A stretch of DNA of 64,000 bases from Jannaschia rubra (GTDB lineage Bacteria > Pseudomonadota > Alphaproteobacteria > Rhodobacterales > Rhodobacteraceae), in the NCBI RefSeq assembly GCF_001403735.1, contig NZ_CXPG01000021.1, forward strand, positions 186,001-250,000. The letters are read 5' to 3'. This document shows, one piece after another, positions 1 to 64,000 of this stretch. The stretch's first letter is position 1; every line of letters begins with the position of its first letter. The notes under the pieces are model-generated. The model searched no databases and was not told where the DNA came from. It saw only the letters and a program-made list of their open reading frames with translations. The translations under genes were made by a program, and so were the position numbers.

Positions 1-294
1 GACCTTTTGCGGAGCATTTACCCCGAGGCCCGGCCCGAGCCGCGCTACCGGATCGAGGAGATGCCGATGGCGCTCGACATGGTGATGGCGACCGGCCTGC
101 CCGCGCTGCTGCCCGACTTCATGGTGCAGCCGCGGCACGGGCTGGTGGCAGCCGACCTGCCGGAGAACGACCTGAGAAACGAGCTCTGGATCACCTATCA
201 CGAGACGCGCCACAGCGACGCGACCCTGCGGGCGGTGGTGGACTGGTTCTGTTCGGCCGGGTCCGCAGGCGGGCTGCGGATGGCGGGCGAATAG
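1..294 (+). CDS. LysR-family transcriptional regulator, C-terminal part only (5' end outside window)
   Basis: Open from base 1 to a TAG at 292-294, giving the last 97 residues. The fragment resembles the end of a LysR-type effector-binding domain: [15 protein letters not shown] is the usual segment where a regulator checks a promiscuous, low-specificity state, and it is followed by a short strand and a C-terminal helix ([10 protein letters not shown]) typical of these proteins. The DNA-binding N-terminus lies upstream of the window, so target and effector cannot be judged. It is followed by 44 bases and then trmFO on the same strand, and no functional link to trmFO is implied. The assignment to LysR rests on overall pattern only. 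Confidence 0.7.
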
Positions 295-338
295 GCGCGG
301 GGCTTCCCCCCCGGCGGCGCGCAGCCTATGTGACGCGC

Positions 339-1688
339 ATGACGGAGACATTGCACATCATCGGCGGCGGCATGGCCGGGTCGGAGGCCGCCTGGCAGGC
401 GGCGAACGCGGGCGTGCCCGTGATCATCCACGAGATGCGGCCGAAGGTCGGCACCTTCGCGCACCGCACCGGGTCGCTGGCAGAGATGGTCTGTTCCAAC
501 TCGTTCCGGTCGGACGACGACGAGCAGAACGCCGTGGGCCTGCTGCATTGGGAGATGCGCGCGGCGGACGGGATTATCATGCGCATGGCCGACGCCCATG
601 CCCTGCCCGCCGGCGGGGCGCTGGCGGTGGACCGCGACGCCTTCGCCGCCGCCGTGACCGATGCCGTGCGCGCCCATCCCCTGATCTCGGTGGCGGAGGA
701 AGAAGTGACGGACCTGCCCCGCGACGGCCAGTGGATCGTCGCCACCGGGCCGCTGACCGGCTCGGCGCTGGCCGCCGCCATCGCGGCCGAAGCGGGGCAG
801 GACGCGCTGGCCTTCTTCGACGCCATCGCCCCCATCGTCCACGCCGACACCATCGACATGTCGCGCGCCTGGCGCCAGTCGCGCTACGACAAGGGCGAGA
901 CGGAGGAGGAGCGGACCGCCTATATCAACTGCCCCATGGACCGGGAGCAGTACGAGGCGTTCATCGACGCGCTGCTCGCCGCCGAGAAGACCGAGTTCAA
1001 GCCGGGCGAGACGGCGGGCTATTTCGACGGCTGCCTGCCCATCGAGGTGATGGCCGAACGGGGACGCGAGACGCTGCGTCACGGGCCGATGAAGCCCGTG
1101 GGCCTGACCAACCCGCACCAGCCCGACGTGAAGGCCCATGCGGTGGTGCAGTTGCGGCGCGACAATGCGCTCGGCACGCTCTACAACATCGTAGGTTTCC
1201 AGACCAAGATGAAGTACGGCGCGCAAAAGGCTGTTTTCGCGATGATTCCCGGGCTGGAGAACGCGTCCTTCGCGCGGCTGGGCGGCATCCATCGCAACAC
1301 CTTCATCAACTCGCCCACGCTGCTCGACCATCGGATGCGCCTGAAGTCGCGGCCGAACATCCGGTTCGCGGGGCAGATCACGGGGGTCGAGGGCTATGTC
1401 GAATCGGCCGCCATGGGCCTGCTGGCCGGACGGATGGCGGCGGCCGAGATGCTGGGCCACGACCTGCCCCCGGTGCCGCAGACGACGGCCATGGGCGCGC
1501 TGGTCAACCACATCACCGGCGGGGCGGATGCCAAGACGTTCCAGCCGATGAACGTGAACTTCGGCCTGTTCCCCCCGGTCGACGCGCGCGGCGGGCGGCG
1601 GGGGCGGATGGTCCGCTACAAGATGTACACCGACCGGGCCAAGGCCGATTGGACCGACTGGCTGGGGGTGCGGCAGGCGGCCGAATGA
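339..1688 (+). CDS. trmFO: TrmFO, methylenetetrahydrofolate--tRNA-(uracil-5-)-methyltransferase
   Basis: This cytoplasmic flavoenzyme makes 5-methyluridine at position 54 in the T-loop of tRNA, using methylene-tetrahydrofolate and FADH2. The N-terminus has the FAD-binding Rossmann motif [10 protein letters not shown] (residues 9-18). The family motif CSNSFRSDD follows (residues 52-60, holding a conserved Cys), and a late [20 protein letters not shown] segment is also characteristic. The 449-residue length is normal. ATG 339 is chosen because [11 protein letters not shown] is the standard family start; an in-frame GTG at 330 would add three residues. The stop overlaps the gluQRS start (ATGA, 1685-1688), so the two tRNA-modification genes are probably translationally coupled. 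Confidence 0.95.
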
Positions 1689-2503
1689 TCACCCGCTTCG
1701 CGCCGTCGCCGACGGGGCCGCTGCATCTGGGCCATGCCTGGGCCGCGATGGTGGCGGACGACCTGGGGCGGATGCACCTGCGGATCGAGGATATCGACCG
1801 GCAGCGGTCGAAGCCGGAATGGGAAGCGGCGATCTTCGATGACTTGCGGTGGCTGGGGCTGGACTGGTCCGGGCCGGTCATGCGGCAGTCGGAGCGGATG
1901 GCGGCCTATGGTGCGGCGCTGGATCGGCTCTGGGCGGCGGGGCTGCTGTTTCCCTGCACCTGCAACCGGCGCGACATTTTGGCCGCCGCCAGCGCGCCGC
2001 AGGAAGGCGCGCCGCTGCTGGGCCCCGACGGCGTCGTCTATCCGGGCACCTGCCGCGGCGCCCCGCGCGGTGGCGCGCGCCCGAATGGCGTGGCGCTGCG
2101 GCTGGACGCGCGGGTGGTGGGCGACCTGCATTGGGTGGAACGGGACAAGCCGAGGACGATGGATGCCGCCACCTTTCGCGATACCATCGGCGACGTGGTG
2201 CTGGCCCGGCGCGACTTCGGCACCTCCTATCATCTGGCGGTCACGGTGGACGACGCGGCGCAGGGCATCACGCTCGTCACCCGCGGACACGATCTGGAAG
2301 AGGCGACGCCAATCCACGTCGCGTTGCAGCGCTTGCTGGACCTGCCCCGGCCGACCTATCACCACCACGACCTTGTCCGCGACGCCGAAGGAAGACGCCT
2401 GGCCAAGCGCGACGATGCCCGGTCCATCGCCAGCTACCGCGCCGCGGGCTGGACGGCGCAGGCACTCAAGGACCGCCTGCGCCAAAGCCGGATCGCGCCC
2501 TAG
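1685..2503 (+). CDS. gluQRS: Glutamyl-Q tRNA(Asp) synthetase
   Basis: A truncated relative of glutamyl-tRNA synthetase that loads glutamate onto queuosine at the wobble position of tRNA-Asp. The class I signature is [12 protein letters not shown] (residues 6-17), and the KMSKS-like loop is RLAKRDDA near residue 240. A zinc-binding set, Cys-x-Cys plus a later Tyr and Cys (CTCNRRD then YPGTC), lies in the middle. The length of 272 aa shows that the anticodon-binding domain of a true GluRS is missing, as expected for this family. It starts inside the trmFO stop. Its TAG shares the four bases CTAG (2500-2503) with the stop codon of the convergent hydrolase gene. Confidence 0.93.
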
Positions 2504-3321
2504 CCGCGCAGGAACCTGAGCATGTCGTCGGTGAGCTGCTCCGCATGCGTCGCGGTCAGACCGTGGGGCGCGCCGTCGTATTCGCGCAACTCCGCCCCCG
2601 CGATCCCCTGCGCCGCCGCGCGGCCGGACGGGTCGATGGGCACCGTCTGGTCCCCCGTGCCGTGCACGACCAGCGTGGGCACGTCGAAGGCGGCGAGGTC
2701 GGGGCGGAATTCGGTGGTGCCGAATGCGTCGACGCAGTCGATGGTGGCCTTGGGGCTGGCCATCATCGCCATCATCCAGGACCACTTCAGGATGCCGTCG
2801 GACACGCCGCCCGCGTCGGTCCCCATGCCGTAGAAACCCTTGAAGAAGTCCTGAAGGAAGCCGGGCCGGTCCTTTTGCAGCCCCTCCTTCATCTGCTCGA
2901 ACACCGAGGGATCGACGCCATCGGGATTGTCATGCGATTTCTTCATGTAGGGCACGACGGAGGAGATCAGCCCGGCCTGCCGCACCCCCTTGCCATCGTG
3001 GCGCGACATGTAGCGGGCGACCTCGCCCCCGCCCATGGAGAACCCGAAGATCGCGGCGTCGCGGAGCGACAGGCCATCGATCACCGCGGCCAGATCGTCG
3101 GCCATCGTGTCGTAGTCGTAGCCGGTGAAGGGCTGCTCCGACCGCCCGAAGCCGCGCCGGTCATAGGCGACGACGCGGAACCCCGCGCGGGCCAGGGGGA
3201 GGGCCTGATATTCCCACGAATCGGCATTGAGCGGCCAGCCGTGGATCAGGACGACCGGGCGACCCTCGCCCCAGTCCTTGACGTGAAGGCGGGTGCCGTC
3301 GGCGGCTTCGATCATCGGCAT
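2500..3321 (-). CDS. Alpha/beta hydrolase (haloperoxidase/esterase-like)
   Basis: A 273-residue single-domain alpha/beta hydrolase. The oxyanion-hole segment is HGWPLNADSW, the nucleophile elbow is GFSMGGGE, and the catalytic acid region is VVHGTGDQTVPID with the His in GAPHGL near the C-terminus, so the Ser-Asp-His triad is complete. The closest remembered family is the cofactor-free chloroperoxidase/arylesterase group. The substrate is unknown, and peroxidase activity in that group is usually incidental. ATG 3321 is chosen because MPMIEAADGTRLHVKDWG is a typical start for this family, although the frame stays open further upstream. It stands alone between the convergent gluQRS and the M20 gene. 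Confidence 0.85.
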   Translation of the reverse strand: MPMIEAADGTRLHVKDWGEGRPVVLIHGWPLNADSWEYQALPLARAGFRVVAYDRRGFGRSEQPFTGYDYDTMADDLAAVIDGLSLRDAAIFGFSMGGGEVARYMSRHDGKGVRQAGLISSVVPYMKKSHDNPDGVDPSVFEQMKEGLQKDRPGFLQDFFKGFYGMGTDAGGVSDGILKWSWMMAMMASPKATIDCVDAFGTTEFRPDLAAFDVPTLVVHGTGDQTVPIDPSGRAAAQGIAGAELREYDGAPHGLTATHAEQLTDDMLRFLRG

Positions 3322-3379
3322 AACGCGGTCCTTTCGCTCGGGAGTCGTCCCGCAACGAAAGGCCCGCGCCGCCGGTTCC

Positions 3380-4540
3380 TCAGAGCGGCTGCGCCGTCTC
3401 GACCAGACGCGCGAAGAAGCTGGCGCCGACGGGAGCGATGGCGTCGTTGAAGTCGTACTCGGGATGGTGCAGCACCGGCCCCGGCCCCGCGCCGAGGAAC
3501 AGGTAGGCGCCGGGGCGGGCGTTGAGCATATAGCTGAAATCCTCGCCCCCCATCTCCTTCGCCGCCTGGGCGTCGACCTTGCCCTGCCCCGCCACGTCGG
3601 CGGCGACGCGGGTGGCGAAATCGGTGCGGTCCGGGTCGTTGACGGTGGAGGGATAGCCCCGTTCGTACCGGCAGGTCGCGGTGACGCCATAGGACGCCGC
3701 CTGCCCCGCGACGATCGTGGCCATGCGCTGTTCGACCATGTCCTGCACCGCGGGGTCGAAGGTCCGCACGGTGCCGCCGAGGAACGCCGTCTCGGGCACG
3801 ATGTTGTCGGCCGACCCGGTGTGGATCTGCGTGATCGACACCACCAGTTCGTCCATTGCGTAGTGGTTGCGGCTGACGATGGTCTGGATCGCCTGCCCGA
3901 TGCCGAGCGCGGCGACGACTGGATCGCAGGTGTCGTGGGGCATCGCCCCATGGCCGCCCTTGCCGGTGATGTCGATGTGGAACATGTCGACCGCCGCCAT
4001 GAGCGGGCCGGGACGGGTGAAGAACTCGCCTTCGGCGAAGTTGGGCGAATTGTGGATGCCGTAGACCTGTTCGATGTCGAAGCGGTCCATGATCCCCTCC
4101 TGCACCATGACGTCGCCGCCGCCGCCGTGTTCCTCGGCCGGCTGGAAGATCAGCGCGACACGGCCGCGGAAGTTGCGCGTCTGCGCCAGGTATTTCGCGG
4201 CGCCGAGCAGCATCGTGGTGTGCCCGTCGTGGCCGCAGGCGTGCATCCGGCCGGGGGTTTCGCTGGCATGGTCGGCGCCCGTCGCTTCGGTGATGGGCAG
4301 GGCGTCCATATCGGCGCGCAGGCCGATGGTGGGGCCGTCGCCCTGCCCTTCGACGATGGCGACGATGCCGGAGGTGGCGATGCCCTCGTGGATGTCGGTG
4401 ATGCCGAAGGAGCGCAGCTTTTCGGCGACGAAGGCGGAAGTCTTCGGCAGGTCGAAGCTGAGCTCCGGGTGGCGGTGCAGCCAATGGCGCCATTCCTGCA
4501 TCTCGGGTTGCATCGCGGCGATGGAATTGATGACTGGCAT
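3380..4540 (-). CDS. M20 family amidohydrolase (hippurate hydrolase / N-acyl-amino-acid deacylase type)
   Basis: A 386-residue metallopeptidase-fold amidohydrolase. The first metal-binding segment is HACGHDGHTTMLLGA, followed by the catalytic Glu pair in IFQPAEEHGGGG. A dimerisation insert carries the conserved GKGGHGAMPH motif, and the last ligand region is MGGEDFSYML. These are the hallmarks of the M20D branch (hippurate hydrolase, IAA-amino-acid hydrolase, N-acetyl-diaminopimelate deacetylase). The exact acylated substrate cannot be told. No signal peptide is seen, so it acts in the cytoplasm. It is divergent from mazG with a 54-base gap and 58 bases upstream of the hydrolase gene on the same strand, with which it might be co-transcribed. 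Confidence 0.88.
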   Translation of the reverse strand: MPVINSIAAMQPEMQEWRHWLHRHPELSFDLPKTSAFVAEKLRSFGITDIHEGIATSGIVAIVEGQGDGPTIGLRADMDALPITEATGADHASETPGRMHACGHDGHTTMLLGAAKYLAQTRNFRGRVALIFQPAEEHGGGGDVMVQEGIMDRFDIEQVYGIHNSPNFAEGEFFTRPGPLMAAVDMFHIDITGKGGHGAMPHDTCDPVVAALGIGQAIQTIVSRNHYAMDELVVSITQIHTGSADNIVPETAFLGGTVRTFDPAVQDMVEQRMATIVAGQAASYGVTATCRYERGYPSTVNDPDRTDFATRVAADVAGQGKVDAQAAKEMGGEDFSYMLNARPGAYLFLGAGPGPVLHHPEYDFNDAIAPVGASFFARLVETAQPL

Positions 4541-4594
4541 GGCGCGGCTCCTGTTCGATCCGCGGCAGACAACACCGATCACGGGGGAAAGCCA

Positions 4595-5398
4595 ATGGCC
4601 GACGATCCTTGCACCACGCGCGGCGGCGGCCTGCCCCGGCTTCTGGCGATCATGGACCGGCTGCGCGACCCAGACACCGGCTGCCCCTGGGACATAGAGC
4701 AGGATTTCGCGTCCATCGCCCCCTATACCATCGAGGAGGCGCATGAGGTCGCCGACGCCATCGAACGGGAGGCCTGGGACGAGCTGGAGGGGGAGCTGGG
4801 CGACCTGCTCCTGCAGGTGGTCTATCACGCGCGGATGGGAGCGGAGGCGGGGCGCTTCGACTTCCATTCCATCGCGGAGCGTGTCGCGCAGAAGATGGTG
4901 GACCGTCACCCGCACATCTGGGGCGACGGCGACCGCGACAAGAGCGCGGCGCAGCAGGTCGCCGATTGGGAAGCGGTGAAGGCGCAGGAACGGCGGGGGC
5001 GCACGCTGGACGGGGTGGCGCTCGGGCTGCCGGCGCTGATGCGGGCGGTGAAGTTGCAGAACCGGGCGGCGCGCGTGGGCTTTGACTGGCCCGCGACGGT
5101 GGCGGTGCTCGACAAGCTGCGCGAGGAGGCGGCGGAGCTGGTCGAGGCGCGCCATACGCTGTCGCCCGCCGAGGTGCAGGAGGAGATGGGCGATCTGCTG
5201 TTCGTCATGGCGAACCTGTCGCGGCACCTGGGCGTCGACCCGGAGGTCGCGCTGCGCGGTGCCAACGCCAAGTTCACCCGTCGGTTCGAGACCATCGAGG
5301 ATGCGCTGGCCCGCGACGGGCGGACCCCGATGCAGTCGGACCTGGCCGAGATGGACGCGCTGTGGGATGCGGCGAAGGCGGGAGAAAAATCGTCTTAG
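4595..5398 (+). CDS. mazG: Nucleoside triphosphate pyrophosphohydrolase MazG
   Basis: A 267-residue house-cleaning NTP pyrophosphatase with two MazG repeats. The first (about residues 18-120) carries the EExxE-type metal site in TIEEAHEVADAI and the ELGDLLLQVVYHA helix. The second (about 150-230) repeats the pattern as KLREEAAELVEA and EEMGDLLFVMANL. CPWDIEQDF near residue 31 is the usual family start region. It hydrolyses aberrant or excess dNTPs and NTPs to monophosphate and pyrophosphate. The start ATG follows a GGGGGAAAG stretch that can serve as ribosome binding site. The gene is divergent from the M20 amidohydrolase. Confidence 0.94.
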   Translation: MADDPCTTRGGGLPRLLAIMDRLRDPDTGCPWDIEQDFASIAPYTIEEAHEVADAIEREAWDELEGELGDLLLQVVYHARMGAEAGRFDFHSIAERVAQKMVDRHPHIWGDGDRDKSAAQQVADWEAVKAQERRGRTLDGVALGLPALMRAVKLQNRAARVGFDWPATVAVLDKLREEAAELVEARHTLSPAEVQEEMGDLLFVMANLSRHLGVDPEVALRGANAKFTRRFETIEDALARDGRTPMQSDLAEMDALWDAAKAGEKSS

Positions 5399-5404
5399 TG
5401 TTTC

Positions 5405-5436
5405 TGTCGGGATTGACCCGAGCGATTTTGTCGGGA
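5405..5436 (+). promoter_or_regulatory. Promoter region of the iron-binding protein gene with an 8-bp direct repeat
   Basis: TGTCGGGA occurs at 5405-5412 and again, exactly, at 5429-5436 (24 bp pitch). A -35-like TTGACC lies between the copies (5413-5418), with a poor -10 candidate near 5435-5441. A repeat flanking the -35 element is where a regulator would be expected. The downstream gene encodes an Fe(III)-binding protein, so an iron regulator is a reasonable guess, but the motif does not match any Fur, Irr or RirA consensus I can recall. Confidence 0.35.
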
Positions 5437-5468
5437 ATAGCTGTGCCATCTTTCACAAGGAGGCCCCG

Positions 5469-6473
5469 ATGCTTCGAACCGCCATTCTCGCCACCACCGC
5501 GCTCGCCGCATTGCCCGCCATCGCGGACGAGGTGAACGTCTATTCCTATCGCCAGCCCGAGTTGATGCAGCCGCTGGTCGATGGGTTCGAGGAAGCCACG
5601 GGCCATACGGCCAACGTCGTCTACATCGACAAGGGCATCACCGAGCGTCTGGTGGCCGAAGGCGAACGCAGCCCCGCCGACCTGATTTTCACCGTCGACA
5701 TCTCGCGCCTTGCGGAGGCCAAGGAGGCGGGCGTCACGCAGCCGGTCGAGAGCGAGACGCTGAACGCGAACATCCCCGACGCCATGCGCGACGACGAGGG
5801 CCACTGGTACGGGGTCACAACCCGCGCGCGCATCATCTATGCCAGCAAGGACCGCGTGGCCGAAGGCGAGGTCACGACCTACGAAGACCTGGCCGACCCG
5901 AAGTGGAAGGGCCGCATCTGCACCCGGTCGGGCACGCACGTCTACACCATCGGCCTCGTGTCCGCCATGATCGAGCACAACGGCATCGAGGAGACGAAGG
6001 AGTGGCTGGAGGGCCTGAAGGCGAACCTGGCCAAGGCTCCCTCCGGCGGCGACCGTGAGCAGGTCAAGGCGATCTGGGCCGGTGAATGCGACATCAGCCT
6101 GGGCAACACCTATTACATGGGTGCGATGCTGAAGGACCCGGAGCAGCAGGAGTGGGCCGATTCGGTCCGCATCGAGTTCCCCACCTTCGCGGACGGATCG
6201 GGAACTCACGTCAACATCTCGGGCGTGGCCATGGTCAAGGGTGCCGCGAACGAAGGCCCGGCGCTGGAATTCATGGAGTACCTGTCGTCGCCCGAGGCGC
6301 AGTCGATCTATGCCGACGTGGTGAACGAATATCCCGTCGCGCCGGGGTCGGAGCCGTCCGAACTGGTCGCCGGCTGGGGTGATCTGACGCCCGACGACAC
6401 CGACCTGACGGCGGTCGCCAGCCACCGCGCCGAAGCGTTGAAGCTGGTCGAGCAGGTGGACTTCGACGGCTGA
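5469..6473 (+). CDS. Fe(III) ABC transporter periplasmic substrate-binding protein (FbpA/FutA type)
   Basis: A 334-residue periplasmic binding protein with a Sec signal peptide (residues 1-19, ending ALPAIA before DEVNVYSYR). The mature start EVNVYSYRQPELM and the adjacent tyrosines in SLGNTYYMGAML near residue 217 are characteristic of the ferric-ion binding proteins, in which tyrosines coordinate iron directly. A strong ribosome binding site (AAGGAGGC) lies just before the ATG. The permease and ATPase genes are not adjacent: the next gene encodes a nucleoside hydrolase and a terminator-like hairpin separates them. This is therefore an orphan binding protein here, with partners presumably elsewhere. 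Confidence 0.9.
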   Translation: MLRTAILATTALAALPAIADEVNVYSYRQPELMQPLVDGFEEATGHTANVVYIDKGITERLVAEGERSPADLIFTVDISRLAEAKEAGVTQPVESETLNANIPDAMRDDEGHWYGVTTRARIIYASKDRVAEGEVTTYEDLADPKWKGRICTRSGTHVYTIGLVSAMIEHNGIEETKEWLEGLKANLAKAPSGGDREQVKAIWAGECDISLGNTYYMGAMLKDPEQQEWADSVRIEFPTFADGSGTHVNISGVAMVKGAANEGPALEFMEYLSSPEAQSIYADVVNEYPVAPGSEPSELVAGWGDLTPDDTDLTAVASHRAEALKLVEQVDFDG

Positions 6474-6525
6474 GCCACAAGGCATGACCGTGCTGGCGGG
6501 CGATGCCTGCGAACGGGCGGTTGAT

Positions 6526-6558
6526 GCGGCGCGCTCTGGACATTCCGGGGCGCGCCGC
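6526..6558 (+). terminator. Probable intrinsic terminator after the iron-binding protein gene
   Basis: A perfect 9-bp inverted repeat, GCGGCGCGC (6526-6534) and GCGCGCCGC (6550-6558), closes a 15-base loop and is followed by TTT. It begins 53 bases after the stop of the iron-binding protein gene and ends 13 bases before the nucleoside hydrolase start. The T-run is short, as is common in GC-rich alphaproteobacteria, so termination may be partial. Confidence 0.5.
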
Positions 6559-6571
6559 TTTGATGAGGGGC

Positions 6572-7513
6572 ATGACACAGAAGATCATCATCGACACCGA
6601 CCCCGGCCAGGACGACGCCGTCGCCATCCTGCTGGCCTTCGCCTCGCCCGAACTCAAGGTGCTGGGTCTGACCGCCGTGGCCGGCAACGTCCCGCTGGAG
6701 CTGACGGCGCGCAATGCGCGCATCGTCTGCGAACTGGCCGGGCGGACGGATATCCCCGTGTACGCAGGCTGCGACCGGCCGATCGCGCGCGACCTGGTCA
6801 CGGCGGAGCATGTCCACGGCAAGACCGGATTGGACGGGCCGCAGATGGACGATCCCGCCATGCCCCTGGCCGAGGGGCATGCCGTGGATTTCATCATCGA
6901 CACGCTGCGCGCCCAGGATCCGGGCACCGTGGTCCTGTGCCCGCTGGGGCCGCTCACGAACATCGCCACCGCGTTCCGGCGCGCGCCGGACATCGTGGAA
7001 CGGGTGCAGCGCATCGTCCTGATGGGCGGCGCCTATTTCGAGGTGGGCAACATCACCCCCGCCGCGGAGTTCAACATCTATGTAGACCCTGAGGCCGCGC
7101 GCGACGTCTTTGCCGCCGGCGTGCCGCTGACCGTCCTGCCGCTCGACGTCACGCACAAGGCGCTGACCAATGCGGCGCGCGTGCAGGCGTTCCGCGACAT
7201 GGGCACCCGCGTCGGCACCATGGTGGCCGCCTGGACCGATTTCTTCGAGCGTTACGACAAGGAGAAATACGGCTCGGCCGGCGCGCCCCTGCACGACCCC
7301 TGCGTGATCGCCTGGCTTCTGAAGCCCGAGCTGTTCTCCGGCCGCGAGGTCAATGTGGAGATCGAGGTGGACAGCCCCCTGACCCGCGGGATGACCGTGG
7401 CCGACTGGTGGGGCGTGACCGACCGGGCGCCCAATGCGTTGTTCATCGGGGACGTGGATGCCGACGGGTTCTTCGCCCTGCTGACGGAACGGCTGGCCCG
7501 GCTGCACGACTGA
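6572..7513 (+). CDS. Nucleoside hydrolase (inosine-uridine preferring family)
   Basis: A 313-residue Ca2+-dependent ribonucleoside hydrolase that splits the N-glycosidic bond of nucleosides for salvage. The family signature IIIDTDPGQDDAVA (residues 5-18) supplies the calcium-binding aspartates, and the later LHDPCVIAWLL carries the C-terminal Asp ligand. The active-site HGKTGLDGP segment and LMGGAYFEVGN are also conserved. ATG 6572 is preferred because GAGGGG lies just upstream; an in-frame ATG at 6563 would add three residues. The purine or pyrimidine preference cannot be read from the sequence. Only 27 bases separate it from selO. Confidence 0.92.
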   Translation: MTQKIIIDTDPGQDDAVAILLAFASPELKVLGLTAVAGNVPLELTARNARIVCELAGRTDIPVYAGCDRPIARDLVTAEHVHGKTGLDGPQMDDPAMPLAEGHAVDFIIDTLRAQDPGTVVLCPLGPLTNIATAFRRAPDIVERVQRIVLMGGAYFEVGNITPAAEFNIYVDPEAARDVFAAGVPLTVLPLDVTHKALTNAARVQAFRDMGTRVGTMVAAWTDFFERYDKEKYGSAGAPLHDPCVIAWLLKPELFSGREVNVEIEVDSPLTRGMTVADWWGVTDRAPNALFIGDVDADGFFALLTERLARLHD

Positions 7514-7540
7514 CACGGCCGGGGCGGCGGAGGAGAGACC

Positions 7541-8929
7541 ATGTTCACCTTCGACAACACCTATGCCCGCCTGCCCGACCGGTTCTTCACCCGGATGGCC
7601 CCGACGCCCGTGGCCGACCCCGGCTGGGTGGCGCTGAACGACGGGCTGGCGCGCGATCTGGGGCTGGACCCGGACCAATTGCGCGGCGCGCTCGACGTCT
7701 TCGCGGGCAACCGCGTGCCGGAGGGGGCCGAACCGCTGGCGCAGCTTTACGCGGGCCACCAGTTCGGCGGGTGGTCCCCGCAACTGGGCGACGGTCGCGC
7801 GATCCTGCTGGGCGAACACGTCGGACCCCACGGGCGGGTGGACGTGCAACTCAAGGGTTCCGGCCCCACGCCCTATTCGCGCATGGGCGACGGACGCTCG
7901 GCGCTCGGGCCCGTCATCCGCGAATACATCGTGTCCGAGGCGATGCACGCGCTCGGCGTGCCGACGACCCGCGCGCTGGCCGCCGTGACGACGGGCGAGA
8001 CGGTGCTGCGGCAGGAGGGTCAGATGCCCGGTGGCATCCTGACCCGCATCGCCGCGTCGCACATCCGCGTCGGCACCTTTCAGGTCTTCGCCGCCCGTGG
8101 CGATGAGGAGGCGCTGCATCTGCTGCTCGACCACGCCATCGCCCGCCACGCTTCGGATGCGGAGGGGCCGATGGGCCTGCTGCGGCACGTGATGGCCGCG
8201 CAGGCGCGGCTGGTAGCAGCATGGCTGGGGCTGGGGTTCGTCCACGGCGTGATGAACACCGACAACATGACGATCTCGGGGCAGACCATCGACTACGGGC
8301 CCTGCGCCTTTCTGGAGACCTGGCACCCCGATACCGTGTTCAGCAGCATCGACCAGATGGGCCGCTATGCCTGGTCGCGCCAGCCCGACATCGCGCTCTG
8401 GAACCTGGCGCAGCTTGCGACGGCGCTGCTCCCCCTGATGGGGGACCGCGACGCCGCGGTGGTCGAGGCGACTGCCGTGCTGGAGGAGTTCCATGGGTTC
8501 TACGACCGCGCTTGGCACGACGTGATGGCGGCCAAGATCGGGCTGGACGACATGAAGATCGGATTGGAACTGCTTGATATCATGAGGGAAGGCGAAGGCG
8601 ACTTTACCAACACCTTCCGCGCGCTGACGGTGGCGCCCGAGACGGCGCGCGATCAGGTGATGTGCCGAGACCGTTTCGACGACTGGTTCGCGCGGTGGCA
8701 GGCCATGGATCCCGACCGCGCCGCCATGGCGCGTGCCAACCCGGCCGTGATTCCCCGGAACCACCGTGTCGAACAGGCCATCGCGGCCGCCTACAAGGGC
8801 GACTTCGGCCCGTTCCACGCCCTGAACGCCGTGCTGGCGGACCCATGGACGGAAACGGAGGAGAACGCGCCCTACCGCACGCCCGCGGCGGCGCACGAAC
8901 GGGTGACGCGCACCTTCTGCGGCACATGA
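7541..8929 (+). CDS. selO: SelO/YdiU family protein AMPylase
   Basis: A 462-residue pseudokinase-fold enzyme that transfers AMP to hydroxyl side chains of proteins, known for roles in redox stress. Conserved blocks include [18 protein letters not shown], the lysine-bearing [19 protein letters not shown], and the inverted-kinase active site [14 protein letters not shown] followed by IDYGPCAF. The protein ends in Cys-Gly-Thr, so the C-terminal Cys that aligns with the selenocysteine of eukaryotic SelO is present as ordinary cysteine. The length is a little shorter than that of enterobacterial YdiU. It starts after a GGAGGAGAGACC ribosome binding site and is probably co-transcribed with the nucleoside hydrolase. 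Confidence 0.93.
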
Positions 8930-8931
8930 TT

Positions 8932-8949
8932 GCGCGGGTTTGCCCGCGC
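8932..8949 (+). terminator. Stem-loop just after selO
   Basis: GCGCGGG (8932-8938) and CCCGCGC (8943-8949) form a perfect 7-bp stem with a TTTG loop, two bases after the selO stop. No T-run follows, so it is either a weak terminator or an mRNA 3' end stabiliser. It lies within the 36-base gap before the Fur/Mur gene. Confidence 0.35.
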
Positions 8950-8965
8950 GGCTAAGGGGGCGGGC

Positions 8966-9385
8966 ATGAGTGTTCCGTCCCTTCTCGGCCGCTGCGAGGC
9001 GCATGGGCTGCGCCTGACCGGCCAGCGCCGCACCATCGCGCAGGTGCTGGAGGAGGCGTCCGACCACCCGGACGTCGAGACGATCCACGCCCGCGCCAGC
9101 GCCATCGACGCCAACATCTCGGTCGCCACCGTCTATCGCACCGTCAAGCTGTTCGAGGAACAGGGCCTGCTGGAGCGGCGGGAGTTCGGCGACGGCCGCG
9201 CTCGGTATGAGGATGCGGAGCGCGAGCATCATGACCACCTCATCGACCTTCAGACCGGCGAGGTGATCGAATTCGTGGACCCCGAGATCGAAGCCCTGCA
9301 GGAGAAGATCGCCCGCCGCCTGGGTTATGATCTGAAGGGGCACCGGATGGAGTTGTTCGCCGTGAAGCGGAAGCCCCATGTCTGA
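8966..9385 (+). CDS. fur: Fur-family metalloregulator (Fur/Mur type)
   Basis: A 139-residue Fur-family repressor. The N-terminal winged helix includes LRLTGQRRTIAQVLEEA and the recognition region ISVATVYRTVKLFEEQGLLE. The dimerisation domain keeps the regulatory-site histidines (EHHDHLID) and FVDPEIEALQ. The CXXC pair found after HHDHLI in enterobacterial Fur is replaced by DLQTG, so the structural zinc site is absent. That is the pattern remembered for alphaproteobacterial Mur (manganese-responsive) and related Fur proteins. Iron versus manganese response cannot be decided here. ATG 8966 is followed by the usual family N-terminus. The next gene starts 16 bases after the stop. Confidence 0.88.
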   Translation: MSVPSLLGRCEAHGLRLTGQRRTIAQVLEEASDHPDVETIHARASAIDANISVATVYRTVKLFEEQGLLERREFGDGRARYEDAEREHHDHLIDLQTGEVIEFVDPEIEALQEKIARRLGYDLKGHRMELFAVKRKPHV

Positions 9386-9400
9386 CGTCCGGCGCGCGGA

Positions 9401-10279
9401 ATGAACGACACGCTGCGCGGCGCGGCTCTGATGGTCGGCTCGATGGCCTGTTTCGCGGTGGAGGACGGGCTCATCAAAGGGCTTTCGGGGGCGTTTCCAC
9501 CCGCGCAGATCATCTGGATGCTGGGCCTGGGCGGGGCGCTGGCCTTCGCCCTCTGGCTGGTGCTCAGCCGGCAGCGGGTCTGGTCGGCGCACTACCTGCG
9601 CCCGCAGGTCCTGCTGCGGACAGGGTTCGAGGTTCTGGGCACCTGCTGCTTCGTGTCGTCGCTGGCGCTGCTACCGCTGGCGCTCGCCTCGGCCATCATC
9701 CAGGCCACGCCGCTGGTCGTGGCGATGGGCGCGGCGCTGTTTCTGGGGGCGACGGTCGGCTGGCGCCGGTGGCTGGCAATCCTTGTGGGATTCGCGGGCG
9801 TTCTCATCATCATCCGGCCCGGCGGCGCGGGTTTCGACCCGGCCACGCTGCTCGCGGTGGCGGGGATGCTTGGGCTGGCGGGCCGCGACCTTGTGACGCG
9901 GACGATGCCCGGCGCGGTGTCGGGCGCGCGGCTGTCGCTGCATGCCTTCGCGGCGCTGGTTCCCGGCGGCCTCCTGCTGCAATGGGCCTTGGGGGCGCCG
10001 CCGGTCATGCCGGACGCAGGGCAGTTCGGCCTGCTTGCCGTCTGCGTCTGCATCGGAATGGCGGGCTATCTGACCATCGTGGCGGCCACGCGGCTGGGCG
10101 ACATCTCGGTCGTGTCGTCGTTCCGGTATTCGCGGATGCTGTTCGCGCTGGTCGTGGGCGGCATCGCCTTCGGCGAGCGGCCGGACATCGCCACCATTCT
10201 GGGCGTCATCATCGTGATCGGCTCCGGAGTCTTTACCCTGCTGCGCGAGGCGCGGTTGCGCACCGCTTCCCAAGCGTAG
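9401..10279 (+). CDS. DMT superfamily (EamA) transporter
   Basis: A 292-residue inner-membrane protein with about ten hydrophobic segments arranged as two EamA repeats of five helices, the architecture of the drug/metabolite exporters (RhaT/YdcZ-like). The first repeat starts at LRGAALMVGSMACFAVED and the second at LLAVAGMLGLAGRDL. The ends of both repeats carry the conserved GFAGVLIIIRPG and GVIIVIGSG patterns. Substrates of this family are diverse (amino acids, purines, osmolytes) and cannot be assigned. It lies directly after the Fur/Mur gene and before eno, with 42 bases to the latter. Confidence 0.88.
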   Translation: MNDTLRGAALMVGSMACFAVEDGLIKGLSGAFPPAQIIWMLGLGGALAFALWLVLSRQRVWSAHYLRPQVLLRTGFEVLGTCCFVSSLALLPLALASAIIQATPLVVAMGAALFLGATVGWRRWLAILVGFAGVLIIIRPGGAGFDPATLLAVAGMLGLAGRDLVTRTMPGAVSGARLSLHAFAALVPGGLLLQWALGAPPVMPDAGQFGLLAVCVCIGMAGYLTIVAATRLGDISVVSSFRYSRMLFALVVGGIAFGERPDIATILGVIIVIGSGVFTLLREARLRTASQA

Positions 10280-11598
<1,319 letters not shown>

Positions 11599-11599
<1 letters not shown>

Positions 11600-12957
11600 T
11601 GGCGGGCGTGGACGACAGCATCACCCTGGAGAGACCGGCGCGCCGCGGGCTGTCCACCGGGTCCGGCTCCGCCGCGTTCGACCGCACCGAACTGCTGCGG
11701 CGGCGATTGTCGGACTTCATATCGGTCGAGAAGGGGCAGAAGACGGCGCATGTCACGCGTCGCGTCCTGGTCGTCGTCGCCGCGGTGACGATGACCGTCT
11801 TCGGCGCCTCGCCCCTGATGCTGCCGATCGCGGCGGTGTTCCTCGTGATCGACATGATCTACGGCCGGCAGGTCGCGCAGGTCTCCGTCCGGCCCGCGCC
11901 CGAGGTCGGCGACCTGACCAGATTGCGCGTCCTGCACGCGATGACGATGCTCTGTCTCGCGGCGATGATCGTGGTCAACGCCTTCCACGGCACGAACGTG
12001 TCACAGAACGCCGCGGCGCTTCTGCTGTTCGCGTTCTCCATGAACTGCATCGGGCATGACAGCCGTTCCGCCGACGCAAGCGTCGTGACGCTGGCGATCA
12101 TCACGGTGACGATGCAGTTGATGGCTGTGGGCATCGCCCTGCAGGAAGGCCATGAGACGACCGACCAGGTGTTCCTGCACCTCGGGATGGCGATGGCCAC
12201 GCTCTATCTGATCCACGTCACGCTGGAGGCGGTGGCGACGCGCACCCATCTGATCGACCGGACGGATGAGCTGTCGCACGCCCGCACGGCCGAGACCGTC
12301 GGACGCCTTACCAGCGGAATCGCCCATGATTTCAATAATCTGCTGACTGTGATGCGGGGCAACATCGACCTGTTGGCCGAGGTTCCCGATGCCGACCGCG
12401 CCGCACTGCTCAAGGAGATCGGCGCCGCGACCGACCGCGGTGGACGCCTGGTGCGGCAGCTTCTGGACAAGGGGCGACGTCGACCGGACCGGTCCGAGAC
12501 CATCGTGCTCGACCGCTTCATGGACGATTTCGCCACCTTCGCGCGCCGCGTCCTGCCCGCGAACGTGCGGCTGGAGGTCGATGCCTCCGCCTCGCTCAGG
12601 CTCGAGACCGACCCCGCCCGGTTCGAAGCGGCGCTGCTGAACCTGGTCGTCAACTCCCGCGATGCGCTGACCGAGGGGGGGACGATCACCGTCTCGGCCC
12701 GTCGCGCCTCCGCTCCGGGCACCGACGCCAGCTTGTCGAACTGGATCGCCGTGACGGTGGCGGACGACGGCAGCGGCATGTCGCCCGAGGTTCTGGCCCG
12801 CGCGACCGAGGCCTTCCTGACGACCAAGCCGCCGGGCAAGGGCACCGGCATGGGCCTTGCGATGGTGCGCGATTTCGCGGAACGCTCGGGTGGGCGGCTG
12901 GATCTGGAAAGCGTCCCGTCGGAGGGGACGAAGGCGCGGCTTCTGCTGCCTGCCTGA
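11599..12957 (+). CDS. Membrane-bound sensor histidine kinase
   Basis: A 452-residue protein with a cytoplasmic N-terminal arm of about 50 residues, roughly five to six hydrophobic segments (about 55-88, 112-128, 136-150, 160-180, 191-207), and a kinase core. The phosphoacceptor His is H243 in GRLTSGIAHDFNNLLT, an NtrB/HisKA-type H-box. The ATPase domain has the N-box LLNLVVNSRDAL, G1 box VADDGSGMS, and G2 box GKGTGMGLAMV. No periplasmic sensor domain of any size is evident, so the sensing is probably done by the membrane segments. There is no response regulator next to it. It overlaps eno by one base. Confidence 0.88.
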
Positions 12958-12989
12958 CCGGGCGTCCTGAAATCAATGGTGGGCAATGC

Positions 12990-13412
12990 ATGACGGCGGA
13001 CGATATCATCGCGGCCCTGCGGCTGGAGCCCCACCCCGAAGGCGGCTGGTATCGCCAGACCTTCGTGGCCGACACGGCCCCCGGAACGCGCCCCGCGGGG
13101 ACGGCCATCCTGTTCCTGCTGCGCCGGGACGAGCCGAGCCACTGGCACCGGATCGACGCGGACGAGTTGTGGTTCTTCCATGCGGGCGCGCCGCTGGTTC
13201 TGTCGGTCGCCGCGACGGCGGAGGGGCCGGCGCGCGAGGTGACGCTGGGTCCGGACCTTGCAAAGATGGCGTGGCAAGGCATCGTGCCGCGCACCCACTG
13301 GCAGGCTGCGGCGACAACGGGCGACTGGTCGCTGGTCAGTTGCACCGTCAGCCCCGGTTTCCGGTTCGAAGGGTTCGAGCTCGCCCCGCCCGATTTCGAT
13401 ATTCCAAGATGA
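12990..13412 (+). CDS. Cupin domain protein, DUF985 family
   Basis: A 140-residue small beta-barrel protein. It begins with the family pattern LRLEPHPEGGWYRQTF and contains FLLRRDEPSHWHRIDADELWFFHAG, whose histidines and glutamate sit where cupins bind a metal. VPRTHWQAA and SCTVSPGFRFEGFEL follow as in other DUF985 members. The biochemical role of this family is not established in anything I can recall. It lies between the histidine kinase and the antiporter genes on the same strand, with an 18-base gap to the latter. Confidence 0.85.
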   Translation: MTADDIIAALRLEPHPEGGWYRQTFVADTAPGTRPAGTAILFLLRRDEPSHWHRIDADELWFFHAGAPLVLSVAATAEGPAREVTLGPDLAKMAWQGIVPRTHWQAAATTGDWSLVSCTVSPGFRFEGFELAPPDFDIPR

Positions 13413-13430
13413 AGAACGGATCGTAACCCG

Positions 13431-14681
13431 ATGGATTTCCTGCAGATCGCGTCCCTTCTGATCGTTCTTGCCGCGGCCTTCGGGGTGGTGAACTATCTGT
13501 TCCTCCGCCTGCCTTCGACCATCGGCATCCTGATCGTGGCGCTGGCCAGCAGCCTCGTCATCATCGGGCTGGAGTGGGTGTTCCCCGTCCTAACGGTCGA
13601 GGAAACGATGCGCGCCTTCGTTCTCAACATCGAATTCTCGGACGCGCTGCTCGAAGGGATGCTGGGCCTTCTGCTGTTCGCCGGGGCGCTGCACGTCAAG
13701 GTGGTGGACCTGCGGCGCGAGTGGCTGCTGGTGCTGCTGATGGCGACGCTGGGGGTGGGACTGTCGACGATCATCGCGGGCGTGGGGTTCAGCTGGATCA
13801 CCGGCGCGCCGCTGCTGGTCGCGCTGGTCTTCGGGGCGCTGATCTCGCCCACCGATCCGGTTGCCGTGCTGGGCGTGCTACGCGAGGCGAACCTTCCCAA
13901 GACGCTGGAAACCAAGATCGCGGGCGAATCGCTGTTCAACGACGGCGTTGGATACGTCGTCTTCCTGGTGCTCGTCGGCATCGCCTTCCCTTCGGGCGAG
14001 TCGCATGGGTCCGACCTGTCCTGGGCCGCGACCCTGTTCGTGCAGGAGGCGTTCGGCGGCGCGGCCCTGGGCGCCGCACTGGGCTGGCTGACGTTCCGCC
14101 TGATGCGGCGGATCGACGACCCGCCGCTGGAGGTCATCATCACGATCGCGCTGGCCTTCGGCGGCTATCAACTGGCGGTCTGGCTGCATGTCTCGGCTCC
14201 CATCATGGCCGTGGTCGCGGGCCTTCTGATCGGCGATGTGGGCAGCAAATACGGCATGTCCGAGGACACCCGCGCCCATGTCGACACCTTCTGGACGCTG
14301 GTGGACGAGATCCTGAACGCCATCCTGTTCCTGCTCATCGGGATCGAGGTCTTCGCCGTGGCCTTCGACGCGAGCTTCCTCATGGCGGGCCTCGCCTCCA
14401 TCGGTCTGCACCTGCTGGCGCGTTTCGCGGCGGTCTTCGTTCCAGTGCAACTGCTCAAGCCGTTCGGCCCCGATTTCGAGGACGGGATCACCAGGATCAT
14501 GACTTGGGGCGGGCTCAAGGGCGGCATCTCGGTCGCGCTGGTTCTTGCCCTGCCCGACAACGAATGGAAGCCGCTGATGCTGACCTGCACCTATATGGTG
14601 GTGCTGTTTTCGATCATCGTGCAGGGGCTGACGGTCAGCAGGCTCGCGGCCCGCGTGGGGACGACGCCGCCCCTGATCTAA
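13431..14681 (+). CDS. Cation:proton antiporter, CPA1 family (NhaP-like Na+/H+ antiporter)
   Basis: A 416-residue inner-membrane protein with about twelve hydrophobic segments. The ion-binding core is recognised by ALISPTDPVAVLGVLREA (about residues 135-152) and AGESLFNDGVGYVVFL, whose Asn-Asp pair is the transport site of CPA1 exchangers. Later segments include AGLLIGDVGS, LIGIEVF and WGGLKGGISVALVLALP. It exchanges cytoplasmic Na+ (or K+) for protons and contributes to pH and salt tolerance, which fits a marine or halotolerant lifestyle. There is no long C-terminal cytoplasmic domain. It ends six bases before the stop of the convergent HNH gene. Confidence 0.92.
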   Translation: MDFLQIASLLIVLAAAFGVVNYLFLRLPSTIGILIVALASSLVIIGLEWVFPVLTVEETMRAFVLNIEFSDALLEGMLGLLLFAGALHVKVVDLRREWLLVLLMATLGVGLSTIIAGVGFSWITGAPLLVALVFGALISPTDPVAVLGVLREANLPKTLETKIAGESLFNDGVGYVVFLVLVGIAFPSGESHGSDLSWAATLFVQEAFGGAALGAALGWLTFRLMRRIDDPPLEVIITIALAFGGYQLAVWLHVSAPIMAVVAGLLIGDVGSKYGMSEDTRAHVDTFWTLVDEILNAILFLLIGIEVFAVAFDASFLMAGLASIGLHLLARFAAVFVPVQLLKPFGPDFEDGITRIMTWGGLKGGISVALVLALPDNEWKPLMLTCTYMVVLFSIIVQGLTVSRLAARVGTTPPLI

Positions 14682-14687
14682 AGCGGG

Positions 14688-15305
14688 TCACGCCTCCAGC
14701 TCGGCATCCCAATAGAGGAAATCCATCCAGGATTCGTGCAGATGACCCGGCGGGAACTTGCGACCCGTGTTCATCAGCTCGGCCGCGCCCGGACGGCGTG
14801 GCGCGCGTCGCAAGGTGAACCCCACCTGCCGCAACGACTTCGACCCCTTGCGAAGATTGCAGCGCCCGCAGGCGGCGACGACATTCTCCCACGAGGTGAT
14901 GCCGCCGCGTGCCCGGGGCACGACATGGTCGAAGGTCAGATCCCCCCGCGATCCGCAGTACTGACAGGCGAATTCGTCGCGCAGGAACAGGTTGAACCGC
15001 GTGAAGGCCACCCGCTTCTGGGGGGCCACATAGTCGCGCAGCACGACGACCGACGGGATGCGGATGGTCGTGGTGGGGGAGCGCACGACCTCCTCGTATT
15101 CGCTGACGATGGTGACGCGGTCGAGGAACGCCGCCTTCACCGCATCCTGCCATGCCCAGAGCGACAAGGGGTAATAGGACAGCGGGCGGTAGTCCGCATT
15201 GAGGACGAGCGCCGGGAAATGCCGCAGCCCCGCCGGATTGCGGATGAATTCGGTTCTGAAGTCCGGGCCGGAACCCGGTGTCGCCGCTTCCAAAAGGGCG
15301 GACAT
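14688..15305 (-). CDS. HNH endonuclease-domain protein
   Basis: A 205-residue protein with a C-terminal HNH domain. Zinc cysteines occur in CQYCGSRGDL (about 114-117) and in ACGRCNLRKG (about 146-149). The catalytic HNH set is spread over FDHVVPRARGG, WENVVAAC and CN (His 127 is the likely general base). The N-terminal 100 residues (LVLNADYRPLSYYPLSLWAWQDA) form a conserved module that accompanies this HNH subfamily in many bacteria as an apparently stand-alone chromosomal gene. No methyltransferase or phage genes are nearby, so this is probably not a restriction enzyme. A good sigma-70 promoter precedes it. Confidence 0.9.
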   Translation of the reverse strand: MSALLEAATPGSGPDFRTEFIRNPAGLRHFPALVLNADYRPLSYYPLSLWAWQDAVKAAFLDRVTIVSEYEEVVRSPTTTIRIPSVVVLRDYVAPQKRVAFTRFNLFLRDEFACQYCGSRGDLTFDHVVPRARGGITSWENVVAACGRCNLRKGSKSLRQVGFTLRRAPRRPGAAELMNTGRKFPPGHLHESWMDFLYWDAELEA

Positions 15306-15370
15306 CGCGCGCCTCCCACAGGTCGGGGCGGCACGCGCGGTCAGGCGGGCGCGCGGCCCCTGTCGGGGGG

Positions 15371-15398
15371 ACTATATATGGGTGAAGGTCGCTGACAA
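15371..15398 (-). promoter_or_regulatory. Sigma-70-type promoter for the HNH gene
   Basis: Read on the minus strand, TTGTCA (15398-15393) and TATAGT (15376-15371) are separated by 16 bases; each matches the consensus hexamer at five of six positions. Transcription would begin near 15364, leaving a leader of about 60 bases before ATG 15305. This is the clearest vegetative promoter I see in the window. Confidence 0.6.
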
Positions 15399-15407
15399 GG
15401 GGCAAGA

Positions 15408-15424
15408 CCGGGCGTCGTCCCCGG
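15408..15424 (-). terminator. Short hairpin at the end of the esterase gene
   Basis: CCGGG (15408-15412) and CCCGG (15420-15424) flank a 7-base loop directly beyond the esterase stop codon; on the minus strand it is followed by TCTTGCCCCTTG. The stem is only five pairs, so it is a weak candidate. It would separate the esterase transcript from the HNH promoter just downstream. Confidence 0.3.
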
Positions 15425-16081
15425 TCATTCGATGCCGAAGACGTCGCGCATGAACGCCAGCGCCACCTGCAATCCGTCCGGGGCGATGCCGTGGCCGGTG
15501 CCCTTCATTACATGGGCATAGACGCGGTCGAACCCCGCGGCCTCCAGCGCCTCGGCCGCTTCGGGCAGCGACTGGACGGGCACCACCTCGTCCGCGTCGC
15601 CGTGGACCAACAGGACGGGCGGGCGGTTCAGCGCCTCCTCGGCCAGGAACTCGGGCTTGAGCAGGCGGCCCGAGAAGGCGACGATTCCGGCGAAGGCGTC
15701 CATTCGGCGGGGTGCCACGTGCAGCGCCATCATCGTTCCCTGGCTGAAGCCGAACAGAATGGTCTCGGACGCGGTCACGCCCTCGCGCTTCATGGTCCGG
15801 TCCAGCCAGACGTTGAGGTCGTCGACGGCGCGGTCCATGCCGGCCATCGCCTCCTCCTCCGACGAGCCGTCGATCCAGGGAATAGGGAACCACTGAAACC
15901 CGAAGGGCGCGCCGGCGCATGCCTCGGGCGCGTCGGGGGCTGCGAAAGCGGTGTCCGGCAGATGCGGCATCAGCGGGTCGGCCAGCCCGATCAGGTCGGC
16001 CCCATTGGCGCCATAGCCGTGCAGGAAGATCACCAGCCGTTTCGGCGCCTCCGGCCCCCGGCGTTCGGATTTCAGCGTCAT
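15425..16081 (-). CDS. Alpha/beta hydrolase, phospholipase/carboxylesterase family
   Basis: A 218-residue serine esterase of the acyl-protein-thioesterase-like group. The N-terminal VIFLHGYGANGADLIGLA supplies the oxyanion hole, GFSQGTMMAL is the nucleophile elbow, VHGDADEVVP holds the acidic residue, and GTGHGIAPDGL supplies the His. FPIPWIDGSSEEE is typical of this subgroup. No signal peptide is visible. ATG 16081 overlaps the stop of the upstream glycosylase gene (ATGA), so it is chosen over longer in-frame alternatives. The physiological substrate is unknown. The run cbiD-cobK-alkA-esterase is continuous and probably one transcript. Confidence 0.85.
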   Translation of the reverse strand: MTLKSERRGPEAPKRLVIFLHGYGANGADLIGLADPLMPHLPDTAFAAPDAPEACAGAPFGFQWFPIPWIDGSSEEEAMAGMDRAVDDLNVWLDRTMKREGVTASETILFGFSQGTMMALHVAPRRMDAFAGIVAFSGRLLKPEFLAEEALNRPPVLLVHGDADEVVPVQSLPEAAEALEAAGFDRVYAHVMKGTGHGIAPDGLQVALAFMRDVFGIE

Positions 16082-16749
16082 CGGATGCCCTCCCGCGATT
16101 TGGCATGGGCGTAGTAGGCCCAGAGCAGCCGCGCCGCAACTGCGCGCCAGGGCGACCACCGTTCGGCGATGGTGCGCATGTCGCGCTCCTTCGGGCGGTC
16201 GGGCAGATCAAGGAGCAGGCGCGCGGCTTCCTGCAACGCAAGGTCGTTGGGGGCGAAGACGTCGGCGTGGCCCAGGCTGAACATGGCGTAGATCTCGGCG
16301 GTCCAGCGGCCGATGCCGGGAACCTGCGTCAGGGTGGCGACCACCTCGTCCGTGGGCGCATGGCGCAGGGCGTCGAAGTCGATGCCGGCTTCGGCCAGTG
16401 CCCGGGCATAGCGGATCTTCTGCCGCGACAGGCCGCAGGCGCGCATGGTGTCGTCGTCCGCGGCGGCGATGGCGTGAGGGTCGTGCAGGCCCGCCGCCTC
16501 GACCCGGCCGAGGATGGCGCTGGCCGAGGCGACGGAGACCTGCTGACTGACGATGGCGCCGAGCAGCGCACGAAACCCGTCGTCGCGACGGCGCAGCGGC
16601 GGCGGCCCCGTCAGGTCGAGAGCGGCGGCCATCCGCACGTCGGCGGCGGCGAGCCACGCGGCCCCTTCGGCCACATCATCCGCGGTCGCGATGATCCGGC
16701 AGGGGTGCGGCGTGGGTGCGGACGAAGGCGATGGCCCGGTCGATGTCAT
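16078..16749 (-). CDS. DNA-3-methyladenine glycosylase II (AlkA-like)
   Basis: A 223-residue base-excision repair enzyme that removes alkylated purines. The helix-hairpin-helix is LTQVPGIGRWTAEIYAMF, followed by the Gly-Pro-Asp-type loop GHADVFAPNDLALQ with the catalytic Asp. The LLGAIVSQQVSVASASAI helix is the standard start of the HhH-GPD fold. It lacks the extra N-terminal domain of E. coli AlkA, as in many shorter bacterial homologues. The only usable ATG (16749) lies inside cobK, giving a 74-base overlap in a different frame. The first 17 residues (TSTGPSPSSAPTPHP...) look unstructured and may have arisen from this overlap. Confidence 0.88.
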   Translation of the reverse strand: MTSTGPSPSSAPTPHPCRIIATADDVAEGAAWLAAADVRMAAALDLTGPPPLRRRDDGFRALLGAIVSQQVSVASASAILGRVEAAGLHDPHAIAAADDDTMRACGLSRQKIRYARALAEAGIDFDALRHAPTDEVVATLTQVPGIGRWTAEIYAMFSLGHADVFAPNDLALQEAARLLLDLPDRPKERDMRTIAERWSPWRAVAARLLWAYYAHAKSREGIR

Positions 16750-17404
16750 GGGTCTCCTTTCCCGGCTGCAGGGGCGGCCGGTCGATGATGTGGGTCGTCA
16801 ACCCGAGGTCGTCGGCGGCATCGAGCTTGGGCGCCACCCCGCCGGCGTTCTTGGCCACGAGGTCCGTGATGCCGAGCAGGGTGAACAGCGCGCGCTCCCC
16901 TTCGCGTTCGAACGGGGGGCGGCCGGTGATCCAGGTCACGTCATCGCGATCGGGGGCGGGGTCGATGCGGCGGCAGAAGAGGGTCAGGCCGCGGTCGAGG
17001 AAAGCGTCCAGCGACCCCGGTCCGGTGGAGAGGAACACCCGCGCGCCGGGGGCCAAGGCTCTGGCAGCCGCGTCGGCGTCGGGTGCGTGATGCCAAAGCG
17101 GCCGCTTGGGCCAGGGCGGGCGGGTCAGGCGCAGATAGGGCAGGCCGAGGTCGGCGCAGACGCGGGCCGTGCGCGCGGTGATGGCGGTGGCGAAGGGATG
17201 CGTCGCGTCCAGCACCGCCGAAATGCCGGAAAGCGCCGCGCGGAACCCCGTCTCTCCGCCGAAACCACCCGTCCGCATTGGCACCTTCAGGTCCGCCGGC
17301 GCCCGCGTCGCCCCGGCGAAGGAGGCCAGCACGTCGCGGCCCGCGACCGCTGCGCAGACCCGCCGCGCCTCGGCCGTGCCGGCGAGGATCAGCACTTTAG
17401 CCAT
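16676..17404 (-). CDS. cobK: Precorrin-6A reductase CobK
   Basis: A 242-residue NADPH-dependent reductase of the corrin ring pathway. The N-terminus VLILAGTAEARRVCAAV is the family nucleotide-binding start, VLDATHPFA is the second diagnostic block, and RPPFEREGERALF followed by LVAKNAGG is the third. It starts eight bases inside cbiD. Its 3' 74 bases are shared with the glycosylase reading frame, so the last residues of CobK (about THAAPLPDHRDRG) may be under little constraint. CobK is compatible with either the aerobic or (as CbiJ) the anaerobic route. Confidence 0.92.
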   Translation of the reverse strand: MAKVLILAGTAEARRVCAAVAGRDVLASFAGATRAPADLKVPMRTGGFGGETGFRAALSGISAVLDATHPFATAITARTARVCADLGLPYLRLTRPPWPKRPLWHHAPDADAAARALAPGARVFLSTGPGSLDAFLDRGLTLFCRRIDPAPDRDDVTWITGRPPFEREGERALFTLLGITDLVAKNAGGVAPKLDAADDLGLTTHIIDRPPLQPGKETHDIDRAIAFVRTHAAPLPDHRDRG

Positions 17405-18422
17405 CCTGCGCCAGCACCCTGCCCGCGCGGTCGATGACCACGATGTCGACCTGCGCCTCGATCATGTCGGACACCCGCGCGCGCGCCTTCCGCGCAACGA
17501 TGGCGGCCAGGTCGGGCATACGGGTCGCGGCCTCCAGCGCGGTGTTGCAGTCGGTCAGGTCCTGCCCCGTCCAGTCCGAAAGCTGCGCGAAGTCGACCTG
17601 GCTGCGGCCGGAATGAAGGTCCATCGCCCCCTGCGCCAGCTTCGACAGCTTGCCGATGCCGCCGCCCACGGTCAGCCGCGGCACGGGGTGGCGGCGCAGG
17701 TACTTCAGCATCCCCCCCGCGAAATCCCCCATGTCCAGCATCGCGTGGTCGGGCAGACCGTGCAGCGCCTGCACCACCCGTTCGCTGGTGGCCCCGGTGC
17801 AGCCCGCCACATGCGGCGTGCCGGAGGCGACGGCCACGTCGATGCCCCGGTGGATCGATGCGATCCAGGCAGCACAACTGAACGGCCGCACGATGCCCGT
17901 GGTGCCCAGAATCGACAGCCCCCCCGCGATGCCCAGCCGGGGGTTCCAGGTTTTCGCCGCAAGCGCCTCGCCGCCGGGAACCGAAACAGTGACGTCAACG
18001 TCAGGCGCGCGGGCGTGGTCGGCGGCCAGCACGGCCACCACCTCGTCCATCATGGCGCGGGGGACGGGGTTGATCGCCGCCTCGCCCACGGCGATGGGCA
18101 GCCCGGGGCGCGTCACGGTGCCGACCCCCGGACCCGCGCGAAACCGCAGGCCGCCGGGCGAGGGGGCCACGCGCACCCGGATCTCCGCGCCGTGGGTCAC
18201 GTCGGGGTCGTCACCCGCGTCCTTTATGACGCCCGCCTCGACCCAGTCCGGTCCGGTCAGGACGTTGACGATGTCGAAGGTCGGCGTCTCGCCCCGCGGC
18301 AGGTGGATCGTCACGCGGGCCGGCACCGCACCCGCCCACAGCCCCGTCAGCGCCGCCTTGCAGGCGGCCGTCGCGCAGGCGCCCGTGGTCCAGCCACGGC
18401 GGAGGGTGGGTCCGGTCGTCAC
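17397..18422 (-). CDS. cbiD: Cobalt-precorrin-5B C1-methyltransferase CbiD
   Basis: A 341-residue enzyme that methylates C-1 of the corrin ring. The family signatures LRRGWTTGACATAACKAAL (residues 7-25), GEAAINPVPRAMM, LGIAGGLSILGTTGIVRPFS and GCTGATSERVVQALHGL are all present. CbiD is the anaerobic-route protein; the aerobic route uses the unrelated CobF. Its presence next to CobK and CobA in an organism with an aerobic-looking gene set suggests that CbiD stands in for CobF, an inference that needs the rest of the genome. The GTG start at 18422 puts the glycine-rich WTTG motif at the usual distance from the N-terminus. It is divergent from cobA. Confidence 0.93.
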   Translation of the reverse strand: MTTGPTLRRGWTTGACATAACKAALTGLWAGAVPARVTIHLPRGETPTFDIVNVLTGPDWVEAGVIKDAGDDPDVTHGAEIRVRVAPSPGGLRFRAGPGVGTVTRPGLPIAVGEAAINPVPRAMMDEVVAVLAADHARAPDVDVTVSVPGGEALAAKTWNPRLGIAGGLSILGTTGIVRPFSCAAWIASIHRGIDVAVASGTPHVAGCTGATSERVVQALHGLPDHAMLDMGDFAGGMLKYLRRHPVPRLTVGGGIGKLSKLAQGAMDLHSGRSQVDFAQLSDWTGQDLTDCNTALEAATRMPDLAAIVARKARARVSDMIEAQVDIVVIDRAGRVLAQDG

Positions 18423-18507
18423 CCCCCATATGTCGCATGGCGCCCGCGCGCCGCCAATGGTCGCCAGACGGCTTTCCTTGGACCGGCGGCCGCGTCATAA
18501 CCGGGGC

Positions 18508-19353
18508 ATGACGCCCATGCTCCCCTCCCACGACTGGCCGACGCTCGATGCGGGGTGGGTGTGGCTCTGCGGCGCGGGGCCGGGCGATCCGGGGCTTCTG
18601 ACGCTGCATGCGCTGAACGCGCTGCGACAGGCCGAGGTGATCGTCTATGACGCGCTCGTGCACGAAGGCATCCTCGACTGGGCGCCGCAGGCGGAACGGA
18701 TCTATGCGGGCAAGCGGGGCGGCAAGCCGTCGCACAACCAGCGCGACATCTCGCTGCGGCTGGTCGATCTGGCGCGGGCGGGGCGGCGCGTCCTGCGCCT
18801 CAAGGGGGGCGACCCCTTCGTCTTCGGCCGCGGCGGGGAGGAGGCGCAGACGCTGGTTCAGCACGGCATACCCATCCGCATCGTGCCGGGCATCACCGCC
18901 GGGATCGCGGGGCTGGCCTATGCCGGCATCCCCGTCACGCACCGCGACGTGAACCAGTCCGTCACCTTCGTCACCGGCCACGACCGGGCGGGGCTGGCGC
19001 CCACCGCGCTCGACTGGGCCGGGATCGCGCGCGGCAGCCAGGTCATCGTGATGTACATGGGCATGAAGCACATCGGCGAGATTTCCGCTCGCCTGATCGC
19101 CGCCGGGCGCGACCCGGCGGAGCCTGTCGCCGTCACCACCACCGCGACGCTGGACGACCAGCGGACCATCGAGACGAACCTGAAGAACGTCGCACAGGAC
19201 ATTGAAAACGCAGGCTTGGAGCCGCCGGCCATCATCTGCATCGGCATGGCCGTCGCGCTGCGGCAGGCGCTCGACTGGCAGGCCCACGCGCGGGGCGAGG
19301 CGCCGCGCGATCTGGACCCGCTGGGGCTCCGGCGGCCGGCCGAGACGGGGTGA
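18508..19353 (+). CDS. cobA: Uroporphyrinogen-III C-methyltransferase (SUMT)
   Basis: A 281-residue SAM-dependent methyltransferase that converts uroporphyrinogen III to precorrin-2, the branch point from heme to cobalamin. The SAM-binding loops are WLCGAGPGDPGLLTL (about 19-33) and LRLKGGDPFVFGRGGEEA, and PGITAGIAGLAYAGIPVTHRD and VMYMGMKHIGEI are conserved. No CysG-type dehydrogenase/chelatase domain is fused, so it is the stand-alone enzyme. A CATAAC -10-like hexamer ends only seven bases before the ATG. The stop overlaps the cobB start (GTGA, 19350-19353). Confidence 0.95.
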   Translation: MTPMLPSHDWPTLDAGWVWLCGAGPGDPGLLTLHALNALRQAEVIVYDALVHEGILDWAPQAERIYAGKRGGKPSHNQRDISLRLVDLARAGRRVLRLKGGDPFVFGRGGEEAQTLVQHGIPIRIVPGITAGIAGLAYAGIPVTHRDVNQSVTFVTGHDRAGLAPTALDWAGIARGSQVIVMYMGMKHIGEISARLIAAGRDPAEPVAVTTTATLDDQRTIETNLKNVAQDIENAGLEPPAIICIGMAVALRQALDWQAHARGEAPRDLDPLGLRRPAETG

Positions 19354-20591
19354 CGGGCCTGATCCTCGCCGCGCCGTGGTCGGGCAGCGGCAAGACGACG
19401 GTGACGCTGGGGCTCCTGCGCGCGTTGCGCGACCGGGGGGTGGCGGTGCGGGGCGCCAAGTCCGGCCCCGACTACATCGACCCCCGGTTTCACGAGGCGG
19501 CGAGCGGTGCGCCCTGCCCCAACCTCGACGCCTGGGCCATGTCGCCTGCGATGATCGCGGGACTTGCCGCCGGGCCGGGCCTTTTGCTGGTCGAAGGCGC
19601 CATGGGCCTGTTCGACGGGGCGCCGCCGGACGGGCGCGGGTCGGTCGCGGACTTGGCACGGCAGTTGCGCCTGCCGGTGGTGCTGGTGGTGGACGCGGCG
19701 CGGATGGCGCAGTCGGTCGGGCCCATCGTCGCCGGTTTCGCGGCGCACGACCCGGAGGTGCAGGTCGCGGGCGTGATTCTGAACCGCGTCGGATCGCCCC
19801 GGCACGAGACGATGCTGCGCCGCGCCTGCCCCCTGCCGGTGCTGGGAGGCATTGCGCGCGATGCGGCGCTGGCCCTGCCGTCGCGGCATCTGGGGTTGGT
19901 TCAGGCGGTCGAGCGGCCCGATCTGGAGGGCTTCCTGGCCCACGCGGGCGCGAGCGTCGGGCGGCAGGTCGACCTCGACGCGCTCGCGGCTTTGGCCACG
20001 CCCCTGCCCGATGCTAGACCCGTGCCGCTGCGACCGCCGGCTCAGCGGATCGCGGTGGCACGCGATGCGGCCTTCGCCTTCGCCTATCCGCACCTGCTGG
20101 ACGGCTGGCACGCGGCGGGGGCCGAAATCCTGCCGTTCTCGCCCCTCGCCGATGAGGCCGCGCCGCCCGCCGACCTGGTCTATCTGCCCGGCGGCTATCC
20201 GGAGCTTCACGCCGGACGGCTGGCCGGGAACCTGCGGTTCATGGCGTCGCTGCGGGACAGGCCGGTGTTCGGCGAATGCGGCGGCTACATGGCGATGGGC
20301 GACGCGCTGACCGATGCGGAGGGACGCGTGCATCCGATGGCCGGCCTGTTGCGGCTGGAGACGTCGTTTGCCGAGCGGCGCCTGCACCTCGGCTATCGTG
20401 ACCTCACCTGCCATTCGGGGCCGTTCGCCGGCGGGTGGGCCGGGCATGAGTTCCACTATGCCACCACGCTCCGGGCCGAGGGACGGCCGCTGTTTTCCGC
20501 CACCGATGCCGAAGGCACGCCCCTGCCGCCGATGGGCCTGACCGATGGGATGGCGGGCGGATCCTTCGCGCATCTGATCGGGCCTTCCTGA
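19350..20591 (+). CDS. cobB: Cobyrinate a,c-diamide synthase (hydrogenobyrinate a,c-diamide synthase)
   Basis: A 413-residue ATP- and glutamine-dependent amidotransferase that amidates the a and c side chains of the corrin ring. The N-terminal dethiobiotin-synthetase-like domain has the P-loop APWSGSGKTTVTLGLL (residues 8-23), KSGPDYIDP and LLLVEGAMGLFDG. The C-terminal class I glutamine amidotransferase domain has YLPGGYPELHA, the nucleophilic Cys in FGECGGYMAMG, and a late GHEFHYA histidine region. The GTG start overlaps the cobA stop. cobA-cobB form an operon divergent from cbiD-cobK. No cobalamin riboswitch is seen in the 85-base divergent gap. Confidence 0.95.
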   Translation: MTGLILAAPWSGSGKTTVTLGLLRALRDRGVAVRGAKSGPDYIDPRFHEAASGAPCPNLDAWAMSPAMIAGLAAGPGLLLVEGAMGLFDGAPPDGRGSVADLARQLRLPVVLVVDAARMAQSVGPIVAGFAAHDPEVQVAGVILNRVGSPRHETMLRRACPLPVLGGIARDAALALPSRHLGLVQAVERPDLEGFLAHAGASVGRQVDLDALAALATPLPDARPVPLRPPAQRIAVARDAAFAFAYPHLLDGWHAAGAEILPFSPLADEAAPPADLVYLPGGYPELHAGRLAGNLRFMASLRDRPVFGECGGYMAMGDALTDAEGRVHPMAGLLRLETSFAERRLHLGYRDLTCHSGPFAGGWAGHEFHYATTLRAEGRPLFSATDAEGTPLPPMGLTDGMAGGSFAHLIGPS

Positions 20592-20671
20592 CGCCGCGCC
20601 CGCGCGTCCGCGCACCGTCAGGGTACAATCCCGAACTGGACCCGTGGAGGACGGCGGCGTAGGTCGGGAGC

Positions 20672-21895
20672 ATGGCAGAGATCGCGACCGACATCCCGGC
20701 GGACGACACCCGCGCGAAACGCAACGTCATCATCCTGGTGGCGGCGCAGGCGTTGCTGGGCGCGCAGATGCCGATGAACTTCATCGCGGGCGGCCTCGCC
20801 GGCATGATGCTGGCGCCGACGCCGTTGCTCGCCACCCTGCCGATCAGCCTGATCGTCTTCGGGTCGATGACGACGGCGCCCTGGATCAGCCCGCTGATGC
20901 AGGCACGAGGGCGGCGGTTCGGCTTCATGCTGGGCGCGTTGGCGGGGGCCACGGGCGCCGGGCTGGCGGTCACGGGCCTTCTGACCGGCAGCTTCGCCAT
21001 CTTCCTGATCGGCGCATATCTGACCGGCATCTACATGTCGGCGCAGGGGTTCTACCGTTTCGCCGCGACCGATACCGCGTCGGACGCCTATCGCCCCAAG
21101 GCGATCAGCTACGTCATGGCGGGCGGGCTGCTATCGGCGCTGATCGGGCCGCAACTGGTGAAGGTCACGGCCGAGGCGACGTTCATTCCCTTCGTGGCGA
21201 CCTATGGCGCGGTCGCGGCGCTGAACCTGGCGGGGATGTGGATGTTCCTTCTGCTGGACATCCCGCGCCCGGCCAAGCCCGCCGCCGATGCCCCCACCGG
21301 GCGAAGCTGGGGCGAACTTCTGCGATCGCCGGCCATCGTCGTGGCGATCCTGTGCGGGATGGTGACATATGCGCTGATGAACCTGGTGATGACCTCGGCG
21401 CCGCTGGCGGTCGTGGGCTGCGGGTTCAGCACCGGCAACGCGGCCGACATCGTGTCGGCGCATGTGATCGCCATGTACGCGCCCAGCTTCTTCACCGGCC
21501 ACCTGATCGCCCGCTTCGGCAGCGCACGCATCATCGCGGCGGGGCTCGTCCTGCTGGCGGCATCGGGGCTGGTGGGCCTGGGCGGGGTCGAGCTGTCGAA
21601 TTTCTACGGCTCGCTCATCCTGCTGGGGCTGGGGTGGAACTTCGGCTTCATCGGCGCGACGTCGATGCTGACGCGGCATCACAGTCCACAGGAACGCGGG
21701 TCGGTGCAGGGGCTGAACGACCTTCTGGTCTTCGGTATGGTCTTCGTCGCCTCGCTGTCGTCGGGGGGCCTGATGGGCGCGGCCGTCGATGCCGCACACG
21801 GCTGGACGGCGGTGAACTATGCGATGGTGCCGTTCCTGACGCTGGCGGGCGGCGCGCTGATCTGGTTCCGCGTGACGCGCAACAGATCGGCCTAG
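20672..21895 (+). CDS. MFS transporter
   Basis: A 407-residue major facilitator with about twelve hydrophobic segments in two halves, separated by the hydrophilic loop DIPRPAKPAADAPTGRSWGE (about 190-210). Motif A-like charged residues occur after helix 2 (QARGRRFGF). The segment GATSMLTRHHSPQERGSVQG in the second half is typical of MFS members of the YcaD-like or riboflavin/multidrug type. The substrate cannot be assigned. A TACAAT -10-like hexamer is present 43 bases upstream (20624-20629) but without a matching -35. It stands alone between cobB and the convergent taurine permease, whose stop is 11 bases away. Confidence 0.88.
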   Translation: MAEIATDIPADDTRAKRNVIILVAAQALLGAQMPMNFIAGGLAGMMLAPTPLLATLPISLIVFGSMTTAPWISPLMQARGRRFGFMLGALAGATGAGLAVTGLLTGSFAIFLIGAYLTGIYMSAQGFYRFAATDTASDAYRPKAISYVMAGGLLSALIGPQLVKVTAEATFIPFVATYGAVAALNLAGMWMFLLLDIPRPAKPAADAPTGRSWGELLRSPAIVVAILCGMVTYALMNLVMTSAPLAVVGCGFSTGNAADIVSAHVIAMYAPSFFTGHLIARFGSARIIAAGLVLLAASGLVGLGGVELSNFYGSLILLGLGWNFGFIGATSMLTRHHSPQERGSVQGLNDLLVFGMVFVASLSSGGLMGAAVDAAHGWTAVNYAMVPFLTLAGGALIWFRVTRNRSA

Positions 21896-21905
21896 CGCGC
21901 GCCGC

Positions 21906-23165
21906 TCAGCTTCGGCCCTTCCACGGGACCAGCCAGTTTTCCGCCTTGCGCATCAGGATGTCGATGCCGAAGCCGATCAGCCCGATCAGGATGATCCCCA
22001 TCAGCACGATATGCGTCAGCTGGGACTCGGACGCGGCGATGATCATCATTCCCGCCCCCTTCTGCGCGGCGACAAGCTCCGCCGCGACGACGGTGCCCCA
22101 GCAGACGCCCATCGCCACCCGCGCGCCAGTGAAGATCTCGGGCAGGGAGTTGGGAATGATGACGTGGCGCAGGATCTGCGCCTTGCTCGCGCCCAGCGAA
22201 TAGGCGGCGTGGACCTTGGTGATGTTCACGCCCGTGACTCCGGCCCGCGCGGCGATCGCCATGATCCAGAGCGCGGCGAGGAACAGCAGGACGAACTTGC
22301 CGGACTCCCCGATGCCGAACCAGATGAGGACCAGCGGGATCAGGGCGAGCGGCGGGACCGGGCGCATGAACTCCACGATGGGGTCGAACCAGCCGCGGAA
22401 CCAGCCCGAGAGACCCATGGCATAGCCGAGCGGAATACCCACGACCGCGCCGAGGGAGAAGCCCACCAGCACCCGGATCAGCGACCAGCCCAGATGTTCG
22501 ATCAGGGTGAAGTCGCGGAACCCGTTCTGCGCAGTGTCGATCAGCGCGGCGACGACGGCTTCCGGCGGGGGAAGCCAGATGTCCTCAATCCGATAGCCCT
22601 TGCGCGGTTCGATTTCGAGCGATCCGCGCGGGGTCATGGTAACGGTGGCATCGTCGATCCTGACGGTCTCGCCGGGGGCGATGGGCATGCCGTTGACCGC
22701 GACGACCGTGACCCCTTCTCCGTCGTTGCGGGTGACGTCGACGAGTTCGGTGCGGTAGGCGTCGATGCTGGTCGCGTCGTCCTGAGCGAAGCCTTCGCGT
22801 TCCGCGACAGCGGGCGGGTCCACATCGTCGCCGACCTCATGGACGATGAACCGAACCCGGGCGTCTTCCGTCCGGCCGGAGGCGTCCTGCGCGGTATAGG
22901 TAAAGCCGCCCTCGCCCAGAAAGGGGCCCGGCGCATGGAAAGGCACGTATTTCGACCCGGTGAACGCGCCCCACAGCAGGAAGATCACCACGACCGAGAT
23001 GATCGAGGCGGCACGGTTCGGACGCACGGCGCTTTCATCCCCGAAGGTGACGGTCTTGAGCGAGGTGAAATCCTTGCGCCGGGTACGGCGGGCCAAAGCT
23101 CCAACGAGGACCATCGCCACCCCGAAGATGGCGATGTAGAGGGCGAGGAGGACGAGTCCGGTCAT
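21906..23165 (-). CDS. tauC: Taurine-type ABC transporter permease with periplasmic Ig-like insert
   Basis: A 419-residue permease. The conserved TauC/SsuC core occupies residues 197-419: WLPPPEAVVAAL, then membrane segments and the cytoplasmic EAA loop that docks the ATPase (AAYSLGASKAQILRH, about 320-334). Ahead of it are two hydrophobic segments (3-22 and 53-69). Residues about 84-195 form a soluble, beta-rich stretch that resembles cadherin/VCBS Ig-like domains: FTYTAQDASGRTEDARVRF, then ELVDVTRNDGEG and VNGMPIAPGETV. By TauC topology this loop faces the periplasm. The family is usually about 250-280 residues, so the insert explains the extra length. It starts one base after the tauB stop. 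Confidence 0.85.
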   Translation of the reverse strand: MTGLVLLALYIAIFGVAMVLVGALARRTRRKDFTSLKTVTFGDESAVRPNRAASIISVVVIFLLWGAFTGSKYVPFHAPGPFLGEGGFTYTAQDASGRTEDARVRFIVHEVGDDVDPPAVAEREGFAQDDATSIDAYRTELVDVTRNDGEGVTVVAVNGMPIAPGETVRIDDATVTMTPRGSLEIEPRKGYRIEDIWLPPPEAVVAALIDTAQNGFRDFTLIEHLGWSLIRVLVGFSLGAVVGIPLGYAMGLSGWFRGWFDPIVEFMRPVPPLALIPLVLIWFGIGESGKFVLLFLAALWIMAIAARAGVTGVNITKVHAAYSLGASKAQILRHVIIPNSLPEIFTGARVAMGVCWGTVVAAELVAAQKGAGMMIIAASESQLTHIVLMGIILIGLIGFGIDILMRKAENWLVPWKGRS

Positions 23166-23166
23166 G

Positions 23167-23970
23167 TCACGCCTTCTCCGTCCGGCCCATGATTTCTTCC
23201 TCCATCTCCCAGATCATCGACAGGATCTCGTCTCGGGTGCGCCCGAACTCCGGGTCTTTCTTCACTGCGCGCAGGTCCTGGCTCACCCCGGCCTTCGCGA
23301 AAGGCAGACGGTATTCGCGATGGATGCGGCCGGGGCGCGGCGCCATGACCAGCAGACGCTCGCCCAGAAGTAGCGCCTCCTCCACCGAGCGGGTGATGAG
23401 GATGACGGTCTTGCCCGTCTCCTTCCACAGCTTCAGCACAAGGCCCTGCATCTTTTCCCGCGTCAGCGCGTCGAGCGCGCCCAGCGGCTCATCCATCAGG
23501 ATGATGTCGGGGTCGTTGGCCAGGCATCGCGCCAACGCCACGCGCTGCTGCATTCCGCCCGAAAGCTCGTAGATGGCCTTGTCCTTGAAGTTTCGCAGGC
23601 CGGTGATCTCCAGCAGATGATCGGCCTTCTCGGCGCGCTCGGCCTTGGGCGTGCCTTTCATCCTCGGGCCGAACTCCACGTTCTCGCGCACAGACATCCA
23701 TTCGAACAGGGCGCCCTGCTGGAACATCATGGCCCGGTCGGCGGACGGGCCGGTGACGGTCTTGCCGTGCAGGACGACCCGCCCGCCAGTGGGCGCGAGG
23801 AAGCCCGCGACGATGTTGAGAAGCGTGGTCTTCCCGCAGCCCGAAGGCCCCAGGACGGACAGAAGCCCTCCGTCGTCCACGGCAAGGGAGACGTCTTGCA
23901 GCGCCTGAACATAGCTGCCGTTGGGCAGATCGAAACGCATCGAGACGTTCTCGATGGACAGTCCGTTCAT
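23167..23970 (-). CDS. tauB: Taurine-type ABC transporter ATP-binding protein
   Basis: A nitrate/sulfonate/taurine-type ATPase of 267 residues from ATG 23970. This start is chosen because GGGA lies upstream and MNGLSIENVSMRF resembles the family; an ATG at 23985 would add five residues. Walker A (GPSGCGKTT), Q-loop (MMFQQGAL), ABC signature (LSGGMQQR), Walker B (IILMDEPLGALD) and D-loop are intact. The H-loop reads VILITRSVEEA: the switch histidine (normally ITH) is Arg, codon CGC at 23389-23391, residue 194. That histidine contacts the ATP gamma-phosphate in most ABC ATPases, so the substitution could weaken hydrolysis. It lies between tauA and tauC. Confidence 0.9.
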   Translation of the reverse strand: MNGLSIENVSMRFDLPNGSYVQALQDVSLAVDDGGLLSVLGPSGCGKTTLLNIVAGFLAPTGGRVVLHGKTVTGPSADRAMMFQQGALFEWMSVRENVEFGPRMKGTPKAERAEKADHLLEITGLRNFKDKAIYELSGGMQQRVALARCLANDPDIILMDEPLGALDALTREKMQGLVLKLWKETGKTVILITRSVEEALLLGERLLVMAPRPGRIHREYRLPFAKAGVSQDLRAVKKDPEFGRTRDEILSMIWEMEEEIMGRTEKA

Positions 23971-24005
23971 CCGAGGTTTCCCCATGATTTGCTGTTCGGT
24001 GCGGA

Positions 24006-24027
24006 CGGCCGGACCCCCGCCCGGCCG
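24006..24027 (-). repeat. Intercistronic hairpin between tauA and tauB
   Basis: CGGCCGG (24006-24012) and CCGGCCG (24021-24027) form a 7-bp GC stem with an 8-base loop, 20 bases past the tauA stop and without a T-run. Such stem-loops after a binding-protein gene commonly protect its mRNA or reduce read-through, raising the ratio of binding protein to ATPase. That role is inferred from position. Confidence 0.45.
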
Positions 24028-24047
24028 CCCCGAAGTGTCGTCGCGCG

Positions 24048-24860
24048 TCAGTCGGCGCTGGCCGGGCCGGATTCGGTGGCCATGATCGGCAGCATCTCTG
24101 CCTGCGCCTCCGGGCCGGAATTCCAGCGCGCGGTGGCGTCGGTCGGCACCGACAGGAACTCCGCCAGAAGATCGGGCCGCTCCGCGACGAAGGATGCAGG
24201 CGCGGAGGTGCCGTCGAACACGAGGACGCCAAGGTCGTCCGTCTCGTCGCCGATGAGCAGGACGTTGCCGTGCTCCTTCATCCGGCCGAGCGATCCGCCG
24301 TAGCCGCGGACCATGTCGAGCGCACCCCGTACGAAGGCCGACGCACCATCGGGCGGGGTCATGCCGACAACTTCCATGACGGAAACCTCCACGCCGAAAT
24401 GCGCCATCTGCGCAAAAAAGCCGTAATGCGCGGCGGTGACGATTGGCACGCTGACCTTGTTGCCGTCGAGGTCCTTGGCAGTCTCCTCGTCGATCTCCAA
24501 CTTCGAAGCCACGACGCAGTTGTCGTTGTCGGAATAGCTGACCGCGACGTCGAGCTTCTTGATGTCCTGCCCGGCGCTGGTCGCCACGCCGAAGGGCGGC
24601 ACATCCTGGCTGACCGAGATCTGCACGTCGCCCGAGGCCATCCCGGCCGACATGGCGGTGCCGGTGTCGAAGGCGACCCGGTTGACGTCGACGCCCAGCT
24701 CATCCTCGGAGGGGCCGGCGTTCTTGGCCACGGGGAAGGGCAGCGGCCAATCCTTGAAATAGGCCACGGTGATTTCCCTGGACTTGGCCAGCGCACCCTG
24801 CGCTCCGGTCAACAGCGCCACCGCCGCCGCCGCACCCATGAGCTTGGATGTCAGGGACAT
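24048..24860 (-). CDS. tauA: Taurine ABC transporter substrate-binding protein, C-terminally short
   Basis: A 270-residue periplasmic protein with a Sec signal peptide (1-25, ending GALAKS). Diagnostic blocks are TVAYFKDWPLPFPVAK, FDTGTAMSAGMASGDVQISVSQ, VATSAGQDIKKLDVAVSYSD, and DMVRGYGGSLGRMKEHGN, which match Rhodobacterales taurine-binding proteins. Those proteins are, from memory, about 325-335 residues; this one stops after MLPIMATESGPASAD, so about 55-60 C-terminal residues are absent. No continuation is found in the other frames of the 62-base gap to tauB, so a deletion rather than a simple frameshift is likely. Ribosome binding site: GGGAGAGAG. It may be non-functional or a viable short form. 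Confidence 0.8.
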   Translation of the reverse strand: MSLTSKLMGAAAAVALLTGAQGALAKSREITVAYFKDWPLPFPVAKNAGPSEDELGVDVNRVAFDTGTAMSAGMASGDVQISVSQDVPPFGVATSAGQDIKKLDVAVSYSDNDNCVVASKLEIDEETAKDLDGNKVSVPIVTAAHYGFFAQMAHFGVEVSVMEVVGMTPPDGASAFVRGALDMVRGYGGSLGRMKEHGNVLLIGDETDDLGVLVFDGTSAPASFVAERPDLLAEFLSVPTDATARWNSGPEAQAEMLPIMATESGPASAD

Positions 24861-25003
24861 AGGGTTCTCTCTCTCCCGATTGTCTGCCGGTTGCCGGGGG
24901 GCATCTGAAGGCCCCTTGTCACCCCGCCGGAACAGTCCCGACCCAGAGGGGCAAGATCGAAGCCTAGAGGCGGCGCGGCGCACCGGGCAACAGCTCCCGT
25001 AAG

Positions 25004-25036
25004 CTGGACCTAGCGCCCCATGGCCACTGGCCCTAT
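25004..25036 (+). promoter_or_regulatory. TauR-type direct repeats and promoter of tpa
   Basis: CTGGACCTAG (25004-25013) and CTGGCCCTAT (25027-25036) are direct repeats with a 23-bp pitch, close to CTGGACTTAA, which I recall as the TauR repeat upstream of tpa in Rhodobacter capsulatus. A CATAAT -10 hexamer at 25065-25070 has no good -35, as expected for an activated promoter with the activator bound just upstream. The 260-base region also separates tpa from the divergent tauA, so the same sites may serve both directions. Confidence 0.65.
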
Positions 25037-25120
25037 CGAATGGCGCCGATCCATGCGCTTGTTCCATAATCGCGCGGGCCGCGCCGCCCCCCGCGCCCGT
25101 TCCGCCGAGGAGTAGATTCC

Positions 25121-26509
25121 ATGGACACCCTGACCCCCAATGACATGTCCGCCATCGTCGAGGCCGACCGCGCCCACGTCTGGCACCATCTTCTGCCCCA
25201 CAAGCCGCTGGAGACGAACGACCCGCGAATCATCGTCGAGGGCAAGGGGATGCGCGTCTGGGACCAGCGCGGGAAGGAGCATCTGGACGCCGTTTCGGGC
25301 GGCGTCTGGACGGTGAACGTGGGCTATGGCCGGACCGAGATCGCCGATGCCGTGCGCGACCAGCTAGTCAAGATGAACTATTTCGCCCAGTCCGCCGGGT
25401 CGATCCCCGGCGCCCGCTTTGCCGAACGGTTGACCGAAAAGATGCCGGGGCTGACGCGGCTCTACTATGCCAACTCGGGGTCGGAGGCGAACGAGAAGGC
25501 GTTCAAGATGGTCCGGCAGATCAGCCACCGCCATCACGGCGGCCGCAAGTCCAAGATCCTCTACCGCGACCGCGACTATCACGGAACGACCATCGCCTGC
25601 CTCTCGGCGGGCGGCCAGCAGGAGCGGAACGCGCAATATGGCCCCTATACGCCGGGCTTCGTCGAGGTGCCGCACTGCCTTGAGTACCGCAAGGCCGACC
25701 AGGGCTGGGGCGACGTCGAGGATTACGGCCGCCGCGCCGCCGACGCCATCGAGGAGGTCATCCTGCGCGAGGGCCCCGACACCGTAGGCGCGCTGTGCCT
25801 GGAGCCGATCACCGCGGGCGGCGGCGTCATCGTGCCCCCCGAAGGATACTGGGCCCGCGTGCAGGAGATCTGCGAGACATACGACATCCTGCTGCACATC
25901 GACGAGGTCGTCTGCGGCGTGGGCCGCACCGGCACCTGGTTCGGGTATCAGCATTACGGCGTGAAGCCCGATTTCGTCACCATGGCCAAGGGGGTGGCCT
26001 CGGGCTACGCCGCCATCTCCTGCTGCGCCACGTCGGAGCGGGTGTTCGAGATGTTCAAGGACGCGCCGGACGATCCGATGCACTACTTCCGCGACATCTC
26101 GACCTTCGGCGGCTGCACCGCCGGGCCCGCCGCCGCGCTGGCCAACATGGACATCATCGAGCGTGAGGATCTGCTGGCGAACTGCACCGCCATGGGCGAC
26201 TACATGCTTGACGGGCTGCATGCGCTGGCCGACCGGCACCGCGTCATCGGACAAGCACGCGGTAAGGGGCTGTTCCTCGGCGCGGAACTGGTCGCAGACC
26301 GCGACACCCGGGAGCCTGCGGCGGAAAAGAAGGTGCAGGCCGTGGTGGCAGATTGCATGGAGCAGGGCGTCATCATCGGCGCGACCAACCGCTCGGTGCC
26401 GGGCCACAACAACACCCTGTGCTTCAGCCCCGCCCTGATCGCCAAAAAGGACGACATCGACGCGATCCTGTCGGCGGTCGACGGCGCCCTGGGCCGCGTC
26501 TTCACCTAG
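25121..26509 (+). CDS. tpa: Taurine--pyruvate aminotransferase
   Basis: A 462-residue class III PLP aminotransferase transferring the amino group of taurine to pyruvate, giving sulfoacetaldehyde and alanine. Family features: YYANSGSEANEKAFKM (about 115-130), LYRDRDYHGTT, CLEPITAGGGVIVPP, LHIDEVVCGVGRTG with the PLP-contacting Asp, and the PLP Schiff-base Lys290 in TMAKGVASGY. DISTFGGCTAGPAAALANM supplies the substrate-side residues. Closely related omega-amino acid:pyruvate transaminases exist. The assignment to taurine rests on the neighbours tauABC, tauR and xsc and on the overall Tpa-like sequence. It is divergent from tauA, preceded by TauR-type repeats. Confidence 0.92.
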   Translation: MDTLTPNDMSAIVEADRAHVWHHLLPHKPLETNDPRIIVEGKGMRVWDQRGKEHLDAVSGGVWTVNVGYGRTEIADAVRDQLVKMNYFAQSAGSIPGARFAERLTEKMPGLTRLYYANSGSEANEKAFKMVRQISHRHHGGRKSKILYRDRDYHGTTIACLSAGGQQERNAQYGPYTPGFVEVPHCLEYRKADQGWGDVEDYGRRAADAIEEVILREGPDTVGALCLEPITAGGGVIVPPEGYWARVQEICETYDILLHIDEVVCGVGRTGTWFGYQHYGVKPDFVTMAKGVASGYAAISCCATSERVFEMFKDAPDDPMHYFRDISTFGGCTAGPAAALANMDIIEREDLLANCTAMGDYMLDGLHALADRHRVIGQARGKGLFLGAELVADRDTREPAAEKKVQAVVADCMEQGVIIGATNRSVPGHNNTLCFSPALIAKKDDIDAILSAVDGALGRVFT

Positions 26510-26547
26510 GGTCTTGCCCGCACGGCGCGCGCGTCTATCTGTCCCGG

Positions 26548-26772
26548 ATGGATCCGCGCCCCGCCATCTTCTGGCTGTCGGCCATCGCCTGCGGCATCAC
26601 CTGCGCCACGCTTCTGACGGCGGCGCTCGTCTGGCTCGACGTGGGCGGGCTGGGGCATCTGGTCGAGACGGTGTCGGGCGGGACCATCGCGCTCTGGGTG
26701 CTGTGGTTGGCGCTCGTGTCGCTGTTCGTCCCGGCCTGCGCCGCGATGGCGCTGTGGCAGGGGCGGGAGTGA
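26548..26772 (+). CDS. Small two-helix membrane protein, function unknown
   Basis: A 74-residue ORF starting 38 bases after tpa. It has two hydrophobic segments (about residues 8-29 and 46-68: IFWLSAIACGITCATLLTAA and ALWVLWLALVSLFVPACAAM) with a short loop between, and nearly nothing else. I do not recognise a family. Codon use matches its neighbours, and the third positions are GC-rich. Its position between tpa and tauR suggests co-transcription with tpa, but no role in taurine metabolism can be shown. It could be a non-coding stretch that happens to be open, although the two clean helices argue for a gene. Confidence 0.5.
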   Translation: MDPRPAIFWLSAIACGITCATLLTAALVWLDVGGLGHLVETVSGGTIALWVLWLALVSLFVPACAAMALWQGRE

Positions 26773-26779
26773 GGGCTTC

Positions 26780-26811
26780 CTGAGTCCAGCCGGGTTGGCG
26801 TATAAGTCCAA
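26780..26811 (-). promoter_or_regulatory. TauR-type repeats overlapping the tauR promoter
   Basis: On the minus strand, TTGGACTTAT (26811-26802) and CTGGACTCAG (26789-26780) repeat with a 22-bp pitch, matching the pairs before tpa and xsc. The first copy covers TATAAG (26801-26806), a near-consensus -10 for tauR, and ends three bases before the tauR ATG. Binding there would block transcription of tauR, so autorepression is the natural reading. Confidence 0.55.
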
Positions 26812-26814
26812 TCC

Positions 26815-28287
26815 ATGCCTATCGCCGTCGAACAGTTCATCCTCGACCCCGCGTACCGCGGCACCCTTCAACGCCAGTTGCAGGAGATCGTGACCGCCGG
26901 CATCCTGGCGGGCCGCTTCCGCGCGGGGGAGCGGATGCCCTCGTCCCGGGGTCTGGCCCGGCACCTCGGCATCAGTCGGATCACCGTGACGCTGGCCTAC
27001 ACCGACCTCGTGTCGAACGATTACCTGTCGTCGCGCGGCCGCTCCGGATTCTTCGTCAGCGAAAGCGCCCCCCGTCCGCTCAGTTTCACGCCCCCTGCCC
27101 CGGCGGAATCGCGTGTGGACTGGTCGCGCGCCATCGGCCAGCGGTTTCCGCCCGCCGAGATCATGCTGCGGCCCGAGGATTGGCGCAGCTATCGCTATCC
27201 GTTCATCTACGGGCAGACCGATCCGCGCCTGTTCGACCATCAGAACTGGCGCAAATGCGCGTTGCAGGCCTTGGGCGCGCGCGATTTCGCGGCGCTGACC
27301 GAAGACAGCTATGGCCGCGACGACCCCTTGCTGGTCGATCAGATCATCCGCCACATCCTGCCTCGACGCGGCATCGTGGCGGAGCCTTGGGAAGTTCTGG
27401 TAACGCTGGGCGCGCAGAACGCGCTCTGGATGCTGGCGCAGGTCCTGCTGACGCAACGGCGGACGGCGGCGATGGAATACCCCTGCTACCCCGCCCTGCG
27501 CGAGATCCTGACCCAGTCGCGCTGCATCGCGACCGAGGTGCCGGTCGATGTCCATGGCCTGCCCCCCGCCGACGTCCCCGCGGCGACCGACGTGGTCTTC
27601 GTCACCCCCTCGCACCAGTGTCCGACATCGGCCACCATGCCCGTCGCGCGGCGGCGGGAGTTGCTGGCGCGGGCCGAAACGCATGACTTCTTGATCGTCG
27701 AGGACGACTACGAGTTCGAACTGGCCTTCACGTCCTCACCCACACCCGCGCTGAAATCGCTCGATCGCGGCGGCCGCGTCGCCTATCTGGGCAGCTTCGC
27801 CAAGTCGCTGTTTCCGGGGCTGCGGCTGGGCTATGTCGTGGCGCCCGAGCCGCTGATCCGTGAGCTTCGCGCCCTGCGGTCGCTGATCGTGCGCCATGTC
27901 CCCGGCCACATCCAGCGCGCCACGGCCTACTTCCTGGCGCAGGGGCACTACGACGCGCAGGTGCACCGTATGGCCCGCGCCTACCGCGAACGCCGCGCGG
28001 TGACCGAAGTAGCGATCCAGACCCACGGCCTGACCGTCGCGGGGGCGAGCGGCTTCGGCGGCTCGTCCTTCTGGATGCGCGCGCCGCCGGGGGTCGAGGC
28101 GGCCGAACTGGCCCGGCGCCTGCGCGCGCGGCAGGTGCTGATCGAACCGGCGGGCGTGTTCTTCGGAGCGGGGCGCGACCCCGGCACGCACTACCGTCTG
28201 GCCTATTCGTCGATCCCGGTGGACGACATCCCCGAAGGCATCCGCCGCATCGCGCAGGAAGGCGTGGCCATGGCCTTCGGCGCCTGA
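26815..28287 (+). CDS. tauR: TauR, MocR/GntR-type transcriptional regulator of taurine genes
   Basis: A 490-residue regulator of the MocR subfamily: an N-terminal GntR winged helix (about residues 17-85, with FRAGERMPSSRGLARHLGISRITVTLAY) joined to a class I aminotransferase-like domain (about 110-485). The PLP-binding lysine is in AYLGSFAKSLFPGLRLGY (K330), and the preceding IVEDDYEFEL carries the conserved Asp and Tyr. In R. capsulatus TauR is an activator of taurine genes. The ligand is probably a PLP adduct of taurine or a related amine. No ribosome binding site precedes ATG 26815, and a TATAAG -10 lies 9 bases upstream, so the message may be leaderless. Confidence 0.9.
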   Translation: MPIAVEQFILDPAYRGTLQRQLQEIVTAGILAGRFRAGERMPSSRGLARHLGISRITVTLAYTDLVSNDYLSSRGRSGFFVSESAPRPLSFTPPAPAESRVDWSRAIGQRFPPAEIMLRPEDWRSYRYPFIYGQTDPRLFDHQNWRKCALQALGARDFAALTEDSYGRDDPLLVDQIIRHILPRRGIVAEPWEVLVTLGAQNALWMLAQVLLTQRRTAAMEYPCYPALREILTQSRCIATEVPVDVHGLPPADVPAATDVVFVTPSHQCPTSATMPVARRRELLARAETHDFLIVEDDYEFELAFTSSPTPALKSLDRGGRVAYLGSFAKSLFPGLRLGYVVAPEPLIRELRALRSLIVRHVPGHIQRATAYFLAQGHYDAQVHRMARAYRERRAVTEVAIQTHGLTVAGASGFGGSSFWMRAPPGVEAAELARRLRARQVLIEPAGVFFGAGRDPGTHYRLAYSSIPVDDIPEGIRRIAQEGVAMAFGA

Positions 28288-28288
28288 T

Positions 28289-28337
28289 CTGGCCTTAGGG
28301 CGGGTCATGTGCTGGACCTAACGCCGTCTGGACCGAC
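28289..28337 (+). promoter_or_regulatory. TauR-type direct repeats upstream of xsc
   Basis: CTGGCCTTAG (28289-28298) and CTGGACCTAA (28312-28321) have the same 23-bp pitch as the pair before tpa. A third partial copy, CTGGACCGAC, lies at 28328-28337. The first copy begins two bases after the tauR stop. No convincing -10 hexamer is seen in the remaining 71 bases before xsc. The site implies that xsc-pta-soeABC is controlled separately from tpa by TauR. Confidence 0.65.
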
Positions 28338-28408
28338 CCCCTAGTGTCGCGCCAGACCATCGACCGGGGCGGACTGCCCCATGTCCGACAGATCGGGAGG
28401 AGCCCCCA

Positions 28409-30187
28409 ATGAAGATGACGACCGAGGAAGCCTTCGTCAAAACCCTTCAGGCGCATGGAATCCGCCATGCCTTCGGCATCATCGGGTCGGCCATGATGCC
28501 GATTTCAGACATTTTTCCCAGTGCCGGCATCACCTTCTGGGACTGCGCGCACGAAGGGTCGGCGGGAATGATGGCAGACGGATACACGCGCGCCACCGGC
28601 GAGATGTCGATGATGATCGCCCAGAACGGACCGGGCATCACCAATTTCGTCACCGCCGTGAAGACTGCCTACTGGAACCACACGCCGCTTCTGCTGGTCA
28701 CGCCGCAGGCTGCCAACAAGACCATCGGCCAGGGCGGATTCCAGGAAGTCGAGCAGATGAAGCTGTTCGAGGACATGGTCGCCTATCAGGAGGAGGTCCG
28801 CGACCCGACCCGCGTGGCCGAGGTTCTGACCCGCGTGATCGCCAAGGCCAAGCGCCTGTCGGGCCCCGCGCAGATCAACATTCCCCGCGACTTCTGGACC
28901 CAGGTCATCGACATCGAGATCCCTGACCCGGTCGAGTTCGAGGTCTCGCCCGGCGGCGAGAACTCCATCGCCCGCGCGGCGGAAATCCTGTCGAAGGCCA
29001 AGAACCCCGTCATCCTGAACGGCGCCGGAGTCGTGCTGTCGGACGGCGGAATCGCCGCGTCGATGCAACTGGCCGAGCGTCTGGATGCGCCGGTCTGCGT
29101 CGGATACCAGCACAACGACGCCTTTCCCGGCGGCCACCCCCTGTTCGCCGGCCCGTTGGGCTACAACGGCAGCAAGGCGGGCATGGAGCTGATCCGGGAC
29201 GCGGACGTGGTGCTGTGCCTCGGCACGAGGCTCAACCCCTTCTCGACCCTGCCCGGATACGGCATGGACTACTGGCCGCAGGACGCGAAGATCGTGCAGG
29301 TGGACATCAATCCCGACCGCATCGGCCTGACGAAGAAGGTGACCGTCGGCATCGTGGGCGACGCGGCCAAGGTGGCGACGGGCATCCTCAACCGGCTGTC
29401 CGACGACGCGGGCGACGCCGGGCGCGAGGACCGCAAGGCCCGCATCGCCCAGACGAAATCGGCCTGGAAGCAGGAGCTTTCGTCGCTGGACCATGAGGAG
29501 GACGATCCCGGCACCACCTGGAACGAGCGTGCCCGCGCCGCGCGCCCCGACTGGATGTCGCCGCGTCAGGCATGGCGCGCGATCCAGTCCGCCCTGCCCC
29601 GCGAGGCGATCATCAGCAGCGACATCGGCAACAACTGTGCCATCGGCAACGCCTATCCCGACTTCGACGAGGGGCGGAAATACCTGGCACCCGGCCTGTT
29701 CGGCCCTTGCGGTTACGGCCTGCCCGCCATCGTGGGCGCCAAGATAGGTCGGCCGGACGTGCCGGTCGTGGGCTTTGCGGGCGACGGGGCCTTCGGCATC
29801 GCGGTCAACGAACTTACCGCCATCGGCCGCGACGAGTGGCCCGCGATCACGCAGATCGTCTTCCGCAACTACCAGTGGGGCGCCGAAAAGCGGAACTCGA
29901 CCCTGTGGTTCGACGACAATTTCGTGGGCACCGAACTGGACATGAAGGTCAGCTATGCGGGCATCGCGCAGGCCTGCGGGTTGAAGGGCGTGCAGGTCCG
30001 CACGATGGATGAGTTGACCGAGGCGCTGAACACGGCGATCAAGGAGCAGATGGAAAACGACATTACCACCCTGATCGAGGTCATCCTGAACCAGGAACTG
30101 GGCGACCCGTTCCGCCGGGACGCCATGAAGAAGCCCGTGCGCGTGGCCGGGGTCAACCGGAACGACATGAACGTCGCCGCGGAATGA
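28409..30187 (+). CDS. xsc: Sulfoacetaldehyde acetyltransferase
   Basis: A 592-residue thiamine-diphosphate enzyme that splits sulfoacetaldehyde with phosphate into acetyl phosphate and sulfite. The catalytic Glu is in WDCAHEGSAGMMADGYTRAT (about residues 46-65), the central domain contains NGAGVVLSDGG, and the ThDP/Mg site is VGFAGDGAFGIAVNELTAIG followed by IVFRNYQWGAEKRN. The RNYQWGAEKRNSTLW stretch and the N-terminal MKMTTEEAFVKTLQAHGI distinguish Xsc from acetolactate synthase. It is the first gene of xsc-pta-soeABC. The start follows GGGAGGAGCC. Confidence 0.95.
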   Translation: MKMTTEEAFVKTLQAHGIRHAFGIIGSAMMPISDIFPSAGITFWDCAHEGSAGMMADGYTRATGEMSMMIAQNGPGITNFVTAVKTAYWNHTPLLLVTPQAANKTIGQGGFQEVEQMKLFEDMVAYQEEVRDPTRVAEVLTRVIAKAKRLSGPAQINIPRDFWTQVIDIEIPDPVEFEVSPGGENSIARAAEILSKAKNPVILNGAGVVLSDGGIAASMQLAERLDAPVCVGYQHNDAFPGGHPLFAGPLGYNGSKAGMELIRDADVVLCLGTRLNPFSTLPGYGMDYWPQDAKIVQVDINPDRIGLTKKVTVGIVGDAAKVATGILNRLSDDAGDAGREDRKARIAQTKSAWKQELSSLDHEEDDPGTTWNERARAARPDWMSPRQAWRAIQSALPREAIISSDIGNNCAIGNAYPDFDEGRKYLAPGLFGPCGYGLPAIVGAKIGRPDVPVVGFAGDGAFGIAVNELTAIGRDEWPAITQIVFRNYQWGAEKRNSTLWFDDNFVGTELDMKVSYAGIAQACGLKGVQVRTMDELTEALNTAIKEQMENDITTLIEVILNQELGDPFRRDAMKKPVRVAGVNRNDMNVAAE

Positions 30188-30215
30188 CCTGTCCCTGCCC
30201 GATAAAGGCGGCGCC

Positions 30216-31187
30216 ATGACCTCGCCGCTCGCCACCCTGCGCGACCGCGCCCGCGCCACCCCGCGCCACATCGTCCTGGCCGAGGGCACGGATCCGCGCG
30301 TGCGCGAAGCGGCGCGGCGCGCGGTGGCCGAAGGGCTGGCGCGCGTGACCATTCTTGCGCCCGAGGGGACCGAAGCACCGGAGGGCGTGACCCTGCGCGA
30401 CCCGGCGACTGCCGATACCGAGGCGCTGATCGACGTCTGGATGACCGCCCGCGCCCGCCGCCACCCCACCCGCGACGACGCGGTGGTCGCCGTGCGTGAT
30501 CCGCTGACCCATGCGGCGCTGATGGTGCGCGCGGGGCTGGCCTGCGGCACCATCGCGGGCGCCGTCGCCACGACTTCCGAAACGGTCCGCACGGCGTTGC
30601 AGGTGATCGGCACCGCGCCCGGCGCGCCGCTGGTCAGCAGCTTCTTCCTCATGGTGCTGCCCGACAGCCATCCGAAGCGCCCGGGCGCGCCGATGATCTT
30701 CGCGGATTGCGGACTGGTCATCGACCCCGACCCGGAGCAACTTGCCGCCATCGCACGGCAGTCGGCGGCCTCGGCCCGCGCGCTTCTGGGGGTGGAGCCG
30801 AAGGTGGCGATGCTGAGCTTCTCCACCAAGGGCAGCGCGCACCACATGGCGGTCAACAAGGTGGTCCAAGCCCTCGACCTTCTGTCCGACGCGCCCTTCG
30901 ACGTGGACGGAGAGCTTCAGTTCGACGCCGCCTTCGATGCCGGCGTGGGGGCGTCCAAGGCGCCGGGCAGCCCCGTGGCGGGGCAGGCCAACGTGCTGAT
31001 CTTTCCGGACCTCGACGCGGGCAACATCGGCTACAAGATCGCGCAGCGCATCGGGGGCGCGACGGCCATCGGCCCTGTCCTGCAAGGGCTGGCGAAACCC
31101 GCGAACGACCTGAGCCGGGGCTGCACGGCGGACGACATCATCGACATGATCGCCGTCACCTCGGCCCAGGTGGAGGCGCGCGAATGA
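30216..31187 (+). CDS. pta: Phosphate acetyltransferase
   Basis: A 323-residue enzyme converting the acetyl phosphate made by Xsc to acetyl-CoA. It is the short form, containing only the catalytic PTA_PTB domain. Family blocks are HIVLAEGTDPRVREAARRAV, LACGTIAGAVATTSETVRTALQ, MIFADCGLVIDPDPEQLA, KVAMLSFSTKGSAHH and NVLIFPDLDAGNIGYKIAQR. It lies 28 bases after xsc and overlaps soeA by ATGA (31184-31187), which fixes it inside the taurine operon rather than with an acetate kinase; no ackA is adjacent. Confidence 0.95.
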   Translation: MTSPLATLRDRARATPRHIVLAEGTDPRVREAARRAVAEGLARVTILAPEGTEAPEGVTLRDPATADTEALIDVWMTARARRHPTRDDAVVAVRDPLTHAALMVRAGLACGTIAGAVATTSETVRTALQVIGTAPGAPLVSSFFLMVLPDSHPKRPGAPMIFADCGLVIDPDPEQLAAIARQSAASARALLGVEPKVAMLSFSTKGSAHHMAVNKVVQALDLLSDAPFDVDGELQFDAAFDAGVGASKAPGSPVAGQANVLIFPDLDAGNIGYKIAQRIGGATAIGPVLQGLAKPANDLSRGCTADDIIDMIAVTSAQVEARE

Positions 31188-33994
31188 ACCAGCCGGTCCT
31201 GGACCTGTCGCCCCAAGTCTCGGACGAGATCCGCAAGACGACCTGCTACATGTGCGCCTGCCGCTGCGGCATCGACGTGCACATCAAGGACGGCAAGGTC
31301 GCCTATATCCAGGGCAACCGCGACCATCCGGTCAACCGCGGCGTCCTCTGCGCCAAGGGCAGCGCCGGGATCATGCAGCACAACGCGCCGTCCCGCCTGC
31401 GCGCGCCGATGAAGCGGACGGGTCCGCGCGGGTCGGGTCAGTTCGAGGAGATCGGCTGGGACGAAGCCTATGCCATCGCAGAAGGCTGGCTGCGCCCGAT
31501 CCGCGAGACGGCGCCGGAAAAGCTCGCCTTCTTCACCGGCCGCGACCAGTCGCAGAGCTTCACGTCCTGGTGGGCGCAGGCCTTCGGTACGCCCAACTAT
31601 GCCGCCCACGGTGGGTTCTGCTCGGTCAACATGGCGGCAGGCGGCATCTACACCATGGGCGGCGCCTTTTGGGAGTTCGGGCAGCCCGACTGGGACCGGA
31701 CCAGGCTGTTCATCCTGTTCGGCGTGGCCGAGGATCACGACAGCAACCCGATCAAGATGGGGCTGGGCAAGATCAAGAAGAACGGCGCCCGCGTGGTCGG
31801 CGTGAACCCGGTCAGGTCGGGCTACAACGCCATCGCCGACGACTGGTTCGGGATCACGCCGGGCACCGACGGCCTGCTGATCCTGTCGCTGGTGCATTGC
31901 CTGATGAAGGCCGGCAAGATCGATCTTGAATACCTGCGCGACTTCACCGACGCGCCGGTTCTGATCGACGCGGACCCGGCGTCGCCCAAGCACGGCCTCG
32001 CCCTGCTGGACGACGACGGGCACAAGCTGGTCTGGGACCGCACCGAGAAGCGCGCCCGCTGCTACGACGCGCCGGACGTGAACCCCGATCTGGCCGGCGT
32101 GTGGGTGGTCGACGGCATCCGCCACCGCACCGTGTTCCAGCACATGGCAGAAAAGTACCTGTCGCCCGAATACGCGCCCGAAGCCGTGGCCGCACGCACC
32201 GGCATCGCCGCCCCGCGAATTCGCGCGCTTGCCGCCGAGATCGCGCGCGTGGCCTTCGACGAGGCGATCGAGCTTCCGATCCCCTGGACCGATTTCCGCG
32301 GCCGACGACACGAGACGATGAAGGGCCGCCCCGTGGCGATGCACGCCATGCGCGGCATCAGCGCCCACGCCAACGGGTTCCAGACCTGCCGCGCGCTCCA
32401 CCTGCTCCAGATCATCATCGGCAGCGTGGAGACCCCCGGCGGCTTCCGGTTCAAGCCGCCCTACCCCAAGCCTGCCACCGCGCACCCCAAGCCCCACCGC
32501 CGCCACGCGCCGAACGCGCCGCTCGACGGTCCGCACCTGGGTTTTGTTCACGGGCCGGAGGATCTGGCGCTTCGCGACGACGGAACGCCCGCGCGCATCG
32601 ACAAGGCCTTCACCTGGGAAAACCCCATGTCGGCGCACGGGATGATGCACATGGTCATCTCGAACGCGCACGCGGGCGACCCCTACAGGATCGACACGCT
32701 GTTCATGTACATGGCGAACATGGCGTGGAATTCGTCGATGAATACCTCCGGCACCATGGCGATGCTGTCCGACACGGATGAGAACGGCGACTACGTCATC
32801 CCGCACATCATCTATTCCGACGCCTATTCGTCCGAAATGGTGGCTTATGCCGACCTCATCCTGCCCGATACGACCTATCTGGAACGCCATGACTGCATCA
32901 GCCTGCTGGACCGCCCCATCTGCGAGGCGGAGGCGGCTGCCGATGCGATCCGCTGGCCGGTGGTGGAGCCGGACCGCAACGTGCGCGGGTTCCAGTCGGC
33001 GCTGATCGACCTGGGCGCGCGGCTGGGCCTGCCGGGTTTCGTGAACGACGACGGCAGCCAGAAGTTCGCGGATTACGCCGACTACATGGTGCGCCACGAA
33101 CGCCGACCCGGCATCGGCCCGCTGATGGGTTGGCGCGGCAACGGTGAGGAGACGGGGCGCGGTGCGCCGAACCCGCAGCAACTTGACCGCTATATCGACA
33201 ACGGGGGCTTCTGCGTCGCGCACATCCCCGAGGCGGCGCAGTTCTACAAGCCGTGGAACATGGCGTATCAGGAATGGGCGGTCGAAATCGGTCTGTTCGA
33301 CAAGGCGTCCCCCTATCTGTTCACCCTCTGGTGCGAACCTCTGCGCCGGTTCCAGCTGGCGGCGGAGGGGCATGGGTCCATCCAGCCCCCCGACCATCTG
33401 CGCGACCGCATCCGCGCCACGATGGACCCGCTGCCCATCTGGTATCCACCCGGCGGCGCGGAGGATGGCGAATACACCGTCCATGCGCTGACACAGCGGC
33501 CGATGGCGATGTATCATTCCTGGGGCGGCCAGAACGCCTGGCTGCGGCAGATCCATGGGCACAACCCGATGTACCTGCCCACCGACCTGTGGGAGCGGCA
33601 CGGATTTGCGCAGGGCGACTGGGCGCGCATCGCCTCGCCGCACGGGAACATCACCGTTCCGGTGGCGCATATGCCCGCACTCAACGGCAACACGATCTGG
33701 ACCTGGAACGCCATCGGCAAGCGGCGCGGGGCCTGGGGCCTGCATGACAATGCGCCCGAGTCGAACGAGGGGTTCCTTCTCAACCATCTGATCCACGAGC
33801 TGATGCCCCCGCGCGGCGACGGAATGCGCTGGTCGAACTCCGATCCGATCACGGGTCAGGCGGCCTGGTTCGACCTGAAGGTGAAGGTCGAGAGGGTCGT
33901 GGCCCCCGCCGACCGCGTGACCCGCCCCGACACCGGCGCGCAGGCAAGCCCCGTGGGCAAGGGGCCGGACGAACTGGCATGGGTGGTGAAGTGA
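31184..33994 (+). CDS. soeA: Sulfite dehydrogenase SoeA, molybdopterin-guanine-dinucleotide subunit
   Basis: A 936-residue catalytic subunit of the DMSO-reductase superfamily. The N-terminal iron-sulfur site is C21-x2-C24-x3-C28 and C56 (CYMCACRCG ... GVLCAKG), and the molybdopterin domains follow, with the C-terminal dinucleotide-binding domain from about residue 760 (LTQRPMAMYHSWGGQNAWLR). There is no Tat signal, so the active site faces the cytoplasm, as known for SoeABC. Paralogues reduce DMSO, thiosulfate or polysulfide; the oxidative sulfite role is inferred from position directly after xsc and pta, where sulfite is released. It overlaps pta and is followed by soeB after 22 bases. Confidence 0.88.
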   Translation: MNQPVLDLSPQVSDEIRKTTCYMCACRCGIDVHIKDGKVAYIQGNRDHPVNRGVLCAKGSAGIMQHNAPSRLRAPMKRTGPRGSGQFEEIGWDEAYAIAEGWLRPIRETAPEKLAFFTGRDQSQSFTSWWAQAFGTPNYAAHGGFCSVNMAAGGIYTMGGAFWEFGQPDWDRTRLFILFGVAEDHDSNPIKMGLGKIKKNGARVVGVNPVRSGYNAIADDWFGITPGTDGLLILSLVHCLMKAGKIDLEYLRDFTDAPVLIDADPASPKHGLALLDDDGHKLVWDRTEKRARCYDAPDVNPDLAGVWVVDGIRHRTVFQHMAEKYLSPEYAPEAVAARTGIAAPRIRALAAEIARVAFDEAIELPIPWTDFRGRRHETMKGRPVAMHAMRGISAHANGFQTCRALHLLQIIIGSVETPGGFRFKPPYPKPATAHPKPHRRHAPNAPLDGPHLGFVHGPEDLALRDDGTPARIDKAFTWENPMSAHGMMHMVISNAHAGDPYRIDTLFMYMANMAWNSSMNTSGTMAMLSDTDENGDYVIPHIIYSDAYSSEMVAYADLILPDTTYLERHDCISLLDRPICEAEAAADAIRWPVVEPDRNVRGFQSALIDLGARLGLPGFVNDDGSQKFADYADYMVRHERRPGIGPLMGWRGNGEETGRGAPNPQQLDRYIDNGGFCVAHIPEAAQFYKPWNMAYQEWAVEIGLFDKASPYLFTLWCEPLRRFQLAAEGHGSIQPPDHLRDRIRATMDPLPIWYPPGGAEDGEYTVHALTQRPMAMYHSWGGQNAWLRQIHGHNPMYLPTDLWERHGFAQGDWARIASPHGNITVPVAHMPALNGNTIWTWNAIGKRRGAWGLHDNAPESNEGFLLNHLIHELMPPRGDGMRWSNSDPITGQAAWFDLKVKVERVVAPADRVTRPDTGAQASPVGKGPDELAWVVK

Positions 33995-34016
33995 CCGCCC
34001 CGGAAGGAAACGCCGC

Positions 34017-34766
34017 ATGACCGCCCTGCCGGAGGCCACCACGAAAAAGCTGGGCCTGGTCATCGACCTCGATACCTGCGTCGGCTGTCATGCCTGCGTC
34101 ATCGCCTGCAAGGGGTGGAACACGCAGAACTACGGCGTGCCGCTGTCGGATCAGGACCCCTACGGTCAGGCCAGCGGAACCTTCCTGAACCGCATCCACA
34201 GCTATCAGGTTCAGCCCGCGACGGGCGCGGCGCAGACGACGCATTTCCCGAAGTCCTGCCTGCATTGCGAGGATGCGCCCTGCGTCACGGTCTGCCCCAC
34301 CGGCGCCAGCTACAAGCGGGCCGAGGACGGGATCGTGCTGGTGAACGAGGATGCCTGCATGGGCTGCGGCCTCTGCGCCTGGGCCTGCCCCTACGGCGCG
34401 CGGGAGGTGGACGAGGCGGCGGGCGTGATGAAGAAATGCACGCTCTGCGTCGACCGCATCTATAACGAGACGCTGCCCGAGATCGACCGGCAACCCGCCT
34501 GCGTGCGGACCTGCCCCGCGGGCGCGCGCCACTTCGGCGACCTGGGCGACCCCGACAGCGACGTGTCGCGCCTGGTGGCGGACCGGGGCGGCCTGGACCT
34601 GATGCCGGAACAGGGCACGAAGCCCGTCAACCAGTATCTTCCGCCGCGCCCCCGCGACACGCTGGACGACGTGCCGGAGGACGTGCTGGCCCCCTTCCTC
34701 GCCCCCGTGGACGAGACGCCGCAGGGGTTCCTGGGCTGGCTCGACCGCGCGCTGGAAAAGCTCTGA
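34017..34766 (+). CDS. soeB: Sulfite dehydrogenase SoeB, four-cluster ferredoxin-like subunit
   Basis: A 249-residue electron-transfer subunit with four cysteine groups for [4Fe-4S] clusters: CVGCHACVIACKGW, CLHCEDAPCVTVCPTGAS, CMGCGLCAWACPYGA, and CTLCVDRI with CVRTCPAGARHFGD. This is the DmsB/NrfC pattern. It passes electrons between SoeA and the membrane anchor SoeC. Like SoeA it lacks a signal peptide. Its TGA shares a base with the soeC ATG (34766), and soeA lies 22 bases upstream, so the three are translated together. Confidence 0.92.
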   Translation: MTALPEATTKKLGLVIDLDTCVGCHACVIACKGWNTQNYGVPLSDQDPYGQASGTFLNRIHSYQVQPATGAAQTTHFPKSCLHCEDAPCVTVCPTGASYKRAEDGIVLVNEDACMGCGLCAWACPYGAREVDEAAGVMKKCTLCVDRIYNETLPEIDRQPACVRTCPAGARHFGDLGDPDSDVSRLVADRGGLDLMPEQGTKPVNQYLPPRPRDTLDDVPEDVLAPFLAPVDETPQGFLGWLDRALEKL

Positions 34767-35653
34767 TGCAGCCCGCGCCCTCCGTCATCATCTTCTCGAC
34801 GCTGTCAGGCGCGGGCTTCGGCCTGCTGTTCTTCCTCGGGCTGGGCTTGCCCGTCGTCACCGGGGGCATCGCCTTCGGCTTCTACCTGATCGCCTATGTG
34901 CTGGCGGTCGGCGGGTTGCTCGCCTCGGTGTTCCATCTGAAGAACCCCAAGAACGCCTGGCTCAGCTACAGCCAATGGCGCACGTCATGGCTGTCGCGCG
35001 AGGGGTGGGCGGCGGTTCTGGCGTTGCTCGTCATGGGCGTCTTCGCTCTGTTTCAGGTGTTCTTCGGCGTCACCCTCGCGCCGCTCGGATGGCTCGGCGC
35101 GGCGCTGTCGCTGACGACCGTCTTCACCACGGCGATGATCTACACCCAACTGCGGACGGTGCCGCGCTGGAACCAGCCCGCGACGCCCGTCGTGTTCCTG
35201 ACCGCATCGCTGGCCGGGGGCGCGCTTCTGTCGAACAACCCGATGCTCGCCGTGATCCTGTTGATCCTGCTGGGCGCGGCGGTCCTGTTCCACTGGTGGA
35301 AGGGCGATCGCCGCTTCGCCGAGGCTGGATCGACCATCGGCACCGCCACGCAACTGCGCGGCCGCGTCAGCCTCTGGGAAAAGCCGCACACGGGCGAAAA
35401 CTACCTGACGCGTGAGATGGTGTTCCGCGTCGCGCGCAAGCACGCCGTCAAGCTGCGCGTGATCGCGCTGGTCCTGATGACGCCGGTGCCGGTCGCGCTG
35501 ATCCTGCTGTTCGGGGCGCATCACCTGCCGGTGGCGCTCGCCGTCCTGTCCTATGTGGCGGGCGTCTTCGCGCAGCGTTGGCTGTTCTTCGCGGAGGCCG
35601 AACACGTCGTCGGCCTCTACTACGGCGCCCACACCGGCCGGCAGGTCGCCTGA
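34766..35653 (+). CDS. soeC: Sulfite dehydrogenase SoeC, DmsC-type membrane anchor
   Basis: A 295-residue integral membrane protein with about eight hydrophobic segments, the DmsC/NrfD-like quinone-interacting anchor. PSVIIFSTLSGAGFGLLFFL opens the first helix, and FHLKNPKNAWLSYSQWRTSWLSREG in the first cytoplasmic loop is the conserved family block. A later WWKGDRRFAEAGSTIGTATQ loop and HTGENYLTREM are also typical of DmsC. It would hand electrons from sulfite to the quinone pool. The gene ends four bases before the stop of the convergent carboxypeptidase gene; no terminator hairpin is visible between them. Confidence 0.88.
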   Translation: MQPAPSVIIFSTLSGAGFGLLFFLGLGLPVVTGGIAFGFYLIAYVLAVGGLLASVFHLKNPKNAWLSYSQWRTSWLSREGWAAVLALLVMGVFALFQVFFGVTLAPLGWLGAALSLTTVFTTAMIYTQLRTVPRWNQPATPVVFLTASLAGGALLSNNPMLAVILLILLGAAVLFHWWKGDRRFAEAGSTIGTATQLRGRVSLWEKPHTGENYLTREMVFRVARKHAVKLRVIALVLMTPVPVALILLFGAHHLPVALAVLSYVAGVFAQRWLFFAEAEHVVGLYYGAHTGRQVA

Positions 35654-35657
35654 GCGG

Positions 35658-37124
35658 TCAGGGATAGAGGTCCGCGAACTTCGTCTCCAGATAGGCCAGC
35701 AACGGCTCGGGCGATGGCGCGTGCCCCGTGGCATGTTCAATCGTCTCGGCGGGCCCGCGCAATGCCCCGAAGCGTTGCAGCCGGTCGCGCAACCAATCCG
35801 TCGCGGGCGATGGATTGCCCCGTCGCAGTGCGGCGTCGAGGTCGGGCACATCCCGCCGCACCGCCTGCATCAGGCCGCCCGCGAACAGGTTGCCCAGCGA
35901 ATAGGTCGGGAAATATCCCATCAGCCCCACCGACCAGTGCACGTCCTGAAGAAATCCATTGGACGGTCTGTCGACGGCGACGCCGAAGTCGGCGGCAAAA
36001 CGGTCGCTCCAGGCAGCTTCCAGATCGGCCACCTGCAGGTCGCCCAGGATCATCGCACGCTCCAGATCGAAGCGCAGCATGATGTGCAGGTTGTACTGCA
36101 CCTCGTCCGCCTCGGTCCGGATATACCCGGGGCGCACGGCGTTGGCCGCGCGATAGAACTCCCGCTCCGACGCGACGCCGATGTCGCCGAAAGTGTCGCG
36201 CATCCGCCCGAACAGCCAGCCGCAGAACGCCTCGGACCGGCCCATCTGGTTCTCATAGCTGCGCGACTGACTTTCGTGCACGCCCATGGACACGCCTTGT
36301 CCGATCGGCGTCAGCAGATGCTCCGCCGCGACGTTCTGTTCATAGGCGGCGTGGCCGACCTCGTGGATCGTCGAATAGAGGCAATTGAACGGATCTTCCT
36401 CGTCCACCCGCGTCGTGATCCGCGCATCCAGCCCGCTGCCCGAGCTGAAGGGATGCACCGCCAGGTCCAGCCGCCCCCGCTGCATGTCATAGCCGAAGGC
36501 GCGCGCGACCTCGGCCGCCAGCGCCATCTGCCCGGCGGCCGGAAAGCGGCCCGACAGCGCGGGCGCGGGGCCGCCCGACAGCGCGCGTTCGCGCAGGGCG
36601 ACCAGGCGGGGGCGCATGGCGTCGAACATCGCGGCCATGTCGGCGGCGCTGCCCCCCGGCTCATAATCCTGCATCAGCGCGTCGTAGGGGTCGCCGCCAT
36701 CGGCCAGCGCCGCACCTTCCTCGCGCCGCAGACGCAGCACTTCGGCCAGCACCGGCAGGAAGGACGCGGCATCCTGGGTCGCGCGGGCGGTGGCCCATTG
36801 CCCCTGCGCCAGCGAGGTGACGCGCGCCAGTTCGGCGGCCAGCCGGGCGGGCACCTTGCGGTTGCGCTCGAAGGTCCGGCGTACCTCGCGCAGGTTGGCG
36901 CGGGCCACGTCGTCCGGGGCTTCGGCCGCCTCCAGCCACTCGCCCAGCCGGGGGTCGGTGCGGCGGGCGTGCAGCACCTCCTCCAGCGCGGCCATCTCCT
37001 CCGCCCGCTGGGGCGCGGCGCCGCGCGGCATCACCGTCTCCTGGTCCCAGCCGGTGCGGGCGGCCACTTCGGCCAGCGCCTCGGTCGTGCGCTGGAACGC
37101 CATCAGGTCGTCGTAGGCGGTCAT
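35658..37124 (-). CDS. Carboxypeptidase M32 (thermostable carboxypeptidase Taq family)
   Basis: A 488-residue zinc metallocarboxypeptidase. The zinc site is STIHEVGHAAYEQN (HExxH at residues 254-258), with the third ligand Glu in the later GVHESQSR stretch. DPFSSG-like HPFSSGSGLDARIT and the C-terminal YFPTYSLGNLFAGGLMQA are family signatures. It trims C-terminal residues from peptides in the cytoplasm, with broad specificity except after proline in studied members. The start codon follows four bases after the ctaA stop, so the two genes are probably on one transcript although their functions are unrelated. Confidence 0.93.
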   Translation of the reverse strand: MTAYDDLMAFQRTTEALAEVAARTGWDQETVMPRGAAPQRAEEMAALEEVLHARRTDPRLGEWLEAAEAPDDVARANLREVRRTFERNRKVPARLAAELARVTSLAQGQWATARATQDAASFLPVLAEVLRLRREEGAALADGGDPYDALMQDYEPGGSAADMAAMFDAMRPRLVALRERALSGGPAPALSGRFPAAGQMALAAEVARAFGYDMQRGRLDLAVHPFSSGSGLDARITTRVDEEDPFNCLYSTIHEVGHAAYEQNVAAEHLLTPIGQGVSMGVHESQSRSYENQMGRSEAFCGWLFGRMRDTFGDIGVASEREFYRAANAVRPGYIRTEADEVQYNLHIMLRFDLERAMILGDLQVADLEAAWSDRFAADFGVAVDRPSNGFLQDVHWSVGLMGYFPTYSLGNLFAGGLMQAVRRDVPDLDAALRRGNPSPATDWLRDRLQRFGALRGPAETIEHATGHAPSPEPLLAYLETKFADLYP

Positions 37125-37128
37125 GGTC

Positions 37129-38259
37129 TCAGGCCCTCACCGATTGGGGCAGCGGGTATTTCGCCCGATGCCGCGCGCGCACCGCCAGCGCCAGCAGGAT
37201 CACCGCGCCGAACTGATGCAGGATCGCGAGATACCAGGGCGAGGAATGCATCACCGTCACGATGCCCAGCACCATCTGCACGATCGCCATGTGCATCACG
37301 CCCATGAAAGCCAGCGTCGTCTTGCGGTTGGCCGACCGGCGCGACACCCACCAGACGCCGACGATCACCGCGAACAGGATGTAGCCCGTGATGCGGTGGA
37401 AGAACTGCACGGTTCCGTCATTCTCGAACAGGTTGCGCCACCACGGCTCCAGATCCCACATGCCGGGCGGGGTGAAGCCGCCGGCCATGAGCGGCCAGTC
37501 GATGTAGTTGCGCCCCGCGTCGATCCCCGCCACCAGCGCGCCCAGCACCACCTGAAAGAACGTGAGCCCGATGAGCCAGGACCCCGCCCGCACCAGCCGC
37601 CCCTCCGACAGGCGGCGGGCCTGCATCAGCGCCCCGCCGGGCCGCGACATCGACAGCATGTACCAGGCGATCAGCCCGAGGATCACGAAAGCCAGCCCCA
37701 GATGGACGGCCAGCCGGTAGGAGGCGACCGACAGCATGGTGCCCGTCAGGCCCGACGACACCATCCACCAGCCGATGACCCCTTGCAGCCCGCCCAGCAC
37801 GCCGAGCGCCAGGAACTGCCCCGTCCACCCCACCGGCATGCTCCGCGTCACCAGCAGGCCGAAGAACCCGATGGCCCAGACCAGCCCGATGATCCGGCCC
37901 AGTTGCCGGTGGCCCCATTCCCACCAGTAGATGAACTGGAACTCCGACAGCTCCATCCCCTTGTTGAGAAGCTGGTACTGCGGAATGACGCGATACTTGT
38001 CGAACTCCGCCTGCCAGGCTTCGGCCGACATGGGCGGCAGGGCCCCGGTCACGGGGCGCCATTCGGTGATCGACAGGCCCGAGCCCGTCAACCGCGTCAG
38101 CCCGCCCACGGCGATCATCGCCACGACCAGCGCGAACAGGACGGCGAGCCAGACGCGCGCCGCGCCGCGCGATCCGCGCCGCGCGGCGTCGATCGCGCCG
38201 CCGCGGGCCGCGGGGCGTTCCGCCGTGGTGACTTCCTCGAATATCGGACGTTTGGCCAT
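37129..38259 (-). CDS. ctaA: Heme A synthase, COX15/CtaA type 2
   Basis: A 376-residue inner-membrane enzyme oxidising the C-8 methyl of heme O to the formyl group of heme A for aa3-type cytochrome oxidase. About eight membrane segments are present. Conserved histidine-bearing blocks are YWWEWGHRQLGRIIGL, YRLAVHLGLAF, FFHRITGYILF and AILHQFGAV, one in each of the predicted heme-binding helix pairs. GGLTRLTGSGLSITEWRPVTG near the first helix is a family signature. The long N-terminal arm (about 35 hydrophilic residues) is usual in the alphaproteobacterial form. Confidence 0.95.
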   Translation of the reverse strand: MAKRPIFEEVTTAERPAARGGAIDAARRGSRGAARVWLAVLFALVVAMIAVGGLTRLTGSGLSITEWRPVTGALPPMSAEAWQAEFDKYRVIPQYQLLNKGMELSEFQFIYWWEWGHRQLGRIIGLVWAIGFFGLLVTRSMPVGWTGQFLALGVLGGLQGVIGWWMVSSGLTGTMLSVASYRLAVHLGLAFVILGLIAWYMLSMSRPGGALMQARRLSEGRLVRAGSWLIGLTFFQVVLGALVAGIDAGRNYIDWPLMAGGFTPPGMWDLEPWWRNLFENDGTVQFFHRITGYILFAVIVGVWWVSRRSANRKTTLAFMGVMHMAIVQMVLGIVTVMHSSPWYLAILHQFGAVILLALAVRARHRAKYPLPQSVRA

Positions 38260-38293
38260 GTCGCTTCCCCTTCGTCGGGCGTGACGTATCGCG

Positions 38294-39031
38294 TCAGCCC
38301 CGCTCCTTCCAGCGCACCATCTGTCGCATCATCCCGTGGAACGTCTGCACGTCCGCCCGCGTCAGCGGCAGCCGCGACCAGAGGTTCCTCAGATGCCGCT
38401 TCATCGCGGGCGCCTTGCCTTCGGGCCAGAAGAACCCGGCGGTGTCGAGCGTCCGCTCGAAATGCTCCGACAGGGCGGAAACCTCGGCCTGCGTGGCCCA
38501 TTCGGTGCCTGCCATGGCCGTGCTGACCGGCACCTGCGCGGCGCAGGCCCGGCGCCATTCGTAGGCGATGAGCAGCACGCATTGCGCCAGGTTCAGCGAC
38601 GCGAAGGCCGGGTTCGTCGGCACCGAGACGATGGCATTGGCCAGCGCGATGTCGTCGTTCTCGAGCCCCGTCCGCTCCGGCCCGAACAGGATGGCGACGC
38701 GTTCGCCGCGCAGGCCCCGCGCGCGGGCCTCGGCCATCGCCGCCTCGGGCGAGTAGACGGGTTTCGTCAGGTCGCGGTCGCGCGCCGTGGTGGCGAAGAC
38801 GAAGCTGCAGTCGCCCACCGCCGCGCCTGTGTCCTGCGCCAGCATCGCCGCGTCCAGCACCCGCCCCGCGCCCGAGGCCAGGGCAACCGCGCGTTCGTTG
38901 GGCCAGCCGTCGCGCGGCGCCACGACGCGCATGTGATCCAGCCCGAAGTTGAGCATCGAGCGCGCGGCCGCGCCGATGTTCTCGCCCATCTGCGGGCGGA
39001 CGAGGATGAAGGCCGGGGGGGTATCCGTCAT
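38294..39031 (-). CDS. trmJ: tRNA (cytidine/uridine-2'-O-)-methyltransferase TrmJ
   Basis: A 245-residue SPOUT methyltransferase that modifies position 32 of the tRNA anticodon loop. The SAM-binding knot is ILFGPERTGLENDDIALANA followed by IVSVPTNPAFASLNLAQ, and the N-terminus is PAFILVRPQMGENIGAAARSM. The C-terminal alpha-helical extension (SEHFERTLDTAGFF onward) is typical of TrmJ and absent from TrmL. ATG 39031 is chosen because MTDTPPAFILVRPQ is the expected start; the frame stays open upstream. It is divergent from the ThiE/TenI-like gene with a 73-base gap. Confidence 0.9.
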   Translation of the reverse strand: MTDTPPAFILVRPQMGENIGAAARSMLNFGLDHMRVVAPRDGWPNERAVALASGAGRVLDAAMLAQDTGAAVGDCSFVFATTARDRDLTKPVYSPEAAMAEARARGLRGERVAILFGPERTGLENDDIALANAIVSVPTNPAFASLNLAQCVLLIAYEWRRACAAQVPVSTAMAGTEWATQAEVSALSEHFERTLDTAGFFWPEGKAPAMKRHLRNLWSRLPLTRADVQTFHGMMRQMVRWKERG

Positions 39032-39104
39032 GATCCGCGCCCTACCCCGGCCCGGCTTGCGGTGCAATGTCCGGCCCGCTAATCCGGGCGGCAACCAGGG
39101 GAAC

Positions 39105-39722
39105 ATGACCATGACCGAGACACCGCAGATCTACCTCGTCACCCCGCCCGAGATCGACGCCGCCTTCGCAGACCGCCTGTCGGCCGTGCTCGACGCGCGG
39201 GACATCGCCTGCCTGCGCCTTGATCTGGCGACACGGGACGAAGACCGGGTGATGCGCGCGGGCGATCTCTGCCGCGAGGTCGCGCATCGCTTCGACGTGC
39301 CGATCGTCGTCAGCGATCACGTCGCCCTCGTGCAGTCGCTGGGCCTCGACGGCGTCCATCTGACCGACCCGCGCCTGACGCGAAAGCTGCGCACCGATTG
39401 GGGACCGGACCCGATCATCGGGGCCTTCTGCGGCACCTCGCGCCACGACGGGATGGCGGCGGGCGAGGCCGGCGCCGATTACGTCGCTTTCGGTCCCGCC
39501 GGCCCCACACCCCTGGGCAGCGGCGAGCGGGCCGATCCCGAACTGTTCCAATGGTGGTCCGAGATGATCGAGCTTCCGGTCGTGGCCGAAGGCGCGCTCG
39601 ACGCCGACACCATTGCCACGCTGGCGCAATCCACCGATTTCATCGCCCTGGGCGAGGAGATCTGGTCCAGCGACGACCCGGCCGCCGAACTGGCCCGCCT
39701 GACGGCAGCCTTCACCGCCTGA
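39105..39722 (+). CDS. Thiamine-phosphate synthase / TenI-like TIM-barrel protein
   Basis: A 205-residue TIM-barrel of the ThiE/TenI superfamily. Recognisable strands are IYLVTPPEI, VPIVVSDHVALVQSLGLDGVHL, GAFCGTSRHDGMAAGEAGADYVAFGP and LPVVAEGALD. ThiE couples HMP-PP and thiazole phosphate; TenI is a thiazole tautomerase. Some ThiE pyrophosphate-binding residues (Gln-Glu-Asp near strand 2) are not obvious, so a degenerate ThiE or TenI-like role is possible. No other thiamine gene is adjacent. A second ATG six bases downstream is an alternative start. Confidence 0.75.
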   Translation: MTMTETPQIYLVTPPEIDAAFADRLSAVLDARDIACLRLDLATRDEDRVMRAGDLCREVAHRFDVPIVVSDHVALVQSLGLDGVHLTDPRLTRKLRTDWGPDPIIGAFCGTSRHDGMAAGEAGADYVAFGPAGPTPLGSGERADPELFQWWSEMIELPVVAEGALDADTIATLAQSTDFIALGEEIWSSDDPAAELARLTAAFTA

Positions 39723-39725
39723 CCG

Positions 39726-40607
39726 TCAGATGGTCCGGGGATCGCGGGGGGCTGGCCCCCCGCCTGCCGCCAGCAGACCCGACTCCCGCATTCCGTCGCG
39801 CACCGCCCGTTCCGCCGCCCGCGCCAGCGCCTTGCGGTCGCCGTGGTCGGCCACACGCAGCGGCGGGTGATAGATGACCTCCACCCGCCCATGGCGCGGC
39901 GCCGCGAGCATCCGCAGCAGATGCTCCCCGAACCCCTGCCCGCCCCACCAGCCATAGAAGGTCGCAGGCTCCCCCGGCGGCGCGTGATAGGCAAGCGTCA
40001 CGGGCTGCACCTGCATGTCCGGCAACCCGTCCGAGAAGAAGGCCGCGAACAGCGTCGTCTTGAACGGCAGCACGCGCAAGCCGTCGGTGCTGGTGCCCTC
40101 GGGAAAGAACAGAAGCCTATGGCCCACGCGCAGCCGTTCCTCGAACACCGCCTTCTGCTGCCGGGCGTCGCGCGGGTCGCGGCGGATGAAGACCGTGCCC
40201 GTCGCCCGCGCCAGCCAACCGATGCCGGGCCAAGCGGCGACCTCGGACTTCGAGACGAAATAGATGCGCTTCGACGCGTTGAGCGCGAAGATGTCGAGCC
40301 AGGACGAATGGTTCGCCACCACCGCGCCCGTGCCGCGCATCACGGCGCCCTGCACCTCGCGCCGCAGGCCGATGATGACGAAGGCGCCCTTGCAGACGCC
40401 CTGCGTGATCCAGGGCGTCACCGAACGGCGCAGGCCGAACAGCGGCCGTTCGACCAGCCGCAGGAGAATGAGCAGAAGGAGACCGCCGAACACCAGCATC
40501 GCCAGCGCCGTGCCCCGCAGCGCCACGCGCAGCCAGGCGCCGGCCGTCATGCGGGGCGCGGGCGGGTCGATCCCGTCGTCCCAGGTCACGAGCCGTCGCC
40601 CGTCCAT
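39726..40607 (-). CDS. olsA: OlsA, lyso-ornithine lipid O-acyltransferase (PlsC family)
   Basis: A 293-residue membrane-associated acyltransferase. One hydrophobic segment (about residues 30-52) precedes the PlsC domain with the catalytic NHSSWLDIFAL (HX4D) motif, the VFIRRDPRD strand and FFPEGTSTDG. It follows olsB with a 22-base overlap, the arrangement seen in ornithine-lipid biosynthesis: OlsB makes lyso-ornithine lipid and OlsA adds the second fatty acyl chain. Without olsB it would be called a 1-acylglycerol-3-phosphate acyltransferase, and such a dual role is known for OlsA homologues. These phosphorus-free lipids replace phospholipids under phosphate limitation. Confidence 0.88.
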   Translation of the reverse strand: MDGRRLVTWDDGIDPPAPRMTAGAWLRVALRGTALAMLVFGGLLLLILLRLVERPLFGLRRSVTPWITQGVCKGAFVIIGLRREVQGAVMRGTGAVVANHSSWLDIFALNASKRIYFVSKSEVAAWPGIGWLARATGTVFIRRDPRDARQQKAVFEERLRVGHRLLFFPEGTSTDGLRVLPFKTTLFAAFFSDGLPDMQVQPVTLAYHAPPGEPATFYGWWGGQGFGEHLLRMLAAPRHGRVEVIYHPPLRVADHGDRKALARAAERAVRDGMRESGLLAAGGGPAPRDPRTI

Positions 40608-41290
40608 GCGCCCGCGAAGGCCGGCAGGCGGACCCGTGCGAGGTCGAGCACCATGCAGACGTCGACAGTGTTGAAGGCCCGGTCCACATAGGCGCCGTCG
40701 CCCACCCAGGCCCCGGCCCTCAGGTACGACTTGACCAGCGCGGGCACCTCGCCCATCGCGGCCCTGGGTGCCTCGCCCGTGACGGCGATGGCGCCCGGCC
40801 CGCGTGCGACGGGGCGCAGGTTCGGGGGTGCCAGCGCCTCCTGCCGGAGGCGGCGCAGGGCGGGCATGTGGCGGACAGGATCGGCGCCGGGGAAGGACGC
40901 GGCACCAACGGCGAAATCGACCTTGCGCGCACGAAGAACGTCCAGCATCCCCTTGAAAAGGATGAAACCTGCCGTGCCTCCGCGATAGTCGGGGTGCAGG
41001 CAGACCCGCCCCGGCTCGGCCAGCCGCGGCCCTTGGCGCTCGAGGACCGACAGGTCGAACTCGCGCGCGGTCAGGTCCGCGCCATCGGCGATCCGCAGGG
41101 TGGCCACGACGCCCAGGTCGGTGCGGGCGGGGTCGTGCAGGATCAGGTGGTCGCAGGCGTCGTCGAAGGCATCGCCCTCGGCCTCCGGCGTGGTCGCGCC
41201 CATCTCGTCCACGAAGACCGCGTGGCGCAGGGCGCGGGCGGCGCGCACCTGCTCGGGGTCGCGCGTCAGGGACAGGGTCAGGCGGGACAT
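40586..41290 (-). CDS. olsB: OlsB, ornithine N-acyltransferase (GNAT family)
   Basis: A 234-residue GNAT-like acyltransferase that attaches a 3-hydroxy fatty acid from acyl-ACP to ornithine. Conserved blocks include ARALRHAVFVDEMG (about 18-31), CDHLILHD, GVVATLRI, EPGRVCLHPDYRGG and the late KSYLRAGAWVGDGAYVD. ATG 41290 is preferred to longer in-frame starts because MSRLTLSLTRDPEQV matches the usual N-terminus. Together with olsA it forms a two-gene operon. No Pho box is evident in the 104-base upstream gap; a faint CtrA-like pattern there is discussed under rejected items. Confidence 0.88.
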   Translation of the reverse strand: MSRLTLSLTRDPEQVRAARALRHAVFVDEMGATTPEAEGDAFDDACDHLILHDPARTDLGVVATLRIADGADLTAREFDLSVLERQGPRLAEPGRVCLHPDYRGGTAGFILFKGMLDVLRARKVDFAVGAASFPGADPVRHMPALRRLRQEALAPPNLRPVARGPGAIAVTGEAPRAAMGEVPALVKSYLRAGAWVGDGAYVDRAFNTVDVCMVLDLARVRLPAFAGAWTGDGS

Positions 41291-41394
41291 GGGCCGCTGC
41301 CTACGGCGCGCGCCGCCCCCGCGCAACCGCCGGCGACGTAGGGGAATTCGGGTTGGGTCAACCTTTTGGTAACCATTCCCGTGCGATCCGGAGA

Positions 41395-41574
41395 TCAGTC
41401 ATAGACGGGGACCAGCGCGATGACATTTCCATCCAGCACCAGCTTGCCGGTATTCTCGAAGTTGACGGTAATCCGCGCACCGATGACGGACTGCACCTGC
41501 CCCACGCCCCAGTCGGGTTGCGCGGGATGGCGGACCAGCATACCCGGCTCCAGAAACGAATTGAGATCCTGCAT
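41395..41574 (-). CDS. Small DUF3553 protein
   Basis: A 59-residue protein beginning MQDLNSFLEPGMLVRHP and continuing through PDWGVGQVQSVIGARITVNF and a short C-terminal strand ending LVPVYD. The pattern of a small beta-barrel resembling the start of CarD/UvrD-C-terminal Tudor-like domains is the hallmark of DUF3553, which is frequent in Rhodobacterales. Such folds bind RNA polymerase or helicase partners, so a DNA-transaction role is possible but unproven. It is divergent from chpT with only 27 bases between the two starts. Confidence 0.8.
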   Translation of the reverse strand: MQDLNSFLEPGMLVRHPAQPDWGVGQVQSVIGARITVNFENTGKLVLDGNVIALVPVYD

Positions 41575-41601
41575 GACTCTGACCCGCCGATGAGGGATGC
41601 G

Positions 41602-42222
41602 ATGGTGGACACGAACCGACCCGACGAACCGGAGGGGCCCGACCTTCTGGCCCTGCTTGGATCGCGGCTTTGCCATGATCTCGTCAACCCCATCGGTGCG
41701 ATCGGCAACGGTCTCGAACTGCTGGAGATGGCCGAAGACGACGGCAAGGAGGAGATGAAGCTGATCCGCGCCTCGCTCGACGCCGCGATGGCACGGATCC
41801 GGTTCTTCCGCCTGGCCTTCGGCGCGGGTCAGGACGACGCGATGCTGCCCGCCCGCGACGTGCGCGATACGCTGGACGCGATGTATGCCGAGACGCGGAC
41901 GCGGGTTCTCTGGCGCGACGACGCCGACCGGCCCCGCGCCGAAGTGCGGCTCGCCTGCCTCGCGCTCAACTGCATCGAGGTGGCGACCCCCTGGGGCGCC
42001 AAGGTCGAAGTCATCCGCAACGAGGCCGCCTGGGTCTGCCACGTCGACGCAAAGCGTCTGCGGATCGACGCGACGCTGTGGGAATCGCTCGGCCGGGGAA
42101 AGCTGCCGCAGGACCTCAAGGGCGCGGAGGTGCAGTTCGGCATCCTCGCCCGCGCCTCCCGCCGCCTGCGCCGCCCCGTCTCGGTCAGCGCGGACGAAAC
42201 CCATCTGAGCCTGATCGTCTAG
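41602..42222 (+). CDS. chpT: ChpT-like histidine phosphotransferase
   Basis: A 206-residue protein with the ChpT layout: an N-terminal helical hairpin carrying the phosphoacceptor His in LLGSRLCHDLVNPIGAIGNG and a C-terminal degenerate GHKL-like domain (about 85-206) that lacks the ATP-binding G boxes. In alphaproteobacteria ChpT relays phosphate from the hybrid kinase CckA to CtrA and CpdR, controlling cell cycle, motility and gene-transfer-agent genes. ATG 41602 is chosen because GAGGG lies five bases upstream; ATG 41590 is possible. Its 3' end overlaps the convergent MscS gene by 38 bases. Confidence 0.88.
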   Translation: MVDTNRPDEPEGPDLLALLGSRLCHDLVNPIGAIGNGLELLEMAEDDGKEEMKLIRASLDAAMARIRFFRLAFGAGQDDAMLPARDVRDTLDAMYAETRTRVLWRDDADRPRAEVRLACLALNCIEVATPWGAKVEVIRNEAAWVCHVDAKRLRIDATLWESLGRGKLPQDLKGAEVQFGILARASRRLRRPVSVSADETHLSLIV

Positions 42223-43312
42223 GCTCCGGCTCGGGTGCCACGGACAACTCGCCCCGGTTGCGGGGCAGCGAGTCCGGGTGGACCTCCTGCATCCAGGCCA
42301 GCATCCCCTCGCGCACGTTGCAGCGCAGGTCGAAGTTTGCGCCCGAATCCCGCGACGACATCACCGCGCGGACCTGCATGGTCTGCCGGTCCGCGTCGAC
42401 GACCTGCACCCCCTTCGCCTGCCCGTCCCAGAGCGGGTCGGAGGCGATCAGTTCCTCCGCCTTGGCACGCATCTCCGCCATCGGCATCGTGTAATCGACA
42501 TACCAGTAGACCGAGCCGAGGATCGTCGCGCTCTGCCGGGTCCAGTTCTGGAACGGTTGCTCGATGAAGTAGCTCAAGGGCACCACCATGCGACGCCAGT
42601 CCCAGATCTTGACGACGACGAAGGTGGCATAGATCTCCTCGATCCGGCCCCATTCGCCTTCGATCACCACGACGTCGTCCAGCCGGATCGGCTGCGTCAG
42701 GGCGATCTGGATGCCCGCGATCAGGTTCGACAGGACCGGCCGCGCGGCAATGCCCAGCACGAGGCCCGCCGCGCCGGCCGAGGCGAACAGCGACACGCCG
42801 TACTCGCGCACCCCCTCGAACGTCACCAGAACCGCGCCGATGGTCAGGATGACGACCACGATCTTGGCCGTCCGACGCAGGATGCGGACTTGCGTGACGT
42901 ATTTCCGCGCCATCAGGTTGTCGGTGGCATCGAGCCGGTAGCGCCGGAAAGACCATTCCGCCAGCACGTCGATGACGATCAGGACGGCCCAGCCGATGAG
43001 GATCACGATGGCCACCGCCGCCATCTGCCGCAGCACGTCATGGAGTGACAACGGCAGCGTCAGGCCGGGCGCGACCATGGCCACCGCGAGCAGGACGGCC
43101 ACCAGCCGCAGGGGCCGCCGCGCCCGGCGCAGCAGGATCGCAGCGAGGGTATCGCGCCGCAGCCTGCGCGCGAGGATCTTGTCGAAGATCACCGCATGAA
43201 GGGCGAGCGCCGCGCCGATGGCTATGAGAAGCACTCCGGCCGAGACGACCAGCGCCGGAAGCCCGTCACGCCAGGTCGCAAGGCGGTCGTAGAAGGTTTG
43301 AAGCCTGTCCAT
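42185..43312 (-). CDS. MscS-family mechanosensitive ion channel
   Basis: A 375-residue inner-membrane protein with about five hydrophobic segments (roughly 18-42, 68-88, 96-116, 147-168, 175-200) followed by the MscS pore helix and beta domain: SAGAAGLVLGIAARPVLSNLIAGIQIA, then IRLDDVVVIEGEWGRIEEIYATFVVVKIWDWRRMVVPLSYF. The C-terminal domain ends in a Pro/Arg-rich tail. It releases solutes on osmotic downshock. A TTG at 43324 is an alternative start. The tail (EPEPRRSGSDGFRPR) is encoded in the 38 bases shared with chpT on the other strand. Confidence 0.9.
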   Translation of the reverse strand: MDRLQTFYDRLATWRDGLPALVVSAGVLLIAIGAALALHAVIFDKILARRLRRDTLAAILLRRARRPLRLVAVLLAVAMVAPGLTLPLSLHDVLRQMAAVAIVILIGWAVLIVIDVLAEWSFRRYRLDATDNLMARKYVTQVRILRRTAKIVVVILTIGAVLVTFEGVREYGVSLFASAGAAGLVLGIAARPVLSNLIAGIQIALTQPIRLDDVVVIEGEWGRIEEIYATFVVVKIWDWRRMVVPLSYFIEQPFQNWTRQSATILGSVYWYVDYTMPMAEMRAKAEELIASDPLWDGQAKGVQVVDADRQTMQVRAVMSSRDSGANFDLRCNVREGMLAWMQEVHPDSLPRNRGELSVAPEPEPRRSGSDGFRPR

Positions 43313-43354
43313 CAGGCGGCCCAACGGCCGTGGAGCGGGATCGGTTTCACCGCC

Positions 43355-44452
43355 TTACGCGGCCGAGGCGCGCAGCACGTGCAGCACCCGTTCGGCCGGC
43401 ACATCGTCGGTCACGAAGGCCTGTCCAATGCCCCGCGCCAGCACGAACCGCAGCCGTCCGTCCACGACCTTCTTGTCCTGCCCCATCAGCGACAGCAGCG
43501 TCTCGGCCCCCGGCAGGTCGCCCGGGATGTCGCGCAGGTCGCGCATCATGCCCATCGCCTGCAGATGCGCGCGCACGCGGCTCGGGTCTTCCTGCGAACA
43601 CAGGCCCAGCCGCGCCGACAGGTCGAAGGCCAGCGCGCAACCGATGGCCACGCCCTCGCCATGAAGCAGGCGGTCGCCGTACCCCGTTGCCGCCTCCAGC
43701 GCGTGGCAGAAGGTATGGCCCAGGTTCAAAAGCGCGCGGTCGCCTTGCTCGGTCTCGTCGCGCTCCACGATGTCGGCTTTCATCTGCACCGAATGGCGGA
43801 CCGCGCGCACCCGAAGGCCGGGGTCGGAGGCGAGCGCGGTCGCGTTCTCCTCAAGCCAGGCAAAGAACTCCGCGTCGCCAAGAAGCCCGTATTTCACCAC
43901 CTCGCCATAGCCCGCGCGAAAGTCGCGCGGCGTCAGCGTATCGAGGATGTCGACATCCGCCAGCACCAGCGCCGGCTGGTGGAACGCGCCCACCAGGTTC
44001 TTGCCGTGGCGCGTGTTGATGCCGGTCTTGCCGCCCACCGACGAATCCACCTGCGCCAGCAGCGACGTGGGGATCTGCACGAAGCGGACCCCGCGCCGCA
44101 GGACGGCGGCGGCGAACCCGGCCAGATCGCCGATCACGCCCCCACCGAAGGCCACGACGACATCGCCGCGTTCGCAGTTTTGGTCGAGCAGCCATTCCAC
44201 CGTCTGCGTCAGCCCGGCCCAGTTCTTGGTCCCCTCCCCCGGCTCCAGCAGCAGGGCGGGCGCGTCGATGTCGCCCAGTCCCGCCCGCAGCCGCTCCAGA
44301 TGCAGCCCGGCAACGCGGCGTTCGGTGACGACGAAGACCCGGCGCCGGCGCAGAAAGGGGGCGACCGCCTCGCCCGCGCGGCCGATCAGCCCCCGTCCGA
44401 CGTGGACGTCATAGGCCCTGTCGCCCAGGGGAACATGCACGGTTTCGGTCAT
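43355..44452 (-). CDS. aroB: 3-dehydroquinate synthase
   Basis: A 365-residue NAD+- and zinc-dependent enzyme of the shikimate pathway converting DAHP to 3-dehydroquinate. Conserved blocks are VVAFGGGVIGDLAGFAAAV, PTSLLAQVDSSVGGKTGIN, the zinc-site residues in RAGYGEVVKYGLLGD, and LLNLGHTFCHALEAATGYG and LHGEGVAIGC with the two His ligands. The start overlaps the aroK stop (ATGA, 44449-44452), the classical aroK-aroB arrangement. Confidence 0.96.
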   Translation of the reverse strand: MTETVHVPLGDRAYDVHVGRGLIGRAGEAVAPFLRRRRVFVVTERRVAGLHLERLRAGLGDIDAPALLLEPGEGTKNWAGLTQTVEWLLDQNCERGDVVVAFGGGVIGDLAGFAAAVLRRGVRFVQIPTSLLAQVDSSVGGKTGINTRHGKNLVGAFHQPALVLADVDILDTLTPRDFRAGYGEVVKYGLLGDAEFFAWLEENATALASDPGLRVRAVRHSVQMKADIVERDETEQGDRALLNLGHTFCHALEAATGYGDRLLHGEGVAIGCALAFDLSARLGLCSQEDPSRVRAHLQAMGMMRDLRDIPGDLPGAETLLSLMGQDKKVVDGRLRFVLARGIGQAFVTDDVPAERVLHVLRASAA

Positions 44453-45033
44453 CGGGCCTCCAGCACCTCGTTGCGCGACAGGACGTCGATCACCCGGTCC
44501 ACCATCTGCGGTATCGACAGCGCAGGGGCGCAATCGACCGTCAGCCGCGCCTGTTCGTAGGACGGCGTCCGCACCGCCAGCAGCGACAGCAGCGTCCCCT
44601 TGGGGTCGTCCGTCATCAAAAGCGGGCGCGTCGTCTTGTGCTTCACCCGGTTCCACAGCAGCTCGCCATCGGCGCGCAGCCAGACCGACACGCCCGCCCC
44701 GTCGATGGCCGCGCGGTTCTCGGGGCGCAGGAAGGCCCCGCCGCCGGTGGACAGGACGCCCGGCCCCTCCCGCAGAAGGCGGCGCAAAACCTCGGTCTCG
44801 CGCGCGCGGAAGAAGGCCTCGCCGTCGCGGGCGAAAATTTCGGGGATGGTCATGCGCGCGGCCGCCACCATCGCCTCGTCGGTGTCGCGGAACGGCACGC
44901 CGAGCCGCGTGGCGAGCGCCGTGCCCACCGCCGTCTTGCCGCAGCCCATCATGCCGACGAGAACGACCGGGCGCGTCAATCGCCCCCCCGGCGCGGAAGG
45001 CCCGCCCGGCATCTTGTCGCCCATCGCCTGCAT
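44449..45033 (-). CDS. aroK: Shikimate kinase
   Basis: A P-loop kinase phosphorylating the 3-hydroxyl of shikimate. Walker A is VVLVGMMGCGKTAVG, the shikimate-binding DTDE-type segment is FRDTDEAMV, STGGGAF binds shikimate, and the lid region is KTTRPLL. The ATG at 45033 gives 194 residues. In-frame ATGs at 45069 and 45063 (the longest gives 206 aa) and at 45024 also exist. The reason for 45033 is a possible -10 (GATATAG on the minus strand near 45071-45077), which would put the first two starts at or before the transcript start; this is a weak argument. It precedes aroB in an operon. Confidence 0.92.
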   Translation of the reverse strand: MQAMGDKMPGGPSAPGGRLTRPVVLVGMMGCGKTAVGTALATRLGVPFRDTDEAMVAAARMTIPEIFARDGEAFFRARETEVLRRLLREGPGVLSTGGGAFLRPENRAAIDGAGVSVWLRADGELLWNRVKHKTTRPLLMTDDPKGTLLSLLAVRTPSYEQARLTVDCAPALSIPQMVDRVIDVLSRNEVLEAR

Positions 45034-45062
45034 GCCGCTTTCACGTCCTGTCGCCTGACACA

Positions 45063-45091
45063 TTGCCATCTATATCTGCGCCCGCCACAAT
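45063..45091 (+). promoter_or_regulatory. Sigma-70-type promoter for the 45121-47679 operon
   Basis: TTGCCA (45063-45068) and CACAAT (45086-45091) are separated by 17 bases and match consensus at five and four of six positions. Transcription would start near 45098, 23 bases before the microprotein ATG, which has an AAGGCAGG ribosome binding site. It lies in the divergent gap with aroK. Confidence 0.45.
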
Positions 45092-45120
45092 GGATGCAAC
45101 GATAACGCGGCAAGGCAGGC

Positions 45121-45249
45121 ATGTTCCGGTTCCTCAAATACCTCTTGATCCTTCTCGTCCTCGGCGCCTTGGCCCTGTTCGGTTATTCCTACCTGCTGGA
45201 GCCGGAGACGGCGCCCGTCACCGAGACGATCGAGATTGATGCGGGTTGA
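45121..45249 (+). CDS. 42-residue single-helix membrane microprotein
   Basis: A 42-aa ORF: a positively charged start (MFRFLKY), one hydrophobic helix (about residues 7-24: LLILLVLGALALFGYSYL) and a short acidic tail (LEPETAPVTETIEIDAG). The orientation predicted from the charges is N-in, with the tail in the periplasm. A good ribosome binding site precedes it, and it overlaps the next gene by 11 bases, which suggests real translation and coupling. Similar tiny helices occur upstream of the same secreted protein and xerD in related genomes, as far as I recall. Function unknown. Confidence 0.65.
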   Translation: MFRFLKYLLILLVLGALALFGYSYLLEPETAPVTETIEIDAG

Positions 45250-46747
45250 CGTCGCGGCCCTGGCGCTGATCGCGACCTGTTCCGCCGCCACGGCGCAGCA
45301 GGCGCCCGACTCCGCCATCCCGTGGCTCTCCGACAGTCTGGCCGCCCCCCGCACCCAGCCCCGCACCGACGAGCCGGCGGCGACGCCGCTGACCGGCACC
45401 GACATCGCCGTGATGCCGCTGGGCCAGACCAGCCGCGATGCCGTCGGCCTGCTGGCGGCGAGCCTGACGGGGCTGCCGCGCGACGCCTTCGCCGGGTCCG
45501 ATCCACGGCGGGTGGCCGCGCTGATCCGCGACCTGCCCAGCGACGCGATGCCCGCCATGCAGGATCTGGTGCTGATGCTGATGCTGGCGGAACTCGACCC
45601 GCCGAGAGCCACGAGCGACCCGGACCTTCTGTTCTTCGCCCGCGTGGACGCGCTCTTGCGGTTCGGCGCGCTCGACCAGGCGCAGGCGTTGATGGAGCGG
45701 GCGGGCGCGACCGATGCGGCGGCGTTCCGGCGGTGGTGGGACACGTCCCTTCTGACCGGGTTCGACACGCGGGCCTGCGACGTGATGACGGCCAATCCCG
45801 GCGTGGCGCCGACGCTGCCCGCGCGCATCTTCTGCCTGTCGCGCACCGGCGACTGGGCGGCGGCGGCGCTGACGCTCGACACCGCGCGCGCGCTCGGCGC
45901 CGTGACGGAGGAGGAGGAGCTCCTCCTCGCCAACTTCCTCGACCCCGAACTGTTCGAGGGGGAGCCGCCGCCCATCCCGCCCCGGCCCATGACGCCGCTG
46001 GCGTTCCGCCTGCTCGACGGGATCGGCGAGACGCCCCCGACCCTCGACCTGCCGCTCGCCTTCGCGGTGGCCGACCTGCGGCCCACGACCGGCTGGAAGG
46101 CGCAGATCGAGGCGGCGGAGCGTCTGGTCCGGGTTCAGGCGCTCGACCCCAACCGGCTGCTCGCGCTCTATACCGAAGGGCGGCCTTCGGCCTCGGGCGG
46201 CGTGTGGGACCGGGCGACCGCCATCCAGCGGCTCGACACGGCGCTGCTGGCGGGCGACCCGGATGCGGTGGGCGATGCGCTGCCTTCGGCGGTGGCGCGA
46301 ATGCGCGACGCGGGGCTGCTCGTGCCCTTCGCCACGCTCTACGGCGAGCGGCTGTCGCAGATCGACCTGACCGGTGCGGCGGACGAACTGGCGTTGCGGG
46401 TGGGCCTCCTTTCGCCGTCCTATGAATCCGTCGCGCGGAGCGCCGACCCGAGCCTGCCCCGCGATACCTTCGCCGTGGCCCTGGCCCAGGGCGACCATGA
46501 TGCCGCGCCGCCGCCCGGCCCGCTGCCGCAGGCCATCGCGGACGGCATGACCGGCACCCCGCCCGATCACCTGACGCGGCTGGCAAAGGACGGCCGGCTG
46601 GGCGAAGCGCTGCTGGAATCGGCCATCCTGCTCAAGGGCGGGGCCGGGGCCGACCCCCAGGACATCGCCGACGCGCTGGCCTTCTTCCGCTCCGTCGGGC
46701 TGGAGGACGTGGCGCGGCGCACGGCGCTGCAACTCCTGCTCGGATGA
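45239..46747 (+). CDS. Secreted or periplasmic repeat-like protein of unknown function
   Basis: A 502-residue protein with a Sec signal peptide (residues 1-20, ALIATCSAATAQ). The mature part is Ala/Leu-rich and almost entirely helical, with paired-helix spacing reminiscent of TPR/SEL1-like solenoids (for example DALLRFGALDQAQALMERAG and LSRTGDWAAAALTLDTARAL) but no recognised motif. It has two cysteines (in ACDVM and FCLSR) that could form a disulfide. It is framed by the 42-aa microprotein (11-base overlap) and xerD (4-base overlap), so the three are translated together. I do not recognise a family function. Confidence 0.75.
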   Translation: MRVDVAALALIATCSAATAQQAPDSAIPWLSDSLAAPRTQPRTDEPAATPLTGTDIAVMPLGQTSRDAVGLLAASLTGLPRDAFAGSDPRRVAALIRDLPSDAMPAMQDLVLMLMLAELDPPRATSDPDLLFFARVDALLRFGALDQAQALMERAGATDAAAFRRWWDTSLLTGFDTRACDVMTANPGVAPTLPARIFCLSRTGDWAAAALTLDTARALGAVTEEEELLLANFLDPELFEGEPPPIPPRPMTPLAFRLLDGIGETPPTLDLPLAFAVADLRPTTGWKAQIEAAERLVRVQALDPNRLLALYTEGRPSASGGVWDRATAIQRLDTALLAGDPDAVGDALPSAVARMRDAGLLVPFATLYGERLSQIDLTGAADELALRVGLLSPSYESVARSADPSLPRDTFAVALAQGDHDAAPPPGPLPQAIADGMTGTPPDHLTRLAKDGRLGEALLESAILLKGGAGADPQDIADALAFFRSVGLEDVARRTALQLLLG

Positions 46748-47679
46748 CGGGGACGGGCGCCCTCTGGATCGACCTGTTCCTGGAGGCGCAGGCGGCCGAG
46801 CGTGGCGCGGCGCTGAACTCGCTGATGGCCTACCGGCGCGACCTCGACGACTATGCGGCGCATCTGACGGCGCGGGGGCAGACCGTCGCCACCGCCACCA
46901 AGGCGCAGATCGAAGCCTACCTGATCGCCTGCGAGGCGGCGGGACTGGCCGCATCGACCCGCGCGCGGCGTCTGGCGGCGATCCGGGGGCTTTACCGTTT
47001 CGCCTATGACGACGGGCTGCGGCAGGACGATCCGGCCATCCGCATTTCGGGCCCGCAGAAGCCGAAAAGCCTGCCCAAGACCCTGTCGGAGGCGCAGGTC
47101 GATGCCCTGCTCAACGCTGCCGAGGATATGGGCCGGACCGAGTTGGAGCGTCTGCGCGACACCTGCCTGATGCAGCTGCTCTATGCCACGGGCATGCGGG
47201 TGAGCGAGCTTGTGGGCCTGCCCGTCTCGGCGGCGCGGGGCGACCCCCGGATGCTGCTGGTGCGGGGCAAGGGCGGCAAGGAACGCATGGTCCCCCTGTC
47301 GCCCCAGGCGCGCGACGCCATGGCCGCCTGGCTGGCCTTTCGCGACGCCGAGGCCGACCGCAACCGCGTCGAACGCGGCACCCCCGCGCCCGCGCATCTG
47401 TTCCCGTCGCGCGGCAAGTCGGGGCACCTGACCCGCATCTGGTTTCACGGCCGGATCAAGGCGCTCGCCGCCTTTGCCGGGCTCGACCCCGCCAAGGTCA
47501 GCCCCCATGTCCTGCGCCACGCCTTCGCCACGCATCTTCTGTCGGGCGGCGCCGACCTCAGGGCGATCCAGACCATGCTGGGCCACGCTGACATCTCGAC
47601 CACCGAAATCTATACCCACGTCCTTGAAACCCGCCTGCGGGAGCTGGTGCTGACGCATCATCCGCTGGCCGGTTCGTGA
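46744..47679 (+). CDS. xerD: Site-specific tyrosine recombinase XerD
   Basis: A 311-residue recombinase that, with XerC, resolves chromosome dimers at dif. The N-terminal SAM-like DNA-binding domain spans about 5-95. Catalytic residues are Arg152 (ATGMRVSEL), the beta-hairpin Lys (RGKGGKER, about 178), His255 and Arg258 (SPHVLRHAFATHL), His281 (LGHADIST) and nucleophile Tyr290 (EIYTHV). The length and lack of neighbouring integrase-type features make it chromosomal XerD rather than a phage integrase; XerC is less likely but not excluded. It overlaps the preceding gene by four bases. Confidence 0.92.
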   Translation: MTGTGALWIDLFLEAQAAERGAALNSLMAYRRDLDDYAAHLTARGQTVATATKAQIEAYLIACEAAGLAASTRARRLAAIRGLYRFAYDDGLRQDDPAIRISGPQKPKSLPKTLSEAQVDALLNAAEDMGRTELERLRDTCLMQLLYATGMRVSELVGLPVSAARGDPRMLLVRGKGGKERMVPLSPQARDAMAAWLAFRDAEADRNRVERGTPAPAHLFPSRGKSGHLTRIWFHGRIKALAAFAGLDPAKVSPHVLRHAFATHLLSGGADLRAIQTMLGHADISTTEIYTHVLETRLRELVLTHHPLAGS

Positions 47680-47695
47680 TCTGAAGGAGACCCCG

Positions 47696-48151
47696 ATGAC
47701 CCTCAACGTCTATCTGTCCGGCGAAATCCACACCGACTGGCGGCAGGACATCCTCGACGGCTGCGACCGGGCTGGGCTGGATGTCGCGTTTTCGGCGCCC
47801 GTCACCGATCACGAGGCCTCCGACGATTGCGGCGTCGCGATCATGGGGGCCGAAGCGGACAAGTTCTGGCATGACCACAAGGGCGCCAAGCTGAACGCCA
47901 TCCGCACCCGACGGGGGCTGGAGCAGGCGGATATCGTCGTCGTCCGCTTCGGCGAGAAGTACAAGCAATGGAACGCGGCCTTCGATGCGGGCATGGCCGC
48001 CGCCCTGGGCAAGTCGCTGATCGTGATGCATGGCCCCGAGCATCAGCACCCCCTGAAGGAAGTGGACGCCGCCGCCCTCGCCGTGGTCGAGACGCCCGAG
48101 CAGGTCGTGCAGATCCTGACCTATGTGGAGCGTGGCACCCTGCCCGGCTGA
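47696..48151 (+). CDS. YtoQ family protein
   Basis: A 151-residue small alpha/beta protein starting LNVYLSGEIHTDWRQDI, with VTDHEASDDCG, the NAIRTRRGLEQADIVVVRFG segment and KQWNAAFDAGMAAALGKSLI, all of which match the YtoQ family (fold related to nucleoside 2-deoxyribosyltransferases). The acidic residues and the conserved Tyr and Ser-Gly-Glu start resemble that enzyme family, but the catalytic Glu is not securely placed. Function unknown. It lies 16 bases after xerD, with a GAAGGAGA ribosome binding site. Confidence 0.85.
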   Translation: MTLNVYLSGEIHTDWRQDILDGCDRAGLDVAFSAPVTDHEASDDCGVAIMGAEADKFWHDHKGAKLNAIRTRRGLEQADIVVVRFGEKYKQWNAAFDAGMAAALGKSLIVMHGPEHQHPLKEVDAAALAVVETPEQVVQILTYVERGTLPG

Positions 48152-48205
48152 CGGGCGCAAGCCTAGTCCCTTGCCGCAGGACGGACGCGCGCCCATAACC
48201 CCCCC

Positions 48206-49519
48206 ATGGACACCGCCATTCAGACGATCAACTGGGGCGCGACGCTGGGCACGGCGGCCGCGATCCTGTTCCTTCTCATGCTGTCGGCCTTTTTCTCGGG
48301 GTCGGAAACGGCGCTGACGGCGGCGAGCCGCGGCAAGCTGCGCAGCCAGGCCGACAAGGGCAACGGCAGCGCCGAACGCGCGCTGGCCGTGACCGAGGAC
48401 AGCGAGCGCCTGATCGGGTCGGTCCTTCTGGGCAACAACATCGTCAACATCCTTGCGGCATCGCTGGCCACGGCGCTTTTCACCACGTTGTTCGGCCAGC
48501 AGGGGGTCGCGGTGGCGACGCTGGTGATGACGGCGCTGGTGCTGGTCTTCGCCGAAGTGCTGCCCAAGACCTATGCGATCACGAACCCCGAACGCGCCGC
48601 CGCACTGGTCGCGCCGCCGATTTCGGTGGTGATCCGGGTGTTCAGCCCGGTGGTGTCGGCGGTTCGCGCGCTGGTGCGCGGCGTGCTGCAGCTGTTCGGC
48701 GTGGCCACCGACCCCGACAGCAGAATCATGTCCGCGCATGAGGAGATCGTGGGCGCGATCACGCTGGGCCATACCGAGGGGGGCGTGGAGAAGGAGGACC
48801 GCGACCGCCTGCTGGGCGCGCTCGACCTGTCGGACCGCTTCGTGGAGGAGATCATGCTCCACCGCTCGGGGATCGAGATGATCGACGTGGAGGCCCGGCC
48901 GGGCGACATCCTGGATCAGGTGCTGGCAAGTTCGCACACCCGGATGCCGGTCTATCGCGGCGAGCCCGAGAACATCATCGGAGTGCTGCATACCAAGGAC
49001 CTGCTGCGCGCCATCCACCGCATCGCCAAGGCCGAGGGGGCGAACGCCGACGCCCTGACGCGTTTTGACGTGACCGAGGTGATGATGGAGCCCTATTTCG
49101 TCCCCGAGACGACGACGATGGACGACCAGATGCGCCAGTTCCTGCGCCGCCACACGCATTTCGCGCTGGTGGTGGACGAATACGGCGCGCTTCAGGGCCT
49201 CATCACGCTGGAGGACATCCTGGAGGAGATCGTGGGCGAGATCACCGATGAGCATGACCGTGCGGAGGAGCCGGTGCTCAAGGCCGATGCCGACGGCACC
49301 TATCTGATCGACGGCGCCATGACGATCCGCGACCTGAACCGGGCGACCGAATGGGGCCTGCCCGACGACGAGGCGAATACCGTCGCGGGCCTCGTCATCC
49401 ACGAGGCGCAGACGATCCCCACGCGCGGCCAGGTCTTCAGCTTCCACGGCTTCCGCTTCGAGGTCGCCGAGCGCAAGGCCAACCGGATCACGCAGTTGCG
49501 GATCAGGCCGCTGGGCTAG
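48206..49519 (+). CDS. CorC/HlyC family transporter (CNNM-type, DUF21 plus CBS domains)
   Basis: A 437-residue membrane protein. The N-terminal DUF21 domain has about four hydrophobic segments (10-30, 68-86, 92-112, 140-160) and the conserved FFSGSETALTAASRGKL start. Two CBS domains follow (about 205-325; MLHRSGIEMIDVEA and FVPETTTMDDQMRQFLRR), and then the CorC_HlyC C-terminal domain (from DADGTYLIDGAMTIRDLNR). Members are associated with magnesium and cobalt transport. It is followed after four bases by the formyl-THF cyclo-ligase gene. Confidence 0.92.
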   Translation: MDTAIQTINWGATLGTAAAILFLLMLSAFFSGSETALTAASRGKLRSQADKGNGSAERALAVTEDSERLIGSVLLGNNIVNILAASLATALFTTLFGQQGVAVATLVMTALVLVFAEVLPKTYAITNPERAAALVAPPISVVIRVFSPVVSAVRALVRGVLQLFGVATDPDSRIMSAHEEIVGAITLGHTEGGVEKEDRDRLLGALDLSDRFVEEIMLHRSGIEMIDVEARPGDILDQVLASSHTRMPVYRGEPENIIGVLHTKDLLRAIHRIAKAEGANADALTRFDVTEVMMEPYFVPETTTMDDQMRQFLRRHTHFALVVDEYGALQGLITLEDILEEIVGEITDEHDRAEEPVLKADADGTYLIDGAMTIRDLNRATEWGLPDDEANTVAGLVIHEAQTIPTRGQVFSFHGFRFEVAERKANRITQLRIRPLG

Positions 49520-49523
49520 GCCG

Positions 49524-50180
49524 ATGCAGGACGACGACATCGGGCGCACGCCGCCCTGTTTCGCGCAGGACCTGATCGCGGGTCATCCCGTCGATCAGGC
49601 GACTTGGCGCGACGTGACCCGGTTCCGCCGGGCCGAGCGCGAACGCCTTTATGCCCTGCGGCGCGGCATGGCGCAGGACGACCGCGCAGCCCAGACGGCG
49701 CAGGTGCTGCGGATGATGGACGAGACGCTGGGCGAGGTGCGCGGCCGCACAATCGCCGCCTGGTGGCCTATTCGGGGGGAGCTGGACCTGCGCGACTGGA
49801 TGGCGGACGCGCACCGGCGCGACGCTCAGATGGCGCTGCCGGTCGTGGTCGAAAAGGGGCGGCCCATGGTGTTCCGCCCGTGGTCGCCGGGCTGCGCCAT
49901 GGAGCGCGGCGCGTGGAACATTCCGGTGCCGAAGGCGACAGGGGCGTTGACACCCGACACCGCGCTGGTGCCGCTGGTGGGGGTGGACGCGGCCTGCTTC
50001 AGGCTCGGGAACGGCGGCGGCTACTACGACATGACCTTCGCCGCCATGTCCCCGCTGCCGCGTCGCATCGGTGTGGGCCAAGGCTTCTGCGAAATGTCCA
50101 CGATCTTTCCGCAGCCGTGGGACGTGCCGATGGACACGGTCCTGCTGGGCGACGGACGAATCCTGTCGGCGTCGGCCTGA
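49524..50180 (+). CDS. 5-formyltetrahydrofolate cyclo-ligase
   Basis: A 218-residue enzyme that returns 5-formyl-THF to the folate pool as 5,10-methenyl-THF using ATP. Family features are RRAERERLYALRRGM, AAWWPIRGELDLRDW, VPLVGVDAACFRLGNGGGYYDMTFA (the glycine-rich signature) and IGVGQGFCEM. The first 30 residues are a little longer than usual. It sits directly after the CorC-type gene. Its TGA is followed by the convergent DUF2235 stop three bases later. Confidence 0.9.
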   Translation: MQDDDIGRTPPCFAQDLIAGHPVDQATWRDVTRFRRAERERLYALRRGMAQDDRAAQTAQVLRMMDETLGEVRGRTIAAWWPIRGELDLRDWMADAHRRDAQMALPVVVEKGRPMVFRPWSPGCAMERGAWNIPVPKATGALTPDTALVPLVGVDAACFRLGNGGGYYDMTFAAMSPLPRRIGVGQGFCEMSTIFPQPWDVPMDTVLLGDGRILSASA

Positions 50181-50183
50181 CTC

Positions 50184-51245
50184 CTACTCCGCCGCCTCGG
50201 CCGCGCGCCTCGGCGCCCATATCCGCAGGACGGCGGAGGCGCGGTGGTCGGCGGCCGAAAGGTGCAAGCTCTCACTCGCGTCCAAACCGACGACGCGGCG
50301 ACGGCGGGCGAGGAAGACGGCCCCGAAGCCGCGCCAGTTGCCGACCGACGGGGCAGTCGCATCGGTGGGAAAGCGGTCCTGCCAGCCGTCGGGCAGGTCC
50401 AGGCCAACCGACTGCAACCGCGACAAAAGCCAGACCAGCGGGATGTTCGACAGCGGCCGCGAATCCGCCGCGCCGCCAAGCTGTCCGCCCAGGTCGCCGT
50501 GGGTTCCGCGGAACCAGACCTGCTCGACGCTGGCGGTCCGCGTGCCGTTGGTGCGCCAGCGGTCGAGCGCATAGGCCATCCGCGTCTCGTCCAGCGCCAT
50601 GGCGTGAAAGCCGTGTTCGATGGTCCGGCCCAGCCGGTGCGACCGGAAGGCGTGGACCTGGGGGAACAGGCGCCAGAGGAGCGGCGAGCGAATGCCCACG
50701 GCCTGCACGGTATCGAACACGCCGACGGCCGTGACCCCCGCACGGGGTTGGCAGTACCGGGCAGTGAAGCTGCGCGCTTCCGGCCGGGTCGGATCGCCGC
50801 GGTAATGATCATAGGCGTGGTGCACCATGGCGTCGTCCACGTTTTCGGGCAACAGCAGGCCCACACGGTCGATCATCCCCGCCAGCGCCCGCACGCCGTA
50901 GGCGCCGCGCGAATAGCCCAGCACGAACACCCGGTCGCCGGGACGATAATGCGTGGCCAGAAACGCATAGGCGCGGCGGATCTGGTGGTTGATGCCGACG
51001 CCGGCCATGATCTCGGCCACATGGCGCCAGCCGCGCCATTCGATGCCCGGCTCATAATAGAGGTTGTGGTCCGTATCGGCGTCCAGCAGGCGATAGATCA
51101 GGCCGATCGACGTCTCGCGTCCCGGCACCAGCGACGACATGGTTCCGTCCAGCAGGACGACATGCGTGCGCGACGACGGCTCGGGCCGTTTGACCGTCAG
51201 GTCGCCTCGTCGCCAGATGCGCCGGAGGAAGTCATTCAGCGGCAA
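50184..51245 (-). CDS. DUF2235 alpha/beta hydrolase (Tle1-like phospholipase fold)
   Basis: A 353-residue protein with a DUF2235 hydrolase domain. The opening HVVLLDGTMSSLVPGRETSI matches the family's D-GT signature, the nucleophile elbow is VLGYSRGAYGVRALAG, and DTVQAVGIRSP and EQVWFRGTHGDLGGQL provide the acidic and His residues. DUF2235 proteins include type VI secretion phospholipase effectors, but no VgrG, PAAR or immunity-like gene is adjacent, so an effector role is not supported here. Its first 14 bases overlap the end of the upstream molybdoenzyme gene, suggesting co-transcription of two unrelated enzymes. Confidence 0.85.
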   Translation of the reverse strand: MPLNDFLRRIWRRGDLTVKRPEPSSRTHVVLLDGTMSSLVPGRETSIGLIYRLLDADTDHNLYYEPGIEWRGWRHVAEIMAGVGINHQIRRAYAFLATHYRPGDRVFVLGYSRGAYGVRALAGMIDRVGLLLPENVDDAMVHHAYDHYRGDPTRPEARSFTARYCQPRAGVTAVGVFDTVQAVGIRSPLLWRLFPQVHAFRSHRLGRTIEHGFHAMALDETRMAYALDRWRTNGTRTASVEQVWFRGTHGDLGGQLGGAADSRPLSNIPLVWLLSRLQSVGLDLPDGWQDRFPTDATAPSVGNWRGFGAVFLARRRRVVGLDASESLHLSAADHRASAVLRIWAPRRAAEAAE

Positions 51246-53532
51246 GGGAACCCTTCGCCTGCTGAAGCATCGCCCAGACCCGCGCCGGGGTGAACGGCAT
51301 GTCCACCCGCCGCAGCCCCAGCGGCCAGAGCGCGTCGAGCGCCGCGTTGCCCACGGCCGCCATGGCGCCCACGGTCCCGGCCTCGCCGCAGCCCTTCATC
51401 CCCAGCACGTTGGCGGTGGAGGGCACGGGTTCGGAATGGAACGCGATCATCGGCAGGGCCACGGCGCGGGGCATCCCGTAGTCCATGAATGACGCGGTCA
51501 GAAGCTGCCCGTCCTCGTCGTAGACCACATGCTCGGACACTGCCTGCCCGATGCCCTGCGCCACGCCGCCGTGGACCTGGCCTTCGGCCAGCATGGGGTT
51601 CATCAGGTTGCCGAAATCGTCGACCACGGTGTATTTCACCACGTCCAGGTGCCCGGTGTCGGGGTCGATCTCGACCTCGCAGAGATGGGCGCCGTTGGGA
51701 TAGGACCGCCCCGGCAGCTTCGTCGTCTCGCGCGTGCGCAGCAGGTCCTCGCGCCCGGCCTTGCGCGCCTCGGCCGCAGCCTCCAGCACGTCGATCACGC
51801 GGTTCGATCCGGGGGAACGGAACGCGCCGTCCTCGAAGGCGACCTCCTCCACCTCCATCAGGTCGGCGACGAAGGGCGTGAACTTCTCGACCACCTTCTC
51901 GGCCGTGGCGCGGTTGGCGGTGCCCTGCGTGGTGACGGAGCGCGACCCGCCGGTGCCGCCGCCCGTGGCGATGCGGTCGCTGTCGCCCTGCACGATGTCC
52001 ACCATCTCGGGCGCCACGCCCAGATGGGTGGCGAGGAACTGGCGATAGACCGTCTCATGCCCCTGCCCGTTCGACTGCGTTCCGACATAGAGGGACACGC
52101 GGCCGTCTGCGGTAAACTCGATCTCGGCGTGTTCCGTCGGGTTCCCCAGGATCGATTCGATATAATAGCAAAGGCCCAGACCCCGCAGCCGCCCCCGCGC
52201 CCCGCTCTCCTGCCGCCGTGCGTCGAAGCCGGCCACGTCGGCCTCGGCCATGGCGCGGCCGAGGACGCGGGGAAAATCGCCCACGTCATAGGTCTCGCCC
52301 ATGGCGCTGACATAGGGGAATTGGTCGCGCTGGATGAAGCACCGGCGGCGCAGGTCGAAGCGGTCGACGCCCAGCTTCTTCGCAGCGTAATCCATCGCGC
52401 GTTCCAGCACATAGATGGCTTCGGGCCGGCCGGCCCCGCGATAGGCATCCACCTGCGTAGTGTTGGTGTAGACGCCCTTCGACGTCATGAAACACGCCTG
52501 CACGTCATAGCAGCCGGGCATGACCTTGCTGAACAGCTCCGACTGGATGTGCTGGGCGTAGCCGGAGTTGTAGGCCCCCATGTTCGCCACGTTGTCCATC
52601 CGGTAAGCGATCAGGCGGTTGTCCTCATCGAAGCCGAGCTTCGCGTGACAGATCAGGTCGCGGCCCGCGTTGTCGGACAGCATCGCCTCCGACCGGTCGC
52701 CCATCCAGCGGACGGCACGGCCGAGCGCGCGGGCGGCGTGCGGAACCAGCACCGTTTCGGGATACATGTTCGCCTTCATGCCGAAGCCGCCGCCCACGTC
52801 CGGGGTCGTTACCCGCACCGCTTCGCGGTCCAGCCGCAGCGAGTCGGCCACCTGGTCGCGGATGCCCCAGACGCCCTGCCCGTTGACGCAGACGTGCAAC
52901 CGCTCACCCTCCGGTTCGGCCCAGACACCGCGCGGCTCCAGCGAGGCGCAGATGATGCGGTTGTCGTCCACCGTCAGCTCGACCACCCGCGCCGCACGGG
53001 CCAGCGCCGCTTCGCAGGCCTCCTCGTCGCCCTTGGCATAGTCGTAGGCCACGTTGTCCGGCGCCTCCTCGTGCAGGGCCGGACCGCCGGGCGCTACGTC
53101 CACTTTCACGGGCAGGTCGTCGAAATCGACCATGATCGCCTCGGCCGCGTCGCGCGCCTGCGCCAGCGTGTCGGCGACGACCAGCGCCACCGGCTCGCCC
53201 ACGAACCGCACGACGTCACGCGCCAGGATCGGCCGCTGCGGGTCGGCGGCCGACGATCCGTCGCGGTTCTTCGCGACCGTGGTCGGCAGATGGTTCAGGA
53301 CGTCCGCCGCTTCGATGTCCGACGCCAGCAGGATGGCGGCTACCCCCGGCATCCCCCGCGCATCCTCCGCGTCGATTTCCGCGATGCGCGCGTGCGCGAC
53401 GGGCGAGCGCAGGACATAGGCGTAGAGCGCCCCCGCCGGTGCGGTGTCGTCCACATAGGCGCCCCGCCCGGTCAGCAGGCGCGGGTCCTCGGCGCGGCGG
53501 GTCGACTGGCTCAGGCCGAACTTCTGGATCAT
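51232..53532 (-). CDS. Molybdopterin-binding hydroxylase large subunit, CoxL form II-like, orphan
   Basis: A 766-residue large subunit of the xanthine dehydrogenase/CO dehydrogenase family. The N-terminal domain begins [31 protein letters not shown], the active-site loop [10 protein letters not shown] (363-372), [16 protein letters not shown] and the catalytic Glu in [10 protein letters not shown] are intact. AYRGAGR is the form II signature; true CO dehydrogenases have AYXCSFR, so CO oxidation should not be assumed. The medium FAD and small 2Fe-2S subunits normally encoded beside it are absent here. It is divergent from valS with a 130-base gap. ATG 53532 is selected by the [20 protein letters not shown] start. 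Confidence 0.88.
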
Positions 53533-53662
53533 CGCATCGCTCCGGGTATCAGGGGTCGCGGCAGACCTTAGCGTTCCGCACCCGGCACGCAAGATGCGCC
53601 GCCCTTCCCCTTGGCCGGGCCATTCGCTATCCCCGCAGGCGACAGCGACGCGGAGTACCCAG

Positions 53663-56600
53663 ATGGCGATGGAAAAGACCTTCAACCCGGCCGAGGCCGA
53701 GGCCCGGATCAGCGCCAGGTGGATCGAAGGCGGCCATTTCCGCGCAGGCGCCGGGGCGAAGCCGGGGGCCGAGACGTTCTCGATCCTCATCCCGCCGCCC
53801 AACGTCACCGGCAGCCTGCACATCGGGCACGCCTTCAACAACACGTTGCAGGACATCCTCGTCCGCTGGCACCGGATGCGGGGGTTCGACACGCTGTGGC
53901 AGCCCGGCACCGACCACGCCGGCATCGCCACGCAGATGGTGGTGGAGCGGGAACTGGCCGCCGAAGGCAAGACCCGCCGCGACTTCACGCGGCAGGACTT
54001 CACCGCCCGCGTCTGGGACCAGAAGGTGAAATCCGGCGGCCGAATCCGCGAACAGCTGACCCGACTGGGCGCCTCCTGCGACTGGGACCGGATGGCCTTC
54101 ACCATGTCGGGCGCGCCGGGCGCCCCCGCGGGCGAGGAGGGCAACTTCCACGACGCCGTCATCAAGGTCTTCGTCGAGATGTATCGGCAAGGCCTGATCT
54201 ACCGCGGCAAGCGCCTCGTGAACTGGGACCCGCATTTCGAGACGGCGATCTCGGACCTCGAGGTCGAGAACATCGAGACGGCGGGCCACATGTGGCACTT
54301 CAGGTATCCGCTGGCCGGGGGCGAGACTTATACCTACGTCGAGCGCGACGAGGACGGCGAGATCCTGTTCGAGGAGGAGCGCGACTACATCTCCATCGCC
54401 ACGACGCGCCCCGAGACGATGCTGGGCGACGGCGCGGTGGCGGTGCATCCGTCCGACAAGCGCTATGCGCCCATCGTCGGCAAGCTCTGCGAGATTCCGG
54501 TGGGGCCGAAGGCGCAGCGACGGCTGATCCCGATCATCACCGACGACTATCCGGACCCCGACTTCGGTTCCGGCGCGGTCAAGATCACCGGGGCGCATGA
54601 TTTCAACGACTATGCGGTCGCCAAGCGGAACGGTATCCCCTGCTATCGCCTGATGGATACGCGCGGCGTGATGCGCGACGACGGCCCCCCCTATGCCGAG
54701 GCGGCGGCCAAGGCGCAGGAGATCGTCGACGGCGCCGAGATGACCGAAGGCGAGATCGACGCGATCAACCTCGTGCCCGACGCCTACCGGGGGCTCGACC
54801 GGTTCGACGCGCGCCGTGCCGTGATCGCGGATATCACCGCCGAGGGACTGGCCGTCATGGTTCCCGCCACCGACCCGCGCCTGGGCGCGGGCGCGGGGTC
54901 GGCCACGGCGGATGTCACCGGCGCGCCGCCGCTCGACGCCTCCGAAGGGGGCGACATGCGGACGGAGGACGAGGCGCTGGTGCCGCTGGTCGAGGCGCGG
55001 CCGATCATGCAGCCCTATGGCGACCGTTCGAAGGTCGTGATCGAGCCGATGCTGACCGACCAGTGGTTCGTGGATACCGCCAAGATCGTGCAGCCCGCCA
55101 TCGACGCCGTGCGCAACGGGGACGTCACGATCCTGCCCGAGAGCGATCGCAAGGTGTATTTCCACTGGCTGGAGAATATCGAGCCGTGGTGCATCTCGCG
55201 CCAGCTCTGGTGGGGGCATCAGGTGCCGGTGTGGTACACGCTCGACCCCGACGGGGATGCCGACTGGCTGCCGATCTGCGCGCCGGACGCGGACGATGCC
55301 CTGCGACAGATCCGCCTGATCCACGGCGAGGACGCGGACGTGCGCTTCGTGCCCGACGAGGATGCCGCGCTCGACGTGATCCGCGACGACCTGTCGGGCC
55401 TGCGGACCCGCACCGGTGGCCGCATCCGCCAGCAGCAGGGCCCGCAGTCCATTCCCGCGTTCCGCGACCCGGACGTGCTGGACACCTGGTTCTCCTCCGG
55501 GCTCTGGCCTATCGGCACGCTGGGCTGGCCCGAACGGACCACGGCGCTGGAGCGGTATTTCCCGACCTCGACCCTCGTGACCGGGCAGGACATTCTGTTC
55601 TTCTGGGTCGCGCGGATGATGATGATGCAGCTGGCCGTCGTGGGCCAGGTGCCGTTTCGCACCGTCTATCTGCACGGGCTGGTCCGCGATGCGAAGGGCA
55701 AGAAGATGTCCAAGTCGCTGGGCAACGTCGTCGACCCGCTTGAGGTGATCGACGAATACGGCGCCGATGCCCTGCGGTTCACCAACGCGGCGATGGCGTC
55801 GATGGGCGGGTCGCTGAAGCTCGACCCGCAGCGGATCGCGGGCTATCGCAACTTCGGCACTAAGCTCTGGAACGCCGTCCGTTTCGCGGAAATGAACGGC
55901 GTGACCTTCGCCGGGTCGACGCCCCCCGCTGCGGATTTGACCGTCAACAAGTGGATCATGGGCGAGGTCGCCCGCGTGCGGCAGGAGGTGGACGAGGCGC
56001 TCGCCGCCTATCGCTTCGACGATGCGGCGAACGCGCTCTATCGCTTCGTCTGGAACGTGGTCTGCGACTGGTATGTCGAACTGTCGAAGCCCGTCCTGCA
56101 GGACGAGGGCGTGGCCGGCAAGGACGAGACGCAGGCCGTCATGGGTTGGGTGCTGGAACAGTGCATGATCCTGCTGCACCCCTTCATGCCCTTCGTGACC
56201 GAGGAACTCTGGACCGTCACGGACCACGACGGGATGCTGGTGACGGGCGACTGGCCTGTGAAGATCACCCCGGACCTGATTGATCCGGCTGCGGAATCGG
56301 AGATGCGATGGGTCATCGGCTTCGTCGAGGCGGTCCGCTCCGCGCGCGCCCAAATGAACGTGCCGGCCGGCGCCGTCATCCCCGTGATCGCCGTCGACCG
56401 CGATGAGGCCGCCCGTCAGGCGGCCGACCGGAACATGGCGTCGATCCAACGGCTTGCACGGATTTCCGGCATTGCCGACGGCCAAGCCCCGCGCGGGTCG
56501 ATCGCGGTGACGGCGAAGGGCGCCCGATTTGCCCTGCCTCTGGACGGGGTGATCGACGTGGCCGCCGAAAAGGCGAGGCTGGAGAAGTCGCTGGCGAAAC

Positions 56601-56764
56601 TCGGCAAGGAGATCAAGGGCATGGAAGGTCGCGTGAACAACCCGAACTTTGCCGCTTCCGCCCCGCCCGAGGTGGTCGAGGACACCCGCGCGAACCTTGC
56701 CGCCCGGCAGGAGGAAGCGGGCGTGATCCGCGCGGCGCTCGACAGCCTCGCGCAACTCGGGTGA
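53663..56764 (+). CDS. valS: Valine--tRNA ligase
   Basis: A 1033-residue class I aminoacyl-tRNA synthetase. The HIGH motif appears as [17 protein letters not shown] (about 46-62), the editing domain follows with [17 protein letters not shown], and the KMSKS loop is [15 protein letters not shown]. The C-terminal coiled coil ([20 protein letters not shown]) is complete. ATG 53663 has an in-frame ATG six bases later. The protein is somewhat longer than E. coli ValRS because of an Asp/Glu-rich stretch in the middle (around [13 protein letters not shown]). The TGA overlaps the GTG start of the next gene. The complement of this gene is open over 1042 codons, a shadow only. Confidence 0.97.
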
Positions 56765-57750
56765 CGTTCAACATCCTGATAATAGGGCAGAAAGGCCGCC
56801 TTACACACGAGGCGGCGCTGTTCGCCGCGACGCTGCGCCACAACTCGCCCGGCTGGTCCGGCCGCCTGATCGTGGCCGAGCCGGAACCGGGCGACCGCTG
56901 GCCCGACGACCCTCGCATCCCCGACGGGCCGCAGCGCGACCTTCTGACCGATCTCGGCGCCGAGATCGTGCCGTTCCGCAACTGGCACTTCGGCCACTAC
57001 TATCCGCAGGGCAACAAGATCGAGGGCCTTGTCACCCTGCCCGACGAACCCTTCGTATTCTTCGACACCGACACTGTCATCACGGCGGAACTGGCCGATC
57101 TGGACATCGACTTCACCCGCCCGTCCGCGTCGATGAAGCGTGAGGGAACATGGCCAGAGATCGAACTTTATGGCCCAGGTTACAATGACATATGGGGCGT
57201 TCTTCATGCACGGCGCGGCGGCCGGTTGGAGGATACGATCGACGAAAGCTGGCCCGACGAATACTGGCGCCGGTATCTCTATTTCAATGCCGGCTGGTTC
57301 TTCGGCGCCAACCCCCGCGCCTTTCACGACGCCTTCCGCGATGCCGCGCTGATGATCCGCGACGACCCGCCGGAGGAGATCGTCTGCCAGACGCTCGACC
57401 CCTGGCTCGACCAGGCCGCGCTGCCGCTGGCCATCCACGAACTGGGCGGCGGACGTCCGGGCGACAAGGGCGGCATCGCGGACGGCGTCTTCGACGGAAG
57501 CCACTCCTTCCACTACCGTTTCCTGCCGCTGATGTTCGCCACCGCCCCTGATCATGCGGTCGAGGCGGTCACGGCCGCGACCGCCCCCAACCCGGTCAAG
57601 AAGGTCCTGAAGGACTATGAGCCCTTCAAGCGGTTCCTCTATCAGCCCAAGGGCGCCAAGGCGCGCGCGCTGTTCGACCGCGCGGACCTGCCGCCCAAGG
57701 AACAGGCGATCCGCAACCGATTGAAACGCGAAGGGCTCTGGCTGCGCTAG
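56761..57750 (+). CDS. Putative GT-A-fold glycosyltransferase-like protein
   Basis: A 329-residue protein starting at a GTG that overlaps the valS stop. It has a Rossmann-like start ([20 protein letters not shown]), a GNKIEGL segment and the DTD motif in [11 protein letters not shown] (residues 102-104), the layout used by GT-A glycosyltransferases to hold a metal and a nucleotide sugar. The [17 protein letters not shown] stretch also resembles GT8-like enzymes. The donor and acceptor are unknown, and the family is not one I can name. It may be a Rhodobacterales-specific protein. The C-terminus ([20 protein letters not shown]) is basic. Its TAG shares CTAG (57747-57750) with the convergent gene. 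Confidence 0.7.
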
Positions 57751-58454
57751 AAGTTCGACAGGCTGGAGTTGGCCGCGGCGGCGAAGCGGTCGAGCACGGT
57801 ATCCCACATGGCAGCCGTGTCGCCGTCGTCCGCATCGTGGGTCAGCGTGAGGCGCGAGCCGCCCGGTTCGGCCGCGAAGGCCAGCGCGACGACGGACCCG
57901 TCGGGCGTGCCCAACCGCCAGTCGAGCATCAGCTGCTCCGGCACGACGGCCCGCGTCACCCGTGCCCAGTCGCCCTGCGTGCCGTCGAACAACACCTCGC
58001 GCAGGATGCCGCCCTCCGCCGCGTCGAGCGTGACGCCCTGCGGCAGGGCCCCGTCGCTGCGGGCCGACAGCGACACGCGGGCCACGGGCCACCAGATCGC
58101 GATGTCGTCGCAGAACAGCTTCCATGCCTCGGCCGGGGTCAGGCGCGTCGTCAGGCTGCGCTGAAGGCCGCCCGCGGGGCCGGGCGCCGGCCGGTCGGCC
58201 CGCAGGTCGCCCAGCCAGTCGCCCAGCGGCGCCGCGCCCCCGGGCACGAGCGCATAGAGGTTGCGGGTGCCCTTGCCCTGGACCGACACGAGACCCGCAT
58301 CGAGAAGGATCTTCAGGTGCTGCGACACGGCCGGGCGCGAGACCGGCATCCCGTCCGCGATCCGGCCCACGGCCATCGGTCCGCCCCGGAGGCGGTCGAG
58401 AACGGCCCGCCGCGTCGGGTCCGCAAGGGCCGTCAGGATCGTGTCGTATGTCAT
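57747..58454 (-). CDS. ArsR-type regulator fused to an SRPBCC (AHSA1-like) domain
   Basis: A 235-residue two-domain protein. The N-terminal ArsR winged helix (about 1-85) is DTILTALADPTRRAVLDRLR with recognition region VSRPAVSQHLKILLDAGLV. It has none of the cysteine or histidine ligands of metal-sensing ArsR proteins. The C-terminal SRPBCC domain (about 95-230; TPAEAWKLFCDDIAIWW) is a START-like hydrophobic-pocket fold, suggesting a hydrophobic ligand. In most genomes the two parts are neighbouring genes; here they are one. It is divergent from clpP with 193 bases between, and convergent with the previous gene. Confidence 0.88.
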   Translation of the reverse strand: MTYDTILTALADPTRRAVLDRLRGGPMAVGRIADGMPVSRPAVSQHLKILLDAGLVSVQGKGTRNLYALVPGGAAPLGDWLGDLRADRPAPGPAGGLQRSLTTRLTPAEAWKLFCDDIAIWWPVARVSLSARSDGALPQGVTLDAAEGGILREVLFDGTQGDWARVTRAVVPEQLMLDWRLGTPDGSVVALAFAAEPGGSRLTLTHDADDGDTAAMWDTVLDRFAAAANSSLSNF

Positions 58455-58647
58455 GGCTTTCCCTAGTCTCGTCCGCGACATGCGGTCAATCGCGACCCCG
58501 GAAGGGCGCGCTGTGCGGCGCAGGTCCGCCAGCCGGGGCGCGCGCGAAGACCGCCGGGATCGCCTTGAAGCCCCCCCGCCGCGCGCATAGGTTCGCGCCC
58601 GATGCCGCCGCGACAGGCGCGGGCCGGTTGGAAAAAGGGACAGCTCC

Positions 58648-59310
58648 ATGATCGACCCGGTCGACCAATTCCACAACAACCTCGTGCCCATGGTGGTCGA
58701 ACAGACGTCGCGCGGCGAGCGGGCCTATGACATCTTCTCGCGCCTTCTCAAGGAGCGGATCATTTTCGTGAACGGCCCCGTCCACGACGGGATGAGCCAG
58801 CTTGTCGTCGCGCAGCTGCTGCACCTGGAGGCGGAGAACCCGTCCAAGGAAATCAGCATGTACATCAACAGCCCCGGCGGCGTGGTAACGGCCGGCCTGT
58901 CGATCTACGACACGATGCAGTACATCCGGCCCGCCGTGTCCACGCTGGTCGTGGGCCAGGCCGCGTCGATGGGATCTGTCCTGTCGGTCGCGGGCGCCAA
59001 GGGGATGCGATTCAGCCTGCCCAACAGCCGGATCATGGTCCACCAGCCGTCCGGCGGCTATCAGGGTCAGGCCACGGATATCCTGATCCATGCGCGCGAG
59101 ACCGAGAAGGTCCGCAAGCAGCTTTACGAGATCTACGTCAAGCACACCGGCAACGACTACGAGGAAGTCGAGAAGACGCTGGAGCGCGACCGCTTCATGT
59201 CGCCGCAGGAGGCGAAGGACTGGGGTCACATCGACGAGATCGTCGAGAGCCGCGGCGACGCCAAGCCCGACGACAAGGCGTCGGACGACAAGGGCTCCGA
59301 CAAGAAGTAA
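58648..59310 (+). CDS. clpP: ATP-dependent Clp protease proteolytic subunit
   Basis: A 220-residue serine protease subunit of the Clp tetradecamer. The catalytic Ser107 lies in [11 protein letters not shown], His132 in [13 protein letters not shown], and the Asp is in the later [14 protein letters not shown] region. [20 protein letters not shown] is the substrate-binding strand. The C-terminus carries a Lys/Asp-rich tail ([17 protein letters not shown]). It lies 221 bases upstream of clpX with GC-rich hairpins between them (for example GGCGGC 59344-59349 with GCCGCC 59354-59359), so clpX may have its own promoter. Confidence 0.96.
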
Positions 59311-59531
59311 CGCGGGCCCCCGGCCCCCGATGACGCAGGGCCCGGCGGCCGTCGCCGCCGTGCCCGACCCGCCCCCGGGCGGCACGATCCGCCGGGCGGC
59401 GCACGGGATTTTGGCATTGTGGCCCCCGTTGCTTCCGCCTAGGCTTTGCGACAAATCGAATTCAAGCGGCGGGGACGATGGCCCCCGGGGTCGGCGGTCC
59501 CGGCAGGGCCGCACGGACCAAGGAGGCGACG

Positions 59532-60800
59532 ATGGCCAACACATCCAATTCGGGCGACGGCAAGAATACGCTCTATTGCAGCTTCTGCGGCAAGTCCCAG
59601 CATGAGGTCCGCAAGCTGATCGCGGGGCCGACGGTGTTCATCTGCGACGAATGCGTCGAGCTGTGCATGGACATCATCCGCGAGGAGACGAAGGCCGCGG
59701 GCCTGAAATCCTCCGACGGCACGCCCACCCCGCGCGAGATCTGCAAGGTGCTGGACGACTACGTCATCGGGCAGGAGCACGCCAAGCGCGTCCTGTCGGT
59801 GGCGGTCCACAACCATTACAAGCGGCTCGACAATTCGGGGAAGTCCGACATCGAGCTGGCAAAGTCGAACATCCTGCTGATCGGCCCCACGGGCTGCGGC
59901 AAGACGCTGCTGGCGCAGACGCTGGCGCGCATCCTCGACGTGCCGTTCACCATGGCCGATGCGACGACCCTGACCGAAGCCGGATACGTGGGCGAGGATG
60001 TCGAGAACATCATCCTCAAGCTGCTGCAAGCCAGCGAATACAACGTCGAGCGGGCGCAGCGGGGCATCGTCTATATCGACGAGGTCGACAAGATCACGCG
60101 CAAGTCCGACAACCCCTCGATCACCCGCGACGTGTCGGGCGAAGGGGTGCAGCAGGCGCTGCTCAAGATCATGGAGGGCACGGTCGCCTCCGTCCCGCCG
60201 CAGGGCGGGCGCAAGCATCCCCAGCAGGAGTTCCTGCAGGTGGACACGACCAACATCCTGTTCGTCTGCGGCGGCGCCTTCGCGGGCCTGGACAAGATCA
60301 TCGCGCAGCGTGGCAAGGGGTCCAGCATGGGCTTCGGCGCGGACGTGAAGGCACCCGACGAGAAATCCGTGGGCGAATACTTCAAGGACCTGGAGCCGGA
60401 GGACCTGCTGAAGTTCGGCCTGATCCCCGAATTCGTCGGCCGCCTGCCCGTCATCGCGACGCTGACCGATCTGGACCTCGACGCGCTGGTCATCATCCTG
60501 ACGCAGCCCAAGAACGCCCTGGTCAAGCAGTATCAGCGCCTGTTCGAGCTGGAGAACGTCAAGCTGACCTTCACCGAGGACGCGCTTCAGGCGATCGGCA
60601 AGCGCGCCATCCAGCGCAAGACCGGCGCTCGCGGCCTGCGGTCTATCATGGAGGACATCCTGCTCGACACGATGTTCGAACTGCCGGGTCTGGATACCGT
60701 GGACGAAGTCGTGGTGAACGAGGAGGCCGTGCGCCGCGAGGTGAAGCCCCTGCTGATCCACTCCGACGACAAGACGAGGGAGTCGGCGACGGCGGGCTGA
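59532..60800 (+). CDS. clpX: ATP-dependent Clp protease ATP-binding subunit ClpX
   Basis: A 422-residue AAA+ unfoldase that feeds substrates to ClpP; in alphaproteobacteria it also degrades CtrA. The N-terminal zinc-binding domain has C16, C19, C38 and C41 (YCSFCGK and [10 protein letters not shown]). Walker A is [14 protein letters not shown] (residues 118-125), Walker B is [10 protein letters not shown], and pore loop 1 (GYVGEDV) is conserved. ATG 59532 follows a perfect AAGGAGGCGACG ribosome binding site, and [20 protein letters not shown] is the expected N-terminus, so the longer frame from 59478 is rejected. Confidence 0.97.
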
Positions 60801-60811
60801 CGGGGCGGAAT

Positions 60812-60837
60812 CGGCGGTCCGCATCTTGCGGCCGCCG
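60812..60837 (+). terminator. Probable clpX terminator hairpin
   Basis: Bases 60812-60837 fold into a GC-rich stem (CGGCGGTC paired with GGCCGCCG, then CGCA with TGCG across one bulged C) with a three-base loop, starting 12 bases after the clpX stop. There is no T-run straight after, although a run of five T occurs near 60864. A CATAAT hexamer at 60851-60856 could be a -10 for the following lipoprotein gene, with a poor -35. Confidence 0.4.
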
Positions 60838-60977
60838 CTGACGCGGCAGACATAATCGCCACGTTTTTCCGCGAATTGTCGCGCCCTTCGCAACGGACTT
60901 CACAGGTTCGCGATCCTTCGCTACGGTCGGACGCAAGGCAGCTCCGGTCAACGGGGCGCCATGGGCAGTAGCAGATC

Positions 60978-62027
60978 ATGGGACATTCGACAGTGCGACA
61001 GGCATTCGACGGGGCGAGGACGCCCGCTTCCATCCGGTTTTCGACATCTCTGGCGCTGATCGCCCTGATCGCGGGCTGTCAGCCGGGCGCCACCGGCGGC
61101 GGCGACGCGACGCGCGCCGCATCGCCCAGGGGCAGCGTCCAGCTCGTCGACCGCGACGTCGAGGCGCCCGAGATATTCCAGGTCAAGGACAGCGCCCTGT
61201 GGGACGGACGGCCGTCGCTGGGCGGTGTCTGGGTCGCGGCGCCTGGCGTCACGGACCCGGAGCGCGTCCTGATCCGCAATCCAGGAAACGGCAAGACCGT
61301 GGTCGGTGCCCTGTTCAAGCGCGAACGCGACAACCCCGGCCCGCCGCTGCAACTGTCGTCGGACGCGGCAGCGTCGCTCGGCATCCTTGCCGGATCGCCC
61401 AGCCCGATCGACGTGGTCGCCCTGCGCCGCGAGGAGGTGTCCGCGCCCGCCGTTCCGCCCGTCGTCCCGGCCGAGACCGGAGCGATCCTGACCGCCGGGG
61501 CCGATCCGACGATGGCGGAAGCCACCCCCGAGGTTGCCGCCGTCGAACCCGCGCCGCAGGAAGCGACCGCCGTGGCCACCGCCGCCGTCGCCGCGCTCGA
61601 CACCTCCGGGACACCCGCCCCGGTCGCCGTGGTGCAGGCCGAACCGCGTCGCGGCAACATCTTCACCCGCATCTTCCGGCGCGGACGGCAGGCCCCCGCG
61701 CCCATGCCCGACGAGACAGCGATGCCGGAGCCGGTCGCGGCCACGGCGGTGGCGGTCACGCAGACCTCGCTCGACGCACCTGCGGCACCGACGACAGGCG
61801 GCGGAGTGGTCCAGGTCGCCACCTTCTCGGTCGAGAAGAACGCCCGGGCCGCCGGGCAGAAGTTGACGGACGCGGGCCTTTCGGCCACGGTTCAGGCTCA
61901 GGACAGCGGAAATCGTCAAGTCTGGCGTGTGCTGGCGACGCCTTCGGGGTCGACGGGCGACCGGGCGGCGGTTATCCGCAAGGTAAGGGACCTGGGCTTT
62001 CCGGACGCTTTCGCGACCCGCGGCTGA
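60978..62027 (+). CDS. Lipoprotein with C-terminal SPOR domain
   Basis: A 349-residue protein. The signal peptide ends in LIAGC, with C34 as the lipidation site. A long Ala/Pro/Val-rich linker (about 140-270) is probably disordered and spans the periplasm. A C-terminal SPOR domain (about 275-349; VVQVATFSVEKNARAAGQKL through WRVLATPSGSTGDRAAVIRKV) binds denuded peptidoglycan glycan strands. It is 46 bases upstream of a D,D-carboxypeptidase gene, so a role in septal or cell-wall remodelling is likely. The domain order resembles RlpA-like proteins, but no double-psi barrel is evident. Confidence 0.85.
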   Translation: MGHSTVRQAFDGARTPASIRFSTSLALIALIAGCQPGATGGGDATRAASPRGSVQLVDRDVEAPEIFQVKDSALWDGRPSLGGVWVAAPGVTDPERVLIRNPGNGKTVVGALFKRERDNPGPPLQLSSDAAASLGILAGSPSPIDVVALRREEVSAPAVPPVVPAETGAILTAGADPTMAEATPEVAAVEPAPQEATAVATAAVAALDTSGTPAPVAVVQAEPRRGNIFTRIFRRGRQAPAPMPDETAMPEPVAATAVAVTQTSLDAPAAPTTGGGVVQVATFSVEKNARAAGQKLTDAGLSATVQAQDSGNRQVWRVLATPSGSTGDRAAVIRKVRDLGFPDAFATRG

Positions 62028-62073
62028 GGGCCTATAGCGCCTCGATTCCCATTCCGTACCGAAGGGTTCCGCC

Positions 62074-63231
62074 ATGCTTCGCCCCTTGATCGCCGCCCTT
62101 CTGCTCGCCTCGCCCGCCCTGGCGCAGGAGTTTTCGACCCAGGCCGGCTCCGCCGTCGTGGTGGACCACAACACAGGGCAGACGCTGCTGTCCAAGAACG
62201 CCGACGTGCCCCTGCCGCCGGCGTCCATGTCCAAGCTGATGACCCTCTACATGGTGTTCGAGGCGTTGGAGGACGGGCGCCTGACGCTCGACACCGAACT
62301 GCCGGTCTCGGCCCACGCGGCGCAATACGGCGGCTCGACCATGTTTCTCGATCCGCGCGACCGCGTCCGGGTCGAGGACCTGATCCGCGGCGTCGTCGTC
62401 CTGTCGGGCAACGACGCGACCGCCGTGCTGGCCGAGGCCCTGTCGCCCGACGGGACCGAGGACGGTTTCGCCCAGATGATGACGGAACGCGCGCATGAGA
62501 TCGGCATGGGCAATTCGATGTTCCGCAACTCCAACGGCTGGCCCGCCGCCGGGCACGTCATGTCGATGAACGACCTGGCGATCCTGGCCGAAAAGCTCAT
62601 CACCGACTTTCCGCAATACTACCCCTATTTCGCGGAGCGGGAGTTCGCCTTCGACGGCCGCTCACCTTCCAACCGCTTCAACCGCAACCCCCTTCTGACG
62701 CTGGGCATCGGGGCCGACGGTCTCAAGACCGGTCACACGCAGGAGGCGGGCTACGGCCTTGTCGGCAGCGCGGTGCAGGGCGACCGGCGCGTGACCTTCG
62801 TAATCTCGGGGCTCGAAAGCCCCAGCCAGCGGGCGGACGAGAGCGAGCGCATCGTGAACTGGGCGTTCCGCCAGTTCGCCGAGGTGGACCTGGCGGTCGA
62901 TGCGATTCCCGCGATGACCGCCGACGTCTTCATGGGCGAGGCGGCGACGGTGCCGCTGGTTCCCGAAGTCGGTCTCACGATGCTCCTGCCCACGTCCGGG
63001 CGGGAGGCGGTCTCGGGCGAGATCGCCTACGACGGCCCGATCGAGGCGCCGGTCGAGGCCGGCACCCGGCTCGGCACCCTGACGCTCGCCCATCCGGGGA
63101 TCGAGCCGATGGTCGTGCCGCTGGTCGCAGGCGCCGATGTGCCCCGCGCCGGTCCCCTGCGCCGCATCCAGATTGCGGGCGGTCGTGTCGCGGGCGAGGT
63201 TCTGGGCACCGCCATGGAACGTTTCCGGTAG
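62074..63231 (+). CDS. D-alanyl-D-alanine carboxypeptidase (PBP5/6-like)
   Basis: A 385-residue penicillin-binding protein with a signal peptide (1-18, SPALAQE). Active-site motifs are S51-M-S-K54 (PPASMSKLMTLYM), S111-G-N113 (VVLSGNDATAV) and K218-T-G (ADGLKTGHTQEAGYG). The C-terminal PBP5-C-like beta domain (about 290-385) ends in a basic, amphipathic helix (GEVLGTAMERFR), the usual membrane anchor. It removes the terminal D-Ala from pentapeptide stems of peptidoglycan. It shares a transcript with the SPOR lipoprotein gene upstream. Confidence 0.94.
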   Translation: MLRPLIAALLLASPALAQEFSTQAGSAVVVDHNTGQTLLSKNADVPLPPASMSKLMTLYMVFEALEDGRLTLDTELPVSAHAAQYGGSTMFLDPRDRVRVEDLIRGVVVLSGNDATAVLAEALSPDGTEDGFAQMMTERAHEIGMGNSMFRNSNGWPAAGHVMSMNDLAILAEKLITDFPQYYPYFAEREFAFDGRSPSNRFNRNPLLTLGIGADGLKTGHTQEAGYGLVGSAVQGDRRVTFVISGLESPSQRADESERIVNWAFRQFAEVDLAVDAIPAMTADVFMGEAATVPLVPEVGLTMLLPTSGREAVSGEIAYDGPIEAPVEAGTRLGTLTLAHPGIEPMVVPLVAGADVPRAGPLRRIQIAGGRVAGEVLGTAMERFR

Positions 63232-63265
63232 AGGGCGGCACTGGGGGCTGATAAGGCTCCGGCCC

Positions 63266-63859
63266 ATGTTCATATCGCTCGAAGGCATCGACGGGTCCGG
63301 CAAGTCGACCCAGGCGCGTCGGCTGGCCGACACCCTGCGCGCACGCGGCCATGCCGTGACCCTGACGCGGGAGCCAGGCGGCAGCGAAGGTGCGGAGGCC
63401 ATTCGCCGCCTGCTGGTCGAGGGGGAGCCCGATCGCTGGTCGGCCGAGACCGAGCTTCTTTTGTTCAACGCCGCGCGGCGGGACCATTTGGAGCGGCTGA
63501 TCGACCCCGCGCTGGCGCGCGGCGACTGGGTGGTGACGGACCGTTTCGCCGATTCGACCCGGGTCTATCAGGCCACGCGCGGCGGTTCCCGCGATACGGT
63601 GGACGCGCTCCACCACCTCATGATCGGACGCGAGCCGGATCTGACCGTCCTGATCGACATGGACCCGCGCGAGGCCCTGTCGCGTGGCCTGGCCCGCGCC
63701 TCGGGCGAGGATCGGTTCGAGGATCTGGGCCTGGCCTTTCAGGAGCGTCTGCGCGCCGGATTCCTGTCGCTGGCGCAGGAGTTCCCCGACCGCATCCGCA
63801 CCGTCGACGGCGCCGCCGACGCGGGTACCGTGGCCGCGCGCATCGAGGCCCTGTTGTGA
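63266..63859 (+). CDS. tmk: Thymidylate kinase
   Basis: A 197-residue P-loop kinase converting dTMP to dTDP. The start MFISLEGIDGSGKSTQARRL holds Walker A (residues 7-15), TREPGGSEGAEAIRRLL is the DR(Y/H)-region counterpart, and VVTDRFADSTRVYQ and RASGEDRFEDLGLAFQERLR (the lid) are conserved. The TGA overlaps the GTG start of holB (63856-63859), the usual tmk-holB pairing of dNTP synthesis and replication genes. Confidence 0.95.
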   Translation: MFISLEGIDGSGKSTQARRLADTLRARGHAVTLTREPGGSEGAEAIRRLLVEGEPDRWSAETELLLFNAARRDHLERLIDPALARGDWVVTDRFADSTRVYQATRGGSRDTVDALHHLMIGREPDLTVLIDMDPREALSRGLARASGEDRFEDLGLAFQERLRAGFLSLAQEFPDRIRTVDGAADAGTVAARIEALL

Positions 63860-64000
63860 GCGACCTGCCCCAAGCCGACCGCGCGGGCGACGCCCCGCAT
63901 CCGCGCAAGACGAAAAGACTGTTCGGCCAGGAAGCGGCGGAAACCGAATTCCTGGACGCCTGGAACAGCGGCCGGCCACACCACGGCTGGCGCCTGACCG
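63856..64000 (+). CDS. holB: DNA polymerase III delta' subunit, 5' end only (runs past the window)
   Basis: Open from GTG 63856 to the window end, giving 48 residues. The start SDLPQADRAGDAPHPRKTKR is a typical alphaproteobacterial hydrophilic lead-in, followed by LFGQEAAETEFLDAWNSGR and HHGWRLT, the stretch just before the Walker A of the clamp-loader delta' subunit. Position after tmk supports the call. It loads the beta sliding clamp at the replication fork. The rest lies outside the window. Confidence 0.85.
   Translation, partial: MSDLPQADRAGDAPHPRKTKRLFGQEAAETEFLDAWNSGRPHHGWRLT

Follow-up and report, generated by a model that had tools for sequence, protein, structure and literature searches.

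Three promoters of a taurine gene cluster in Jannaschia rubra, those of tpa, xsc and tauR, each carry two boxes with the consensus CTGGMCYTA, and both the 1-bp difference in pitch (box start to box start; 22 bp at tauR, 23 bp at xsc and tpa) and the reversed orientation of the tauR pair are conserved in most relatives analysed. We regard it as very likely that these pairs are TauR operators, from which taurine-loaded TauR would activate transcription at xsc, and probably at tpa, and through which TauR would repress its own gene.

Paired boxes precede tpa, xsc and tauR

The DNA analysed was a 64,000-nucleotide stretch of contig NZ_CXPG01000021.1 (the window). As shown in Table 1, all six boxes that a first-pass annotation had claimed before tpa, xsc and, reversed, tauR were present at 23, 23 and 22 bp. 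The same annotation had taken spacing and sequence to be preserved at all three; paired boxes do stand at each promoter, but the tauR pair differs from the other two in being reversed, 1 bp tighter and placed over the core promoter. The tpa ATG lies 85 bp from its pair, and the tauR ATG only 3 bp past its own. The taurine genes tauABC, tpa, xsc, pta and soeABC-like adjoin tauR. The names tpa and soeABC are in part our presumption, and no NCBIfam model scored above its cut-off on the soeABC-like genes.

Table 1. Positions of genes, candidate operators and promoter elements in the window.
Feature	Position	Strand	Remarks
tauC and tauB, taurine-type ABC transporter	21906..23985	-	best models TauC and TauB, below cut-off
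tauA (name from context)	24048..24860	-	divergent from tpa
Candidate TauR operator, tpa (divergent from tauA)	25004..25036	+	boxes CTGGACCTAG at 25004 and CTGGCCCTAT at 25027; pitch 23 bp
tpa, taurine:pyruvate aminotransferase (name from context)	25121..26509	+	only generic aminotransferase NCBIfam models
Candidate TauR auto-operator, tauR	26780..26811	-	TTGGACTTAT, 5' end 26811; CTGGACTCAG, 5' end 26789; pitch 22 bp
Candidate tauR -10, TATAAG	26801..26806	+	overlapped by near TauR box
tauR, MocR-type regulator, 490 aa	26815..28287	+	
Candidate TauR operator, xsc	28289..28321	+	boxes CTGGCCTTAG at 28289 and CTGGACCTAA at 28312; pitch 23 bp
Third, partial box CTGGACCGAC	28328..28337	+	16 bp past second xsc box; inside the stretch marked by the first-pass annotation
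Predicted xsc -10, TAGTGT	28342..28347	+	conserved bases in aligned regions
xsc, sulfoacetaldehyde acetyltransferase	28409..30187	+	TIGR03457, 921.6 bits (cut-off 676.4)
pta, phosphotransacetylase	30216..31187	+	NF007233, 334.8 bits (cut-off 310)
soeABC-like sulfite dehydrogenase genes (molybdopterin, Fe-S and membrane subunits)	31184..35653	+	gene order

Boxes on their own are frequent, the window holding 76 with ≤2 mismatches against 33 expected, as would be the case if the repeats had arisen in this GC-rich genome by chance or through codon use. When both boxes were required, however, as the strict pair CTGGMCYTA-(pitch 21-25)-CTGGMCYTA, the genome of 3.66 Mb held only two matches, one before tpa and one before xsc, and the control pattern read backwards did not occur at all. 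The tauR pair has two mismatches to the consensus. With ≤3 mismatches, control pairs outnumbered real ones in this genome, both at pitch 23 (35 [22 + 13] against 18 [13 + 5]) and at pitch 22 (48 [28 + 20] against 15 [6 + 9]), so that the tauR pair taken alone is unremarkable genome-wide; its support comes from its position and its conservation among relatives. Pairs elsewhere in the genome were taken further when they had ≤2 mismatches, together with one 3-mismatch pair described below.

Pitch, strand and place are conserved among relatives

Conservation was examined in 80 related loci together with the window; these loci are related rather than independent, and boxes were chosen by likeness to the consensus. 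Of the 80, xsc lay ≤1 kb after tauR in 65 and tpa lay before tauR in 57. A reversed 22-bp pair was found in 69 of 81 tauR regions (23 bp in 6, 21 bp in 2, no pair in 4). Forward 23-bp pairs stood before xsc in 68 of 70 regions and before tpa in 48 of 57, the other nine tpa regions departing from 23 bp; some tpa distances were obtained by extrapolating from the match back to residue 1. The pitch and strand distributions were thus sharply peaked, and 59 of the 65 loci having both pairs combined 22 bp at tauR with 23 bp at xsc. Pairs with ≤3 mismatches were present in 68/81 tauR, 67/70 xsc and 49/57 tpa regions, compared with 10/405, 13/350 and 6/285 for shuffled controls, 9/81, 6/70 and 4/57 for controls read backwards, and 107/4864 for other 250-bp windows of the same loci. 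This enrichment argues against chance, as does the conservation of pitch, strand and place while the spacers are merely 29-39% alike.

Among 394 family genomes, the strict pair was found in 122, and the control pattern matched 15 times, in 11 genomes. The matches listed held 150 strict sites, or 148 from related genomes once the two in the window were removed. The first-pass annotation had named equal numbers at unrelated promoters as evidence against its reading; instead, 134 of these 148 listed sites lay ≤400 bp from a taurine gene. Nine of the 14 listed non-taurine sites had pitch 21, a pitch absent from the taurine sites; the other five (pitch 22-24), when inspected by eye, had no common target. 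These combined data refute chance or codon use as the origin of the pairs, an explanation to which we attach practically no probability.

A class-wide search for TauR (E ≤ 1e-120) matched 16 of 385 genomes. Five xsc matches were found in other alphaproteobacterial families, and no pair (≤2 mismatches) was present at three of the four examined, L188, at a contig end, being left out.

The regulator is TauR-like

The TauR protein contains an N-terminal GntR-type winged helix-turn-helix domain (PF00392, 46.1 bits; cut-off 27) and a C-terminal class I aminotransferase domain (PF00155, 56.3 bits; cut-off 19.7), and its best-scoring solved relatives are GabR structures (4n0b, 4mgr). It also contains GSFAKSLFPGLRLGY, which we take to resemble a PLP-lysine motif. 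These domains, the taurine gene neighbours and the published TauR repeat bear out the reading of the protein as a TauR-like MocR regulator. The repeat that the first-pass annotation had given for Rhodobacter capsulatus TauR was correct, given that PMC5320631 (Suvorova and Rodionov 2016) states CTGGACYTAA as the direct repeat bound by that protein.

It was considered whether the sites could serve another regulator. The closest NCBIfam model, the equivalog PLP_TF_PdxR, scored 350.6 bits on the protein, above its cut-off of 320, so automatic naming would be PdxR, and no TauR model was among the best 25 of 58 NCBIfam matches. PdxR (Bacillus clausii and others), likewise of the MocR family, controls vitamin B6 genes and alters its preferred repeat geometry with ligand state (PMC5320631), whereas the strict pairs of this genome stand at taurine genes. 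Another candidate is a TauR-like paralog on contig C12 (48% identical), which matches TauR at 20 of 22 residues in the stretch MPSSRGLARHLG..TVTLAY and has a 22-bp pair of its own, the 3-mismatch pair mentioned above; cross-binding is therefore plausible. Like TauR2, a TauR paralog with similar boxes and a TRAP transporter in its regulon (PMC5320631), it is accompanied by a TRAP transporter gene; it differs in lying beside tauXY-, xsc- and tauZ-like genes. However, 134 of the 148 listed pairs are beside taurine genes and tauR itself lies between the pairs of the window. Moreover, among 17 genus genomes that carry TauR, 16 gave a single match at E ≤ 1e-120, hence lack such a paralog at that threshold, and all 16 retain the xsc pair. 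Control of these sites by PdxR or by the paralog is thus very improbable, and TauR remains the preferred regulator.

Promoters of xsc and tpa

In 67 aligned xsc regions, TA at positions 53-54 and T at position 58 after the first box were conserved in 82%, 82% and 79%, respectively. From the -10 element so predicted, transcription of xsc would start near 28354, which places the near box at -42 to -34, a predicted activator position. At the place of the third, partial box, CTTGAC was read in 13 of 16 congeneric aligned loci. The TTGAC found in congeneric loci between the near box and the -10 element was weighed as a possible -35 element and rejected, being only 7 bp from the -10.

Our proposed mechanism has a TauR dimer bound to two direct half-sites that lie about two turns apart on the same face of the DNA. 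The xsc pair, and probably the tpa pair, would lie just upstream of the promoter with the near box at the -35 region, and for this reason taurine-loaded TauR is proposed to activate the taurine degradation genes there.

The tauR pair as a candidate auto-operator

The tauR pair overlaps the core promoter. In the window, no good -35 was seen on inspection before tauR and no Shine-Dalgarno sequence precedes its ATG at 26815; TATA was read at the -10 place in 9 of 16 aligned genus loci. When 43 tauR regions were compared, a -35-like TTG was present in 36 and TAnnnT in 33 (0.7 expected after shuffling), with the ATG 6 nt past TAnnnT in 29. A Shine-Dalgarno-like motif was found in 2/43 and 2/29 tauR regions, compared with 60/70 xsc regions (for tpa, the count was limited to the 23/57 regions in which the tblastn match started at the ATG). 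Because no Shine-Dalgarno sequence precedes the ATG, the tauR mRNA may be leaderless. The reversed pair extends over the core promoter as far as the start codon and is for that reason proposed to let TauR repress its own gene; it probably serves the autorepression of a gene whose message is leaderless.

Alternatively, the reversed pair could activate transcription away from tauR and be no auto-operator. This is how the same geometry appears on contig C12, where the pair forms a divergon, pointing at the TRAP transporter gene and backing onto the paralog. In the window, however, that side holds the ends of tpa and of a small ORF, with no gene start facing the pair, and 76 of the 77 regions having a pair keep it 0-16 bp before the tauR ATG. 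Outward activation is accordingly improbable, and autorepression of tauR is preferred.

What the 22/23 difference might mean

The difference in pitch may carry no regulatory meaning and may reflect the packing of boxes around the tauR -35 and -10 elements. One class of tauR regions fits this well, its boxes interleaving with TTG and TAnnnT at fixed places. In a second class, by contrast, the whole pair is 11-12 bp nearer the ATG and the elements were not seen, yet most members keep 22 bp; at least four switches between the classes occurred on the TauR tree. Packing is also opposed by a pair found at a TauE/SafE gene elsewhere in the genome, which is likewise reversed yet has a 23-bp pitch. On balance, packing is a serious possibility to which we give somewhat less than even weight. 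The tauE pair was present in 11 of 20 congeneric genomes (in one of the 11, L207, it ties with a pitch-15 pair). All 11 have TauR, whereas of the nine pairless genomes six have and three lack it; with three negatives, the link to TauR is only suggestive.

A different reading takes the 1-bp difference as a regulatory code, in which the reversed 22-bp pair would prefer ligand-free TauR, silencing tauR, and the 23-bp pairs would prefer taurine-loaded TauR, switching on degradation and sulfite export. We consider this rather unlikely.

Separately, an Amidohydro_3 gene, presumably of COG1574, has a 22-bp pair 120 bp upstream of it (G000:C25:55702, L137). This pair drew attention since COG1574 proteins are among the members of TauR2 regulons named in PMC5320631. 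Among 120 family genomes, the gene was matched at E ≤ 1e-150 in its own genome and in no relative, and the pair is not claimed as a TauR-type site.

Relation to known systems and significance

In R. capsulatus, one operator, at tpa, serves the tpa-tauR-xsc operon, whereas in the window tauR and xsc have their own, that of tauR reversed and at 22 bp. GabR uses one shared divergent operator; the window has separate operators, with another box sequence and ligand. GabR of Bacillus subtilis acts as a head-to-tail MocR dimer on direct repeats, activating its target and repressing itself (PMC5320631). According to the same source, MocR direct repeats lie two or three helical turns apart, with slight variation of distance within regulogs; its passages on this point give no per-promoter pitch. 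Direct repeats of the published TauR type, about two turns apart, are present here at the target promoters. The TauR regulon of R. capsulatus and other Rhodobacterales shares with the window the CTGGACYTAA repeats, the MocR regulator and the taurine genes; it comprises tauABC, tpa, xsc, pta, tauE and bisC/dmsC/hybA (PMC5320631), the last three taken to be the soeABC-like genes here.

Since TauR repeats are published (PMC5320631), this operator type was already known. What is added is a separate, probable tauR auto-operator with its own fixed pitch, a motif recognized by eye having become a tested, family-wide operator description, and the results point to a TauE/SafE-type exporter gene whose regulator is encoded at another place in the genome.

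Taurine is a large marine reservoir of organic sulfur and nitrogen, consumed by Rhodobacteraceae among others. The pairs at 22 and 23 bp offer a natural experiment on how a MocR regulator chooses between repression and activation; if the regulatory code were true, taurine would alter the distance between the two DNA-binding domains of TauR and in this way relocate the protein from the tauR promoter to the target promoters.

The taurine locus and its regulator

Besides the genes for the transporter components, the taurine genes in the window included tpa, tauR, xsc, pta, and three soeABC-like genes. Xsc and Pta passed the NCBIfam cut-offs; the soe names are presumptive and follow gene order. 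TauR combines a GntR helix-turn-helix with a class I aminotransferase domain, its nearest relatives are from Jannaschia (84%), and the best-scoring solved structures were those of GabR and of 7pq9, described as a 'PLP-dependent aminotransferase family protein'. The top NCBIfam model for TauR was PdxR, with a score above cut-off, so that automatic naming would call this protein PdxR; given the gene context and the distribution of operators, we did not adopt that identity. A hydrophobic 74-aa small ORF between tpa and tauR had no Pfam match, and none among the tblastn matches listed for 80 related loci. In TauC, about 190 N-terminal residues precede the part matching the TauC model (residues 193-418 of 419).

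Features of the window and of other contigs of the same genome (C12, C20, C25)
Feature	Position	Strand	Remarks
tauC, tauB		minus	taurine transporter models are best NCBIfam matches, below cut-off
TauC	21906-23165
tauA	24860 to 24048	minus
tpa boxes	25004 and 25027	plus	23 bp
small ORF	26548-26772
tauR boxes	5' ends 26811 and 26789	minus	22 bp, reversed
TATAAG	26801-26806		overlaps near tauR box
xsc boxes	28289 and 28312	plus	23 bp
third partial box, CTGGACC	28328-28337		after xsc pair
second taurine-type locus	C12:100000-118000		L191, parallel in L192
TauE/SafE gene (PF01925)	C20:212078-213131		L120, L202; reversed 23-bp TauR-type pair, 2 mismatches, about 100 bp upstream
C25 pair	C25:55702		L137; 22 bp, 2 mismatches

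Box pairs before tpa, xsc, and tauR

The first-pass annotation had proposed pairs of TauR-like direct repeats before tpa and xsc and a reversed pair before tauR, and all three were recovered at the proposed pitch (start-to-start distance). As for chance occurrence, the strict pair (two copies of CTGGMCYTA at a pitch of 21-25) was found at tpa and at xsc and nowhere else in the genome (3,660,824 bases), and the control pattern gave 0 matches. The tauR pair of the window carries 2 mismatches, and its support therefore comes from position and conservation. At the place of the third xsc box, CTTGAC was present in 13/16 congeneric loci by our own reading of the alignment. Judged from sequence, the annotation's observation is correct, and the three pairs are predicted TauR operators of an already known type.

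In the family, the strict pair was present in 122 of 394 genomes; the control pattern gave 15 matches in 11 genomes (our own table count). These genomes hold at least 150 strict sites, and a census took the 148 listed ones that remained with the window's two omitted, sites recurring in overlapping loci being counted once; a taurine gene was defined as a match to a window-type taurine protein within 400 bp. The possibility that such pairs are equally common at unrelated promoters was not borne out: among the matches listed, 134/148 sites had a taurine gene within 400 bp, and only 14/148 had none. The 134 listed taurine sites comprised forward pairs at xsc (pitch 23, n = 46; 22, n = 5) and tpa (23, n = 40; 22, n = 6), reversed pairs at tauR (22, n = 23; 23, n = 3; 24, n = 1), and sites at tauA (3), soeA (3), and tauE (1), with 3 unassigned. 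Pitch 21 was seen in nine of the 14 listed non-taurine sites, seven of these nine representing approximately one recurring stretch.

Conservation of two pitches

Conservation was assessed in 80 loci that carry genes for the nearest relatives of TauR (60-84% identity), with tauR, xsc, and tpa placed by tblastn; xsc began <1 kb after tauR in 65/80, and tpa preceded tauR in 57/80. When upstream regions, the window's included, were scanned with ≤3 mismatches at any pitch of 12-40 on either strand, a pair was found in 68/81 tauR, 67/70 xsc, and 49/57 tpa regions. The corresponding numbers were 10/405, 13/350, and 6/285 for shuffled regions and 9/81, 6/70, and 4/57 for regions read backwards, and 250-bp stretches from elsewhere in these loci gave 107/4864. 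Boxes were 76-84% identical between loci (boxes having been chosen by consensus likeness), compared with 29-39% for spacers.

With strand fixed, pitch free (18-28), and ≤4 mismatches allowed, tauR pitch was 22 in 69, 23 in 6, and 21 in 2 of 81 regions; xsc pitch was 23 in 68 and 22 in 1 of 70; and tpa pitch was 23 in 48 and 22 in 6 of 57, with 18, 20, and 24 once each. Pitch 22 at tauR and 23 at xsc occurred together in 59 of the 65 loci having both pairs. Among 16 further TauR loci of the genus, whose species partly overlap the 80-locus set, xsc pitch was 23 in 16/16, and tauR pitch was 22 in 13/16 and 21 in 1/16, with no pair in 2/16. The loci are related by descent, and a quick TauR tree required at least 5 changes of tauR pitch (22 or not). 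The putative auto-operator is thus reversed with pitch 22 and the putative target operators are forward with pitch 23, a conserved division that seems to be new.

Promoter architecture

Two arrangements were found at tauR. In the first (43/81 regions), pitch was 22 and 11-16 bp separated the near box from the start codon; the far box was followed by TTG in 36/43, and TAnnnT followed the near box in 33/43 (0.7 expected after shuffling). The distance from this predicted -10 to ATG was 6 nt in 29/43, so that transcription would begin at the ATG itself. In the second (29 regions, including the window), the pair lay 0-4 bp from ATG, 11-12 bp closer, or about one helical turn; no good -35 was seen for tauR in the window sequence. 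Five regions fitted neither arrangement and four had no pair; the TauR tree required a minimum of 4 changes between arrangements. Shine-Dalgarno-like motifs were found in 2/43 and 2/29 tauR regions, respectively, and in 60/70 xsc and 22/23 tpa regions. The tauR message is thus probably leaderless, with its putative operator at the core promoter, which seems to be new; the literature listings surveyed contained no paper that we recognised as dealing with a pitch particular to tauR or with a leaderless tauR message. A TauR dimer on the tauR pair should cover the core promoter and would thereby repress tauR. Autorepression is frequent among MocR regulators, according to PMC5320631.

When 67 xsc regions were aligned on the boxes, TA at 53-54 (82%) and T at 58 (79%) formed a predicted TAnnnT -10 element, and C at 64 (64%) and A at 65 (66%) suggest the transcription start. 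With these predictions the near box would span -42 to -34, a class II activator position. No clear -10 was seen in tpa upstream regions.

In two genomes of another family, f107, the 23-bp pair before tpa was kept (0 and 1 mismatch); tauR lies 30-45 bp behind tpa there, and no separate pair with ≤2 mismatches was found for it. On these two genomes, a separate tauR operator may therefore be a feature of lineages in which tauR is transcribed from a promoter of its own. Four of five xsc matches from other families were examined: in one (f37) a forward pair of pitch 23, with 2 mismatches, precedes xsc by 73 bp, and the other three had no pair at ≤2 mismatches.

Further candidate members of the regulon

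The TauE/SafE gene was present in 20/20 genus genomes, and 11/20 had a reversed pitch-23 pair (≤3 mismatches) upstream of a conserved TTTGACA-like stretch; the distance from the pair to the start was 98-103 bp in 10 genomes and 88 bp in 1. Apart from these 11, both strands of the 20 loci (about 3.9 kb each) held no pitch-23 pair with ≤3 mismatches. Published TauR regulons include tauE (PMC5320631), to which the present gene may correspond; this putative TauR site at a tauE-type gene seems to be new. In one congener (G1134, locus L346), tauR contains an internal TGA and is perhaps a pseudogene; this genome also had no tauE pair.

In three other genomes (L226, L277, L336), soeA is preceded by a strict pair (two forward, one reversed), a hint that soe genes belong to the regulon. 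Away from taurine genes, a strict 22-bp pair (L317, at 1501) lay upstream of a small EmrE-like gene and an isochorismatase-like gene (named by eye). The C25 pair is flanked on one side by a gene that looks arginase-like by eye and on the other by an Amidohydro_3 gene, for which no close relatives were found in 120 family genomes at E ≤ 1e-150.

The C12 locus contains a second xsc (77%), tauZ-, tauY-, and tauX-like genes, a three-gene TRAP transporter, and a TauR-like paralog, and a locus in another genome (G055) has the same gene order. In both, a 22-bp pair with 3 mismatches lies between the paralog and the transporter gene, directed at the latter. By gene content, J. rubra may thus possess two complete taurine routes in one genome.
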